Part shown: piece by piece, positions 1 through 64,000 of the stretch
Layout of the letters: each line of letters starts with the position of its first letter
How positions within the stretch are numbered: position 1 is the stretch's first letter
NCBI GenBank assembly: GCA_033297075.1
Contig: MU858048.1
Location: 186,001 to 250,000 of the forward strand
From: Rhypophila decipiens
Lineage: Eukaryota; Ascomycota; Sordariomycetes; Sordariales; Naviculisporaceae
DNA: 64,000 nucleotides
Direction: 5' to 3'
Program-made: the position numbers and the translations under genes
Notes under the pieces: generated by a model
What the model was told of the DNA's origin: nothing
What the model saw: only the letters and a program-made list of their open reading frames with translations
Database searches by the model: none

Positions 1-1177
1 CCACCACATGTGGAGGGATACATGATCTTGCAGAGATAACGTACCTTGCCGCTTTGCTCATCTCACACAGACATGGCCCATGCGAGCATCTCGAGCCCGC
101 ACTGATCTCACTTGCTATGTTACTTCCTTGCCTATCCCTTTTCATAGGCACAGGAGAGTTTCCAGCTCCAGAATGGATGTTCCTGGAAGCCGAGTGAGGG
201 GTAGCAAAAACAGGATGAGAGGCTTCTAAAGCTAAACAGGAATTACTCTCCGGGTGAGTGTGACAAGCCCGACAAACAGCTCACGGCTGGAGATGAGATC
301 TGCGAAAATCATGGCTCATCTTTTTATTTCTGAACAATAGATTCCAGACCGGCAGGAGGGAGCGGGTCACTCCCGGATAACAACGGGTGTACGCCGAAAG
401 CAAAATCTCCGAGATGGAGCTTCCGGCACGTTTCCACCAACCCGCGGCCTTTGTTGGGTCTTCTCAAATATAATCGATTGATACCGTTTCCGTTGGACTT
501 TTGGTGTAACCATTTCAAGATATTTGGGAATTATACGATATCAACCTCGGCCTTCGGGGTTGCGAGTACAAATTCTCCATATGAAGGCCAACTTCAACCG
601 GCATTCAATGCATCCTAGAACATATGTATGAAGAGATTGTTGAAGGCCTATGTCAATCAACCCACACCAGTCGTGCTCTTCGTAAAATGATCAAAAATTG
701 CCCCCAAAGTTCGGCCCCCACCAAACGACCGAGATGTTTGAGCACCCCTGTCTCCCCTATCCCGGCTCCTGCATGGGTAATCCCCTGACCCACCCCAGCC
801 TAGCTACCCCGCAGCCTCCACCACCAAACACGCTTTTAAATGAGTTTTGACGCGGTGGGGTTAGAAGACGCGTCGACACGATAAACCTTATCGGAGAACA
901 TCTTGGAGCAGTACCCTGAAATCGACCGAACACAAGTCAAAAGAATCAATTGTCGTACCCCTGCTTGGCTGGCAACAAACTTGAATATCGGTATACCAAA
1001 TCTGCGTCATTCTACCACACTCGATTATTCGTCTCATTATCTGTACCTCGTCCCGCTCTTGGCCGAGCAGCACCACCACATCACGAACAACGCACCCGAC
1101 GAGGAAGACCGTGCGTATAACACAGCAACAAATCAGAGGTACTTACCTATCCAAAAAAAAGAAAAGAAAAGAAACAA
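1..1177. other. intergenic, upstream of RFA3
   Basis: I see no gene here. Short open frames on both strands lack recognisable protein character or splice logic. An A-rich run ends just before the RFA3 start codon and is probably part of its leader. Confidence 0.5.
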
Positions 1178-1835
1178 ATGGAGGCCTCATCAACACCTCG
1201 CGTCACCTGCGCCTATCTCAACATGTACGTGGGGAGGAACGTGATGATTGTGGGCAAGGTCAACACGCTTCGTGGCGAAGAGGCGATAATCGATGCCGAT
1301 GGCAACATCACCATTCACTTGAACAGGGTATGCAAAACCGAGTTTCTCCGTCCTTTCACAGTACCAACAATATAGTTGGAGACAATTTCATTCGATATCA
1401 TCACTCTGTCCGGGTTGGAGAATTTGAGGCTAACGTGAACTGAACCCCACCCAACCGTAGGACTCACACCTCACACCGGGCAATGGCGTACAAGTCATTG
1501 GCAAGGTCAACCCAGACCTCTCGGTAAAGACACTGAGCACGTTGGATCTAGGCAACTCGGTTGGTAAGTAACTCTTCTTATCTCTTGTTCACTCACATCT
1601 CTTCTTGCGCTGTTGAGTTGTTGAGCTCCTCGCCCTTCTTACCCTCCACATTACATTCCTCCTCGCTCTTTATATATAAATCAACGATCGAGACAAGTAC
1701 CATCCCAAGATCATGACATACTAACAGTAACGCCTCAAAACAGACTACACCCTGGCCAACAAAGTCGTCGAGATAGCCCACCAACACCAAGATCTCTTCA
1801 TCTATCCGGCTGAACATAAACCCCAAGGGTTCTGA
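1178..1835 (+). CDS. RFA3: Replication protein A 14-kDa subunit (RPA3/Rfa3)
   Basis: The smallest subunit of the heterotrimeric single-strand DNA-binding complex RPA, used in replication, repair and recombination in the nucleus. Three exons are read: 1178-1327, 1461-1563 and 1744-1835. They join in frame (phases 0 and 1) to give 114 residues, close to the family's usual ~110-120. The product is a single OB fold. The N-terminal TPRVTCAYLNMYVGRNVMIV stretch and the VGKV and VIGKV strands match fungal Rfa3 proteins. Donors are GTATGC and GTAAGT, and acceptors are TAG and CAG. An A-rich leader precedes the start. The gene stands alone, tail-to-tail with the GATA factor. The family call is made by eye from the OB-fold pattern and size and I consider it solid. 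The least certain part is the last exon, which is short and ends in a charged tail. Confidence 0.85.
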
Positions 1836-2736
1836 ATGGGCTTTGATTTCTCGACTGATATGAGATAAATAAAAACATCTACATAGACCGAGTTTACGGT
1901 CAATGAACGATGCCTTGCTTCCATACTTTCTCGGGAGTTGTTGACAATCGTGATGTCTCTCATATCAACTTCATCCCTCATTGCCCGGATACTCACGTCC
2001 TACATTTCAACGTGGAGAGTTCAAAAGCTGCCATAACAAGTATGTTACGTTAATTCTCCTCTGGGAGAAAACCTATCAACGGGCTTTATAAAAGCAAGTC
2101 ACAACCATCAATGAGGAATAAAGATACATATATCAGCTTAGATTCAGGACAAACACCATAGTCGTGTTGTCAAGGCTACATGATATCTATCGGTATTGAT
2201 CAACCAAAGTCCCCGCCCTTTTCCTTCAATGCCTAATACCCGCCCACTATGTCCCAACCCAACAATCCGCGTGACTTGGACGCGACTATGCGTATCGTAT
2301 GACTGACGCTGAGGTCCAATATATCGACCCTGAAAAAAAGCCCCCAAGAGAACCCTTCGGTTATCCTCAGGCGAACCAAAGAGTATCCGAGGGTGAACCG
2401 GAGATATATAAAAAAAAGAAAGAAAAAAGAGAACAACTGCCCAATGAATATATAAAAGCAAAGCTGTAAAAGCAAAGATGCTGCTGGCTTCGCTGAGAAT
2501 ATTTCCTTCCATGCAAAAAGAAAACGCCTCATTGCGCCGTCCGTTCCGCCCCACGGATGGGTAGCGGAGTAAATATTGACTCCCGTTAACAATTATAAAA
2601 AGAAAAAATAACAAGACATCATGAGGCTTGTCGTAGCCTTTACTTCCCATGCCGGTAAATCATTAATGAAATCCCAAATCATCAGAAGATAACAGGCAAG
2701 ATAAACATTGACCGTCAGCTGGGACTTTTGCCCAGC
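1836..2736. other. intergenic, convergent 3' ends
   Basis: This lies between the 3' ends of RFA3 (+) and the GATA factor (-). I see no gene. It is AT-rich with A-runs, consistent with untranslated tails. Confidence 0.5.
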
Positions 2737-5700
2737 TCAATACTTATTCTCCTCTTTCTCAGGGGCAGCTTCTGTGATGGAAGCCGACATCTGTGCCCAC
2801 AAATCCTCAGCTGTGGCACCAGCGCTGAATGTCGTACTCACGACAGCTGCTCTGTCATTCCTGGTAAGAGGAGGTGAGCTTGGCATCACCATCTCGTTGC
2901 CCAACAAGTTGCGAAGATGGATGTCAAAGATGGCACTCTGGTCGTCACTATCGATATTTGGCATGGCGGTCAGATCCAGATCACCGAACCCATGCGAGGT
3001 CGAGCCGGTGGTGAAGTCATTCGCTTCGCTCAGCAAGTCCCTCAATGAAGCCGAAAACGGGGAGATGTCTGCCGCCGTAAAGCGTGCCGTGGTATGCAGA
3101 AGATCCTCATCCAAGACAAAGTGAGCATGGCGTGGGCTTCGCCGTTTACCGGTGCTCCCGCTGCCAAGAGCAAAGAGCAGACCCGTGTTGTTAGCCCGGG
3201 TTGAGCGGGGTGTTCTGGATGGCGTTCTCTGGAGTTGGAGAAGCGCCTGGCCCGGAGACATGGCGATCGACCGCGAAATACTCCTAGTAACCGGTCGATG
3301 ACTTGGTGTCGCGCGGGTTGGCGTTTTGAAAGGGCCAGGGACCGACTTTGGAGGTGGAGTGGATGGGCGAGGGGGAGTCCCAAAAAGTTCCTTGTCGAAA
3401 TCGTCGTGGCCCCGGATGAGAGGCGTCGCAGGACACATCTGCGCTACTGGTTGGGCTGGATTCTGGTTCTCCTTTCCCGTACCTGCGGATTTGACCTCTT
3501 GGATGACGGTGGTGGTCTGGACCAAGTTGACGGTTAGCTCTCCAAGCACTTTGGGCACTCCATCCTTCCTAGGTGATGGAAAGAGTAGCCTCCTTGTCGG
3601 TCCAAGGTCATCCTCAATCGCGATAGGGCTATCCGCTGTTCCGCTGCCCCTCGAATGGGTTGATCCCGGCCGGGACTGCTTTGGAGAGCCATTGCAGTTT
3701 AAAAGCTCGCCGTTCAAAACTGTGCCTTGGTCATTGCCACCATCGATCCCATCTACGCTCTGACGTCTCGACGTCATTTCGTTTTCCAAGGGCTCCAGTT
3801 TTGGCAAGTCTTGGTCCCCCGGGCCAATTGGGTCGGTGGCGAAGTAGGCCTCCGAGGTCAGGTTCATTTGACCATCACTCTTGGTGCGCGGCTTTTTGGA
3901 TCGCTTTCTTCGGGGTTGGTTCAGTCGAGCTGCGTCCTTGTCCCACCTGTCAGGTGGCCTGTGACTCTTGAATTTCGTGAGCCAGATACCGCAAGCTATT
4001 CCCGTTAGCAAGGCTCAGCCAAGGATGAGGTCGACAAAGACAAACTTACGATTGCACAAGAGGGTTTCTTTCCAGAGCTGCTTGTTATCCTTGGGCCCGA
4101 GATTCTTCTTGACCAGCACGTGTGCCAGAGGCTTCCCCTCCTCATCCCGCTTGAGAATGTCAATCATGGTTACCATGCCTGGTTTATCGGAAAATTCATG
4201 AAATCCTGGAATACCTTGGTGCTCTTGAGTCCAAATTTTCCGCCACGTAGGCGTCTCAATCGCTCCACAGTTGTTGCAGAATGGTGGCATTTCTCCCTTC
4301 TCGATGGCAATCTCCAGCCGCTCTTTGATAGTATTCTTCTTCACGATATTCTTGCTATAACCCGAGTCACCAGCATCGCTAGGCGGGTATGGGGCCTCCG
4401 ACATAAAAGGTTGAGGCAGTGTCAAAGCTGGCTCGGGGACAGGATCGCTAGCGGGAACGGCCGCCTGCGCCATGCTTTGAGCTGCCTTCGAGAGTGGCTT
4501 TGAGAGTGGCTTTGAGAGTGGCTTCGCGACCGGCAGCGATGGCAGCGACGGCAGCGTTAGGAACTTCTTGGGCGTCGGACGTTCTGGAACTGGCAGGGGC
4601 TTCGGGGGCTTCGGAGGCTCTGCCAATGGTTCGGATATCTCTCTATTCGGTGCCTCAGTGACAGCAACTTCGACCCCTCCGTTCAACGTCTGTGGAGAAT
4701 CATTGAGGTTGGTCACAACTTGCCCAAGTCGCTGCGATTCGGGCAAAGTGAACGAGCCGTCCGTACGTTGTTGCTGGGAATCAGGGAGACAGCAGGATTG
4801 TGACTGATCTTCAAGTGCAGGAAGATGCATGGGTGCCTCTGCCATCTGGACATCCCCATCTTGACCCTGCTCGAGAGAAGGTTGCTGGCTAACTGACCGT
4901 TCTTGTTCCCGCTCCGAGGGAATGGGGTTTGGGTCAGTAGTAGTTCTCTTCTGTGCCGTGTTTTGCTGCTCCTCCTCAGCCAGAAGACTCTCGGCGTCAG
5001 CTCGATGGAGACATTTGGCTCTAGCAGTTGGGTTGTAAAGACTCTTCGACGGTAAGAGTTCTGGAGGTCCGGGATTCACTGCTTGAAAGGGAAAATTCTG
5101 CCTGGACGGATTTGGCGGAACAAGGCTAGAGTTTCGAGCGGCCGGGTTGGTGGTCTGTGGCGCCTGCTTCGAGCGCACATCAGATCTATGGGGTAGTTCT
5201 TGACCCGGTTCCTGAGGGAGGTCCTGCAACATCTGGTCATCGTCGAAGAAGTCGTCAATACCGCCACTCATAAAACCGGAGTCAACCTGAGGTAGTGGCA
5301 GGGGTGGAAGAATGGGACTCGACGCCACCGGACTCGTGCGCATATAGGCACGTGTCCGAGGCACCGGAGGCGATGACCCTATATCGCCAGGGCTGTCTTC
5401 GGGGGTGTAGGCAGCATCGGGTGTCTGAGCAGGTGACTCGGGGGACAGGGCATCCATACTCATACTTCTCTGCATGGGCGCCTGGCTGAACCTGGACTGG
5501 TAGGATAAGCCGCCGCTCGCGGAATCCATCATAGCTTCCGATCTGCTCTTTTCCAAACCCCTCCTCCTATGATGCTTTGGCATCCTGGACATATCGGGGA
5601 CAGGTGTGGGAGCACGTGGTATGTCTTGGCCTTGTTGTCCACCATTTTCGAGTGCTACGGCACCAACAGGTCTCATGTTGCGAAGGGACCCAGATGTGCT

Positions 5701-7100
5701 GGCAGCCACACGCAAAGAATCCGTGGCCGTCCCAAACGGCGCGAACGCATTGTACTCTGCTGGCGTAACCTTGACTCGCTTCTTCTGCGGGCCGTCGTCG
5801 CCGTCAGTGGCGGGTTCTTCGGCCGCAGAAGTGTTACCGTTGCCAGGCTTGACAGGATTCTTCCGGGGGCGTCCCTTCGGCCTCCCGGTCGCTCTACTCC
5901 GCCGTGCTCTTGAAGCAGGCCTTGAGCCTGGTGCGGGCGGAATTTCAGTACCGTTCTCCATCGCCGTGGTCGATCCAGGTGAAGGGGCGTTCACTGATGT
6001 GGCCATGGTGGGCGGAGGATTGGTTGAGGCAGGTGGATGAGCATCTTGAACTGGAGCCACAGGGGGCGGGATACTCGATGGTCGAACGGGCGGAATACTC
6101 GACGGTCGCGCAGGCGGGTATTGAGCATAGTCTGGCCTTGTCTGGCCCTCTCTGTTCTCGTTCGTATACTGGGGGAGGCCAGGTCCCGTTTCAATGGTCG
6201 AGTTCTCCCTCGTGTACTGAGGATACTGGGGTCGCGGCTCAGAGACATTGTTCCCACTCATGTACTGGGAGAATTCGGGCCTCGATTCAGTGGCTCGGTT
6301 TTCGCTCGTTGCCGTATTAAGACGGGCCGGAGGGAGGGCCGGGGAAGGGATAGATGCGATATTTCCAGCATGACCTAGCATTGGATTGGACTGTATGAAC
6401 GAGTTCCACTCGGCAGATGTAGTGTCGACGGGAGTCGAGGTTAGTTTGGACATGTCGAGAACATCGACGGCGGAAAACCCAGAGCGTAATTGCATTCTTG
6501 CAACAGCGGTGAGCTTCATTTTGACCTCTAATGTCTCCCTGCTACCATTGCTCAAAATGGCCAGCAAACTCCGCGTGACACGACCCGTCACCAGTTGATG
6601 TTGTTGTGTCTGATCATTCAAGGAGTCAAGGCCCCGCGAGAGCATCCCTTGCCCGACTAATGGTGTATCTGGTTCCGAATAGTCGTAGGCGTAGACGCTA
6701 TAGTCGTTTTCCTGCTGGTTGATGATTTCTGGGCTGCATTGTGCAATTGCTTCGAGGCAAGTTCGGAGATCGACGACGCCAATTGTGTTGAACTCGTCCA
6801 GCGGAACCGTTTGTACTGTCAGTATATGTGGCCATCGTGCAAGGCAATTTATTTGGCCGTCTCGGTCGAACGTGTAGTGTACTTTCACTGCGATGGGACG
6901 GATAAAGGATTAGAAAATGCGCCTTTTGTCAGTGAGAGCCGGGCGTACTCACAGCCCATAGGTCTTGTCTGCAGCCCCATATCGTCATGGCCCTGCTGGT
7001 GTTGCCGTTGCTGGGCCTGAGGTTGGTGCTGCTGTTGTTGTTGCTGGTGTTGAGGGTGACCTGCAGACACGGGCCAGGAATGTGCTGCTGGAGAGGCCAT
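2737..7100 (-). CDS. GATA-type zinc finger transcription factor, Ams2-like
   Basis: Predicted nuclear DNA-binding regulator. Three exons on the minus strand are 7100-6953, 6887-4050 and 3995-2737, giving 1414 residues. The apparent start at 6888 is a GTG created by the acceptor, so the true start lies in the upstream exon (ATG at 7100), which is followed by a Gln/His-rich run. Residues 50-180 form a conserved N-terminal region. The middle is long and disordered (Pro/Ser-rich), with an AT-hook-like GRPKGRPRKN motif and a KPLS repeat. The zinc ligands are C920/C923 (CNNC, followed by TPTWRK) and C994/C997 (CNPCGIW). The cysteine pairs are separated by 70 residues, against 17-18 in ordinary GATA fingers. 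The second intron (54 bases) falls inside the CNPC codons, so both exons are needed for a finger. A basic segment (PRRKRSKK) follows. Fission yeast Ams2 is a GATA-like activator of histone genes and a CENP-A loading factor. Whether this protein shares that role is inference. Confidence 0.8.
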
Positions 7101-8820
7101 CACGTCGTCTGCGGCACCACGCCGCTGTTTGAAGCAATTGACGACAGTGGAGGACCTTGAGTGAGTTGTATGTTGGAAAGTGAATTGGGTATGGAGAAAA
7201 GAGTTCAAGGGAGAGTTTTCGTCGACAGGGCGGAATTGGAAGTGGCTGGTTTCATGGCTCGGACGCTGTGGACTTGGATGGTGGTTTTGGATGGAAGCGC
7301 GTCCAGGTTTCCAGGTTTAGTCGCGTCGGTGGGTCAACCACTCTCCAGTGCCATGCAGAGTGGTGCCGAGACCACTGAGATTCCAGTGTGTGCAACAACG
7401 GCACACCCAAAAGAATGAAAGAAGAAGCCCTGAACGTTCACCAATTCAACGAGTGGCTCATAGCTCAAAGACAAAAAAGATAAAAAACCGTAGGTATCGA
7501 TCCAGAGATGAGATATCGTCAGCACTCGTGGAGCTGGTGGTCCTTCAGTGGAGTTGAGCTTTTAATTGCTTGGCTTATCCAAACAATGCGGCAGCCGACG
7601 CGAAGTGGGGAGCCCACTGAATCTTGGCGCCTTTCTGGCTTTCCTACGCGCCTAGACACGTGCAACAGTGCACCGCGAACCCTGGTGGAGGGGGAGTGGA
7701 GTCACTGGAGAGCGGCTGGGGTGGGCGATGACGGAAGGTGGGGCGCGGCGTTGTGCAGCTTGCTTGGCTCCCGTTCGGGAGCTGTTGGTCTTGGCTTTCT
7801 GAACGACACAAATGGCCAACGGTTCTCGGCTTTTAGCGCAATCCAACTCCGAAGAATTTGAGAGCAGAAAACCAGAGCTTTTGGACGACGACCAACGCTC
7901 AAGTTGTAAGAGAAAAAGAGAGAGAATCTCGCACCCGAATCTTGAGATGTTCTGGGGATACCCGTCCCTTTTATACTTGCGGCAAAATGCACACCGCCCT
8001 CACCGTTCCCAGGCAGCCAACCAGCCCCACACCGACCGACCACGACCAAATCGATGTCGACTTTCATCACGATTCCCGACACCGACACTTTTGGTGTTTT
8101 GCCACCATTTCCCCTCATTTTCTTACCCCAAACCCAACGAAAAAACTGATGCTGTGACATTTTGTCATGATTTGTCGGTCGCAAACATCAACAAACAGTA
8201 AAAAGGGGTCAACAGCAACGCATTCTTTCCATAAATACCACTTCCAATATCAAAGTCTCCATCAAACCCGGATGCACCGATATGCAAAAGTCGGATGGGT
8301 TGATTTAAACCTTTTACTTGTTTTTAAAAGCCACCATTTCCGTTTTTTATTCGATCCTTAGTACTGACGGAGATCAAGGTGACCGTTTGATATGCGAGAT
8401 AGTTGATGGAGGTGAGAGAAAAGAGGGGGGCCGAGTGGCATCTGCTTCGGCGACAACTTCAAAGGTGTCGCCTGGTAAATCACCACTGTCTATCCACATT
8501 GGGAATAGAATCCAAAGGAAATTTTTCATGGATGTCCCGACTCATGATATTTGTTTGCATTTAATGTCACACGACCGCGAAAACTTGGCCGGTGCACCAT
8601 CGATAGTGTCTCTCGCCGACTGAAAGCCCCATTGGCAGCACGCCTTACTCCTCGCACAACGAAAACGAAGTCGTTCATTCACCTCTCCAACTTGCTGCTC
8701 TTATCCATTCGCATGGATCAATTTCACACCCTACCGTGGTCGCTCTCTGTGTTTCTCCTCCCGGAACAAGTCTTCGCTTTGTTCTTCGCAGTCTCAGACA
8801 CTATATTGACCTCCTCACAC
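7101..8820. other. intergenic, upstream of the GATA factor
   Basis: No gene is recognised. This is most likely the promoter and long leader of the GATA gene (read leftward), with pyrimidine- and purine-rich stretches. Open frames here, such as 7702-8184 (-) and 7812-8201 (+), overlap each other and have no family-like sequence. Confidence 0.45.
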
Positions 8821-9160
8821 TTAGGGTCCTAATAAAGGAAGGTAATCCAATATAAGGGGAAAGTAAAGTAAGAGGAAGTAAGATAAGGGGGGCTAAAAAA
8901 TAGCCAATATAAAGTAAAGTAGGATTTCCAATTTGCCTTAAATACCTTAAATACCTTAGTTCCCAAATAGGATTAGCCTATAAAAAAGCGGGTTTACGCT
9001 ATAACTAGGAGGGAGATTCTAGGAGCTAATTATATCTCTATTTTCTTACTAATATTACCTAATTTAGTATAGTCTTAGTAACGGCGGTGTGCTGAATGGG
9101 TATATAACCATTGAATTGCAGAAGGTTCTGGTAACTTCTGTAATTTGAGCTCCTTTTAAG
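8821..9160. repeat. AT-rich repeat relic with AAAGTAAAG motifs
   Basis: A sharp compositional change to TA-rich sequence. The motif AAAGTAAAG occurs at 8860 and 8911, and again in both orientations inside the tRNA-like locus just downstream. A small inverted repeat (GGCTA/TAGCC around an A-run) lies at 8891-8905. No coding potential is visible. The loss of C:G pairs looks like repeat-induced point mutation of an old repeat, which is inference. Confidence 0.45.
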
Positions 9161-9397
9161 GAACGGTTTGGCCGAGTGGTATGGTTCTTGGCGCTCGCCG
9201 TCACTTAAAGTAAAGGAAGGTATACTTCCTATATACCTAAGGGAAAGTAAGGGGACCCTCTACTTTACTTTGCTTTGCTCGGAGCCTTGCTTACACTACT
9301 TACAAGCAAAGCAGAAACCCATATTCACACATCATGCGGCTAGTCTGTTGGCTCTCCTGTTAATCCAAAGATATCAGATTCGAACCCAGAGTCCCCT
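9161..9397 (+). pseudogene. interrupted tRNA-like sequence
   Basis: A tRNA A-box-like segment (GGTTTGGCCGAGTGGT, 9166-9181) and a B-box-like segment (GATTCGAACCC, about 9378-9388) are in the correct order, but about 200 bases apart instead of 30-60. The gap contains a hairpin-forming insert bounded by AAAGTAAAG (9207-9215) and its reverse complement (9263-9271). The part just before the B box (CTGTTAATCC) resembles the anticodon loop of a tRNA-Asn (GTT). The T stem and acceptor stem do not pair well, so I read this as a broken tRNA or tRNA-derived repeat and not a working gene. Confidence 0.35.
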
Positions 9398-9425
9398 TGA
9401 AGTCTCTCACATACCATCAATCTGG

Positions 9426-10392
9426 CTAGAGAAAAAATGAAGTAAGAGCAACCGCACCCACGGCAACAGCCCCATACGTGGCCATCAATGCCCCCATCCC
9501 TCCGAAATCTTTGCTGCTCCCCAACCTGGCGGCCCCCGCAGTAGTCACATTGCCTTGGTTGAAACCATTTCCGCTCCTCGAACCATCACCCCCATCAGTA
9601 TCAGTTCCGTTTCCGCCATCAACCCCAGTGCTGGTCTCATCACCACCTCCATTCACAGTCCCATTCCGATTATTCACATTTGTGTTCGTCCCATTCGCAG
9701 CAGCCCCAACAGGCCCAGGATTGGTAACATTGAAGAAGTTGCCCGCCACGACCTTGCCGCTCAGGCCTGCCTGTGACAGTACCGCGCTGGCGTTGAACCC
9801 AATCGCGACGCCACCGCCCGCAGGACGAGCTGCTTGCTCGAGGGCTCTCATCCCCTGAGCCGTGGCGGCCGAGGTGTCCACCAGGATCTGGGTATATCTG
9901 TGACTCAGCGGGATACGAGCTGGCGGGTTAGGACCAAAGTAAGGAGTTATGGGTGTTGTGCTGCTGCCGTTTTGTAAGAGAAAGATGGATAGTGGCGAGC
10001 TAGCGCCGGGGATCGTGATGGTTGTTGAGGTTCTTGAGGGGGTTAGGCCTGTTTGGAGCCAGTGCAGGAGGGTATTGGTTGCTGGGGGCGTGTTGGTGGG
10101 GATATCGATGTCTATCATTAGGATTGCGTAGGAGGTGCCGTTTAGGCGGCTTGTTGTTCCTATTCGTGGTTGGGAGGTTGTTGCTTCTTGCATGTTAGTG
10201 CGGATTGGAGACGTGTGTTGGGAGAGGGTAATTAATACCTGTTCTGGGAACGACGGCACCGTTGAGAGCCGTTGTGCTGTTGTATATCACGATTAGGTCT
10301 ACTTCCGAGGCTGGCTCGAAACCATCTGGTGTTGCTGCTAGGGAGAGGCTGGCAGCCGTCGCCAGGACGGCCAGGGATTTGGAAAAGATCAT
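9426..10392 (-). CDS. secreted PEBP-like protein, probably GPI-anchored
   Basis: Two exons, 10392-10239 and 10186-9426, flank a 52-base intron with a GCACTAAC branch site 12 bases before the acceptor. They join to give 304 residues. Residues 1-19 form a signal peptide (MIFSKSLAVLATAASLSLA). The central region, with ILMIDIDIP, a PxxP turn and LSHRYTQIL, resembles the phosphatidylethanolamine-binding protein fold (PEBP/RKIP/YbhB). A Gly/Asn/Thr-rich low-complexity tract with many N-glycosylation sequons follows. A hydrophobic C-terminus (VAVGAVALTSFFL) after a small-residue region suggests a GPI anchor. Secreted fungal PEBP-like proteins are common, but their ligands and roles are mostly unknown, so I make no claim of function. 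The protein probably sits at the cell surface or in the wall. Confidence 0.7.
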
Positions 10393-11799
10393 GGTCGAGA
10401 AAAAGGTCTATCTTGCAAAGATAGGACGGACTCTTGACCGATTGGATGTTGATGATGCTTGGAGAAAGGCGTCATGGCAGAAGAAAGGATCCGGGAGCAT
10501 CTTATAATGACAAGAGGACCGCAGATCTTGACGGTCCAGTCGCCCGATGCATCTTTCCAAGCATCTGGAAATTCTACGAGTCCAAGCACGGAGAAGTGGC
10601 CGATCAGACACATCTCTCGACAAGAGCCGCGCAACTGCCGGGCAAGGGCAAATCACGACAATTGGCCCAGCTGGATGTGATGGAGTCCACTGATCGTTTC
10701 AGGAATCCTGCGGAACCATACCGATCATTCATGTCCCATAGCAAATGGAAGATCTCTCAATGCGTGCTGGAGGGTTTTGTCCTATGGAAAGAAGATGATT
10801 GCCAAGAACCCTTGTGCTGAAACGAGCAATTCAGGCATTGACGAAAGTCATCGAACATCTGTGACTGCCAATGTCTATCGTGTTTGGACATCGTCCTCCG
10901 TTTTGCGGGTATTTTAAAGGCATCTTGAAGTGACGTAGAGGGTCAAGAAAGAGTAAAGTGATGCTTTGTATTGAGGGAGATGAAATGATCAAGAGAGAGG
11001 ATTCATTGAAATTCGAACAGGTATATCGTTGTCAACATAGCGCTAGTCCACTTCTGATTTAGCTGCCGACTAAGCCTTATTCCCGACTTGGAATGATGTA
11101 AGCCTTGGCACATGGCAGAATTTATCCGCAGGAACCTCGATGAACACTTCCAGATGCAGAAAAAGTTGACCAAATAATCAAGTCTAAACTTCTTTAATCT
11201 TTTTCTCAAGAGCAAGTTTACTTTCTTTCAAATCAGCAAACAATGGCAGAACTTGTTGTCCGTACCTTGGACATTCTCCCGCCAAACCGTTACACGGCAA
11301 ACGCCCAGACATTGGAATGCATGCCGAACTGTGGCCATCCGGTTCGTCAGTCACCCATATGAAAGGGCGCCTCACGACAAACTCCTAGCTGCATTTACAT
11401 CATCTAAATAAACAGATATTGAATGCGTCTTTTGTGTCGACCAGAGTGATTATCATGGCCGTTGACATTGATGCCCGTTTCGGCCACGGATAGCCACCAG
11501 CTTGCCTAGGCCAATCGCCTACGATAATGAACCAATCAAAGAGTTCCCAGCCACCCCTAGCTCCTCAAGCTACACCAAGACCATCAAGGCCCAAAATTGG
11601 CGCCGTCACCAAAGCAATTGCGACGACCCCATCTTGGGATTTATTTGTTGACTTTGCAACGGCTTGAAGTATCTCACCGCCTCAGGGATACACAGCTCAA
11701 CTTCAAGGACCTATTCTCATCATCTAAATACCTACTTGGATGTGCTGAAGCTCGAGATATCGCGACGCGCGTTCAACTTTCCCAGTCAAATTCAGGAAG
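10393..11799. other. intergenic, divergent promoters
   Basis: This is the space between two divergently transcribed secreted-protein genes. The 128-codon frame at 10434-10820 looks like chance. No RNA gene or repeat is seen. Confidence 0.45.
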
Positions 11800-13363
11800 A
11801 TGCGGATACACGCCCTCCCCTTCTCGCTATGGCTCCTCCTCATGGCCGCCGATATTGAAGCCCGCGATACACAAGCTCAGCAGCAGCAGAGCAAGCTACT
11901 CCCCACAGCCATAAAGAAAATGTCGCCCGACCAGGGCGAAAAGTTCTTTCCACATTACTACGCATTCGCCGACGATTCCTTTGCACAGGTCACAGAACCA
12001 CTCAGTCCTATAGTAGCACGGCGGCTCTCCGAAGACGAAGACGACGAGCGGCGGTTATTCGCAAATGCCTCTACAGAGCTACCCTTTCGGCAACCATTTG
12101 CGCCGCACTTGGGTGGGTTGGTGTTTACAAGTGATGATGATGATGGAGGCCACTATGGTCGGCACAACAGGGCTCTGGGGGACGGTGCTGGCAGTGAGAG
12201 CAGCAGCAGGAGGAGGAATCTCTTCCAGAGAGCGGCCGAGGCACTTGCCTGGCTAGAACGGCGAGACTGGTCTTGTCCCTCGGGAACGAGCAGCTGCGCG
12301 GCGATAGGGTATCCCAATAGCTGCTGCGAGAACGACGAGGTCTGCGTGGAGATTACCGACACGGGGCTGGGGAATGTCGGGTGCTGTCCACAGGGTGCGA
12401 CTTGTGGGGGGTCCGTCTCTCAGTGTTCGAATGGCAACACACCTTGCGCCTCGGATATCGGTGGAGGCTGCTGCATTCCTGGCTATGTCTGTCAGGGCGT
12501 GGGCTGTATGTTCTCCTTCACCTCCCTACCTAGGTACGATTGTGTGAGGCCGAGGCCATGCTAACTATTTGTTTGTACCAGGTGTCCGCTCATCAACTGT
12601 AACACCGGTCCCTACGACAACACAACAACAACAGCCACCAGCCGGAGGACCAACAGGCGTAACAACGATCACCAGCACATCAACCTCCACCGGCCAAGGA
12701 TCCGGCTCGGGACCTACCACAGTCGTCGTCACAGTAATCGTAACCATAACACCCTCTCAATCCCCGCCCCAAACGACCACCCGCACAACTACACAAACCA
12801 CCACCGCAGCCCCTGTAACCAGCAACAGCAACGAGAATCCAATCCCTCCAATCCGACCCACCTCGTCGATCGATGATGGCAGTGGCAACGGCAACGGTGG
12901 TGGTAGCGGGGATGGAGGAGGAATCAATACATTCTGCCCAACAGGCTTCTACGCCTGCGTAGCTTCCGCCGGGGGAGGATGCTGCCAGACCGGCCGGGAC
13001 TGCCAAACGACCAGCTGTCCACCGGTGCAAATGACCACCATAGTGAATAGCAACGGCATCACTGTCGCCGTCGCCGTACCTTCTACCGGGGTCCCAGCTG
13101 CTGCTACAACGGGAACATGCGCAGACGGATGGTTTCTGTGTGGGAAAGATGCCGGTCCTGTGGCGGGGTGCTGTCCGAGTGGTTATGCGTGTGGTACGGC
13201 GAGCTGTACCGTGCGGAATAGCCAGGCCACGGGGACGGTGGCGAAGGAGTTGCCTGGGAGTTCTAATTCCGCGCCGTCTTGGAGGAATCCAAGTCGACTG
13301 GGTGGTCTTGGGGCAGCGGTTCTGGTGATGGGCGTTGTTGTTGGCATGGGGTTGGCTTTGTGA
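11800..13363 (+). CDS. cysteine-rich GPI-anchored surface protein
   Basis: Two exons, 11800-12505 and 12582-13363, are separated by a 76-base intron (GTATGT donor, CTAAC at 12561-12565, CAG acceptor). They join in phase 1 to give 495 residues. The layout is: an N-terminal signal peptide (about 1-21); an acidic, arginine-rich region with dibasic sites; three cysteine-rich modules with adjacent-cysteine motifs (NSCCEN, VGCCPQG, GGCCIPGYVC); a long Thr/Ser/Pro-rich stretch likely to be O-glycosylated; two more modules (GGCCQTG, AGCCPSGYACG); and a hydrophobic C-terminus (AAVLVMGVVVGMGLAL) typical of GPI attachment. Many Pezizomycotina have such wall proteins of unknown function. The repeated CC...GYxC pattern suggests disulfide-stabilised small domains. 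It is divergent from the PEBP-like gene, another secreted GPI protein. Confidence 0.75.
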
Positions 13364-13878
13364 TGAATCTTGGCACTGTAGAGTGTCCCTTTTTTTCCCT
13401 TGACTTTTTTTTTTTCATGTTGGGATAGATGGTCTCGGCATTTCCCTGGAGTTTTGTTTTTTCACTTTTGTTTTGTTGGCATTTATCTAATTGCATGGCA
13501 TGGTAGGCGTTGAGCACTTGTTATTTATGGATGGGGCACCTGGAAGTTCAATGAGCGAAGTAGGCGGAAGTTGAACATTCAGAGCATGCATCGGTGTGGA
13601 TTGTTACGTGATTGCATATTGTTTCATGTCTTTTCATTGAACAAAGTTGAGATTCTGATAAAGACAGATGGGGTATCATTGAGAGGAGAGACTGAAATAA
13701 CCCAACAAACCAAAACTCCAATCAATACAATACACGGGCCTTACTCGCCCCTGGTCAGGTAAAATCCAATCCTTTCACCCAAATCTCTTATCATTCAAGT
13801 CCCTGCTTGAGCTTACAGTTTTCTCTGCTAGATATTCTCTTCTTTCACTTCCACCTCATCCCCAGGACAGTAGTAGCA
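13364..13878. other. intergenic, convergent 3' ends
   Basis: Untranslated tails of the GPI protein (+) and rvt (-). T-runs at about 13390-13420 may belong to 3' processing. No gene is seen. Confidence 0.5.
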
Positions 13879-16728
13879 TCAGCTCTGCCACTGAAACCGA
13901 CTTTGCCTCAGCATACTAATCAACCCACTCGGCAAGCTCACCCGGTCGACAATCTCCAGCCCGCCAAACCGCGAAATCATATCCCGGTGATAGACCTGGA
14001 CCACCCACCGATCATAGGCGCTCATATCGTCCCACGTGTGCTCATCCTCCATAGCCATCTTGACCTCCCCAACCGGCCTGATAGACTGATCCGTCTCGAC
14101 GCCCCAGCCGGCATACGACTTGGACGTCTTCACCTCAGGCTTCTTCATCAGCTCCTCATACGCCTCAAACATCAGTTCCGAAGTCCTCTCTCGATAGCGA
14201 GTAAACTCGCCGAAGCCCATAAACGGCTCCGAAAATAAATCTGAAAAGTCCTCGTTCCCTGTTACCCTTCCCATCTCTTGGCGGACGGTAGATATCTCCT
14301 TCTCAAACATGTCCTTCGCCCTTCGATATTCAAATTCTTCCTTCTCCAAAAACTTGTCAATAATCTTCTTATCCGGGTCCTCAACCACCAAATCACGAAC
14401 AAGCAGGAACGGAATAAACGGATTCTGCAAGCCCAACCCGCCAAGACTAGTAGGGAAATAGAGATAACCAGCGGGGATCTCATCAACTGGAAACAAAGTC
14501 GCATCCGAGATCTGCTGACGCAAATGATCAGCTACTCCGCCCTCGCCATCTGCGTCGTCGGGAAACAAGTCACGCTGGACATGGCGAAAAGTGGAGAGAA
14601 TGTCGTCGATATGCCTGCGGGAGAAGCAATTGGCCGGTTGGCCAAAGTTGTTGGTAAAGAAACGGGTGGCGTAGAGGTTCCAGGCCTGGACCCAGTCGAG
14701 AACCGATCGGCAGGCTGATAGCTGGAGCCGGAGCTCCGAGATGTGCGGGGCTATGGCGGTCGAGTTGAGGGTAAATCTCCCTATTACTGGATCGAGCGTG
14801 AGGAAGCCCCATTTTACCTCGCCTTTGGGGAGATTATTTCCTGTCGTTGATGGAAGAGATGATGCCTTGCGATCCTTTGGAGAAATCTGCACCGAGCCCG
14901 TCTTGTCTTGGTTCAAGTCCAAGCCGAAAATGTCGGTAAACTCGGTGATGACCTGCCACGCTTTTTCGCAGGTTTCAACAGCACCAAACATCCACATGTC
15001 GTCGTGCAGACGGTACAGCTTGGCCCCGTCGGCTTTCTGGTTGACGGCGAAGTCGAGACAAAACAACAGAGACTCGCCAAAGAAGTCGGCCATGGGCGTG
15101 CTCAACATGGTTCCCCGCTTCCGGACACGAAGAGGAGCATCCTCGGGGTCATCCTTGAACCTCATCGGTGCCTCTAACACCCTACGGAAAAAGCCTTGCC
15201 ACTCGGCGTCAACCCCCAAAAAGTCCAAGACGGCAAAGATGCTGGAGTGCGGGATCGACGGGCCGAACCATTTGAAATCCGAGCGGATCACGGTTATGTC
15301 TTTCCCTAGTCTGGTCTGCATGAGCACCTCGGTCTGGATACGGTGGAGGAGCCGCTGCGTGACATCCAGTTGGGTTTTACGCGTGTCCTCTGCCGTGGCA
15401 TCGTCCTGATCGGAGTAATTGCCTCGGACCTCGTCCATGGATTCGGGGAGCTGATCGAGTAGGATGACCTTGTCAAAGTGTTCCTCGCGGTTACGATGCA
15501 CAGTTTTGGCACTGGGATCGACGCGTTCTCTTGGGGGAGGGGTGGGAAGAAAGTAGCGCCGTCTGTGTGCATCTTCTCTCGAAACGGGCTTGATGTCCGA
15601 CTTCCAGACCCCGTGGGCCTTGGCAAACATCAACAACGTCTCTCTCAGCTCGGCGGCCCAACGGCGGCCAATGTAATAGATAAAAATTGTGTGAAGCAGG
15701 TCCTCGTCGAGGTAGAAGCGGTAGCGGCCGTTGAGATTCCGGCGCTGCTCCACCATCGACGGCGAGTCGCCCCATGTCCATGAAGCACGGTCCGCCATGC
15801 GCATGTTGAGCACATCGGCAATCTCGCTGAGAACCACCTTGTTCCCAAGGAAATCTTCCATGGTCGAGCGCTTCTCGTCATTGAGCAGGTCACCGCGCAG
15901 CAGACCGCGGATACAAATTCCCAGAGTATCTTCAGTAAAGTGCGTCCTGTCATCCCAGTATTTTTGGAACACCCTAATGCCTTCCTTGAGCCCCACCAGT
16001 GCCTGCTTGCAGTCCTTGGATGAGTCGCTGAATACACTTTGGAGATATGCCTGGATTGCCTCGGGGTCCGTCTCTTTGGGCTTGAAGACGTATTCCTCCC
16101 AGGTGGCACGCTGTTGGTGCATTTCCTCCCGACCGACCTTGACGTACTCGCCGCCGCCTGATGGACTAGAACTGCCGGCAGAGTCTACGGACTTGCCCCC
16201 GGCAATCCAGTCGTTAACCAGCTTGCCATACAAGGATGCAAATTCGTACTTGTTGGACTGAACATCCAGTTGCTTGCGGAGAGAGGCCTCGAAATCCTGG
16301 AGGAGAGGCTCCGTGACAGACGGGTCGTACTGGGCCTGCTCGAGGAAATGCTTGATGTTGTCGACGGAGATGATGGGATTCTTGGCCATGGAGGGGAGCT
16401 TGCTCACCCCGTCGACGAGGAGCTTGGCTCGCTTCCGGGTATCGGTTTCGGTAGTGGCATCTTGGAGCAGACTGTGCTTCTTGGCCTCGTATGCCTTTTT
16501 TTGCCTCTGGAGCTGGTCGAGCTTGATGGCCGTGATGGATGAGAGGGTTTGGGAGAGGACTTCGGAGGAGGCCATGGCTGGAGTCTTCTGGGTGTGAAGT
16601 AGTCTGTACGAGTTGAGTGTAGTTGGTATTTGTCGGGATCGAGGTGATGCCAGGACTGAGATGGGGATGTTGTTCAGCTGGGGTTCTAGTCGGGGCAAGG
16701 CCCGTGTTATATACCGCGAGGATGTCAT
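13879..16728 (-). CDS. rvt: cellular reverse transcriptase-related protein (rvt)
   Basis: One uninterrupted frame of 949 residues. It encodes a single-copy, non-transposon reverse transcriptase of the rvt class. The N-terminal ~60-160 residues are helical and charged (coiled-coil-like). A catalytic palm is visible: motif A around D484 (RSDFKWFG), motif B around 539-560 (GTMLSTPMADFFGESLLFCL), motif C with D576/D577 (LYRLHDDMWMFG), then a FGLDLNQDKTG segment. No LTRs, gag, integrase, RNase H or endonuclease is present, and the gene sits between ordinary genes, as known for rvt. There is a long stretch between the N-terminal helices and motif A, as expected from the family's large loop. Both the first ATG (GCCACCATG) and a second one at residue 52 (position 16575) have good start contexts. 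The first 51 residues are basic and Ser/Thr-rich, so a mitochondrial presequence or an upstream start are both possible. In Neurospora rvt is active and strongly induced by translation-inhibiting stress. Its cellular role is unresolved. Confidence 0.88.
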   Translation of the reverse strand: MTSSRYITRALPRLEPQLNNIPISVLASPRSRQIPTTLNSYRLLHTQKTPAMASSEVLSQTLSSITAIKLDQLQRQKKAYEAKKHSLLQDATTETDTRKRAKLLVDGVSKLPSMAKNPIISVDNIKHFLEQAQYDPSVTEPLLQDFEASLRKQLDVQSNKYEFASLYGKLVNDWIAGGKSVDSAGSSSPSGGGEYVKVGREEMHQQRATWEEYVFKPKETDPEAIQAYLQSVFSDSSKDCKQALVGLKEGIRVFQKYWDDRTHFTEDTLGICIRGLLRGDLLNDEKRSTMEDFLGNKVVLSEIADVLNMRMADRASWTWGDSPSMVEQRRNLNGRYRFYLDEDLLHTIFIYYIGRRWAAELRETLLMFAKAHGVWKSDIKPVSREDAHRRRYFLPTPPPRERVDPSAKTVHRNREEHFDKVILLDQLPESMDEVRGNYSDQDDATAEDTRKTQLDVTQRLLHRIQTEVLMQTRLGKDITVIRSDFKWFGPSIPHSSIFAVLDFLGVDAEWQGFFRRVLEAPMRFKDDPEDAPLRVRKRGTMLSTPMADFFGESLLFCLDFAVNQKADGAKLYRLHDDMWMFGAVETCEKAWQVITEFTDIFGLDLNQDKTGSVQISPKDRKASSLPSTTGNNLPKGEVKWGFLTLDPVIGRFTLNSTAIAPHISELRLQLSACRSVLDWVQAWNLYATRFFTNNFGQPANCFSRRHIDDILSTFRHVQRDLFPDDADGEGGVADHLRQQISDATLFPVDEIPAGYLYFPTSLGGLGLQNPFIPFLLVRDLVVEDPDKKIIDKFLEKEEFEYRRAKDMFEKEISTVRQEMGRVTGNEDFSDLFSEPFMGFGEFTRYRERTSELMFEAYEELMKKPEVKTSKSYAGWGVETDQSIRPVGEVKMAMEDEHTWDDMSAYDRWVVQVYHRDMISRFGGLEIVDRVSLPSGLISMLRQSRFQWQS

Positions 16729-18001
16729 GGTGGCCTAATTCAAAAAGACGGCCAGTCACAGCTTCAACATCCATTGACAATGGAAGCAAACCGGCATGAG
16801 TCAAAGAAGTAAATAAACTTGGTAGAATGTTCGGGTGAGGACGGGAAGGGGCACGGGCGTTTCGATCAGGCAGTCCCTAGACCAAACTCGATTGTCATTG
16901 TTGAGGACGATAATGAAGTTGACTGAGCACATATAAATGTTCCATCGTGTTTTCTCATTTGACAGGAGCAGGAAGGAGCAGTGGAAACAAACAGCCGCCT
17001 AGAATGTTGTTGGTCCGCCTCACCCGGTGTGTTGCCTGGCGCCTTCCAAGTTCCGTCCTCAACCAACAGAGGACCAGCAAATTCAAGATATGACCAGACG
17101 ATTTCGGATATATCCGCACAAAATGGAACATCTTATACATTTTTATTTCTTATCTCCGACCGGTTTCCATCAGCCTCACGGGTTACCGAAATTGGACTCA
17201 GCACTTACCTACAGTTAGGTACAGTTCGGCACCATATGGTATGGTACCAATACCAATACCAGTATCAGTATTAGTATCAGCAACAGTCATCATGTCAGAC
17301 ATGGAATAAAAGTCTTTCTTGATTCTCATTTGGCTGCCGTAAACCACCATCTCTCACCACGATACTCCTCTCGTTCATCTCCCCGTTTAATACACACATC
17401 AGTAACCATATCAACAAACACCAGCCCGGCTTCCAGAACAAGTGCATCTCTGCACTGCAACATACTTTCAGCCTTTTCACCTGCGGCGTCAATTTATTTA
17501 TCCAGAACCCCTGTTTGCAGGAGCTTCCCCCCCTTCAACCCCCCACGATGGACGGGTGGACAAATGGTTCGATGGAACGGGATAAAGCTATCCAAAGCAA
17601 CATCCAACATGTAGCCGCTCATCTTTCCCCGACTACACAAACAATACACAAGACGGCTAAGGTATATATGTCGACGGGGCCAGGCCCGGAATCCGGATAT
17701 GCACGTCTCTATCCTCTCGAGCCCTTTCCGCTTTAGTTTGCGGATGCTGAGACGGGACTGGTGGATAAATTACAAGCGATGCACACCTCTGCTGGACAAT
17801 CGAACATGGTGCTATCATCCGCCCGGGTCTTGATAGTTGCAGGCTACGGAGTAACAGACAATGGATGATTGAAATATTTGTCCTTGACCACCCATCAATA
17901 GCTATAGCTAGCTAGCCCTGTGATATTTTTTTTCTCCCCGTCGTTCCCATACAGTCAGTCCATCAACAACAGTAAATCGAGAGAGAATCCAGACATCAAC
18001 A
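16729..18001. other. intergenic, divergent promoters
   Basis: Between rvt (-) and the DUF2264 gene (+). It contains a short imperfect tandem tract of TACCAA/TATCAG units at 17245-17280. Frames such as 17330-17614 show no family-like sequence. Confidence 0.45.
17245..17280. repeat. short imperfect microsatellite
   Basis: Six-base units of the form TACCAA then TATCAG/TATTAG repeat about six times. No function is inferred. Confidence 0.6.
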
Positions 18002-20205
18002 ATGTCCCAAAAGAGAAACCCACCAACCCAAGGCCTCCTCCTCCCCTACTCGTCGGTCCACCCATTCTCCCTCATCCCCCTATCCTCCCGCTCAAGCGTG
18101 CAATCCCTCCTCAAATCCCTCCTCGACCCGCTCCAGCCATTCTTCTCGCCCCTAAAATCCCGGATCCGCATCCCAGGCGCAACAGCGGTGCGATTCGACC
18201 AGACTGCCTCCGAAGTAGAGGGAATATGCCGTCCGCTATGGGGTCTCGCATGTCTTCTGGCAGGCGGGGGCTCGTACCACGGCACCGAGCTCTGGATCGA
18301 GGGAATCAAGAACGGCGTTGATCCCGATGGCCCCGAGTTTTGGAGTTATCCTCTGGACAATGACCAGCGCATGGTGGAGATGTGTCCTTTGGGGTTTGCG
18401 CTCGCTGTTGTGCCGGGGATTTGGGAAGGGATTGGGGAGAAGGGACGAAGGGATTTGGAGAATTGGTTGGGGAACAGTATCAATGAGAAGAAGTGAGACC
18501 CCGATTTTTAAATTATTTTATTTCAGCAACTGGATTATTTTGGGGCAATTGGACTGACATTTTGATCCCGTTGACGAGAATAGCATGCCAAACACCAACT
18601 GGCTCTGGTTCCGCGTCTTCGCCAACCTAGGCCTCAAAAAGAACGGCGGCAAGTTCTCGCAGGAACGGCTAGATGCCGATATCGAGCACCTGGAGACCTT
18701 TTACCGCGGAGACGGGTGGTCTAATGACGGACCAGAGGGAATCCATCGTACGTTCCCCAAGTTACCCTTCCATAAGGTATCACAAGTTCTAATAACCAAC
18801 AACAAAATCAGAAATGGACTACTACTCGTCCAGCTTCGCAATCCACTTCCTGCAACTCGTATACTCCAACCTAGCCGGAAAAGACGAGCCAGCCCGAGCA
18901 GCAGAATTCAAGAAACGAGCCCAAATGGCTGCCCTCGACCTGGCACACTACTACGACGAACAAGGCCGATCGATCCCCTTCGGCCGAAGCGTGGGCTACC
19001 GCTTCGCAATGGTATCCTTCTGGGGCGCCTTGGCCTACGCAGACGTCGAGCTGCCGGCTCCTCTGACCTGGGGCATGGTCAAGGGAATCGTCCTCCGCCA
19101 TTTGCGCTGGTGGCAGACTCAGCACGACATGTGGTCTCCCAGTGGCACGTTGACAGTAGGGTATTCTTATCCGAACATGTACATGGCCGAGAATTACAAC
19201 AGTCCCGGTAGTCCGTACTGGGCTTGTCTGGCATTTATTTGTCTGGCTGTTCCCGAGACGCATCCCTTTTGGACGAGCAAGGAGGAAGATCACTGGAGTG
19301 TGATTCCCCGGGTCAAGGCGTTGAAACAGCCCGGTCACATTATGAGCAATCTTGGTGGACACTGCATGTTGCTCAGCTCTGGACAGGCGTGTAGCTACCC
19401 CATGAAGGGCACCCACGCGAAATACGGATGTTTTGCGTATAGCAGTGCCTACGCGTACTCTGTCCCGCCGGGGTTGTTTACCTTGGAGCAGTACGCGCTG
19501 GCTTCACAGTTGGGCTTGTCAGACGATGGGGGCGAGTACTGGAAGACGAGACGGTTGTCGACTTCTGCCATGGAGGAACGTGAGGGCTCGCCGGTCTTGG
19601 TGTCCATCTGGGCGCCGTTTGTGGATGTCCAGATCAAGACGTATTTGATCCCTCCCAAGGAGGAGACGCCGAATTGGCATCTACGGGTGCATCATATTCT
19701 TGCGGGGAGGGAGGTTATGACTGCGGATGGGTCTTTTGCCATCTGCAATGAACGAGAGGAAGATGGCCGGTACCTGGGTTTGTATGATGCCGCAAAGGGG
19801 GAGGGCACACAGCCCAAGTTGATTGGGAATTATGATCTCCTTACACCTGAGGCGTGGGCTCCTGGACGGAGGGGGGCCTTTGCGGTGAGCAAGAAGGCCG
19901 GTGCTGTGGGGATCCGAGCGCTGGAGGATGGAGCAGCTGGGGGCAAGGAGAGGATGGCCAATCTGGTGAATGCGGACCCGAACTCGAATCTGGTCGAGAG
20001 CCGGACTACGATTCCCACCCTCCAGGGGACCATCAAGAAGGGCGAGAAGGTCTGGTATGTCACTGCTGTTTATGCGAAGCCACCGCCGGCGAATGGCAAA
20101 AAGGGGGCTAGGAAGGATCTTGATGGGTGGGATAAATTGCCCGAGATTCCAAAGTGGTTGAAGGACGAGATTTCCAAGTCGAGTGGGAGTGGGAGTAAGT
20201 TGTAG
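18002..20205 (+). CDS. DUF2264 family protein (putative glycoside hydrolase)
   Basis: Three exons, 18002-18492, 18584-18747 and 18812-20205, join to give 682 residues. Donors are GTGAGA and GTACGT, and acceptors are TAG and CAG. The protein has no signal peptide, so it is probably cytoplasmic. Conserved aromatic-rich segments fit DUF2264, a helical-barrel family: [11 protein letters not shown] (~residue 80), [13 protein letters not shown] across the second exon, and further on [14 protein letters not shown] and [10 protein letters not shown]. From memory, some DUF2264 proteins have been placed in a CAZy glucuronidase family (GH154), which I could not check. It lies 463 bases upstream of, and in the same direction as, a secreted GH115 alpha-glucuronidase. 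This suggests the two handle glucuronic-acid-bearing sugars, one outside the cell and one inside. That pathway link is inference. The family call itself is firm to me, the enzymatic activity is not. Confidence 0.78.
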
Positions 20206-20668
20206 GGAAAACGAGTATTGGTTTTGTTCAAGTCTTTGTGTTGGACATTCTTTTAGTCCCGTGATATCAAACAGAAGTGTAATAATGAGATTGATGCAAA
20301 TAACGAAGCGAGAGCCCGTACTACTGGTATCGAGTGTCGAGAGTAACGGAAATGAATTTTCCGTCCACACAACAGCCATGACCGACAGGAGTTAATATAA
20401 TTCATTTTTATTTCCTTTTCTTTAAATGTTGCCAAGGATCCCTTCTTCCGCCTAGAGGAATAAAGGGGTTGTTTATCCGCGCCTATGGTCAACACCACAT
20501 CGGGATATGGCATTCATTCGTTTTCCCATATGGAAGGGACAACTTTGTGTTCCATTTCTCACTTCTCTACTAAAAGGATGAAAGTCCCCCCGTCTGGCAC
20601 CATGGAAGTTCTCGGTTGGATCAGTCAAGAGAAAGTCACGGGGCTCGGTTCTCATTACCGGACCAAAG
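20206..20668. other. intergenic, promoter of the GH115 gene
   Basis: A 463-base gap between two codirectional genes. No gene is seen. Confidence 0.5.
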
Positions 20669-23656
20669 ATGGCCTTATTGCGTTTCTTCAGCATCATCCT
20701 AGGGGCTCTTTCCTTGGCAGAGTCAGGGGCTGCCTACAAGAACAAACCCTCACCCTTTACCTTCGCGGCGGAGAGCACTGGATACCAGCTCGCCGGACCG
20801 AACGTGGTCCCCGAAATTCGCGTTGCCCCTAATGACCTCCCGGGCGTCATTCGAGTCGCCAAAGACCTCGCAGCCGACTTTGGAAAGGTCCTTGGGGTCA
20901 ACGCTACAGTGGTAACGGCAGACTGGAAAGCAACATCACAGCAGGGCATCTCCAAGCCTGTCATCATTATCGGAACTGTTGGACAATCCAGTCTGATCGA
21001 CAACCTCGCGACCTCTGCAAAGTTGAACACGGCCAACATCACCAATAAGTGGGAGACGTATTCCCACCAGGTGTTGTCATCTCCTTGGGCGGGCCAAGAG
21101 GCAGTCTTTGTCATTGCCGGCTCCGACCTGCGTGGCACCGTCTTTGGAGCCTACCAAGTCTCGGAACAGATCGGCGTCTCCCCATGGCACTACTGGGCCG
21201 ATGTGCCGCCCATTTCTCGGAAATACATCTGGGCCAACAGCGGCGTGTACACCGAGGGGCCTCCATCGGTCAAGTATCGCGGAATCTTTCTCAACGACGA
21301 AGCACCGGCTCTGACGGGATGGGGAAAGGCCAACTTCAAGCAGAGCCAGTACGGGAGCGCCTTCGTCAGCGACTTTTACAAGCGCATCTTTGATCTCGTC
21401 CTGCGGCTCAAGGGCAACTACGTCTGGCCGGCCATGTGGTCTAGCATGTTCTATCTGGACGACGCCAAGAACGGCCCAATGGCGACGGAATACGGCATCT
21501 TTATGGGAACCAGCCACCACGAGCCCATGGCCAGGGCAGACAAGGAACAGGGCAGATTTCTCAAGGGCTCGTGGGACTGGAAGAGCAACAAGGGCGGAGT
21601 CCAGTCGTTTATGGAAGAGGGCGTCAAGAGGTCCAAGGACTGGAGCACCATGTACACCCTTGGAATGCGTGGGTCGGGCGATGCTGCCTCGGCGACGCTG
21701 TCTGCTTCGTCTCTGGAGGAGATTATCAAGTGGCAGCAGTCGGTGTTGACCAAGGTGACGGGGAAACCTCTTTCGCAGATCCCGCAGGTTTGGGTCATGT
21801 ACAAGGAAGTCCCAGGCTATTGGCAAAAGGGCATGTCCGTGTCGGACGATGTGACCCTTCTGTGGAGCGACGACAACAGAGGAAACATTCGAAGAATCCC
21901 CATTGGCAACGAGAACAAACGGAGCGGCGGCTCGGGCATGTACTACCACTTTGACTATGTCGGGGACCCCCGGAACTACAAATGGATCAACACGATCCAG
22001 CTCCAAAAGACGTGGGAGCAGATGACTCTTGCCTACGACCGGGGAATCGACAAGGTCTGGATTGTGAACGTGGGAGATCTCAAAGCTCTGGAACTTCCCA
22101 CTGCCCATTTCATGGCCCTCGCCTGGGACCGGGCCAACTTTGACGAGCCGGACAGTACTACAGAATGGCTCAAAGAATGGAGCGGCCGTCAGTTTGGTGA
22201 AGATGTCGCAGAAGCCACAGCCGACCTCATGACCACATACGGAAAGCTCGTCTCGCGCCACAAGTACGAAGACCTGAGCCGGACCCCCTTTGCCTTCCAC
22301 GCCAGCAACTACGACGAGGCAGAGCGCAACTTTCAAGAATGGTCAGACCTCGTCGCCAGTGCCCAAGCCATCCACGACAAGCTTCCTGCAGCAACCCAGA
22401 CCTCCTTCTTCGAGGTAGTCTTGCACCCCATCACGGCAGGCCACGCCGTCTTTGAGATTTACACCAAGACGGCCCTCGGAAGCCGATATGCCACCGAGCA
22501 CCGCGTGAGCGCCAACCAGTTCGCAAAAGACGTCAACTCGGCCTTCCAACGAGACAAGGACATTGCCAAAAAATTCCACACTGTCCTCAACGGCAAATGG
22601 AACCACTTTATGGACCAAACCCACATCGGCTACAACAACTGGCAAGAACCGGGCTCCAACTCGCTACCGAAACAAACCTATGTCACTTCACTGTCGGGCA
22701 ACAACGCCAAGAGTGCCCTCATGGGAGTAACACCCCAATACAGCAGCCAATCCTTCCCCTCCACCACCTCAAAACTGAGCCTCCCTCCTCTGAGCCCCTT
22801 CACGCCCCCGACAGAACAGCGCTACCTAGACATCTACGCCCGCGACAACGGAACCTTTTCCTACACCATCACCTCCAGCGCCTCCTCATACGTGTCGATA
22901 ACCAAGCCCAACGGAACCATCACCGCTCCCGGGCCAACCTCCAACACCGACAAGCGCTCCTACATCTTTGTATCAGATTGGACCTCGGTACCCAAAGGAT
23001 CCACGACCGTGACCATAACCGTGACCAATACTGCCATCTCCCCCCAAACAGTAGCAACCATCTCCCTGCCCCTCGAGAACCCACCGACCATCCCCAGCGA
23101 TTTCACCACAGGGCACGTGGAATTAGACAAGACAATCTCAATCGAAGCCGCCCACTTCGGCCCTTCCTCGTCAAAAGAATACCTCACAATCCCCACCTAC
23201 GGCCGGACTCTGTCGGGTGTTAAACTCGCGCCCACCTCGAAATCCTACCCCTCAGCTTCCTACTCCGACGGTCCACATCTCTCTTTTCCATTCTACACAT
23301 TCACACCTTCCACTTCTTCGGCGTCAGTGACTGTCTACCTCTCCCCCTCGGAAAACGCCAACCCCACCCAGCCAAACAAGTACACCTTTACTATTGATGA
23401 CGCTTCTCCGACGACAGTCCAGCCAGTCCCGGTAAATGACCAGTCAAGCCAGCCAGCCGGGTGGGCGGATGCAGTCATCAAGGGGGCTTATATCCGCACG
23501 TCGAATTTCCCCTCGAGCTTGAAACTCAGCCCGGGGAAACATGAGCTCAAGATTTGGTTATCCGAGCCGACCATGGTGCTTACCAAGATTGTGATTGATT
23601 TGGGTGGCGGAGTCAAGACTTCCCTTTTGGGGCCGCCTGAGAGTTTTAGGCTTTGA
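20669..23656 (+). CDS. secreted GH115 xylan alpha-1,2-glucuronidase
   Basis: A single-exon gene of 995 residues. GH115 enzymes remove (4-O-methyl)glucuronic acid side chains from polymeric glucuronoxylan. Residues 1-22 are a signal peptide (MALLRFFSIILGALSLAESG). The GH115 catalytic region is recognised from PSVKYRGIFLNDEAPALTGW, LKGNYVWPAMWSSMFYLDD, GIFMGTSHHEPMARA, LLWSDDNRGNIRR and the GGSGMYYHFDYVGDPRNYKW block (residues ~200-440). The C-terminal ~300 residues contain a Ser/Thr-rich beta-strand domain. Length matches known fungal members (~950-1000). It lies downstream of, and parallel to, the DUF2264 gene, which suggests shared substrate handling. Strong codon bias toward C/G-ending codons suggests high expression when induced, but this is inferred from appearance alone. 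Confidence 0.93.
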   Translation: MALLRFFSIILGALSLAESGAAYKNKPSPFTFAAESTGYQLAGPNVVPEIRVAPNDLPGVIRVAKDLAADFGKVLGVNATVVTADWKATSQQGISKPVIIIGTVGQSSLIDNLATSAKLNTANITNKWETYSHQVLSSPWAGQEAVFVIAGSDLRGTVFGAYQVSEQIGVSPWHYWADVPPISRKYIWANSGVYTEGPPSVKYRGIFLNDEAPALTGWGKANFKQSQYGSAFVSDFYKRIFDLVLRLKGNYVWPAMWSSMFYLDDAKNGPMATEYGIFMGTSHHEPMARADKEQGRFLKGSWDWKSNKGGVQSFMEEGVKRSKDWSTMYTLGMRGSGDAASATLSASSLEEIIKWQQSVLTKVTGKPLSQIPQVWVMYKEVPGYWQKGMSVSDDVTLLWSDDNRGNIRRIPIGNENKRSGGSGMYYHFDYVGDPRNYKWINTIQLQKTWEQMTLAYDRGIDKVWIVNVGDLKALELPTAHFMALAWDRANFDEPDSTTEWLKEWSGRQFGEDVAEATADLMTTYGKLVSRHKYEDLSRTPFAFHASNYDEAERNFQEWSDLVASAQAIHDKLPAATQTSFFEVVLHPITAGHAVFEIYTKTALGSRYATEHRVSANQFAKDVNSAFQRDKDIAKKFHTVLNGKWNHFMDQTHIGYNNWQEPGSNSLPKQTYVTSLSGNNAKSALMGVTPQYSSQSFPSTTSKLSLPPLSPFTPPTEQRYLDIYARDNGTFSYTITSSASSYVSITKPNGTITAPGPTSNTDKRSYIFVSDWTSVPKGSTTVTITVTNTAISPQTVATISLPLENPPTIPSDFTTGHVELDKTISIEAAHFGPSSSKEYLTIPTYGRTLSGVKLAPTSKSYPSASYSDGPHLSFPFYTFTPSTSSASVTVYLSPSENANPTQPNKYTFTIDDASPTTVQPVPVNDQSSQPAGWADAVIKGAYIRTSNFPSSLKLSPGKHELKIWLSEPTMVLTKIVIDLGGGVKTSLLGPPESFRL

Positions 23657-24043
23657 ATGCAAGTAGGAACGACCTTCATAGCTGGGATAAAAGAAATGGT
23701 GCTCGGAAAACGGAAAAGGATAGGAGATACTACAACGGTGGCCATTGTAAACAGGAAATATGTGTTACAAGAGTCTTGGTGAACTGCATGTTTATTACTT
23801 CATCAAACCTGTATCCCTCTGCTTTAGCCCTCGCAGACAAAAAAAACATTCCTTAACATGTATGCCGAGCCAAACTCCAAGAAAACAGATTCCGACTGTG
23901 TATAGAATAATTCGCCCCCTTGTCTTCCCTGTTCATCAATAAACGTATATCTACTTTATGGCATAAAACGCTAAAACTACAAATCGCTTGCTCTACCAGT
24001 GCTTTGCTTCGAATCGGCATGGTCATAACGTCACCGGCCCGTG
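23657..24043. other. intergenic, convergent 3' ends
   Basis: Untranslated tails of GH115 (+) and the ZUP1-like gene (-). A TTCGAAT at about 24010 looks like part of a T arm, but the expected D-arm sequence is on the wrong side. No gene is seen. Confidence 0.5.
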
Positions 24044-25981
24044 TCAGCTAGGGAATTGAGCTGGCCACTCAGTCTCTCCGTTTGGCAGTCGTAATCTGCA
24101 TAAATCGGTTAGCACAACAATCCGAAAACAGAACCTTCTCTACCAAGCATAAATAAAAACAACCAACCTCAGAATCTCAAACTCCCTATACCTCCTCAGA
24201 TACCGATTCCCCCTCCGGTAAGACTTGAGCGCACCATCCGGACCCCCAGCGAGCTTAAAAGCCGGTTTTTGGGGGTCAAAACGGCCGACCAACTTCAAAA
24301 TACTCGACGAATCCTTAAACATGGGGTCAAACACCAAAAGATTCCTACCCCCATCATACTGCTTCTCTAGCCCGATAATCGACATGGAATGCCCCGAATG
24401 CTGGAAATACACCGGCGGCAAATGTGTCCGTCGCACCCGTTGCGCCGGATCCTGCACGCCTGACTTGAAATACGCCTCGACTTCGTCTAGCATCAGTGCC
24501 TCGGATTTCCCCGGCTCGCGGTGCTTGAAACCCTGCGCGTCACAGGGTATCTCGAGGACGCGGAACATAGCCAGGGCTTCTGGCGTTCCAATGTATTTCC
24601 TGGTACCCTTGATCCCGCCCGTCTCGAGCCGGCCGGCCGAGTTGATGCCATGATCCCAGGCTCGCTCGATAAAATCCTGAATCTTGAAGATGCTCGGGAT
24701 CTTGCCCTCAAAGTGTCTGTACCCCTTAAAGTTGACAGCGTTGATGTACGACGCGAGCATCTGTATGTTTCGGTAGCCGCAGAATCCACCTTCTTTCTTG
24801 AGCTTGGATACGTGCTGGACGTTTGGATGGCATATATATGCGTATTTTGTTGTGGGACAGTGCTCTAGCAATTGTGCGAGGACAGGAATCACCCCTTGTC
24901 AGGAATGTTAGTATTTAGTCAGTTGAATGACTGGCTAAAGTGTTGATGACATACCCTCCGATGATACTTGGCCATGTTTTTGAAGGTGAGCCACCAGCCA
25001 GTCTGGCATTTGTTCTTCGTGGGCATATCGACCTAGTTGTGCTTTCTGTTTTGACTGTCAATACATATGTACAAATCAAATCGAGGAGGATTAAGAGAGC
25101 AGCTTGCTCACCCCGAGCCTCTTGCTGCTGGCTTGTTTCTCGGCCACCGTGACCGGATCACTGGCGTGGTCTCGTCGCGAGGACCGTGATTTCGGAGAAG
25201 AGGGAGCAAGCAAACTCGGCATCTTAAACAAGCTTTTCCATGCAGAGATAGCCTTGGACTTGGGCGAAGGATGAGATTTCCGATGATGGGAAGATCTCTC
25301 AGAATATCCATTTCGACTAGAGCCATCCTTATCCCTCTCCCGCTCGCGGTCGCGGTCGCGGTCTTTGTCTCGGCGATGGTGGGACCGAGACGAAGGTGAC
25401 GGCCCGCCGGACAAAGAAGCTGAGGGTGCCCCGGAATCGGCAACGAGTGCGGTCTCGGGGCTCGGTGATGATGTCGGTTCCCCCACGCCAGCTTCTTCGG
25501 CATGTAACTCTAGGTGGTAATCCATCTCGGAGCGGGGCAGCAGCTCTCCACATCCATCGACGAGGCACTCGATGTACTCGATATCCAGCTCGTCGGCTGC
25601 GACGTTGTTACCGGTACTCGGGTTCGTTGCATCGCTTTTAACGGTAAAGGGCGAGTCCCCTTCTTCCGGGTGCAGCGTCTCCATGTGCTGCGTCATCAAA
25701 AATAGATTTGGTCAGGATTTAGGACCGGAAATGACGTTAGATATGAGAGTATGAAAGGAAATGAAAAGAAATTTGGGTCTGGTTTCTTTGTTGCGTCACA
25801 CGTGGCTGTGGGCCATGTGAAAGAGACTGGAAAGGGGAAGCAAAAGGAAGGAACGAGTGACGAGAAAGAACCGACAATACTGTATGGAACAAGATATCTT
25901 TACCAGTAACATAAGGGACTCCCCATCTGCATGAGGAGCCTCCCATCCGCAAAATGGACAACTTATCGGCTTTGCCTCCAT
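24044..25981 (-). CDS. zinc-finger ubiquitin peptidase, ZUP1/Mug105-like (peptidase C78)
   Basis: Five exons on the minus strand, 25981-25904, 25687-25112, 25054-24955, 24894-24168 and 24095-24044, give 510 residues. Two C2H2 fingers are visible. The first spans exons 1 and 2 (CPFC ... HMETLH), so the first intron splits it. The second is C-x4-C-x12-H-x3-H (residues ~60-90). A basic, Ser/Arg-rich linker follows. The C78 papain-like peptidase domain begins near residue 225 (LGRYAHEEQMPDWL). The catalytic cysteine is predicted at C290 (GGFCGYRNIQM), with a histidine in GHSMSIIG and a DP further on. Human ZUP1 cleaves K63-linked ubiquitin chains in DNA-damage responses, and fission yeast Mug105 is the related enzyme. 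The last exon is only 52 bases and encodes LRLPNGETEWPAQFPS. All introns have GT-AG ends. Confidence 0.85.
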
Positions 25982-28351
25982 TTTTTGGTGTTTTTTATTT
26001 TGTTCGTTAGGGTCGTCGTGATGGATTTGGCCGGGTCCTGGTTTCTTTGTTCGATGCCACAACAATAGCACGATGACGCTCGCCCGTTGCCTTTCCTTGT
26101 CCAGAGAGCTCAGAGTCTGTCAAAGTAGACGTTTACTCGACGAGTTAGATGATGGTCCGCTAGGTCATTCCAGTCTCTCAATCTCCCTCGAACGCATCAA
26201 ATTATTTCATCGCGATTTCAACTCCGTGTCATTTCGTCGGTGAAGGTCGCTTGTTGGCTCATCTGCGCCAGGATCAACAATAAAAGATTCGGCTCAAGTT
26301 GAGACGATGATTGAGAGAATGAGAGAGGGTTCCGCGCATTTGGAAAACTCATCAGGTATTCTTGATTGCTTCACAAACTGGCCACCCAGCTCAAGTCCTC
26401 GGCCCCAATGAACCTGCCTGACCTGACCGACATGCCCGCGCGCTCAGCCCAAGAGTGGCCGGTCAGCAGGCAGTCAAGTGACCCGACTTCTCTTACTGCG
26501 ATTCATGCCTGAAAGGGAAGCGCACTAAACTCGATTGCTCATCCGAGGGTTTGCATCAAACCAGTGTTGGGCCTGCATGGCCTGGCCTGCTCAGAGGGAG
26601 TTATTCTGAGCCATTTCTCCCGGACCAAGTCATGTTTGGATTCACAGGTGTCGCCGGCGCCCCTATCACAAAGTAAACAATATTTTTGGCATTGGATTTC
26701 ATTAGAATAGGGGTCGGTTGCCACATGGCGATCCATGGTCAACTGTATTCGGCCCGTATATGAAGCATCACCCCGCTAAAGTTTTACCCTTAGCATACAT
26801 GGGTACCCGGATAGTGGCACTGTACAGTACGGGGTAGTGCTGAGTGGAAAGCCGTAGGGGTCATGCAGGCCACTGCGCCAAAGTATTCCAGGCGCCGTGT
26901 TATTGGACACGCTTGGTGCTGCATGAATGTTTTAACAGCACGGCAGGGCAGGGTTCATTAACAGCCGAGCCGCTGCCGGGATTTGTTTCCATACAGCCAC
27001 CCGGTTGCCCGCAAACCTTATACCAAGACCGTCCGCCATCCCCAGCAAGGATTCGAGGTTTACCTTCAGCATGTTCACGTTGACAATCTTCATAACTCAA
27101 TGAATTCAAGAAGAGATCAAATCTTAGCCGTCATCCACCTCTCCTCTCTCACATCAACAGTTAATAGAGATGGAGTTTGCCGCTGAAATGTCGCGCCACT
27201 GATGTCACCCAACATCACTGCTATCCAGAACATCCGGATTGGTTTATCACAGCGAAATCATCGAGACAAGTTCAACATTCAATCTGTTGCTTGATTTGCT
27301 TGGGCACTTGGCAAACGCGCGGCAAAGGCCCACATATCGGAACTTGTCTAGATTCATCGTCGGTAGGAAGTGTATCTTTCCCCACACAATTTCGATGCGA
27401 TGGTGCAGCTGTATCAGTCAGCCTACGTGCGCCGTGCATATGGCATAGCAACGGAGATAGGGGATATGTGTATGGACAAGATGAGAAGCTGGTTTTCACC
27501 TGCGGAAGTGTCGGGAAAGGGGTCACTCCATGAGACCAAGTACGCCTTCTTATTACCAGCTGTTGCCGACCTAGGGCTAGCCAGCCTTCCAGACCGCACC
27601 TGATATGGTTCTTTCACTAAGCCAGGCGGTGTGAGCATGACAGCAGACTTGGGCGAACATGCTTCCGTCCATCCATCGGAAGCTACCCGGCTCTTTGTAC
27701 CATGATCCCGGGTTCTTTTTTGGGGATGACTAATCCTAACGTCTGTCTGTCTATCTCTCTCGTTGCAGACCGATGAACAACATCTCAACCTCTAGCGAAT
27801 ACGACCCATCGTCGAATCAAGTATTCTTTTCTCAAACTCGAGCGTCACCATACATGACTATCCTATTGCTCTTACTCATTCACTCACCCACCCGCCCCTC
27901 GACTTGTCGGACGTCCCGTATTACCAAGGGAAAAGGAAAACCCGGCGAGCCACGATGAGGCACCGGTCTTGGAACAACAGCCTCTCGATATTCTTCCTCA
28001 CCGTGGATGCCGAGAGGAAAGAAGTGGTAAAGGAGGCGAAACCGCCACGACCGCCTCCCTTCTCTCCACCCTTAAGGCCAGGGCAACGTGCTGACTTGCA
28101 TACCATAGGGTTCAGTCGACCAGTCTCGATATCATCTCGTGTACTTGGTAGTTTTCTGGTGTACCAAAACTACGGAATCGGCCAAATGCTCCAAAGACGA
28201 TCATGAATCAGCGTTACTTGAATGGCCCGCATGTGACAAACGAACATGAAGCCACAACGCCGTTCTCCCCACTCCACAGAACCTTCTTTCTGTGTCGACG
28301 AAGTATATAATCAACTGTCATTGTATACCTCCCGAGAAAGAAAGCCACAAA
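25982..28351. other. intergenic, gene-poor accessory region (left)
   Basis: The first 300 bases are probably the promoter of the ZUP1-like gene. The rest shows no recognisable protein gene on either strand. Frames are short and overlap on opposite strands. Confidence 0.45.
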
Positions 28352-28462
28352 GCCCCCGTAGCTCAGTGGTCAGAGCGCGGGCAGCGTTGTTCTGTAGCTT
28401 TCCAACGGAGCTTAGAATTATCAGCGCGCCCGGGGACAGCGGTTCGAATCCGCTCGGGGGTA
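28352..28462 (+). tRNA. tRNA-like gene with a 45-nt anticodon-arm loop, isotype uncertain
   Basis: The acceptor stem is GCCCCCG (28352-28358) with CGGGGGT (28455-28461), one G-T pair at the end. The D arm is GCTC-8-GAGC (361-376), with an intact A box. The T arm is AGCGG-TTCGAAT-CCGCT with a perfect B box (GGTTCGAATCC). A pol III terminator of five T follows at 28466-28470. The anticodon stem is CGGGC (378-382) with GCCCG (428-432), and the loop between is 45 nt, which implies an intron of about 38 nt. At the normal positions the nucleotide before the anticodon is G, not the universal T33. Taken literally the anticodon would be CGT (Thr), but I do not trust that. An inner GCG/CGC pairing extends the stem. 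It could be a real intron-bearing tRNA with an unusual fold or a tRNA damaged by insertion. Confidence 0.65.
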
Positions 28463-28465
28463 ATC

Positions 28466-28470
28466 TTTTT
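28466..28470 (+). terminator. RNA polymerase III T-run terminator
   Basis: Five consecutive T begin four bases after the discriminator base of the tRNA-like gene, the usual fungal pol III stop signal. Confidence 0.6.
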
Positions 28471-29726
28471 GCCAGTTTGTCTGTTTGTAACAGACAGCAA
28501 TGTTTGTTTGATATCAGATTGACCTGCTCTCCAGTCTGGCCCTACCGCTGACCAAGGCTCTAAAGACAGTGCACATTCCTTTTACCGAGAAAACGAGGCA
28601 AAGTCCGAGTCTCTGTCCCAATTATCTCCAGAGCCCAACTATCCAATCCTTCACATCGAACAAACACATTCGGTCTGCGCCACGGTTCCCAAGGAAAGGA
28701 CCGAATGGACCATGGAAGCCTGAAGCTACATATCCACACCTGCAAGTGTATGCAAGGTTCTCACGCCCTTGATGGGATATTCCGCTACAACCGACCTACT
28801 TTGCGTGGTTGACTCATCCAGTACCTGGGGAACTTGTGCCCCTTGCCTCGGTGACGCATTCATCGAACCCGAGCATTGAGTATGATTAGATGATGAGTGG
28901 TTCTCTTGAGGACACCAGGAATATTTACAAGATTCAAGATTTGAGGATACTATTTGGACAGAATATAGCCACTAACGTCTGATTGTGGGTTGATTCCGAG
29001 GATACTCACTCGTTGGAAGCCCCCTATTACAGTATTAGGAGCATTGGGACAGCGTGACAACATGGTGAGTCTTCCGCAGAGCTGGTGAAATTTCTCAACG
29101 TTTAAAAATTTACTTAAGAATGTCCCCGCTCATTGCCACACAAGCAAGCGCCAGGGGATATAGTTGTCTGAATACTCGGATACCGCTTAACTAGCTGATG
29201 TCTGTGTGGATGTGTTAGTAGATCCTCTTTCTTCCTGAATTTGGACATATCCCGGGCAATATGCCCAAAACTTCCAAATGCTTCACTGAGCTGATAGCAG
29301 CGAATCATCCGCCTCCTTCGTAGTAATTATGTTTAATATTTCGCCTGATTTAATGTACTTGATCATGGTAGCGTGATCTCCTTCTTGTTTGGATCTCAGT
29401 AATTAATGCTTGTGTTACATGTACCCGGGGAGTTATCCGAAAGGCGCGTTCCCGCCCATGGATATGGATGTGGACATCTATCCTCCACCAAAGAGACATG
29501 AACAATCGCCAAGTAACAGCAGCGTTCACAACCTATACGCGGGAGATATATCTGCCTCTCTCTCTATATCCGTCTTAATAATACATGTACACATGGAGGG
29601 GTACGTACAACAAATGGACATGGAGCCTACATATTGACCAACGAATATCAAAGCAAGTCAATCATCCAGGCTTTGTCATCCACGTCGCCTATCCACACTT
29701 GACATCTCAACTGAATGTATATAAAG
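28471..29726. other. intergenic, gene-poor accessory region (centre)
   Basis: No recognisable gene. It is AT-leaning with scattered short frames. It ends at the target site of the mini-retroelement, TAAAG at 29722-29726. Confidence 0.45.
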
Positions 29727-29781
29727 TGTTGCAATATAGACTCAGCTAGTCTTGGTGCGATTAACGTTTTACCGGATGACA
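29727..29781 (+). repeat. left LTR of the TRIM
   Basis: A 55-base direct repeat, identical to 29992-30046, with TG...CA ends. It is unusually short for an LTR. Confidence 0.88.
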
Positions 29782-29793
29782 GGTTATGAGCCC
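29782..29793 (+). promoter_or_regulatory. primer-binding site complementary to a Met tRNA anticodon arm
   Basis: GGTTATGAGCCC starts at the first base after the left LTR. It is the reverse complement of GGGCTCATAACC, the anticodon stem-loop of Met tRNAs (CAT anticodon). Copia and Ty5 prime reverse transcription from a half-molecule of initiator Met tRNA bound at this same arm, so the match is meaningful. Confidence 0.7.
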
Positions 29794-29893
29794 GGGTGGC
29801 GCGTTTGGTAACCGCTACACTCTTCCAAACTGCTATAGAGCTTATAAGCCCAGCGGAAGCGCAAGAGGTAGTGTGTTCGATCCAATCCGCAAC
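29794..29893 (+). ncRNA. tRNA-like segment inside the TRIM
   Basis: TGGCGCGTTTGGTAACCGC (from 29797) looks like a tRNA D arm/A box. CAGCGGAAGCGC further on resembles the D arm of Met tRNA. AGAGGTAGTGTGTTCGATCC resembles a variable loop plus a B box. The pieces do not fold into one cloverleaf, so this is at most a degenerate tRNA-derived pol III promoter. Confidence 0.4.
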
Positions 29894-29991
29894 CGAAAGA
29901 AAAAGACCTCCAGAACCGGCCACTAAGACTACAAAGTTGTATTCATACACATAGAACCTATAGAGCTCCAAGACTATTGAGCCCGGGGGAG

Positions 29992-30046
29992 TGTTGCAAT
30001 ATAGACTCAGCTAGTCTTGGTGCGATTAACGTTTTACCGGATGACA
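29992..30046 (+). repeat. right LTR of the TRIM
   Basis: The identical second copy of the 55-base LTR. It is preceded by the purine tract GGGGGAG and followed by the target duplication TAAAG. Confidence 0.88.
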
Positions 30047-31471
30047 TAAAGTATCAATTTTCTTCAATACAAGCAGGAAACTTGTCGTCACAACATCTCT
30101 CAAAAGATGTTGTCATCCTTTTTCTTACTTGGATCTTTATATACTAGGTAGTAGATATTACCAGATGCTTGGAGTATTTATAAGAGCACGTCCTAGTTAC
30201 ATATCTAACTGGTAGCTGTCCATATCCCGGCCCAACATCCACCATTTATCCGATTCGAAAGTAAATCAAGAGCAGAGAGACTCTAGGGAATCCTTCCTCT
30301 AAAATAATTAGAATAAGATTATTTCCATATACACACATCATAGGTTAGCAACGTCTCAAGGAACAGGAATAGGAACAGGCGGCTACAAATCTAGGCTCAA
30401 AGGAAGTTTATCCAATCCCTCTCATTCTCATGACTCATCCAAAGTCATGTGAGGTTGAAAGTATAAAAGTAGTGTATGTATTGAGTGTAACTACCAAAGT
30501 ACCCAGCCATTGACTAGACATAGTTGGTGATATTGACCCATCAACAGCCGAATCACACTGAAGCACGTAAACAAAGTCAAGGTGGAATAACTATCTGTCC
30601 CCCAAAGCCTAGATCACTAATCCTGACAATATAATACAGGACACCAGATCTACGCCTTTCCATGAATAGGCGGTCATCCTCTCTGATCTGAATTCACAAT
30701 GCAACTTCGATTCACCAAGCTGGCTGCATAGCATGACATGGGGACACCCCTCCGTCACGATATGACGGGAACCCATATAAGCCTCACCAGACACCGATAT
30801 AGAACAGAATACCGGTACTCCGTTAAACTCCTCGGCCCAATCCGCATTGGTCTAAATGTTAAGACATGCATTACATAATCGGGGCCATATGCGGGGGCGA
30901 TTATCAAGCACCATTTTATGGAAGCGATTTGAAGTAACGGAATATCATGGGCGAAGCATGTTGAAAGTCTGGCTTCAGATAATCAGGTTTCTCGTATTCT
31001 TTCTCTGGCAAAAAGGAAGAGGGTAACTTTTGGCGGGGTGGGATCCAACCACACTGGTTCAGTCGACCCGCAACTTCAAACCGCCGCGTCGCCGACCCAT
31101 TCTTCCGCACCTTGAAATCGTCTGTCAATTTCATGTTTAGATGAACCACGGCGGGGTCGACAATTGCTCGAGATACGGAGTAGCCGGGTAATGCACCGGG
31201 AGACAGGTGAGCGACCAGATGGAGGTGGGGGACCCGGTACTAACCGACGGCGGCGGTGAACACCCAAGCCGATATGAACAGAATATAGAAACCACACCTT
31301 CTTGATCATGGAATGCACTCAATGAAGATTATCATGGAGGGTACAAGGGACGGGCTGCCCACGTTTCTTGATGTGGTGTTTTGATGAAAAGTGGTGGCAG
31401 GACACCATGGACTTCCATGGACCTATCGGGTATAGACCCGGGGATAAATACGGGGTACGCTGCTATTCACA

Positions 31472-31491
31472 CTGCAGCTATAGCTGCAGTC
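31472..31491. repeat. 20-base perfect palindrome
   Basis: The sequence around CTGCAGCTATAGCTGCAG equals its own reverse complement over 20 bases. It could be a dyad binding site or chance. Confidence 0.6.
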
Positions 31492-31515
31492 AGAGTACGC
31501 AGCTCATACGCACCT

Positions 31516-31549
31516 TGGCGCGGCCTGGCGCGGCCTGGCGCGGCCTGGC
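31516..31549. repeat. tandem repeat of CGGCCTGGCG, about 3 copies
   Basis: Three consecutive near-identical 10-base GC-rich units in an otherwise balanced region. Confidence 0.7.
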
Positions 31550-32400
31550 TTGCTTCCCATAGTCCTCATCACACCTCCTCACTTCCTTGATTTGCCGGCT
31601 ATCCAATCGAGATTGCGGCCCTTGGAAGTTACCTATTGTATCATGTGTGCACTTGCTCGGCCGGTCCTATGGACTCTTGCCTACGCACGCAACGGGACCT
31701 TTATATCTCGAAACATGCTCAACCTAACAGGGTGCCTTAGACTCCTCGATGCTGATTGAACCGACTGTTCACCCGCCACTCCAGGGCCGGCACTGACTTC
31801 CGCAAGGCCGGTGAGAAGAATTATTCGTCTTCTTGTGAAAATGCCCCAGAGTCGAGTATATGTATGATACACATTACGGAATAGAACGCCGTGAAATCAA
31901 TGCAGGGGGGTGTTAAATGGCTGACTGCAGATCGTGAGGCGTCCTGCCACAGGGGTCGAAAGCTTGTCGCCTTACTCATTGCCCGCAGCTTGCTGGCTGA
32001 CCACTGGATCAGCTATGAGTGTACTGTACTGAGTGTTGGTTCTTCTGTCTACCTCTTGTTCTGGCCTCGGGGACTGCTCGGTGTTAAAGGTGTAAATGGT
32101 CCTAATGCTTCCAGTCATTTCGGGGCCTTGCTTTCGGGCGGAGGCTAGCCCATACGAGCTCCCTATTTGAGGGGATAACACCCGCCGAGGTTTTGAGTGT
32201 CGTGCTCTGGGAATAACAACGGACATATAATTAGCCAGACGTGCGCACCCGCTCTAAATGGACCCTCCCCCATGTTCTCGGGTCGAATGCCAAGTTTGCC
32301 AAGACGGGAGTTGTAAGGCTTGATTGACTTAGACGGCTGACTACCGAGAACAGCTTATTGTTCAATCGATTTGATATCGGAGAATAGTTGAGGACGCAAA

Positions 32401-34576
32401 ATGGGAGACGCACTGAAAAGAACATTTCATGGTGAGTTCTCCCCGCATCGACTCAAAAAGCCGCACTGAGGCTCGAGGGGCTGTCGACGATGGACTGACG
32501 ACTCGATTGGCAGGCTGCTTGACATGTCGCAAGCGCAAAGTCCGTTGTCGAGGCGGCGACCCGTGCCAAAACTGTGCTCGTATGAACATCACTTGTCACA
32601 GCTCATTTGACACAAACCTTCGCATCCGAGTATCGACATCGACGGGACAGAAGGATGTCGGATCCAAGCCGAAGCCGAAGCCTATGCGGGCAACCAACAA
32701 CATCCAACCAACCATGATGGCAGCTCGGTCCGCTTTCATCGAGTTCGATGGCATATCCAAACCATACGCGGCTAGCTTCCAAGACCATGTAGGGTCGTTT
32801 CAACTGACAGCGCCAACTCCAGTTTTCACACAGGAGCCGCAGAGTATCCCGCTGCTCGGTTCAGCGTCCGAAATCAACACACTCCAGTATCAGGGCGTCT
32901 GGGGCTATGATTTCTCCCTCGACCCTGCTGTTGACCCTCCCCTCAACCAGCGCCATGATGCGTCACTGGGTGCGACAATCTACGCACCTCCTGGGACGTA
33001 CCCTGCGGCGTCTCGACAAGTCTATCCGATATCCGACAGCGAAGGCTCCATGTCTTCGAAGAGCCCAACACAGAACTTGGAGGGCACAAAGGAATGGGTT
33101 CCTCGCCGTCGAAAGCGCCCCAGGAAGACATCTTCGTCCCAAACACACAGCGGGAATGGTGCGGGGATGATAACTGGCGACTGCGCGGGAAGCCAGGAAT
33201 ACCCCGCCTTTGTTCAAGATAATCCTTGGACACTCGAGGGCTTCGTGCTGAACTTCGTCGAGAAATGTGCACCTCAATGCCCACTGAGGCAGGCGGCAAT
33301 GGCCTGGAGGTCAAGGGAGTCTGCAACCGGTCTGACAGCCATTGATCCCAACGCCGAGACCTGTTACATTCAAGCATCCAACCAGATTGACAAGCTTCTG
33401 ACTTTGGCAAATCCCACTGTGCAACTCGGAAACTTGGCCCCCGTGACGACTGCGGCTGAATATATCATTTGCACATCTTTCTTCCTCAACCGCTATGATA
33501 TCTCAGCCGGAGACATAGAGGTTGCAGACAGCCGGCTAGAGCGCATGGCAAGATGGCTGGGAGACCATCCCGGCGACTTGAACTTGTCCGGATTTGCCAG
33601 CAAGCTTCTCCTGTACTCTTGCTACATTCATATCCGAATAAGTATGTTTGGGGGTGCCTATCCACGCTACACGTTCTTGCTGGATGTGCTCCTCGACAGA
33701 CCAGATCATCACCAGATTGTCCACAATGCAAACAGCTTCTATTGGGATATGTTTGGGAACAGCCTCCCGAAAGAGCTCGTGGATGAGAAGTTGGAGGAAA
33801 TCCCGATATCTCAGCGCCTGCATGAGCTGTTTTGCCTCCTGGCTGGGATGCTGCACTACCGCTCGGCACAGCGCAGCCAAGGGATATCTCAAGACCCGGG
33901 AAGCTGGGAAGAGCACATTGCAGCAAGACATACGGGCATCGAGAACGACCTCCAGAGAGCCGAGGCAGAATTTCATCTCGCCGGGGCAGTGAACCCATCT
34001 GCCGGTGTGCTTCGACGCGGCCCAATGGGAGGGCTCGCTGTCTTGGCATCGACGAGATTCAGCCAGACACCACCTGATCTTGGCGATATGGCGACATCTC
34101 CGTCCTCGCCTATATCAGCTTCGTCGGCTGTGGGCGAGTTGGACAACGTTAGTGCATTGTGGTTGACCGCATATGCCTCGTTCCTGACAGCCAAGATTAT
34201 GTGGTCACGAATCACACAACCCGCGATTCGGACAGACAATGCGTCAGCTGCAGCCGCAGAGACAATCCTACAGATCGCACTACTGTTGCGTCGAGGTCGA
34301 TGGGACAATCTACTGAATTCATCGTCCTTGGTGCTGTGGCCCCTCCCATTGTTCGTCGCTGGGATCGAGACGTTGGACGAGGTACGATCCGACTGGGTAC
34401 AGCTGTTCATGTCCGGAATGCAAGGAGTAGGCATCGGGCCTGGGTCCGGCAGGGAATTGCTCAGCCTGGTGGAAGAGGTGAGGAGAAGACAGGATGAAAC
34501 TGGCACACGGATCTTTGTTGACGAGACCATGGCCGAGACGGGAAGATTGAGAGGTATCTTTGCATTCCGAGGGTAG
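32401..34576 (+). CDS. Zn2Cys6 fungal-specific transcription factor
   Basis: I prefer a two-exon model, 32401-32431 and 32514-34576 (697 residues). The sequence after the ATG at 32429 reads GTGAGT, a strong donor, and TTGGCAG at 32507-32513 is an acceptor preceded by CTGAC. Splicing joins MGDALKRTFH directly to the finger GCLTCRKRKVRC, the usual start of such regulators. An unspliced reading from 32429 gives 715 residues with an uncharacteristic N-terminus. The binuclear cluster is C-x2-C-x6-C-x5-C-x2-C-x6-C, ending at NITC. A basic Lys/Pro linker follows, then a nuclear-localisation-like RRRKRPRK segment. The long helical C-terminal half (from ~260) resembles the fungal-specific regulatory domain (PF11951-type). 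Targets are unknown. It borders the gene-poor region and no metabolic cluster is visible next to it. Confidence 0.85.
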
Positions 34577-35265
34577 CCGAAGAACCCTCATCATCTTATG
34601 AGTTTGGACGAGATGAATTGATGGAGACGATGTAGGGGTAGTACTGCGTACACAGCCTCGAGGCGGAACGTGATGGTGGTGTGGACGTGATCATGAATTG
34701 ACGATGGCGATTGGATGTTTTTTGACTTGTTTGTGGCTAGAGTATGAGTCAATGAGCCGACGGGAAAGCACTTCAATGGATGTAACAAGATGAAGAAATA
34801 TGTGGAAGATGATGCACAACCTGGAAGTAATACAATAAAGTGTTGTTGCCAATGCCCGATCCCAATTGGTGAACTTCAACCTTCTCGGGCAGATTCCATG
34901 AAGGAGATGTCGGTAGATTTACCATGTGACTCGAGCCTTCATTTATGAAGCAGGGCGGTGCATACGGACACAACCCCGATAATGGCCAATATTGACTCAT
35001 TAGGACAAAAATATCGATTTAAAGGGTATAAAAATCATGCCCCAGACTAGCGTCAACGGCCCCTGGTGCCTCGATCTCAAGCCCCACTTGACCCCTCCAG
35101 CCCCACTAAAATCTTCTGCCCCGCTATCTTCTGATGTTCGCGACACAGTTGTCTGTCTCTGACTCTGGACCTCTGACTCCCTTGCCGAGAGCACATAAAA
35201 TAGTATATGAAGAGACCAAAGCTACCCCTTACGAATCTACGACAGAAACGGAAACAACCACAGCA
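34577..35265. other. intergenic, promoter of SES1
   Basis: Between two codirectional genes. No gene is seen on either strand. Confidence 0.5.
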
Positions 35266-37109
35266 ATGTTGGACATAAACGATTTCAGTATGATCCAAAC
35301 CTCCCCGACCTTTTATCCCTCCAGGCCTAGGAAGCTAACTCAGTGTTGGGCAGTTACCGAGCGCGGGGGCAACCCTGATCTCATCCGCAAGTCGCAGGAG
35401 AAGCGATACGCTCCCGTCGAGGCTGTTGACGAGGTTATTGCTTTGTTCGAGGACCACAAAAAGAGTACGGTTCTTCGCAATATTCCTTGTGAAGTGAAAT
35501 TGTGCTAATTCTTCGGTTGTCCCTGTCGCATAGGCGCATACGCCGCCACCCAGATCAACGCGAAAATCAATGGAGTCAAAAAGCAGATTGGCGCCAAGAT
35601 GAAGGCAAAGGAGGATGCTGCTGACCTCCTTCAAGAGAAAGGTCAGGACTGGAACCACTTGTGCGCCTGGAAAACGACTGACAGTCGTGTTAGCCCGACT
35701 CGAGAACGAAAAGAAGGAACACCTTGATTCTGCGGCCGAGAAAGAGAAGATTCTAAAGGCCAAAGTCAAGACCATTGGAAACCTCGTCCACGATTCGGTA
35801 CCAGTCTCGGATAATGAGGTATGAGGACCTCATAAGACCAGGGGCTTGGACATGGGCTAACAAAATTCAGGATAACAACGTTGTAGAACGTACCTGGGCT
35901 CCTGAGGGTGTGACCTTCGAGAAGCGCAATGTTTTGTCGCGTAAGATCACTCTGCTCTCCAGACTGGTATAGCATTGACTAATCTGTGATTGTGTTAACA
36001 GACCATGAGGTTCTCGCAAAAATTGAGGGGTACGCTTAATTTCTACTTCTGGACGCTTTCTCAGTTAAACTAACATACATACAGGTATGATGCTGAGCGT
36101 GGTACCAAGGTTGTCGGACACAGAGGATATTTCCTAAAGAAATGGGGTGTTTTCCTTAACCAGGCCATCATCAACTACGGCCTCGAGTTCTTGGACAACA
36201 AGGGCTACACTGCCTTGCAAACACCACAGCTCATGCTCAAGGAGCAAATGGCAAAGACAGCACAGCTCTCGCAGTTCGACGAGGAGCTCTACAAGGTCAC
36301 CGGCGACCAAGCAGACAAGTACCTGATTGCGACTTCGGAACAACCTATCAGCGCATTTCACAGTGAAGAATGGCTCCAACCCAAGGAGCTTCCCTTAAAA
36401 TACGCTGGGTACTCGACATGTTTCCGCAAGGAGGCCGGCAAGCACGGCAGAGATGTGTGGGGTATCTTCCGCGTCCACGAGTTTACCAAGGTCGAGCAGT
36501 TCTGCATCACCGAGCCAGAGAAGTAAGTGCCCAAGCCTTCCTATGCTTCCACTTGGACATCTATTCTGACGGCGTCACAAGGTCGTGGGAGATGTTCGAG
36601 AGCATGATTGCCACCTCGGAGGAGTTCTACAAGAGCCTTGGCATTCCTTACCGCGTCGTCGCCATCGTTTCGGGCGCGCTCAACAATGCGGCTGCGAAGA
36701 AGCTGGATCTCGAGGCGTGGTTCCCTCACCAAGGAGAGTTCAAGGAGCTTGTCAGCTGCTCGAACTGCACAGACTACCAGAGCCGCGACCTTGAGATCCG
36801 GTACGGCGTGAAGAAGCAGACTGATGTTAAGAAGACTTATGTCCACTGCCTCAACTCGACTCTCACAGCAACGACAAGAACCATCTGCGCGATTCTCGAG
36901 AACTTCCAGACCGACGAGGGTGTCAAAATTCCAGAGCCTCTTCGCAAGGTAGGTTCCCGCGTCGACCCGCATTTCATTGTTATAATCTGTGTACTGACAA
37001 CTCCCGCCAGTACCTCCCTGGAGCCCCTGACTTCCTTCCCTACCCCGTTAAGCAGGAGGAGGAAAAGAAAGACAAGAAGGACAACAAGAAGGATATCCCT
37101 GTGCGGTAA
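35266..37109 (+). CDS. SES1: cytosolic seryl-tRNA synthetase
   Basis: Charges tRNA-Ser with serine. Nine exons are read: 35266-35287, 35354-35464, 35534-35641, 35685-35818, 35871-35940, 36002-36029, 36085-36522, 36582-36948 and 37011-37109. All junctions keep frame and give 458 residues, the usual size. The start [20 protein letters not shown] is the standard eukaryotic N-terminus and is split by intron 1 after 22 bases. The coiled-coil tRNA-binding arm spans ~residues 40-100 ([30 protein letters not shown]). Class II motif 2 is [20 protein letters not shown], and motif 3 is the [20 protein letters not shown] block. The C-terminal tail is lysine-rich ([14 protein letters not shown]), as in fungal enzymes. 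Nine exons is intron-rich for this window, and exon 6 is only 28 bases. Confidence 0.95.
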
Positions 37110-38163
37110 AGACATAGATACTGTGAAGGAAACTGGGGAGAGCGAGAGTGGTGTTGGCGGAATTAAAAAAATTATTCACACGGGGTTTTTGTCAAAACGA
37201 AAGCATTCATCATCGTTCGAGTGTTTCAATTCGTTGGTGTTATCATGTAAAGCCAGCCTCTATAGATCACTTCATATATCTATTGATTTCAGCTATCTTG
37301 GTGAAGACGTTGTTTATAAGTCCCGACTTTCTTTCGAACTGTGACCTGAACATTGTCCACGGTTATATGGTTTGGGACCACATCCCTCGATCTCATTCAT
37401 CCGCACGACTGGGACAATGCTCTCGACTTCGAGGACGGGCAAGACTAGATGCTTCGATCTCGGCCGAACAATACACTCAAACACCGGATAGACGAGCACG
37501 CATGAGGGCACTTGATAGTTAGGTCGGGAGGTGGTCGTCCAAAGCCGTCTGCCTAATTCGATTCTGCAAAAAATAGCAACTCAATCATCTACTACTGTTC
37601 AGACCACGCGAAAAAAAGAGCAGAAGCAACCAAGAAAATCGACACTGTATCGTATCGTAAAAATCTCAGAGCAAAGCACATCCAGAAAAAGAGCAAAAGC
37701 AAGGCAGCAGACAAAATAAAGCAAGAGAAAGCAGAAAAACTGGTTTGAAAGAAAAACAAGTTGCGCAAATTCCAGGGGTATGCCCTCCGACGCTTTCCCA
37801 CCGACCTTCCCTTTCCTTTCCTTGCCCACGATCCCGAGCAAAGCAAGTTAGGTACAAGCCCGTCTAGAATTTCCACCAACCAACAACCATTATTCCACCG
37901 AATTTTGCCACGCCTTTCGTATGCCTCTGGCAGAGAGGACATAAAACAAGTGGGACATTAGAGGTACACCTCGAAATAATTAGTGTGTATGCCTTGTCCA
38001 TCAGCCCGACAAGACAATCCAAGGCGTGGCGTGGTGCCATCTCTGGCGATTGCTCATGCCATGCCATGTTTTCCACGTCCATCATGGCCACAAATTCGCC
38101 TCGTCTTGTCCAATTCCGACATGAACGTATAAACCGATCGATACAAGTATGCCATGTCACTCT
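37110..38163. other. intergenic, convergent 3' ends
   Basis: Untranslated tails of SES1 (+) and the Rheb gene (-). No gene is seen. Confidence 0.5.
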
Positions 38164-39288
38164 TCACATCATCTGGCATTTGCTAGCCTCGGGGGCCTCT
38201 CCGGGGCTCTGGGACTTTTCGATCTGGCCGATGAGGAGCTCAAACGCCTTGGCCACGTTCTCGTTGTACCGCGCCGAGGCCTCGGTCCAGCCGCATTTTA
38301 ATTTCTCCGAGAGGGCCTTGCCGTCATCGGCCGTGACTTGACGCTGTTCGGGTCGCAGATCGCTCTTATTGCCCACGATGCAGATTGGAACGTTGTCGGT
38401 GCCCTACTTTCTATGTTAGTATTTGTGTCGGGAATCTATTCGTCCGAGCCGATGTGGTGGGAACTGACAAGGTGGTTCAAGATCTTGTCTCTTATGACTT
38501 GGACCATCTCAAAGGACGCCATTGACTGCACCGAATAGACCAGCATGTAGCCATGGATGCCGATAAAGTGCTTCGAGTTCAAGATGCTGTATTCATCCTA
38601 AATGACAAGAGTTGAGTCAGCCTTATTCAATCCCATCATATCCCCGCTTGACCCAAAGGTGACCCCCTGATAAGGTGTGTCACCATGGCAACCGGGGACA
38701 TTGAAGGAAAGGGGGAAGAGGGAAGGCTGTCGCACCTGTCCAGCTGTATCGACGATCTCGGTCGAATAGTCCTGCCCCTTGTAGCGAATCTCTTTGCTAA
38801 AGGTGTTCTCGATCGTGGGGTAGTAGCTCTCGACGAAGTGACCGTCTACATAGCGTACAGCGAGCGAAGATTTGCCTGTTCTGGTCAGATGGTGGCCGGA
38901 AAATGAGGAGGGAAAGACGCGGTTCGCTGGATAGTTCTTTCTCAGAGGTGATCTGTCGTGACAAGAAGGACGGCGCAGAAAAGCGCCTGCATCATGTAAC
39001 CCGTGGCAAGGGCTCGGGAGAGGTCGAGGAAGGACATAAGCCAACTTTGCTCTCCCGAGAACCCATTGCGCCGGCTCAGTTCAAGCCCCTCCTCTCCACA
39101 TATGCGGTAGGTTTATGTGGCACACGTCCCTTTCGGTTCGCTGCAGGAGACATGGGAAGAGAAAGAACGGGTAGGATTATGACGTGTTGCTGTTTTTTAA
39201 CCAAACGAGAAAACAATATGCTGTACATACCGACAGAGCGACTGCCAACAATGGCGATCTTTCTCTGCTTAGTTGGTGGTGATGGCAT
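38164..39288 (-). CDS. RHB1: Rheb-type small GTPase
   Basis: A Ras-superfamily GTPase that activates TORC1 in many eukaryotes and affects arginine uptake in fungi. Four exons on the minus strand, 39288-39231, 38875-38736, 38597-38469 and 38403-38164, give 188 residues. G1 is GSRSVGKS (residues 15-22), with arginine at the position where Ras has Gly12, a Rheb hallmark. The effector region is YYPTIENTF, G3 is DTAGQDEY, G4 is NKSD, and the C-terminus is CQMM, a CaaX box ending in Met that predicts farnesylation and endomembrane attachment. Intron 1 splits the P-loop after SVG. Introns 2 and 3 are phase 0. No second Rheb is seen in the window. Confidence 0.93.
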
Positions 39289-40232
39289 CTAAGTGGAGTT
39301 CCTTTTTTCCAACTTGAAGCGGGTTTCGATTTGGTAAGAGGAGGAGGGGAGTTGTGGAACTCTGCTCGACTTTCTCGTTCAGGGCTAGGTGGGAGAGAAA
39401 AGCTCGACGCTGGGAAGGAGAAAAATAGGAGGAGCGAGGAGGAAGGAGGAAGGAGCGATCAAGCAGTGTCGTCACTTCTTTTTTCTGCAAAGTTTGAGAG
39501 CGCGGAAGTGGCTGATCAACGACAACGGTGTGACTGTCAGGACTGAAGAGTTCAGGATCAACTTGGTTTCTAGTTAACAGTTCGCACCTTGTGACCCAGC
39601 AATTGCTTCGCCTCAATTGAAACTGGAGCTCGAAGGAAACCGAGGCTTTCTCCGTCTAAAATATAAAGAGTTGTCTTTTGCAAATGGCGACGTCTCTCAC
39701 GTGTTGAAAAGGGAGAAAAGAGATTCGCCGAGGGGCAAAAACAGGAGGTGGCTAGGATAGGTCTGTCTTGTCTTGTTTGTTTTTGGAGAACCTACTCGGT
39801 AGGAGAGTTTGGGTTTCCAAGATGGAAAGGGTATTTCAAGGCAGGTATGACATATGAAGCGGAAAGGTATCAAAGATGGACTGAAATTGAAACTTGAAAA
39901 GTGACGCTGCGCAAGATGAATATACAAGCTCAACCAGTCGATCAATTGTAATTGGGGTTAGGAAAAGCGGTTAGACTTGACAGCTTCGGCCCGCCAAAAG
40001 ATTACCTCGAGCAGGTGTGCATCTTGGTTGACAGGAGCTGGAAGGAGATCCACCGAGGGAGAAAGGAGGAGGGGCATGTGTGAGACAAGACCCTAGCCTT
40101 CTTCTTGAAGGTGGGGCAAGTGGATGCTGCATGGGCGGTCTGGAATGTCACTGACAAAATGGAATGCCAGTGGACCGGCACAAGCGACCGCAGACCCGTT
40201 GCGGCTCAACTTCCAACCGCTTAGCGAACTAT
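39289..40232. other. intergenic, promoter of the Rheb gene
   Basis: A purine/pyrimidine-skewed stretch typical of fungal leaders. No gene is seen. It ends at the MITE. Confidence 0.45.
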
Positions 40233-40290
40233 CGCCGCCCCTGCTCGCACTCAGTATTTGGACCAGGTACGTACCTAAATAGGCTAGGAT
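40233..40290 (+). repeat. left terminal inverted repeat of the MITE
   Basis: Begins CGCCGCCCCTGCTCGC and includes the palindrome GGTACGTACC. It pairs with 40734-40791. Confidence 0.85.
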
Positions 40291-40733
40291 AACCAAGCCG
40301 TCTGATCAAGAATTTGGGGATCCAAATTAGGTGCGGAGAAGTAAGGAACAAAATACAAAAAATCCCCCCTAGATACAAAGCCCTAGCTACACCACGCGAC
40401 TACTCTCTAACTATAACCCCTAACTACAACCCCTACGGACAACCCTCTTTTATTGTAACGCGATATAGTAATTAATAGTGGGCTAAAATAACCGTTTAAA
40501 GTAGCGTTCAATTGATCGGAATACAGCGATTTAAACGTAGTTAGTTATATGCGTATTATTGTTAGTTGTAGTCGCTCAATTAAGTTGTTTTATTACAGGC
40601 CCTCTATAGTACCTTCTATAGTAGTATAGCTGTTCAATTTTAGGGTTTCTTATCGGTATCTAACTTCGGATTATTTTGGTGGAGAAATTGGGGTTTAGCA
40701 ATATTCGCTTAAATCTCCAACTGGCTTTTAGTC

Positions 40734-40791
40734 ATCCTAACCCATTTAGGTACGTACCTGGTCCAAATACTGAGTGCGAGCAGGGGCGGCG
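40734..40791 (-). repeat. right terminal inverted repeat of the MITE
   Basis: The reverse complement of the left end, with 56 of 58 positions matching. Confidence 0.85.
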
Positions 40792-40800
40792 GCGAACTGT

Positions 40801-41616
40801 GATGACGGATGCCTCTGCCGCGTCAGTTGATAAGCTCTTATCAGATCATGAGGTTGAAGTTGAGGTCATCGTCCGGCTTAGTCAAAGTGGTCAGGCCCAT
40901 CCTCTGCCTATGAGGCAACTAAAAGCACCGTATCACATTCATATTGGTACATTAGTCAAGCGATCCAGCCAAGGGGGTAAGATATGTTGATAAACCATGA
41001 CATTCGCTTTCTATTAAACCGGAATCTGCCTCCAGCATCAAGAAACCCAAGTGGACATTTCAGAGGGAAATGACTGAATAGAACCGGCAGATATGCGTCC
41101 AGAAACAGAATTGGCCTTTACCCCAAGCCACCGGGTAGAACTCAAAACCAGATGCTCAACCATTCCCCCAAACACCTGACCGAGACAAAAGCACCGTACC
41201 AAAGAACAAGCCATGTCCGTAGCTAATCATCCCTCAATCATCGAGTCCTGTCGGACTATGTAGCTTGCTTCCCTCGCTGCCATGACCATTAGAAGTTCCA
41301 CTCTTCTGTCCGAAGAAGCTATAAAAACAATGCCAACCACTCAATACCATCTTCCAAGTCATCAGTTTCCTGTCCATCGTATCCCATGCCCATAACAATC
41401 ATGTACTTCCAACGCAAAAAGCCATGGGAATTTTAGTTGAGCTCCTATATGCAAATCGTAAATGACCCTTCGGATAATGGCGAGTTGTTGTCCGAAGGTG
41501 GTGTATATGTAAACAAGCGTAGTTTCGTGTTCCAAAAAGCAACGGGTGCTAATCTCGTATCTCCAATTCAAAGCGGTAGTGCGTCGACTGCCATCGACCA
41601 CCCCTGAAATCCCATC
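40801..41616. other. intergenic, downstream of WAPL
   Basis: The 3' flank of the WAPL gene. A 104-codon frame (40676-40990) runs out of the MITE and is not convincing. Confidence 0.45.
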
Positions 41617-44261
41617 TCAGTTTTGAAGCTTTTCCTCCAGCTGGGTCACCAAGCCTTTGAGACGACCCAGTGCAGCGAAATCAGTTTCTTGCTTGAGCTC
41701 ACCATCTTGCTCAGCGTTGGCGACTCGCTGGTGAAAATGAATAAACTCATTGATCGAGTCAAGAAGAGGCTGAAGGCTCTTTTTGGGATGGACAGAGGCG
41801 AAACGTTTGAGGATGGCTTGATTGAGACATAGATATCCCAACAAGATTGAGAGGTAACCCAACGCAACATTGAGTTGTGTTTTCTGTATAGAGTCCGCCT
41901 GGGTGAAGGTCATAAAAGGTCAGCATCGTTCGTGGTTTGGTTCACAAGATGAAGGAAAGGGGTAAGACTCACATCAGCGGTCTTTGCATGATTATCCGCA
42001 AAGACTCGAATGAGGCGCTCCAAAGGTGATTTCGACGCTTTAGCGCTCTTCCCAAGACTTTCTGACGCAGGCGGATAATATACGCAAAAGTTGATCATGA
42101 CACCAAGCATCATAATGAGTGACTCGTGAACTTTCGGTAGGAACGAGTCGACCTTTACCGAGTTCAAGGACAGCTCGAATGCAACACACGCGGATTCTAC
42201 CAATCTAAGAAGCAAACCCCTCTCGACAAACTGGCGACAAGCCGCTTCATTATGGTTTGTCACATTCAGAGCAACTCTCAGCGCCAGGCCGTCGAGATCA
42301 TTACTCTCGTCCGCCGGGCGACGCAGAGCGGTCTCCACGACGTCTGCCACGATAGGTATATAGTGGCTGGTCCATCTAGTACCCAGCCGCGACTGCAAAG
42401 CATTTATTGAGTGGCTTTCCGTCAGATACAATGCCAGATAGAAGTCAATTGATGCTTGGTGTGACGGGAAGTCCCAAGAGTCATCGGTAGAGGCCGAGAG
42501 GATGGCGAAAAGTCGATCCGTTACTTCGGCCGTATAAATCTCGGTCTCGACAGAGGAACGGCTGGGCTGGCGCAGAATCAGGTCCAGACACTTGAGACCT
42601 AGTGTTCTAGGAGATAGGTGGACCGGTGACATAGGTTCCCAGATGGGCAGTTTCAAGAAAGAAGCCTTGATACCGCCAAGTGTAGTCTGGCCATTTCTGG
42701 AAACATTTTGTCTCCTGTCCTTGACCAACAGAACAATATCCGTAGTCTCCCCAAGAAGACGTCCAAGCAAGGGGGCAAGCCCACTTTCAAGGACCTGTTG
42801 CAAGAGGTGGGCTGATACCGAAGTAGCGAGTAAAGTAGCAAAAATAGCCACGATGGAATACCCGCATACAATGTCTGTCTCCTCTTTGAGTGATTTGAAC
42901 ACACCCACATTGTTACTGTGGTTGCGAAATTGTTGTTGAAAGTCCTTTTCCTTGATCTTTTCTGCCAGTTCCAGCAACGCCCCTCTCCGTAGTGGCGAGG
43001 GTTTTGGGGTGGGAACTCCGATTCTGTCGAGAATGTCGTCCATCTCATGCGTGAAGCGGCTATTTGCACCTGCCTGTCGCAGCTCATGCACACTCCGGAC
43101 CGCACCAGTGTTCACTGTCTCATCATCCTCATCCATGAAATCAAAGGCATTGAACTTGGTACTCTTGGGGCGACCAAAGTTGAGCAATGGCCCCTTCGAC
43201 GAAGGCTCCTCGTCAATCGAGCCCAACCCATGTCCGAAAATATCTTCCTCTTCAGCAAGCATCGTCCTCTGCTGGCCGGAATATGTGAACTTTGGCCCGG
43301 CCTTCTTTGCAGAGTGCACCTGACGGACAACTTTGCTCTGATGCGTGACCTCCGGAGGAGGAGGGGTAGAGCTATGCAAGCCTGGTGAAACGCGGTGAGG
43401 TGATACTGCTGTTTCCTGAGATGATGTGTGCTCCTCCTCTTCGTCTTCGGAGCTTGAGTCCGCTTGAGCATTCAACGCATCAATCAAGCGTCTCCTCTTA
43501 GGCCCTTTCCCCTCTGTTTTTTTAACAGGGCTAGAGCTGTCGGCCTCGGGAGAAGGCCTTTTCTTGCCCATGGGTTTTGATGTTGAAGATCCAGGCTGCG
43601 GCTTTGACAATCGGAGGGCAAAGGTTTGGTTCGGTCCTGGAGGAGTCTCTGAACTCAGGCTCAAATTATCGAGAGCTCTTGTGGTCTTGGCTGAGAACGG
43701 CATGGCGCTTGAGACCGCAGTCTTCGTTTTCGTGTCCCTCTCTGGCGTCCTGCGGCCCTTCGCTTGAGGTTTCTGAACTGGGACCGATCTTGGGAACGCG
43801 TTTACGACCCGCGGTGGCGGTGACGACGGCGACGAGTCCGGTGTGCTGTAAACATCACCGATTTTCGCCTTCTCCGATTGCGACCGCACTAGCCTCGGCT
43901 TCTTCAGCTTGCGCTTGTCGTCTCCATCAATCTCCATGGCGGTTGTACTGAGCTGCGGTTGGCTCTGCGTCTCCTCGACACGTTTCTCGTTCGCGGATCT
44001 CCCATACTTGTGAGATTGGAGTTTGTTCTTGCTCGAAGAAGCTACAACGCGCCGTCGGGGTTGAGTTACAGGAGATGCCGGCGGTGAGGGCGAGGTCTGG
44101 GCCGTCGTAATTTCCGATTTTGTTGCTCTGACCAGCGTTGGTGCGGTTTGCACTCTCGGAAGTCGTGACTTGCCATATGTCTTGCGCGGCTTTGACGTAA
44201 ACTGACTATCGAAGTCATATGGGTCGGACTCGTTCATCGTGGCCAATAGTGCGAAAGACAC
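41617..44261 (-). CDS. WPL1: WAPL-domain cohesin release factor
   Basis: Wapl opens the cohesin ring and limits loop size and sister-chromatid cohesion in the nucleus. Two exons on the minus strand, 44261-41973 and 41898-41617, are joined in phase 0 (GAT|GTGAGT ... CCCAG|GCG) to give 856 residues. The N-terminal ~400 residues are disordered and Ser/Pro/Lys-rich, with many potential phosphosites. From ~residue 430 the protein is helical and leucine-rich (LLELAEKIKEKDFQQQFRNH, LRVALNVTNHNEAACRQFVE), the HEAT-like WAPL domain. The final exon supplies the last 94 residues, including LGYLSILLGYLCLNQ, which the unspliced reading would miss. A second Met at residue 9 (44237) is an alternative start. 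The MITE lies about 0.8 kb downstream. Confidence 0.83.
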
Positions 44262-45584
44262 CGCGCGAGGCAGTGCCTGTACCGTCGTCGGAGGTAGCTG
44301 TGGTAAACAGAATGTGCACGCTGGGAATTAAAATCAAAGATAGAAACGGCGAGCCATCCAAGCGCGATTTCAATTGCCCTTGAGCAGGCACGTGTGCAGG
44401 AGAGAGTGGGTGGCCAGTTGATGTTTTGTTTTTGCTTTGTTGCCTTTGAATGCGACAGAGCATTCAGCCGTGGCAATGGGGTTGAAAATAGAATCGCGAT
44501 TGTTGGAAGTGAAAGAGACAAAAAGAACGAAGGAGCCGTGCGAGGCGCAGGTTTTCTGGCCGGGTGCGCGGAGGTGTGATTGGGAATAAGAGGCAACCTA
44601 TTCAAGATGACCACCTAGGAAACGAATTGGTTGATATTGATCGCAAAGTGATTGATGTTGCGACACGGGCCAATGTTTTGGGTTCCTAGAAACATCAACA
44701 CTGCGACGTAGCCGTCGGAACCCCACATGCTCCTGCTGCAGCGGTATGATAGGTAGCCCTGTGCTCCAGGCAGTTCGGCCTTTGTGTACGGGTTAAATGG
44801 TTCCAGCATGATGGAGACTGCGCCTTCCTTTTATTACCGCATTCAGCACGGCTACTGTGAGGTACATACAGTATTGTACTGGAATAATAGCCGTGCACAA
44901 CTTCCATCCGTTCCTGAACCCGCCTCCGCCTTTTCTGCCTACCCCGAGCCCCGGAGGGCCGGAGCACCTTGCTGGCCCTGCTGTGACCGGTGGTTTTTAA
45001 AGTTAAGATGGAACGGAAGAAACCGAAGCCACTTAAAATGTTTCCAGGTACCCACCGGACAGCAGTAAAACCCCAGGTACCAGGTTCACCTAGATAACTG
45101 AGGTGCGACCTCGACTCAGGCAATTGAGTTTGATAGGTCAAGAGCTGATTTGATTCTTATCCTGCCATCTCTTCTCTCATTTCGGCCAAGGACCGATGTC
45201 CCACAAATTTTGTTAGAAATTTTAAAAGGTAAAGATAAACAGGATCCTGAAGGACGATATGGTCAAGATGCATGCCGAGGGGTCAGATGGCGGCCCCTCC
45301 CCTGGTGTTCAGCGTGCCACTACCGCAAACGATAAGGATTGCAGGTCGAGTGGCGGCGGGGTGAGGGAGGGAGCTCCCTTCACCTCCTCAGAAGTCGAGA
45401 CTCAGAACATCTTATTCCACACTTGCAGTAGATTTCTGATCCTCACAAAAAATTTCAAGTCTTCTACAAACCATACACATCCAAGTATTCTGAGGCTGAA
45501 CCAAAACGGTATTCTAGTGAAATACTGTCCTGTCAACCTCCCACTCCCACCTAAATCACCCCGCCTTCTCACTCCTCACTTACA
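44262..45584. other. intergenic, divergent promoters
   Basis: Shared upstream space of WAPL (-) and the UPRT gene (+). No gene is seen. The frame at 45259-45705 ends inside the UPRT exon region and is a shadow. Confidence 0.5.
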
Positions 45585-46500
<916 letters not shown>

Positions 46501-46854
46501 ACGGCAACATGTTTCAGTGCTTGGTGTAAACGCATGGAACCAAAATACCCTATTTACTGCTATATCTGCTTTCTAAAGGGGGGAGGAAGATTGGTCCATC
46601 CTTCTTGATGTCTTTTAGCTATGCGCTGAGATATCAAGATATGGCGCAGAATAGCAGAGCGTTGCATATCAGGCGGGCAGGCGAATAGCCTTCAACCGCC
46701 AATTTGGCCCTTCGACCTTGGCATCAGGTCTCCCCTAGCTTATCTGCTCAACAAAGAAAAAAAAACATATTGAGCCCCTCCAAAGATACCCTCGTCGCCT
46801 GGAGTGGTACAAAAGTCCCGTGTGTGTGTGTACGTCCGTCATTTAGGCTGGGAA
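46501..46854. other. intergenic, convergent 3' ends
   Basis: Untranslated tails of the UPRT (+) and Elf1 (-) genes. No gene is seen. Confidence 0.55.
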
Positions 46855-47507
46855 TTAGTATTCCTCGTCGTCATCATCATCTATAACCTCCTCCCTGCCG
46901 TACCCTCCTCCAACTTCCTCATCGTCCTCATCGTATTCGTCCACCTCTTTCCGACTCGAAGATCCCCCTGGCCTCGAGCTACTTAATCGGCTACCGCCAC
47001 CGGGGACTTGACTTGCATTTTTCTGTTCTTGCGCGACGGCATCTGCTGCGTCGACCCATTCACTGTAAACATCCACCGCCGCGGAGAGGTCTGTAAAGAA
47101 TATGGTGTTAGCTTTTGAGGTGTCCTCCTCGTCCTTGACCAATTGGTTGGATAGAACCCACAGTTGATTCCGCATTGGAATTTCTGGCCGCAAATCTTGC
47201 ATTGGAGCGTGCCGACACCTGCTTTCTTGTCTAATTTGACGCTGACGGATTTCTCGTGGTTGCAGAATAGACATGTGAATATTGATGGGAGAGGGTCGTT
47301 CTGCAAGACGATGATGTGTTAGCCTTGTGGTTCTGGTCGATACATGGCTGGTAGCCGGCGCGAACGAGGCTGTCGACTGGGATTTCGAAATGCGCATTCG
47401 ATGCGATCAGATGGAAAGACAAGGTCGGCTGGGTGTTGTGGTAATCCGCATATACATACCCTCTTGGGGCCCTGAGGCTTTCTCGAACTCTTTTTGCGCT
47501 TGCCCAT
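46855..47507 (-). CDS. ELF1: transcription elongation factor Elf1
   Basis: A small zinc-ribbon protein that travels with RNA polymerase II and helps it pass nucleosomes. Three exons on the minus strand, 47507-47460, 47300-47162 and 47090-46855, give 140 residues. The start [16 protein letters not shown] is the invariant basic tail, and intron 1 follows it exactly in phase 0. The ribbon has CLFC (residues ~26-29) and CKIC (~50-53). The [19 protein letters not shown] segment spans intron 2. The acidic C-terminal tail (long Asp/Glu runs) is longer than in animal ELOF1, as in many fungi. It separates FUR1 from URC1. Confidence 0.95.
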
Positions 47508-49264
47508 TTTCTAGATGGGTTGTTTATTGGGGTATTGCTCTGTGTGTAGGGGGCAAATAAGATGCCTGGAAGTGTTTGCGATGGCCTCGTCAAGAGTTTT
47601 GTTGGATTGGAAGGGGAGCTCGAGGTTTTGAATCGCAAGGCTTGCACTCTCGGGGAAAGCTGTGGACCGGTAGGCGAGCGCAAAGATCGCTGGGCTTGGT
47701 ATTAAGTTTGTACGGCTCCTGAATTTAAATCTCAAAAGGAGCACGAGTTTAGGCACGCTGTTCGCGTGATTCACAATTTGGTTTGAACTTTGAGGATGGA
47801 TTGATCAATGATAGTATGTACGGTTACTTTTAGAGGTGAAGCGCCCCACCAAACAAGTCTTTTTGCATTCACGCTTCAGCGTGTTGGTGAGGCGTCACAC
47901 CGTGCAAGACGTAGCTTGTGGCCCGTGCGCTGTGTTCCGCGAGATGTGACAGCTGGATGGAACCTTCCGCCTTGCACTAAAAACCAGTGCCAAGATTGGT
48001 GAATCCAGCTGGTGCCGGTTTGCCCTGCGGAATCCGAACTCCAACTCAACACCTGAAGCCGCACTGAAAGGAGGCTTTGCGACGCTGTAAGTGGAGATCT
48101 TGGCGAGGTGTCATTCCCCAGATATCGTGCAGTGCCCCTCTGCCCCTCTGCTTCTTAATCCGGATCTGGTGTAATCAACTGACCGCTATCATTCAAACTT
48201 TACCTAATTATCAGCGATGGATCATGGGCTGGTCCAGCTGTCCTCCATCCCAGCACTTTCCGGGGTGACTGATACAATCCATCTCTTCACCGATCCGCTC
48301 CGATCTTGATGGAACAGTGCCCAACAAATAATACACCAGAACGTGGACCTCTCCCCGGCTGCAGGAACCGCACTCTTTCCCCAAAAGGCTACCAAATCCC
48401 GACTATCAACGGTGAGCTACAGCTTCGGATAGCGATAGGGACACGGAAGGCGCATCCGAGTGCGATTGCCCCGCTGCCGGGGCGTTTAAGTGGTGGGGTT
48501 GACGGCGTTGAGGGGTGCCGTGATTGGGCAGGAGGGGCTTCTTTCTCCAACTCAATGAACTCGTGCTGTTCCCAACTTCCCGGACCCCTTTACGGACGAG
48601 CATTTGATATGTCCTACAAACACACCTTGGACCCGCCATTGTCCATCCCTGTTTATCGGTCACCTGGTCTGTTCCTTATTCCCTATTGCTTCCGACCGCC
48701 GGTTCGGTGATACAGAGGAGCGTGAGGAAGGGAAAGAGAGAGCTAGAATTGGCTGGCCCAACAAAAACCAAGCCGGTTTGATCACTGTTTTCGGTTTCCT
48801 TCTTGTCTTGTGCTTATCAACGGTTTATTACGTATCCTGCTTGGTTCCTCCCCTTGGCTGGGAGTTATACAATCCCATTGATCCTTTTCCGTACTTCTAA
48901 TCCTTTGCTTCTTTTCTCTTTCACAAGCATTGCTGCTGCTTTGTCCTTCTGTTCACTCAAGCTCCAAGAAAGTACAATCATCCAGACTCAGTGGAAAATA
49001 ATATCATCTAGCTGACCCAGCTACCTCCCTACTTGGCTTGCTAGCTGCAAATCGTCGCGGTCCACGTGTCTACCTAACTTTCCTATCTCTTGTCCAAGCA
49101 AACAGTGCTGGTCCGCTTCTATCTAGCGGTCTGGTTTGTGTAAGGACAGCGCATCCGCCCTTTGAACATTCCTCGTGCTACAGTCTCCTCCCTTTTCTCT
49201 TTCTCTGCTTCGCATTCACGCTCCTCAACTCGATTCTTCCAAATCGCCAATACGAAAACCCACC
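47508..49264. other. intergenic, divergent promoters of ELF1 and URC1
   Basis: No gene is recognised. The last ~200 bases are strongly CT-rich and probably form the URC1 leader. Frames such as 48306-48710 look like chance. Confidence 0.45.
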
Positions 49265-51707
49265 ATGACAGTTACAGGTATGGACGAGGTACGGGATGCC
49301 CTGAAATCCATTGCGCAGAGCCAGACCCAGCTGCTGTCAGCCTTCGAGTCCGTATCACAACGTGTCAGCGAGCTCGAGAAGGGGCGCGGAGCCACCGGCC
49401 CCTCGCGGCCCACGAACGGGACAAGCCGCGTGGATAGCGACGACGTCCTTGATCCCTCCCCAACACCTCTCCATGCTGGCTATACCACCGACCCGTCCTT
49501 GGTGTCGGCCGAGGCCGGGACTCAGCAAGCGTCCAAGTCGGCGGCGGCCATTGGCAAACTAGAGTTCCCCTCCCGGGTCATTCTTACCACCTACCCAAAG
49601 CAGATCGGTATCAACCCCTTCCCAATGGAATGGGGACATGCGGATCCTGTGAAGAGAGGGCCCGTGGTGGTCTCGAGGAACACGTCTACCATCCGCAGAA
49701 GAAATGCCATTGGCGCTCACAGCGGCTCGTATTCCATATATTATGCGTTGGCGGTGGCTAGTAGGGAACTGCCGCTCGACCACAAACCCGATTTCACCAA
49801 TACGGAACCGGCGGTCAACATCGGGCCCTTCCCGCAATGGGGTGACAAGAAGAAGATCGTGGCCATGGACCCTTGGGGGCACCAGGTCCCATGGCTGTTT
49901 AAGGACGTTATGGAGAACGAGAACGGTAAGCACACTAGGCTAATAATCATGGCTATGTCAATTTGAGAGGAAGACGGATTAGCTGATGTTCATATACTAC
50001 TTGATAGTGGATCTCCGGCCGACAATTGCCATCACCAAGGCTCACATGAAGCTTCCCGAGTTGGAAGAGAGCGTCCGAAGTGGAAGACTCGTACCTGATG
50101 GCAAGGTCTGCATAAATTCACAGGGCGAGCTAGCCGTCACCAAGGTCGCCGTCGAGCCGGTCTGGTACCTACCCGGGGTTGCGGAGCGGTTCGGCATCGA
50201 CGAGGGCACACTGAGGAGATCCCTCTTTGAGTTCACGGGCGGCATGTATCCTGAACTAATTACCCGCGCTGATATCAAAGTATTTTTGCCGCCGATTGGT
50301 GGTTTAACGGTGTACATCTTTGGCGACCCGGCAAAGATGTCTGACTCTTCAAAGCGACTTGCATTGCGCATTCACGACGAGTGCAATGGCAGTGATGTCT
50401 TTGGATCTGATATCTGCACCTGCCGGCCATACCTCATCTTCGGCATCGAGGAGGCCGTCAAGGAAGCGCAGAATGGCGGTTGCGGCGTGGTGATCTACTT
50501 CCGGAAAGAGGGAAGAGCCCTTGGCGAAGTTACAAAGGTTGGTCGACAAAACTGCTAGAGCGTCCAGTCAGAAACCTATTTGATATGCTAACTTCATGTG
50601 TTAGTACCGTATGTGTCTCTTGCTTCCCCGCTGACGAATGCTCTGGGTTGCCAGAACATAGAGAAGATTATTATCCACCCCAGCTCCTGCTCTCCTTACT
50701 CCTCGTTCGGATAATCGCGGAATGGTAGTCTAACGAATCACGCACGCAGTCGTCTACAACGCCCGGAAACGCGGAGAAGACCGCGCCTCGGACTATTTCA
50801 AACGGACCGAAAACATCGCCGGCGTCAAGGACATGCGGTTCCAGGCGTTGATGCCCGATATCTTACACTGGCTCGGTATCACCAAGATTGATAGGATGCT
50901 GAGCATGAGCAAGTGAGTCTTCTTCCTGCTGTCCTGTCGTCGCTGATGTCATCGTGTCACTACATGGCATACAACACAGCCACAGAGACATAATTCAGAC
51001 CCTGTGCTCTGCTCCTCGGTACCTTTGTGTTGTACAATCTTCGATCTAACGCATATACCACTGTCTCTAGTATGAAACACGACGCGATTGTGGGTCAAGG
51101 GTGAGCTTAATTCTTTTCTTAATATATTCTCCGTCAGCTTATCTTGCTGTGTGCTTCGGCTGTCGTGGTACCGGGAGCCCGTAGGGTCGGGACAATTCGG
51201 TTCGGCGCCAGTGACGTGAGGGAATACGGGAGCACAACAGTTCAAGTCCTTTTGTCTATTGTGTTCAAGACCTTTTGTGTGTGATGATATTTTAACCTTT
51301 TTTAATTTTGTTGTCTCTAGTATCCCGATTCATGAGCGTGTCGAACTCCCCGAGGATCTGATCCCTGCCGATTCGAGGGTCGAAATCGATGCTAAGATCA
51401 CGGCTGGTATGTTGTATCCCCACGCGCCAGGCATTGAGACATGGCGCGCGGTGCTGGTGAGATGTTCGAGAAAGCTAACCACCGAATCCTATAGGATATT
51501 TCACGACGGGTCACCGGATGACAGATGACGAGCTGAAGGCTGTACAGGGCCGGATATGGGAGGAGTAAGTCATGCGCCGGATCTTTTCTATCCCTCCGTT
51601 TTTTCTTCTCTTCTGCTTTTCTTGTCCCACGCGTTGCGTGGGCGAGCGAATCGAAGCGTGCAGGGCTGACGACATGCGTTTTAACTTGTCTTAGTCTCGA
51701 CCATTAA
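49265..51707 (+). CDS. URC1: GTP cyclohydrolase II-like uracil-catabolism protein Urc1
   Basis: Urc1 is the GTP-cyclohydrolase-II homologue needed for uracil degradation in yeasts such as Lachancea. It is distinct from the riboflavin enzyme Rib1. Eight exons, 49265-49925, 50008-50537, 50605-50608, 50750-50912, 51071-51100, 51321-51406, 51495-51564 and 51695-51707, give 518 residues. The third exon is 4 nt (TACC). It restores the conserved EVTK-YLVYNARKR join. The N-terminal ~90 residues start with a helical segment and a low-complexity linker. The long middle (about 90-320) is typical of Urc1 and absent from Rib1. The zinc-binding region ECNGSDVFGSDICTC keeps the three cysteines of GTP cyclohydrolase II. 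The start at 49265 has a CACCATGAC context. An in-frame ATG at 49175 is less likely. The tail ends RIWEDLDH, encoded by a 13-base last exon. Confidence 0.88.
50605..50608 (+). other. URC1: 4-nt microexon of URC1
   Basis: TACC lies between an acceptor (TGTGTTAG) and a donor (GTATGT). With flanking exons 50537 and 50750 it yields the codons for Tyr-Leu required by the family. Skipping it shifts the frame. Confidence 0.75.
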
Positions 51708-54700
51708 AGCGTGATTGGAACCTTGTTCCTATTCGGATTCGAGTGTTCTCGGAGATGGAGATGGGGTCTTGGGGGCTGGTTGACTTGTTGCCGTGGATGG
51801 AGGAGTACCTTCCAGAGCAAAAGGTTGGAGTGGGCTGGACTATGTATGGACCTGAGGAAGCAGCCTGTTGTGTCTCCATCCCCTACCTACACTGTATGTG
51901 CCTTCCTTGGGTGGACGGCTGTGGCTGTGGAGTCTTGTGGTCTGCACCTTCCACCTATCCCGTGATATAGAGGTTCGGCTCTGCTGCAGGTTGACGGTTT
52001 GGGGTTTGGGGTTATAGACTGGGCCAAGTACAGTACACTACATATGATATTGGCCAGGAGAGCCGCAGCTGCCTATACCTTGGGGGTTGGTTAGACTTCC
52101 CCCCAATCTGCAATGTTCTTGTTGCCGCTCTGATTTTCCCAATCCGTTTGGAGGAGTGTGTTGTCGTCGTTGCCCAACAGGCCCAATGTTCTCGATATCC
52201 CCCGACGGGCAACCCCGTTCTGGAGTCTCAACTGTCGGTATGGCCCGGCAATTATCGGTTGTGAGGTCCATGATCCTAACGCAGGTGTTGTTGTCTCTGC
52301 TTTCTTGAGACCAGATACATGAAGTGGCAAAAAACGCAATTGGATGTATTGCTTAGCGTTAAGCTCAGTTCTTTCTGTGCCTGGCTGATCTTCTCTTGTC
52401 TCCTTTTCCTTTTACATGTATTTTTTACTCTTTTGTCGTTCGTCGGTGAGTTGGTTACTTCTTCTTCCTTTGGCATGGGATGTCAACGATCCCCCCACAC
52501 GGGGGGTTCGGAGTCGTCAAGAAAGGGGGTTTCCTTCAACGGTCAATCGAGCTTTTATTCTGATTGGCAGATTTTGGATATATGTGAAGTGACGTGTTTG
52601 TCGAGCGTTTGTTTCTTCGTGGCTGGAGACCAGGGAAGCGGTCAATTCACCAGCCAGCCAGGGGAACAGAAATTCGTTCAAGTCACGCGCTGCTCATTTT
52701 TCCATACCGCAAAGAATTGTTCAGAACAGGCTAACATGTTTATGAACAAGAGATGCGGCTTTTCGGTCACTGGTTGGTTTTCTGGTTCGATGAACTAACT
52801 GTATGTTTGAATTGTCGATCCATCCCTTCCTTGACTTACACGGCCATCCTGACATCCCACACTTCCCCACAGAATTGAACAAGTCGTCGCTCGGTTAAAG
52901 TTGGAAGTTCCCGTCTCTGAGGAGGCTATTCCCTAGCCCAAGCAGAAAACATCAACAATCCGCCGACGTCCCCAACTTTTTTCTTTCTTTCTAGTCTTGA
53001 TTTTGGGGGGGACTTGGGCTGCCTTGGCGTCCGGGTACCTGAGTTTGGCGAAGTTTTTCTTGCTCAGGTGACCAACTTTCCACTTGGTTACTGGTAGCTA
53101 GCTGCACGATGATGATCTATCCGGTACCGGTTGCGTGTATAAAGTACCTACACCGGTACTTGGACCGGGGAAGAAGACGAATTTGGAAATGGCTCTTGCT
53201 CCTTGACTTCCGTTTTGGGCATTTATTGTCATGAAATGAAACGGGTTTGTATGTACCTGACTACTCAACCGGGGTGTGTAGGGTACCTACCTAGCTGACT
53301 TGTCTCTCGGAACATGCAGTGACTAGTCCTTGAGTCAAGAACAGTCCTCACCATGTTGCTGTGGCGGAGGACCGTTCGTTGGGGGGTTTGATTGATCGAA
53401 CCAGTTATCCGTAAGTACTGAGAGGCAGAACATTTTCACTCGTGGGATCGTGGGATGTCAAGAGACCAAAGTGTGGGAGTCAGGCTCGGGAGTTGAACAA
53501 GGGGGCGTTGAAGTCTCTGAAAGCTAGCTCAACCTCAAACTCACAACCAACATCCCACTCTGAGTGAGAAGTTCCGAAGCAAGTTGTGTATGTGAGTGAT
53601 GAGTGAGCTGACATCATGTTCGGCATCCTCTCCCACTTTCCCCGCGCTTTCGCTGTGCCTGCACTCGCCTTTACAACCTAAAGAGGGAATAAAAGGCAGA
53701 GAAAACGCATTACTGGCTTGTAATTCGCTGAAAAATTAAAGAGCAACGAAAACGTGGGATAACGACGTATCGAGGTTGGCTGGTTTCCATTGCTGCCGTT
53801 GAAGACGACCTACATGTTCTTGTGAGCTAGCAATTTCAGCCCACTCAGACTCCCACTCCCACGCGGGCTTTTGTACGACGAGAGAAGAACTGAGAATAAC
53901 CCAGTGGTGGCAAGTAGTAATAACCTTCTTGTGGTTTAGACTCCTTATCTGGGTTGTTTGTTACTTTGTTGAGCTACTGCTGATATGGGCGGGTTATACG
54001 CTGCTTACGTATCCGTACCTCTGTATCAAATTACATGGTCCACCGACTTACACCAATGATGGCTTCATGTTTCGATGACAGTCTCCAACGGTATTCTATA
54101 ACGTACCGAGTAATAGACCCGAGATACTTGGTGCCTGAATATCTGCCTGACTGAACACCTCGGGTGCTCACGAGGATGATATTGAATCGAGATCTGTCTC
54201 ATGATATCCGGAGGTTAAGTCTAGACCTACATCGAGCGCGGAGTATATACTGTGCCTCGGCCTGTGAACAGACAAAATAACAGGGGCTATTATACGAAGT
54301 GAATCCCGAGAGACGAGTGATGGAAATTGTCGGAAATATAAAAAGAAAAGGGTCTAATACATACAGAACATTGTGCTGCTCTGCTTGAGACGGTGATGAC
54401 TTCACCAGCATTGATGTCATTCAGCTAGGCAGGGAACAAGATGTCTTGGATATTATGCTGTTGTCGTTCTCTCACCTTCTAGAAGATTATATAATTCTCA
54501 CAGAATGTCTTGCTTCTCTTGGACTGTCACCATGGCTAAGACATAGATATATCATACCTCGTACAAGATGTCTCTAAACCAAAATATGTCTATCGAGCTG
54601 GTGCACGTGAGCAATGAATAAGCGATTGTCCGGTGTCGGTCCTTATTAACCCCCGACGACCGACAAGAGTCGATAGCCTTATGAGAAAGGGAGTGACAGA

Positions 54701-57700
54701 TGAATTGTATAACCAAGAGATAAATCGCGCAGGTGCTCTGGTTCATGACAAAGCAAAAGATTCGGAAAATATTGATAGGACTATGCTATTTTGTTCTTAC
54801 TTTGTTGATGGTAGAATGTGAGACATTGGTCCTTTTCTGGGTTACCGATATGCCCTTACTTTGTTCAACTGCGGATATAGACGGGCAGTTTGTGAGATGG
54901 AACACATACACACACAGATACGACGATATTGACAGCTTGAGCTTGGGTCAGGGTGTGGGGAGAAACACTAACCAGCTAGCATTATCGTTATCGACTTGCT
55001 GTGTAAGTGTATCTCTATCCTCTGTTGATGAGTTGAAGATGGAGCGAGATGTAGTGTAGTACACCAAAGGGCCTAGATGTTCAGGGTGACCTTCTCAGTC
55101 ATGGAGCAAAGATAATCCGTCCGAATGCTGAAGCGAAAGAGCAGCCGAGAAGAACGGGTCAACGTCGGGTCAACATCTTGTGTGTCTTGTGTGGATCTTG
55201 CTTGGCCAGACGAGACTAACCGCTGGCGCCGAAACAAAACCCGCAGCTCCAAGTGTGTTGTTTTGAACGTCCAATGTGTGAGAGCTTTAGTTGATAGCTG
55301 CCCAACCAAATCGCCTAATTGAGGAACTAAAAGGAGGGGAAAATACCGACAGCTCTGAGCTGGCAACGGTGCCGGTAATTAATTGGGCAATTGTTGATGG
55401 ATGGATGAGTGAGATCTTACATGATCATTCATTGCCGTACGTTGTTAGTTTTATCTTGCGGTCTTTCTGCAGACTGAACACCAATTCTTGATCTCTTCTG
55501 CTGGTGATGATTCCCTAGCCGAGATGCTTGGCTTGGCTTCTTATTGGGAACGGGTGTATCTCGATGCGGTTTGGTCTGTCAGTTGTCAAGATTTTCCCTG
55601 ATATGCCGTGATCGGGAAGTGAGCCAAGGGACCACCAAGATATCGAAATTCCCATCTTCTCTTCATGTGCTATTCTTGCATCAAAATTGCCAAGCATGCG
55701 GGTTCCCCCTTCAAGATCTTGATGAGAAGATGGATGGTGACATTTGGGTGTGAAGGCTCAATTCGGAAATTCGAGTGGTAACGGTAGTCGTAATGCGGTA
55801 CGTATTGATACGGATCGGGAAATCTCCATGGCGGGGGCTGGGCTGGCGGGTGAAACGGAAATCGGATGGTGTTTCCTTTCTTCTCAGTTTTCCTCTTTCC
55901 TTCTGCCTTTTCCCTCCGCCCTTCTTCCGCTTCTTCCATATTTATTCTTCCCCACATCGGTGTATGCACGTTCGCATTGGCTCCGTGTGCTCCGCTTGCC
56001 TTGTGTGTGGAGCGTTCCGTACCAGTGTATGTGTATTCTGTAGTGTACGTGTACTGAACTACTGATTAATTCCCTGGCTGGAACCGTAAACAGCTCCTCA
56101 ATAATCGATCACCATAGTTGGTCCCTATGTGGTTGCGTTGCAGGTGCAAGTGTAAGCTCCCTACCTGGCCCTATCAAAAGATAAAGTAATCAGCAACTCG
56201 CAGAATCGGGAAAACGGGACGGCCGTTATGGCAACACATGACTGCTCTGTAGCTCGCTCGCGCCGTCCCGTAGCCGTAGGGCAAGTGTCCTGTGCAGCAT
56301 CTCGTCTCAGGGGTGACGATGGCCGTTGTTCTCCGCTCGTTTACACCTTGTAAACTGCTCACCGAGTATCCTATAACATCCAGTTCTATAGGCGGTGAGT
56401 ATACCGAGCTGTTAGCTCATGATATCACTCCCGTCCGTGACGAGGCTAGAATTTCAAGATCGAACGTTCGTCAAACAATGCCGGACAGGGGTTGTTGACA
56501 GGGCAAGGACTGCCCCTGTCAAGCATGACGAACCTCAGCTCCTTCCTTCTCGAACCTCTTTCTTGGTAAAACATCAGCAATGATGTAATTCTCTCTACGG
56601 ACAGGCATGTCTTATTCCCCTTGTGTAAGAGAAGGAAAAAGAAAAGAAGCGAAGCCAAGGAGAAAAAGGAGAATACAAGAGAGTAAAACATGATGCTGTT
56701 TTCACTTGATTGTCTCTGATGCCGGTCTCAAAATCCCAGTCTCAAAATTCTCTATCAATCGAGGGTTTCCTGGTTGGTAAAATCGGAGGTTTTTTTCCAA
56801 ATCAGGGAGCTCTCTCCTAGGTAGCTTTGGTCATACACGACATTCTGAAGGACGTTGGGCACGAGACACACAACAAAGATAAACAGCTTCACAGAGATGG
56901 GGTTGCGTCTCCTTGTGAGATAAATATCACAACCTCAAAAACAATACACAAGGGAAACGGAGCCCTCTCAAGGCAAGTGGAACGTAGACCTACGTTATGT
57001 CGAGCTCTAGGGAACTGCCGTCCCGTCTGTCTGTCCAACTGTTTAACCCTATCACTATCTCCTCAAGTTGTGAGAGTTGCCTTACAGTGATAGGTAGGGC
57101 AGAGAATAAAATCCAATTGGACTACTTGAAGTTGTTGATAATGATGAATCATGGAAAGAAATACTAAGACGGTACCGTACCGCCAAGCTCGGATGAGAGC
57201 TCTCACGATCACGAGCAACAAATGAACAATCCCACATCCGAATTGAATTGAATTGAACTGTTCAATCAACTGATACTAAGTATGTAGGTGAGGTAGCTAT
57301 CCCCCACCCACTCACCAGCAGCAGCAAAAATCTGACAACTGAGAGGGAACCGAGGTCGTCGTACCTGGTTGGCCGTTGAAAGGTGGTGTGGTACAAACAG
57401 TACTTGGCCTCAACTCTACAGTGTGTATATCGTAGGCCGAGGAGAGCTCGCCCATATCTTCCAAGCGAGAGAGGCACGACACGAGGAGGAAACGTGACGG
57501 GAATCTTTTCGGTGATAAGTGAATGTCTCTGCTAATAATAATAATAAGTTTCACCAGAGTCTGGAGCTGACCGTACACTACGCAAGTGCGAGATGGAATC
57601 TCGATCTCTCGGACGATTTTTGTTGTTTGTGGCTTCAGGATTCAACTTTATTTCTCCTTCTTACCTCGTATCCTTAGATATCTTTACCAGCATTGACCTT

Positions 57701-59969
57701 TGACGGTCCGGAACCTGCCCGCCGTCCAACATCCTGGCGTCTTCAATGGGCTTCGTGTTCTTGTGCTCGGCGCTGGTGGCATTGAAGGGTTGAACTAACA
57801 GGCGAGGTAGGTTGGTTGGAACGGGCCCGGGCGACTTCCTATGAGATGCGGAGTACCGTATGCCCGTACCGAATACTGGCGCTGTATATGACGATAGACC
57901 TATCAATTGCTGCCAAAAGTTCACAGCCAGTCAGTACTTTAGTAAACATGCAAGCAAGTCGAGAATCAAGAAATCCTGAACGCTACTGCCGTGGTAAGCA
58001 CCGCGGAAGGCCGGACAAGTTCCTTATTGTCTAGTCAGATCACAAACCGAAGTGACACTGTCGATCACCCAAGGAAAAAAGGAACCACCGAATAAACAAC
58101 AAAGCTTGGAGAAACTAAAGTGTTCCAGAGCTTTGGGGTTTCTGGCTTCCAACTAAAATTCAAGGAAAATTTCGGTGCTACACACATCAAGTTATCGGCT
58201 CGAACGTTATTTCGTCGTGATGTCCGGGGATTGGATCGGACTCGCCCTGAGTTTACCGTTTTATCCGTATCGACGTGGTAAAGGGCAGTCCGAAGCCATC
58301 CACATCCGTCTTCCAGAAGTCGATCCTTGGGTAGCTCAATCCGTGTTCAGGTGCTGTGAGGAGAGCTTTTCAGGAGCTCCCGTGCTCCCTTCCTGAGCTT
58401 CTCTCTTTTGTAACTCAAGCTGGTATCAATCATGTAACCCCACCTCAAATCTCTCTCACTGCTCCAGGCACATGATTGTCTTCAATTGGAGCGTTTTCTC
58501 CTTTGCAAGCATTTTCTGGATCTGGGCCTGCCACTGGAACTGACAGACGACGGCCCAAGAATACGTGGATGGTTCGTACTTGACTGTTTCGGCGTTGTTG
58601 ATGATGTCTCCGCTGTGCACTGTGTTGCTGCTGACTGCTCAGGCTGCTGTGGTTGTTTGCCCACTCAGTGTGGACCTTGTGTCAGTTTCAGTGGCCACAG
58701 GCACCAAGCAAGACACTGACGTTGGTGGGAACCCAGTTCGTCTCCGTTTCCATGCTCTTGGGGTCCACACGCATAATTGAGCTCCCGGTTCTAGATCTGG
58801 CAGGTCTCTCTTTACGTTTCTGGCCCTTTGCTTTTGCATAGCCTCATTTTCCAGTATCATGTTCTGTTACAATCGCGGATTCCCTACGAGATGCGTGTTT
58901 CTCGAGCCAGAAATCCCCGCCTTTGGCCCTTACGTAGTGTCTCAAGTCCCAAATGGATTGGGACCGGCGGACCAGTCCAGGAAATCCCCTCACTCCGGCC
59001 CAGTGCTACTTGTCGAGACTAGAAACGCAGCCGAAAAGGTACGGCGCTGACGCTACTATCTTGTGGATGTGTGGTTGTAGTCTGCCAGAGCAAAGTATCC
59101 GTAACTGTTCGAGAGGAGGGGACTCCACCTCCAACAAGACTCCAACCTATCCCGTGCTGGAGCAATTTGTGAGGGGCACATGGATAGCATCTGCTATGCA
59201 CAGTACTATACTCGCCAGGTAACAACAGGCGTCTCGTCTTCGACCTGTCGCCTCGTAATTGGGCATCTGCGCGCAGACAACCATCACAAAATCACCCATC
59301 ATCTTTCACCCACTGCATCCCTCGCTCCGAAGCACGGTGGTGGTGGTCCGACCAGAGCAGAGGTTGCTGGGTAGGCTGGCCGCTGGCTGGCAGGTTGCCA
59401 GGACCCAGACCACAGGCCACAGGCCCACCACCATCCATCTCTGGCTGGGCAAGGCACAGTCACACTTGCATGGTGCTAGCTGCACCACCAGCACCTGGGA
59501 CAGCCAGGCCGTAACGGGTAGCGGGCGGGCGGGTATCCTTAGCCTCCCCTCCCCAGTTGTCTTGGATGTCCCCATGCCACCCCTTGCCCTTGTCCCCATG
59601 CTGTTCCAGTGTTCACTCAAACCATTGAATGACAAGTGGCAATGGCGCCGAATGTGCCGGGTCATTGAAAACTGTCAAGGCCCCTCGTGGATATAAGCGG
59701 GATCCGTCGCATTTCAGCCCAAGCAGGCGACTTCTTTGAATTCACCTCATCATCTGATATTAAGGCTGCCCACCCCATCCAAACTTGCTCCCCCCTTTTG
59801 CTCATCAATCATACTTAAATCACCAGAGATCGATCTAAAAGCTTCGCCAGCTTTAGCTTTCCCTTTCCCACCACCCACCATCTACATCTAGACCTTTGGG
59901 ACAGTCGATCAACCTCAACTCAACCTATCAAGTCACTTGCTCACCAGTGAATCCACACAAACATCCACC
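51708..59969. other. 8.3-kb gene desert
   Basis: I find no protein gene on either strand. The open frames (largest 52319-52798, 159 codons) have no family-like sequence or splice support. Small features are a (GAATT)n run at about 57240-57256, a TAA-repeat near 57533-57546, and a purine-rich tract at 56631-56691. The last ~300 bases hold a TATA-like and CT-rich leader of the next gene. It may hold regulatory DNA or unannotated non-coding RNA. Confidence 0.4.
56631..56691. repeat. polypurine tract
   Basis: About 60 bases almost entirely A and G, low complexity. No function is inferred. Confidence 0.55.
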
Positions 59970-60459
59970 ATGTCTTCACTATCACAAGAGACACGCCGTA
60001 TGCAGCGCCGAGACTCCTCCACCCGGAGCAGCAGCCAAAGGAGACCAAGATTGTTGCGAGCTACGGCCACAGAGCCATCGATAGCAACCTCCAACGCCAG
60101 CCGGAATGCCCTCACAAACTGCCAGTCTAGCCGGAGGGCAACAGAGCTGCTGAGTCGGGTCGCCTTCATCTCGGGATCACCACCAGATTCCGTCACCAGA
60201 TCTACTTCACCACTGTCCACACGAACCTCCATGTTCGACGGGCAGAGTGACATGTCCTTGTCTCCCGTCAGCCACTCTGACGGCTTCGACGACATCCATC
60301 GTCCCTCATGTACGTATATGCCAAGATGTCGGTTGTTGTCAGACCTGAACTAATACCCGGTTGTCAGACTCTGGTCGATACTTCAGCTTCCCAAGCTTTG
60401 ACATGTACGAGGCCGGCCAGCAAGAAGACGATGAGAAATCCGAGATGAAGTCACCGTGA
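59970..60459 (+). CDS. small serine/arginine-rich protein of unknown function
   Basis: Two exons, 59970-60309 and 60368-60459, joined in phase 1 (TCA T|GTACGT ... TTGTCAG|AC) give 143 residues. The start has a CCACCATGTC context. The N-terminal half is basic and Ser/Thr/Arg-rich (TRRMQRRDSSTRSSSQRR). The second half is acidic, and the exon junction creates SYSGRYFSFPSFDMYE, a pattern I associate with a conserved short protein of filamentous fungi, but I cannot name the family. No signal peptide or membrane segment is present. A long gene-free region lies upstream. A frame opening at 59937 adds 11 residues and is less likely. Function is unknown. Confidence 0.65.
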
Positions 60460-61877
60460 TGAGGCATGTCTCAGATGAGGGAGGACAAGCTGAAACGACG
60501 CCCTTGTGCGTCCATGCAAACTTCAACGCCCCGCCAAAACGATGCCCTCGCCGACTTTCATGAATCACGGGCTGCGTCATGGCGAAGGTCGAGCACCACA
60601 TCCATTATCCAGCACAGAAACCGGATACCACTGGGGCTAGACGCCATCGTCGCCCCGTGGAGGAATATACCGGGAACCTGAGGAGGACGGGCAGGGTCAT
60701 CAAGGCGTTATCTTTCGGTGTGAAACGGCGCATCATAATCCCCCAAAAGTGTCTTCCTGTGGATTTCGATCCTGGGCTAGGGCGTCAGGCGGAACAGTTC
60801 GGTGACATACACCGACATTTGCTTCGGCAAGCAGGGGACAAGATCCAGGGCCGATGGGAAGGTTACCAACCAACCGGTGGAGGACGGGGATCCGAACGTG
60901 GCATACCCACTTGGGGTCTGACCGCTCACGTCCGACACACTTGTGTACATACTATTGCTTAATGGCGTCGTGACGTGGCCGACTCTTTTCCGGACCTTGA
61001 ATGTTGAACTATTAGTTAATCAAACACATGGGGATTGAACCATCAACCCCTGCATCTCATTCCTGACATGATTAATTTTCTTGTGTTGTTCAGTGCCTAG
61101 GGTATGATGTTGTGCTGTTGTCGCCAAGCAGATAGCCCATGAGCGAGCATCGATCTCACAGCAAGGAGCAGTTTGGTGAGGTTTTGGTCCCATTATAGCT
61201 TAGGAACGACATTGGCGTCCTGTACGTGTTGTTGAGTGGAGGTATGGTCCTTCGGGAATTAAGCAAGAGCATGTCCTTCACCGTCGGTCAGTCTCATTCT
61301 TCCCGACTCCGAGATAGGTATACGGCCGAGTGAAATATTCTAAGTTCTCCATGTTTCAAGTGGGTTGTCCTTTCTTGTCATGTGAGATTCTTGTGATGCA
61401 TTGAAAACCGTACAAGTCTGCCCTCGAAGGCTCCTGAGAGAAGTCTTCTGTGCGCGTGCACGGGAAAGAACGAATATCTCCTGACGATTGCCGAATCAGG
61501 TTATTGTTAGCTTCGTGAAATTTGCGAATCTGTTGAGAGGCAGGAAGCTTGATCATTATTCTGTGAGATGGTGACATGATCTTGGTGATCTGAAAGCTGG
61601 TGGCAAGGCGTGGGCGGGGAACTCGCAAGACTCTTATCGCTTATCGGCCCACCTTTCTTTGGTGGTGGACTCTGAGCCCTAAGCCCGCACTGGCCAATCA
61701 GAAAGCGGTGTGAGACGTGCCCCACAAAATCAGTTTTTCCGTAGGCCGTGTGGGCAAGCCCACACAACGCATGCCACAATTTACTTTGACGACCGAGAGA
61801 AAACCAAATTCCGCGACACTCGATTGCACGGCCTCCATCACCAACCAAGCAGCACCGATAAACAAGTGCTCGTCAAG
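60460..61877. other. intergenic, promoter of the eS1 gene
   Basis: No gene is seen. The final 200 bases contain a CCAAT box (about 61693), a GCCCTAA element near 61677, and a perfect inverted repeat at 61748-61765. Confidence 0.45.
61748..61765. promoter_or_regulatory. inverted repeat in the eS1 promoter
   Basis: GTGTGGGC-AA-GCCCACAC, an 8-base perfect dyad about 113 bases before the start codon of a ribosomal-protein gene. It may bind a dimeric factor. This is inference. Confidence 0.4.
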
Positions 61878-63005
61878 ATGGCTGTTGGAAAGTAGGTCGC
61901 ACTCCCAGATACTCGAATTTCCGATTGCACGATATTTTCTTTCGATACGACGTGGTCAACTTCAACATCCGAGAGTAGACTTTTTGCATCGCTTTCGGTT
62001 CGGTTGCTAATCGGTCGGAATAGGAACAAGAGACTGTCCAAGGGCAAGAAGGGCCTCAAGAAGAAGACCGTCGACCCTTTCGCCCGCAAGGACTGGTACG
62101 GCATCAAGGTAAGGAGGACGACTTTTCCAAGGCTTCAATTTACGCGAGAGATTGGAAAACTGACCGCGATTCGACTTATCTAGGCCCCCGCGCCATTCAA
62201 CGTCAGAGAGTAAGATCTTTGCCCACGCTCCGCTCGCACAGACCGATCGAAATCCATTCCGAAGCGCAAGCCATTCTAACCCGTCTTTCCAGTGTCGGCA
62301 AGACCCTGGTCAACCGGACCACTGGTCTCAAGAACGCCAACGATGCTCTGAAGGGCCGTATCGTCGAGGTCTCCCTCGCCGATCTCCAGAAGGATGAGGA
62401 CCACTCTTTCCGCAAGATCAAGCTCCGTGTCGACGAGGTCCAGGGCAAGAACTGCTTGACCAACTTCCACGGTCTCGACTTCACATCCGACAAGCTTCGC
62501 TCGCTCGTCCGCAAGTGGCAGACGCTCATCGAGGCCAACGTCACGGTCAAGACCACCGACGACTACCTCCTCCGCCTCTTCGCCATTGCTTTCACCAAGC
62601 GCCGCCCTAACCAGATCAAGAAGACCACCTATGCCGCTTCTTCCCAGATCCGTGCTATCCGCAGGAAGATGACTGAGATCATCCAGCGCGAGGCCGCCAG
62701 CTGCACCCTCACTCAGCTCACCTCTAAGCTCATCCCCGAGGTTATTGGCCGCGAGATTGAGAAGGCCACCCAGGGCATCTACCCCCTCCAAAACGTGGGT
62801 CTCTTCCAGAATTGTACCATCTTCAGTCGGCGCCATTCTCGTTGCTAACATGCGGAAACAGGTTCACATCCGCAAGGTCAAGCTCCTCAAGCAGCCCAAG
62901 TTCGACCTCGGCGCTCTCATGGCTCTCCACGGCGAGTCCGGTACCGACGATGCTGGCCAGAAGGTTGAGCGGGAATTCCGTGAGCAGGTTCTCGAGGCCG
63001 TATAA
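61878..63005 (+). CDS. RPS1: 40S ribosomal protein eS1 (S3a)
   Basis: A small-subunit ribosomal protein near the mRNA exit site. Five exons, 61878-61891, 62024-62108, 62184-62209, 62293-62794 and 62862-63005, give 256 residues, the expected length. The start [19 protein letters not shown] is invariant across eukaryotes and is split after 14 bases. Further marks are [20 protein letters not shown] and the [14 protein letters not shown] segment. Codon use is strongly biased toward C-ending codons, fitting very high expression. Introns clustered at the 5' end are typical of fungal ribosomal-protein genes. Confidence 0.97.
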
Positions 63006-64000
63006 AGGGTTGATGCTATGGGGAAGGCACCGGGCAGGGTTTTCATCTAGCAGCACCTCTTTTTGGGCATGGGTCTTGTTTCTCGTTGCATTTGGCGTGG
63101 GCTCATGATAAACTGGCCAAGGGTAACGAATTTTTCGTCACACCAGACGGGAATCATGGAATTAAAAGGATCATAAATGACTGCGGGGCCATGAGAGGTT
63201 GATACTGCAAACGGCGTTTTTTCCAGCTTGGTTTAATTTATGTGGAGTTGGTTTGTGACGAGCCTCAAGTGCAAACAAAACGCTGGATGTTGGTGATTTC
63301 AACTACGCAGGCCCCAGTCTTTATGGCCAAGACTCAGTTAGACAAGACTGCGAAGGCTTCTTGTTAGATCAGCCAGCGCCCAGGTCAGTGGTGCCTGAAG
63401 AGTCCTGGATGAAAACTAATGACTTTAAACTCAATCCAATAATCCCATTCGCGATGGCTGATTTGCTGTTCTCCTGCCTATGTCCTGGGATCAACTTGAC
63501 ATAGCTGCGTTCGGGTACCCAGGTATGGTTGATCTCCAAGTTTCGTAGCAGCAAAATCTTGGGCAACCCTTTTCTTCTCCCGGTTTCGCTTCTGCAGCGC
63601 AGGGCTGCAGGCAGGAGGTTTGCTCCCGGTGTCTGAGGCCCATTACGAACAGCTAGTCCAGCCGGAGGATGCCCACAGCCAGGATATTCAGCCCTTGAGT
63701 TCGATTCTGGGAGAAGTTAATGGCCTGATCTGAGGAAGTGGACGCCCCATTTTGACCAGATAGTATAGGAAGAGACTAAGGAACGGCTATCCATTGCTTT
63801 GATGTTCGTTCGAGAACGTGTGACTTTGATAGTAGTGGAAGGGTCACGAGCTGCACTATTACTAGACGGGAGAAAGTCAAAGTTCTTGAGCAAATGGCTG
63901 CTTCTCGGTATCCCAGCGTATGCGGTCATATGTCCTTGATGGAGCCGGTTATACGTTGAAAATAAGCTATTTCGAGATTTTGAGATTCCACCATTCTATA
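63006..64000. other. intergenic, right end
   Basis: The 3' flank of the eS1 gene and further sequence without a recognisable gene. A tRNA-like A/B-box pair near 63650-63710 does not fold. Confidence 0.45.

What the first reader, a model, noticed from the sequence alone, without database searches (positions are those of the whole stretch)
29727..30046. Intact TRIM mini-retroelement with 55-base identical LTRs
The element has TG...CA LTRs, a purine tract and an exact 5-base target duplication, yet is only 320 bases long. LTRs of 55 bases are very short, and identical copies imply recent movement. It must be mobilised by a Copia-like partner elsewhere. TRIMs are well described in plants and less so in fungi.
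Basis: partly seen in the sequence, partly recalled or inferred. Interest (0 to 1): 0.78.

Follow-up and report, generated by a model that had tools for sequence, protein, structure and literature searches.

The report
Recently active miniature Copia-type retrotransposon family
A 320-base piece of DNA with no genes of its own has recently been copied to at least 17 places in a dung-fungus genome, most likely by the enzymes of a larger Copia retrotransposon with which it shares its start and end signals; it is a well-resolved but ordinary example of a known kind of mobile element.

Summary
Window 29727-30046 has identical 55-base LTRs (TGTTG...GACA), a primer site, a purine tract and an exact 5-base target duplication. 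The host genome (45.7 Mb; best protein match Rhypophila decipiens, Sordariales) holds 17 full-length copies, one cut by a contig end and six lone LTRs. All 17 have exact 5-base duplications, 16 of 17 have identical LTR pairs, no flanks are shared, and the sites show a palindromic preference (A before, T after the duplicated bases). The primer site is a 14-base perfect complement of nt 26-39 of a tRNA-Met(CAT), by its sequence the initiator: half-tRNA priming as in Copia/Ty5. Besides these copies, ten tRNA genes and one unrelated site, it occurs behind one other LTR, of 168 bases, belonging to a Copia family. That family also shares the 12-base purine-tract/LTR junction, and 30 bases at the miniature element's 3' end match its pol gene (0 of 10,000 shuffles). 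So it is a TRIM cross-mobilised by that Copia family. No integrase-bearing partner copy was found; its pieces stop at contig ends. A Pol III promoter (Helenus type) was tested and not supported. Even smaller TRIMs are in print. New family, known kind.

The parts
29722..29726 (.). target-site duplication, 5' copy (TAAAG)
   Evidence: sequence; exact match to 30047-30051
29727..29781 (+). 5' LTR, 55 bases, TGTTG...GACA
   Evidence: 100% identical to 29992-30046
29782..29795 (+). primer-binding site GGTTATGAGCCCGG, complementary to nt 26-39 of a tRNA-Met(CAT) taken to be the initiator
   Evidence: perfect 14-base complement of ten tRNA-Met(cat) genes called by ARAGORN in fetched loci; that they are initiator tRNAs is my reading of the sequence against recalled yeast tRNA-iMet
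29796..29984 (+). non-coding internal region
   Evidence: no ATG frame over 46 codons in the element; no Rfam family over its gathering score; A/B box scores at chance
29848..29862 (+). 15 bases matching the D-arm of the same tRNA in sense, 14 of 15 (unexplained, marginal)
   Evidence: 10 of 5000 shuffles reach the score
29962..29991 (+). 3' internal end, similar to the pol gene of the partner Copia (C314), purine tract included
   Evidence: score 38; 0 of 10,000 dinucleotide shuffles (maximum 34) and 0 of 3,000 random segments of the window and 12 fetched loci (maximum 27)
29985..29991 (+). polypurine tract GGGGGAG; GGGGGAG|TGTTG is identical to the 3' junction of partner copy C377
29992..30046 (+). 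3' LTR, 55 bases
30047..30051 (.). target-site duplication, 3' copy (TAAAG)

Best explanation
[quoted passage not shown] Its RNA is primed for reverse transcription by a 5' half of initiator-methionine tRNA (3' end at nt 39) at the site next to the 5' LTR. Second-strand synthesis starts at the GGGGGAG purine tract. An integrase joins the product to a weakly palindromic target (GNA-[5 bases]-TNC), leaving a 5-base duplication. All proteins come in trans from the Copia family with 168-base LTRs (pieces at C101, C314, C377), which the miniature element resembles only at the primer site, the purine tract and LTR termini, and in 30 bases of pol. Shown by sequence: structure, copies, duplications, target preference, primer complementarity, shared junctions, pol similarity. 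Inferred: transcription by Pol II, packaging by Copia Gag, the trans supply of enzymes, and which partner copy did it.
For: 17 full copies among 24 hits, 7 of 17 identical over all 320 bases. Exact 5-base duplication in 17 of 17; LTR pairs identical in 16 of 17. In L021 the same LTR variant (position 22) stands in both LTRs, as expected when LTRs are regenerated by reverse transcription. No similarity among 34 flanks of 500 bases. Target bases: A before the duplication in 12 of 17 (P 1.5e-4), T after it in 14 of 17 (P 1.9e-6), G at -3 and C at +3 in 10 of 17 each (P 2.2e-3 each; uncorrected, 25 positions tested, every other P 0.0043 or more). Primer site: perfect complement of tRNA-Met(CAT) nt 26-39. 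Of its 29 genomic hits, 17 are these copies, 10 are tRNA-Met(CAT) genes, 1 stands behind the 168-base LTR and 1 (C284) is in other sequence. The 168-base LTR adjoins a Copia gag-RT at C314. Shared junction GGGGGAGTGTTG. 30-base pol similarity, 0 of 10,000 shuffles. Four of six lone LTRs of the miniature family keep exact duplications.
Against: No integrase was found in the partner: C314 reads gag then RT, and C101, C314 and C377 all stop at contig ends. None of the 9 Pfam rve hits lies on a contig that has a 168-base LTR hit. TRIM and partner LTRs agree only at the ends (9 of the last 13 bases, my count). The pol match was not listed in a first, stricter BLAST and came up with looser scoring before it was tested against shuffles. 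No transcript, no transposition assay and no empty site in a relative was seen. Four fully read solo LTRs of the partner do not show the A/T preference next to the duplication (A before in 1 of 4, T after in 2 of 4), though +3 is C in 4 of 4; too few to judge.
Confidence: 0.88

Rival explanations
1. It is a TRIMp3/Helenus element: a TRIM transcribed by RNA polymerase III from a tRNA-derived promoter.
For: By eye the internal region has an A-box-like TGGCGCGTTTGG (29797), a B-box-like GTTCGATCC (29875), a TTTT in the LTR, and 14 of 15 bases of the tRNA D-arm (10 of 5000 shuffles). Most fungal Helenus with a known primer site use the tRNA-iMet anticodon loop, and they make 5-base duplications (PMC10886601).
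Against: Best A+B box score is 13 on the + strand and 14 on the - strand, of 18 possible. Of 2000 shuffles (best of both strands) 668 reach 14 or more, and so do 726 of 1975 random segments of the window. ARAGORN finds no tRNA in the window; the Rfam search of 29600-30200 at E up to 10 lists two weak snoRNA matches and no tRNA. Helenus is defined by a tRNA-like sequence in the LTR; this LTR is 55 bases and none was found in it.
Confidence: 0.05
2. A different reverse-transcribing family (for example the complete C221 Copia or a Gypsy) mobilises it, and the resemblance to the 168-LTR Copia is incidental.
For: Of the six RVT_2 loci fetched, C221 is the only one where an LTR pair around the RT was found (212-base LTRs 99.5% alike, duplication GAGAC, 1178-codon pol frame), whereas no complete 168-LTR Copia was found.
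Against: The C221 primer site is ATTAAGAGTCTC, not this one. Neither it nor the other four Copia loci align to the TRIM interior above a score of 24, against 38 for C314.
Confidence: 0.1
3. The copies are segmental duplications or an assembly artefact.
For: Several copies lie on short contigs.
Against: 17 of 17 have different flanks and different exact 5-base duplications; no similarity among 34 flanks of 500 bases; copies occur inside long contigs too (C4 807 kb, C7 711 kb).
Confidence: 0.01
4. The 30-base match to C314 pol is chance; the TRIM shares only primer site and purine tract with the partner.
For: It is short, with three mismatches and one 2-base gap, lies in an odd place (before the RT), and a stricter BLAST did not list it.
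Against: 0 of 10,000 shuffles (maximum 34 against 38) and 0 of 3,000 random 3.1-kb segments (maximum 27); 0 of 500 in the first test. C314 was linked by LTR and primer site before the match was seen.
Confidence: 0.05

Closest known systems
SMARTs / FRetro129 with FRetro64 (grasses; PMC3281118, passages seen)
   Same: 292 bp, 85-bp LTRs, TGT...ACA ends, 5-bp duplication; Copia partner whose LTRs are not similar apart from an 11-bp motif, but which shares primer site, purine tract and internal sequence.
   Different: There the interior is 96% identical to part of the partner; here only primer site, purine tract and about 30 bases of pol. Host is a fungus.
CcaRetroS9, smallest plant TRIM of that survey (PMC4717578, passage seen)
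   Same: Very short LTRs (52 bp) and ten complete copies.
   Different: 233 bp, plant; no partner mentioned in the passage seen.
Fungal Helenus (TRIMp3; PMC10886601; abstract, passages and two named sections seen)
   [quoted passage not shown] the interior of LTR-1_PTrit corresponds to the two ends of a Copia interior.
   [quoted passage not shown] none found here. The fungal Helenus named in the passages are from Pucciniales and a few Agaricomycetes; this is an ascomycete.
TRIMs annotated in ascomycetes, e.g. Cochliobolus heterostrophus (PMC4112212, passages seen)
   Same: Non-autonomous LTR elements related to a Copia family, in an ascomycete.
   Different: Those passages give counts and family, not primer site, target preference or internal anatomy.

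Membership tests
TRIM | two short LTRs with TG...CA ends | tested here: met
   55-base identical LTRs
TRIM | primer-binding site next to the 5' LTR and polypurine tract next to the 3' LTR | tested here: met
TRIM | small and without coding capacity | tested here: met
   320 bases, longest ATG frame 46 codons
TRIM | dispersed copies with target-site duplications | tested here: met
   17 of 17 full copies with 5-base duplications
TRIM | moved by proteins of another element | not testable with these tools
   needs an assay; partner inferred from shared sites and pol similarity
Copia-type (half-tRNA primed) group | primer site complementary to the tRNA anticodon region and 5-base duplication | tested here: met
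   tRNA-Met(CAT) nt 26-39; 5-base duplications. That this points to Copia/Ty5 rests on PMC10886601
Helenus / TRIMp3 | tRNA- or 5S-like Pol III promoter in the LTR | tested here: not met
Retrozyme | hammerhead ribozyme | tested here: not met
   no hammerhead among the Rfam matches at E up to 10
SINE | no LTRs, tRNA-like head, target-primed insertion | tested here: not met
   LTRs present; constant 5-base duplications

The most novel reading that the evidence does not exclude
The element is a near-minimal substrate for the Copia machinery, assembled from parts and not shrunk by simple deletion. Its LTRs and most of its interior are foreign to the partner. Only the primer site and LTR edge at one end, and a 30-base block at the other, look Copia-derived, and that 3' block, purine tract included, comes from inside pol (before the RT) and not from the partner's own 3' end. 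A purine run inside pol was thus turned into the working second-strand primer site. This would separate what Copia enzymes need in cis (about 14 + 12 bases and TG..CA ends) from LTR identity.
Probability: 0.4. Interest if true: 0.5.

Novelty: new member of a known kind. Interest (0 to 1): 0.32.

Why it matters
For some TRIMs and their kin no partner has been found, and the LTRs of partners need not match (PMC10886601; PMC3281118). Here a partner can be named from the primer site, the purine-tract junction and a block of pol, in a dung fungus with several sequenced close relatives (PMC12734299, passages seen), so recent movement and cis requirements can be tested cheaply. Otherwise it is a tidy, ordinary example.

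Tried and rejected
Pol III / tRNA-like promoter: A and B boxes looked convincing by eye but score at chance; Rfam and ARAGORN show no tRNA; RNA folding of the element and of the 5' interior is unremarkable (z -0.56 and -0.70). A sigma-70/terminator scan is not meaningful for a fungus and found nothing.

C221 Copia as partner: rejected on its primer site. Similarity of the TRIM interior to the 665-base leader of the partner at C101 beyond the primer site: not above shuffles (58 of 500 reach it). Idea that the element escapes repeat-induced point mutation (RIP) because it is short: RIP indices of the window and of the C314 and C221 Copias are not RIP-like, and RIP-like 500-base stretches are 2 of 254 in the window, 2 of 38 in L052 and 0 in the nine other loci counted, so there is little sign of RIP for it to escape; the length threshold is recalled from Neurospora. 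The TRIM's own indices (1.44, 0.90) fall in the RIP-like range, but over 320 bases I do not read them. An integrase-bearing partner copy: looked for with Pfam rve, Pfam gag and an integrase-bearing homologue; the best other integrase hit, C351 (42% to the homologue), is on a contig without a 168-base LTR hit. C151, fetched as another candidate, gave nothing usable in the one frame read. Papers on transposons in this host: (Rhypophila decipiens with transposable elements) found 0; that is no proof of absence.

Full report
The observation. Window 29727-30046 is bounded by two 55-base direct repeats without a mismatch, beginning TGTTG and ending GACA, and flanked by TAAAG on both sides. Next to the 5' repeat stands GGTTATGAGCCCGG, next to the 3' repeat GGGGGAG. 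There is no ATG frame over 46 codons.

Host. The window lies in a 45.7-Mb assembly of 408 contigs. The 715-codon frame at 32429-34573 is 95% identical over 695 residues to a Rhypophila decipiens protein. Rhypophila is in Naviculisporaceae, Sordariales, and the Rhypophila genomes in the table passage seen are 45.9-48.3 Mb (PMC12734299). The species itself is not established.

Copies. A whole-genome search gave 24 hits: 17 full-length copies, one copy cut by the start of contig C353, and six matches to the LTR alone. All 17 full copies carry an exact 5-base duplication, each of a different sequence, and 16 of 17 have identical LTR pairs. Seven of 17 are identical over all 320 bases. No two of the 34 flanks of 500 bases resemble each other, so segmental duplication is excluded. 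An LTR-core pattern gave 40 matches with none for the control.

Signs of reverse transcription and integration. In L021 the same substitution (LTR position 22) occurs in both LTRs. L019 and L020 share one variant, and L023, L024 and L025 share others, at unrelated sites, so more than one source copy has probably been active. L016 has a variant at LTR position 52 only in its 5' LTR, and the cut copy on C353 has that variant in its 3' LTR, which is what copying of a 5' LTR's U5 into a daughter would give (one case only). Target sites are palindromic around the duplication: A in 12 of 17 just before, T in 14 of 17 just after, G and C in 10 of 17 three bases out. Of the six lone LTRs, four have exact duplications and two (L027, L031) have none; five are longer (57 or 67 bases) than the 55-base LTR of the full copies, which suggests an older history before the present burst.

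Primer. The 14 bases after the 5' LTR are the perfect complement of nucleotides 26-39 of a tRNA-Met(CAT), ten genes of which ARAGORN finds in the loci fetched for this word. ARAGORN says only Met; I take them as initiator tRNAs from their likeness to yeast tRNA-iMet, which is recalled. Priming at the anticodon loop is known for Ty5 and Drosophila Copia and is the main type in fungal Helenus, according to PMC10886601 (section read).

Partner. The primer-site word occurs 29 times: 17 in this family, 10 in tRNA-Met(CAT) genes, once at C284 in other sequence, and once at C101 directly behind a 168-base LTR. That LTR has 20 further matches, some partial. Two stand as 3' LTRs of a Copia: C314, with Pfam Retrotran_gag_2 and RVT_2, and C377, whose 132 internal bases are 98% those of C314. 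Four read in full with flanks (L058-L061) are lone 168-base LTRs with exact 5-base duplications, 4 of 4; the other 14 were not read. The junction of C377, GGGGGAG|TGTTG, is the TRIM's junction letter for letter; C314 has GGGGAG. The last 30 bases of the TRIM interior align to C314 pol with 27 of 30 identical and one 2-base gap. A first, stricter BLAST of the element did not list this; with looser scoring it came up, and against 10,000 shuffles and 3,000 random segments of the window and 12 fetched loci none reached its score. The matched stretch codes ELQDLIDAGG in C314, upstream of the RT domain. Five other Copia loci give no such match.

What does not fit. The partner as assembled has no integrase: C314 goes from gag to RT. 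Seven homologues compared align to its 663-codon frame from their own residue 99 to 499 onward, so they have more in front, and four of the seven carry the integrase domain PF00665 in the precomputed list. The only PF14223 gag hit in the genome is C314. All three internal pieces end at contig ends, so an assembly gap is the simplest reason, but a complete partner was not seen. The TRIM LTR is not the partner's LTR; only the termini agree (9 of the last 13 bases, counted). In the four fully read partner solos the base before the duplication is A once and the base after it T twice, but +3 is C in all four.

How it most likely works. Transcript from the 5' LTR (polymerase unknown; Pol II assumed), packaged with the Copia proteins, first strand primed by a half tRNA, strand transfers through an R region that must lie inside 55 bases, second strand from GGGGGAG, integration by the Copia integrase. 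These steps are inferred from the anatomy; the products (LTR homogeneity, duplications, target preference) are shown.

Pol III. An A box, B box and a TTTT caught the eye, and Helenus elements make this worth testing. The box scores are at chance level in shuffles and in random window segments, and Rfam and ARAGORN find no tRNA there. I reject it, leaving unexplained a 14 of 15 base match to the D-arm of the primer tRNA in sense (10 of 5000 shuffles; the tRNA was one of several compared).

Novelty. Small TRIMs with Copia partners and dissimilar LTRs are known (SMARTs, 292 bp), as are shorter LTRs (52 bp) and TRIMs in ascomycetes. One search found no paper that names Rhypophila decipiens together with transposable elements; the listings (10 of 49 papers shown; 8 of 12 shown) have no title on Rhypophila transposons, and the Naviculisporaceae genome paper has no word beginning with transpos. 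This is a new family of a known kind with an unusually clear partner assignment.

Noticed in passing
L051 (G000:C314:17171-20456): Copia with 3' LTR, gag and RT but no integrase between them, running off the contig end: an internal-deletion derivative or an assembly join.
   Followed up: partly
L053 (G000:C221), LTRs at 3999-4209 and 9152-9363: Copia with an LTR pair of 212 bases 99.5% alike, duplication GAGAC and primer site ATTAAGAGTCTC, which I take (recalled) as the anticodon loop of a tRNA-Lys: half-tRNA priming with a second tRNA in the same genome.
   Followed up: partly
window 29848-29862: 14 of 15 bases of the D-arm of the primer tRNA in sense inside the TRIM; the orientation does not allow simple pairing.
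   Followed up: partly
L027-L032, around base 4000: Lone LTRs of the miniature family: four of 57 bases, one of 55, one of 67; two of six (L027, L031) without target duplication.
   Followed up: partly
L016 (C400) and L026 (C353): LTR position-52 variant present only in the 5' LTR of one copy and in the 3' LTR of another: possible parent and daughter.
   Followed up: no
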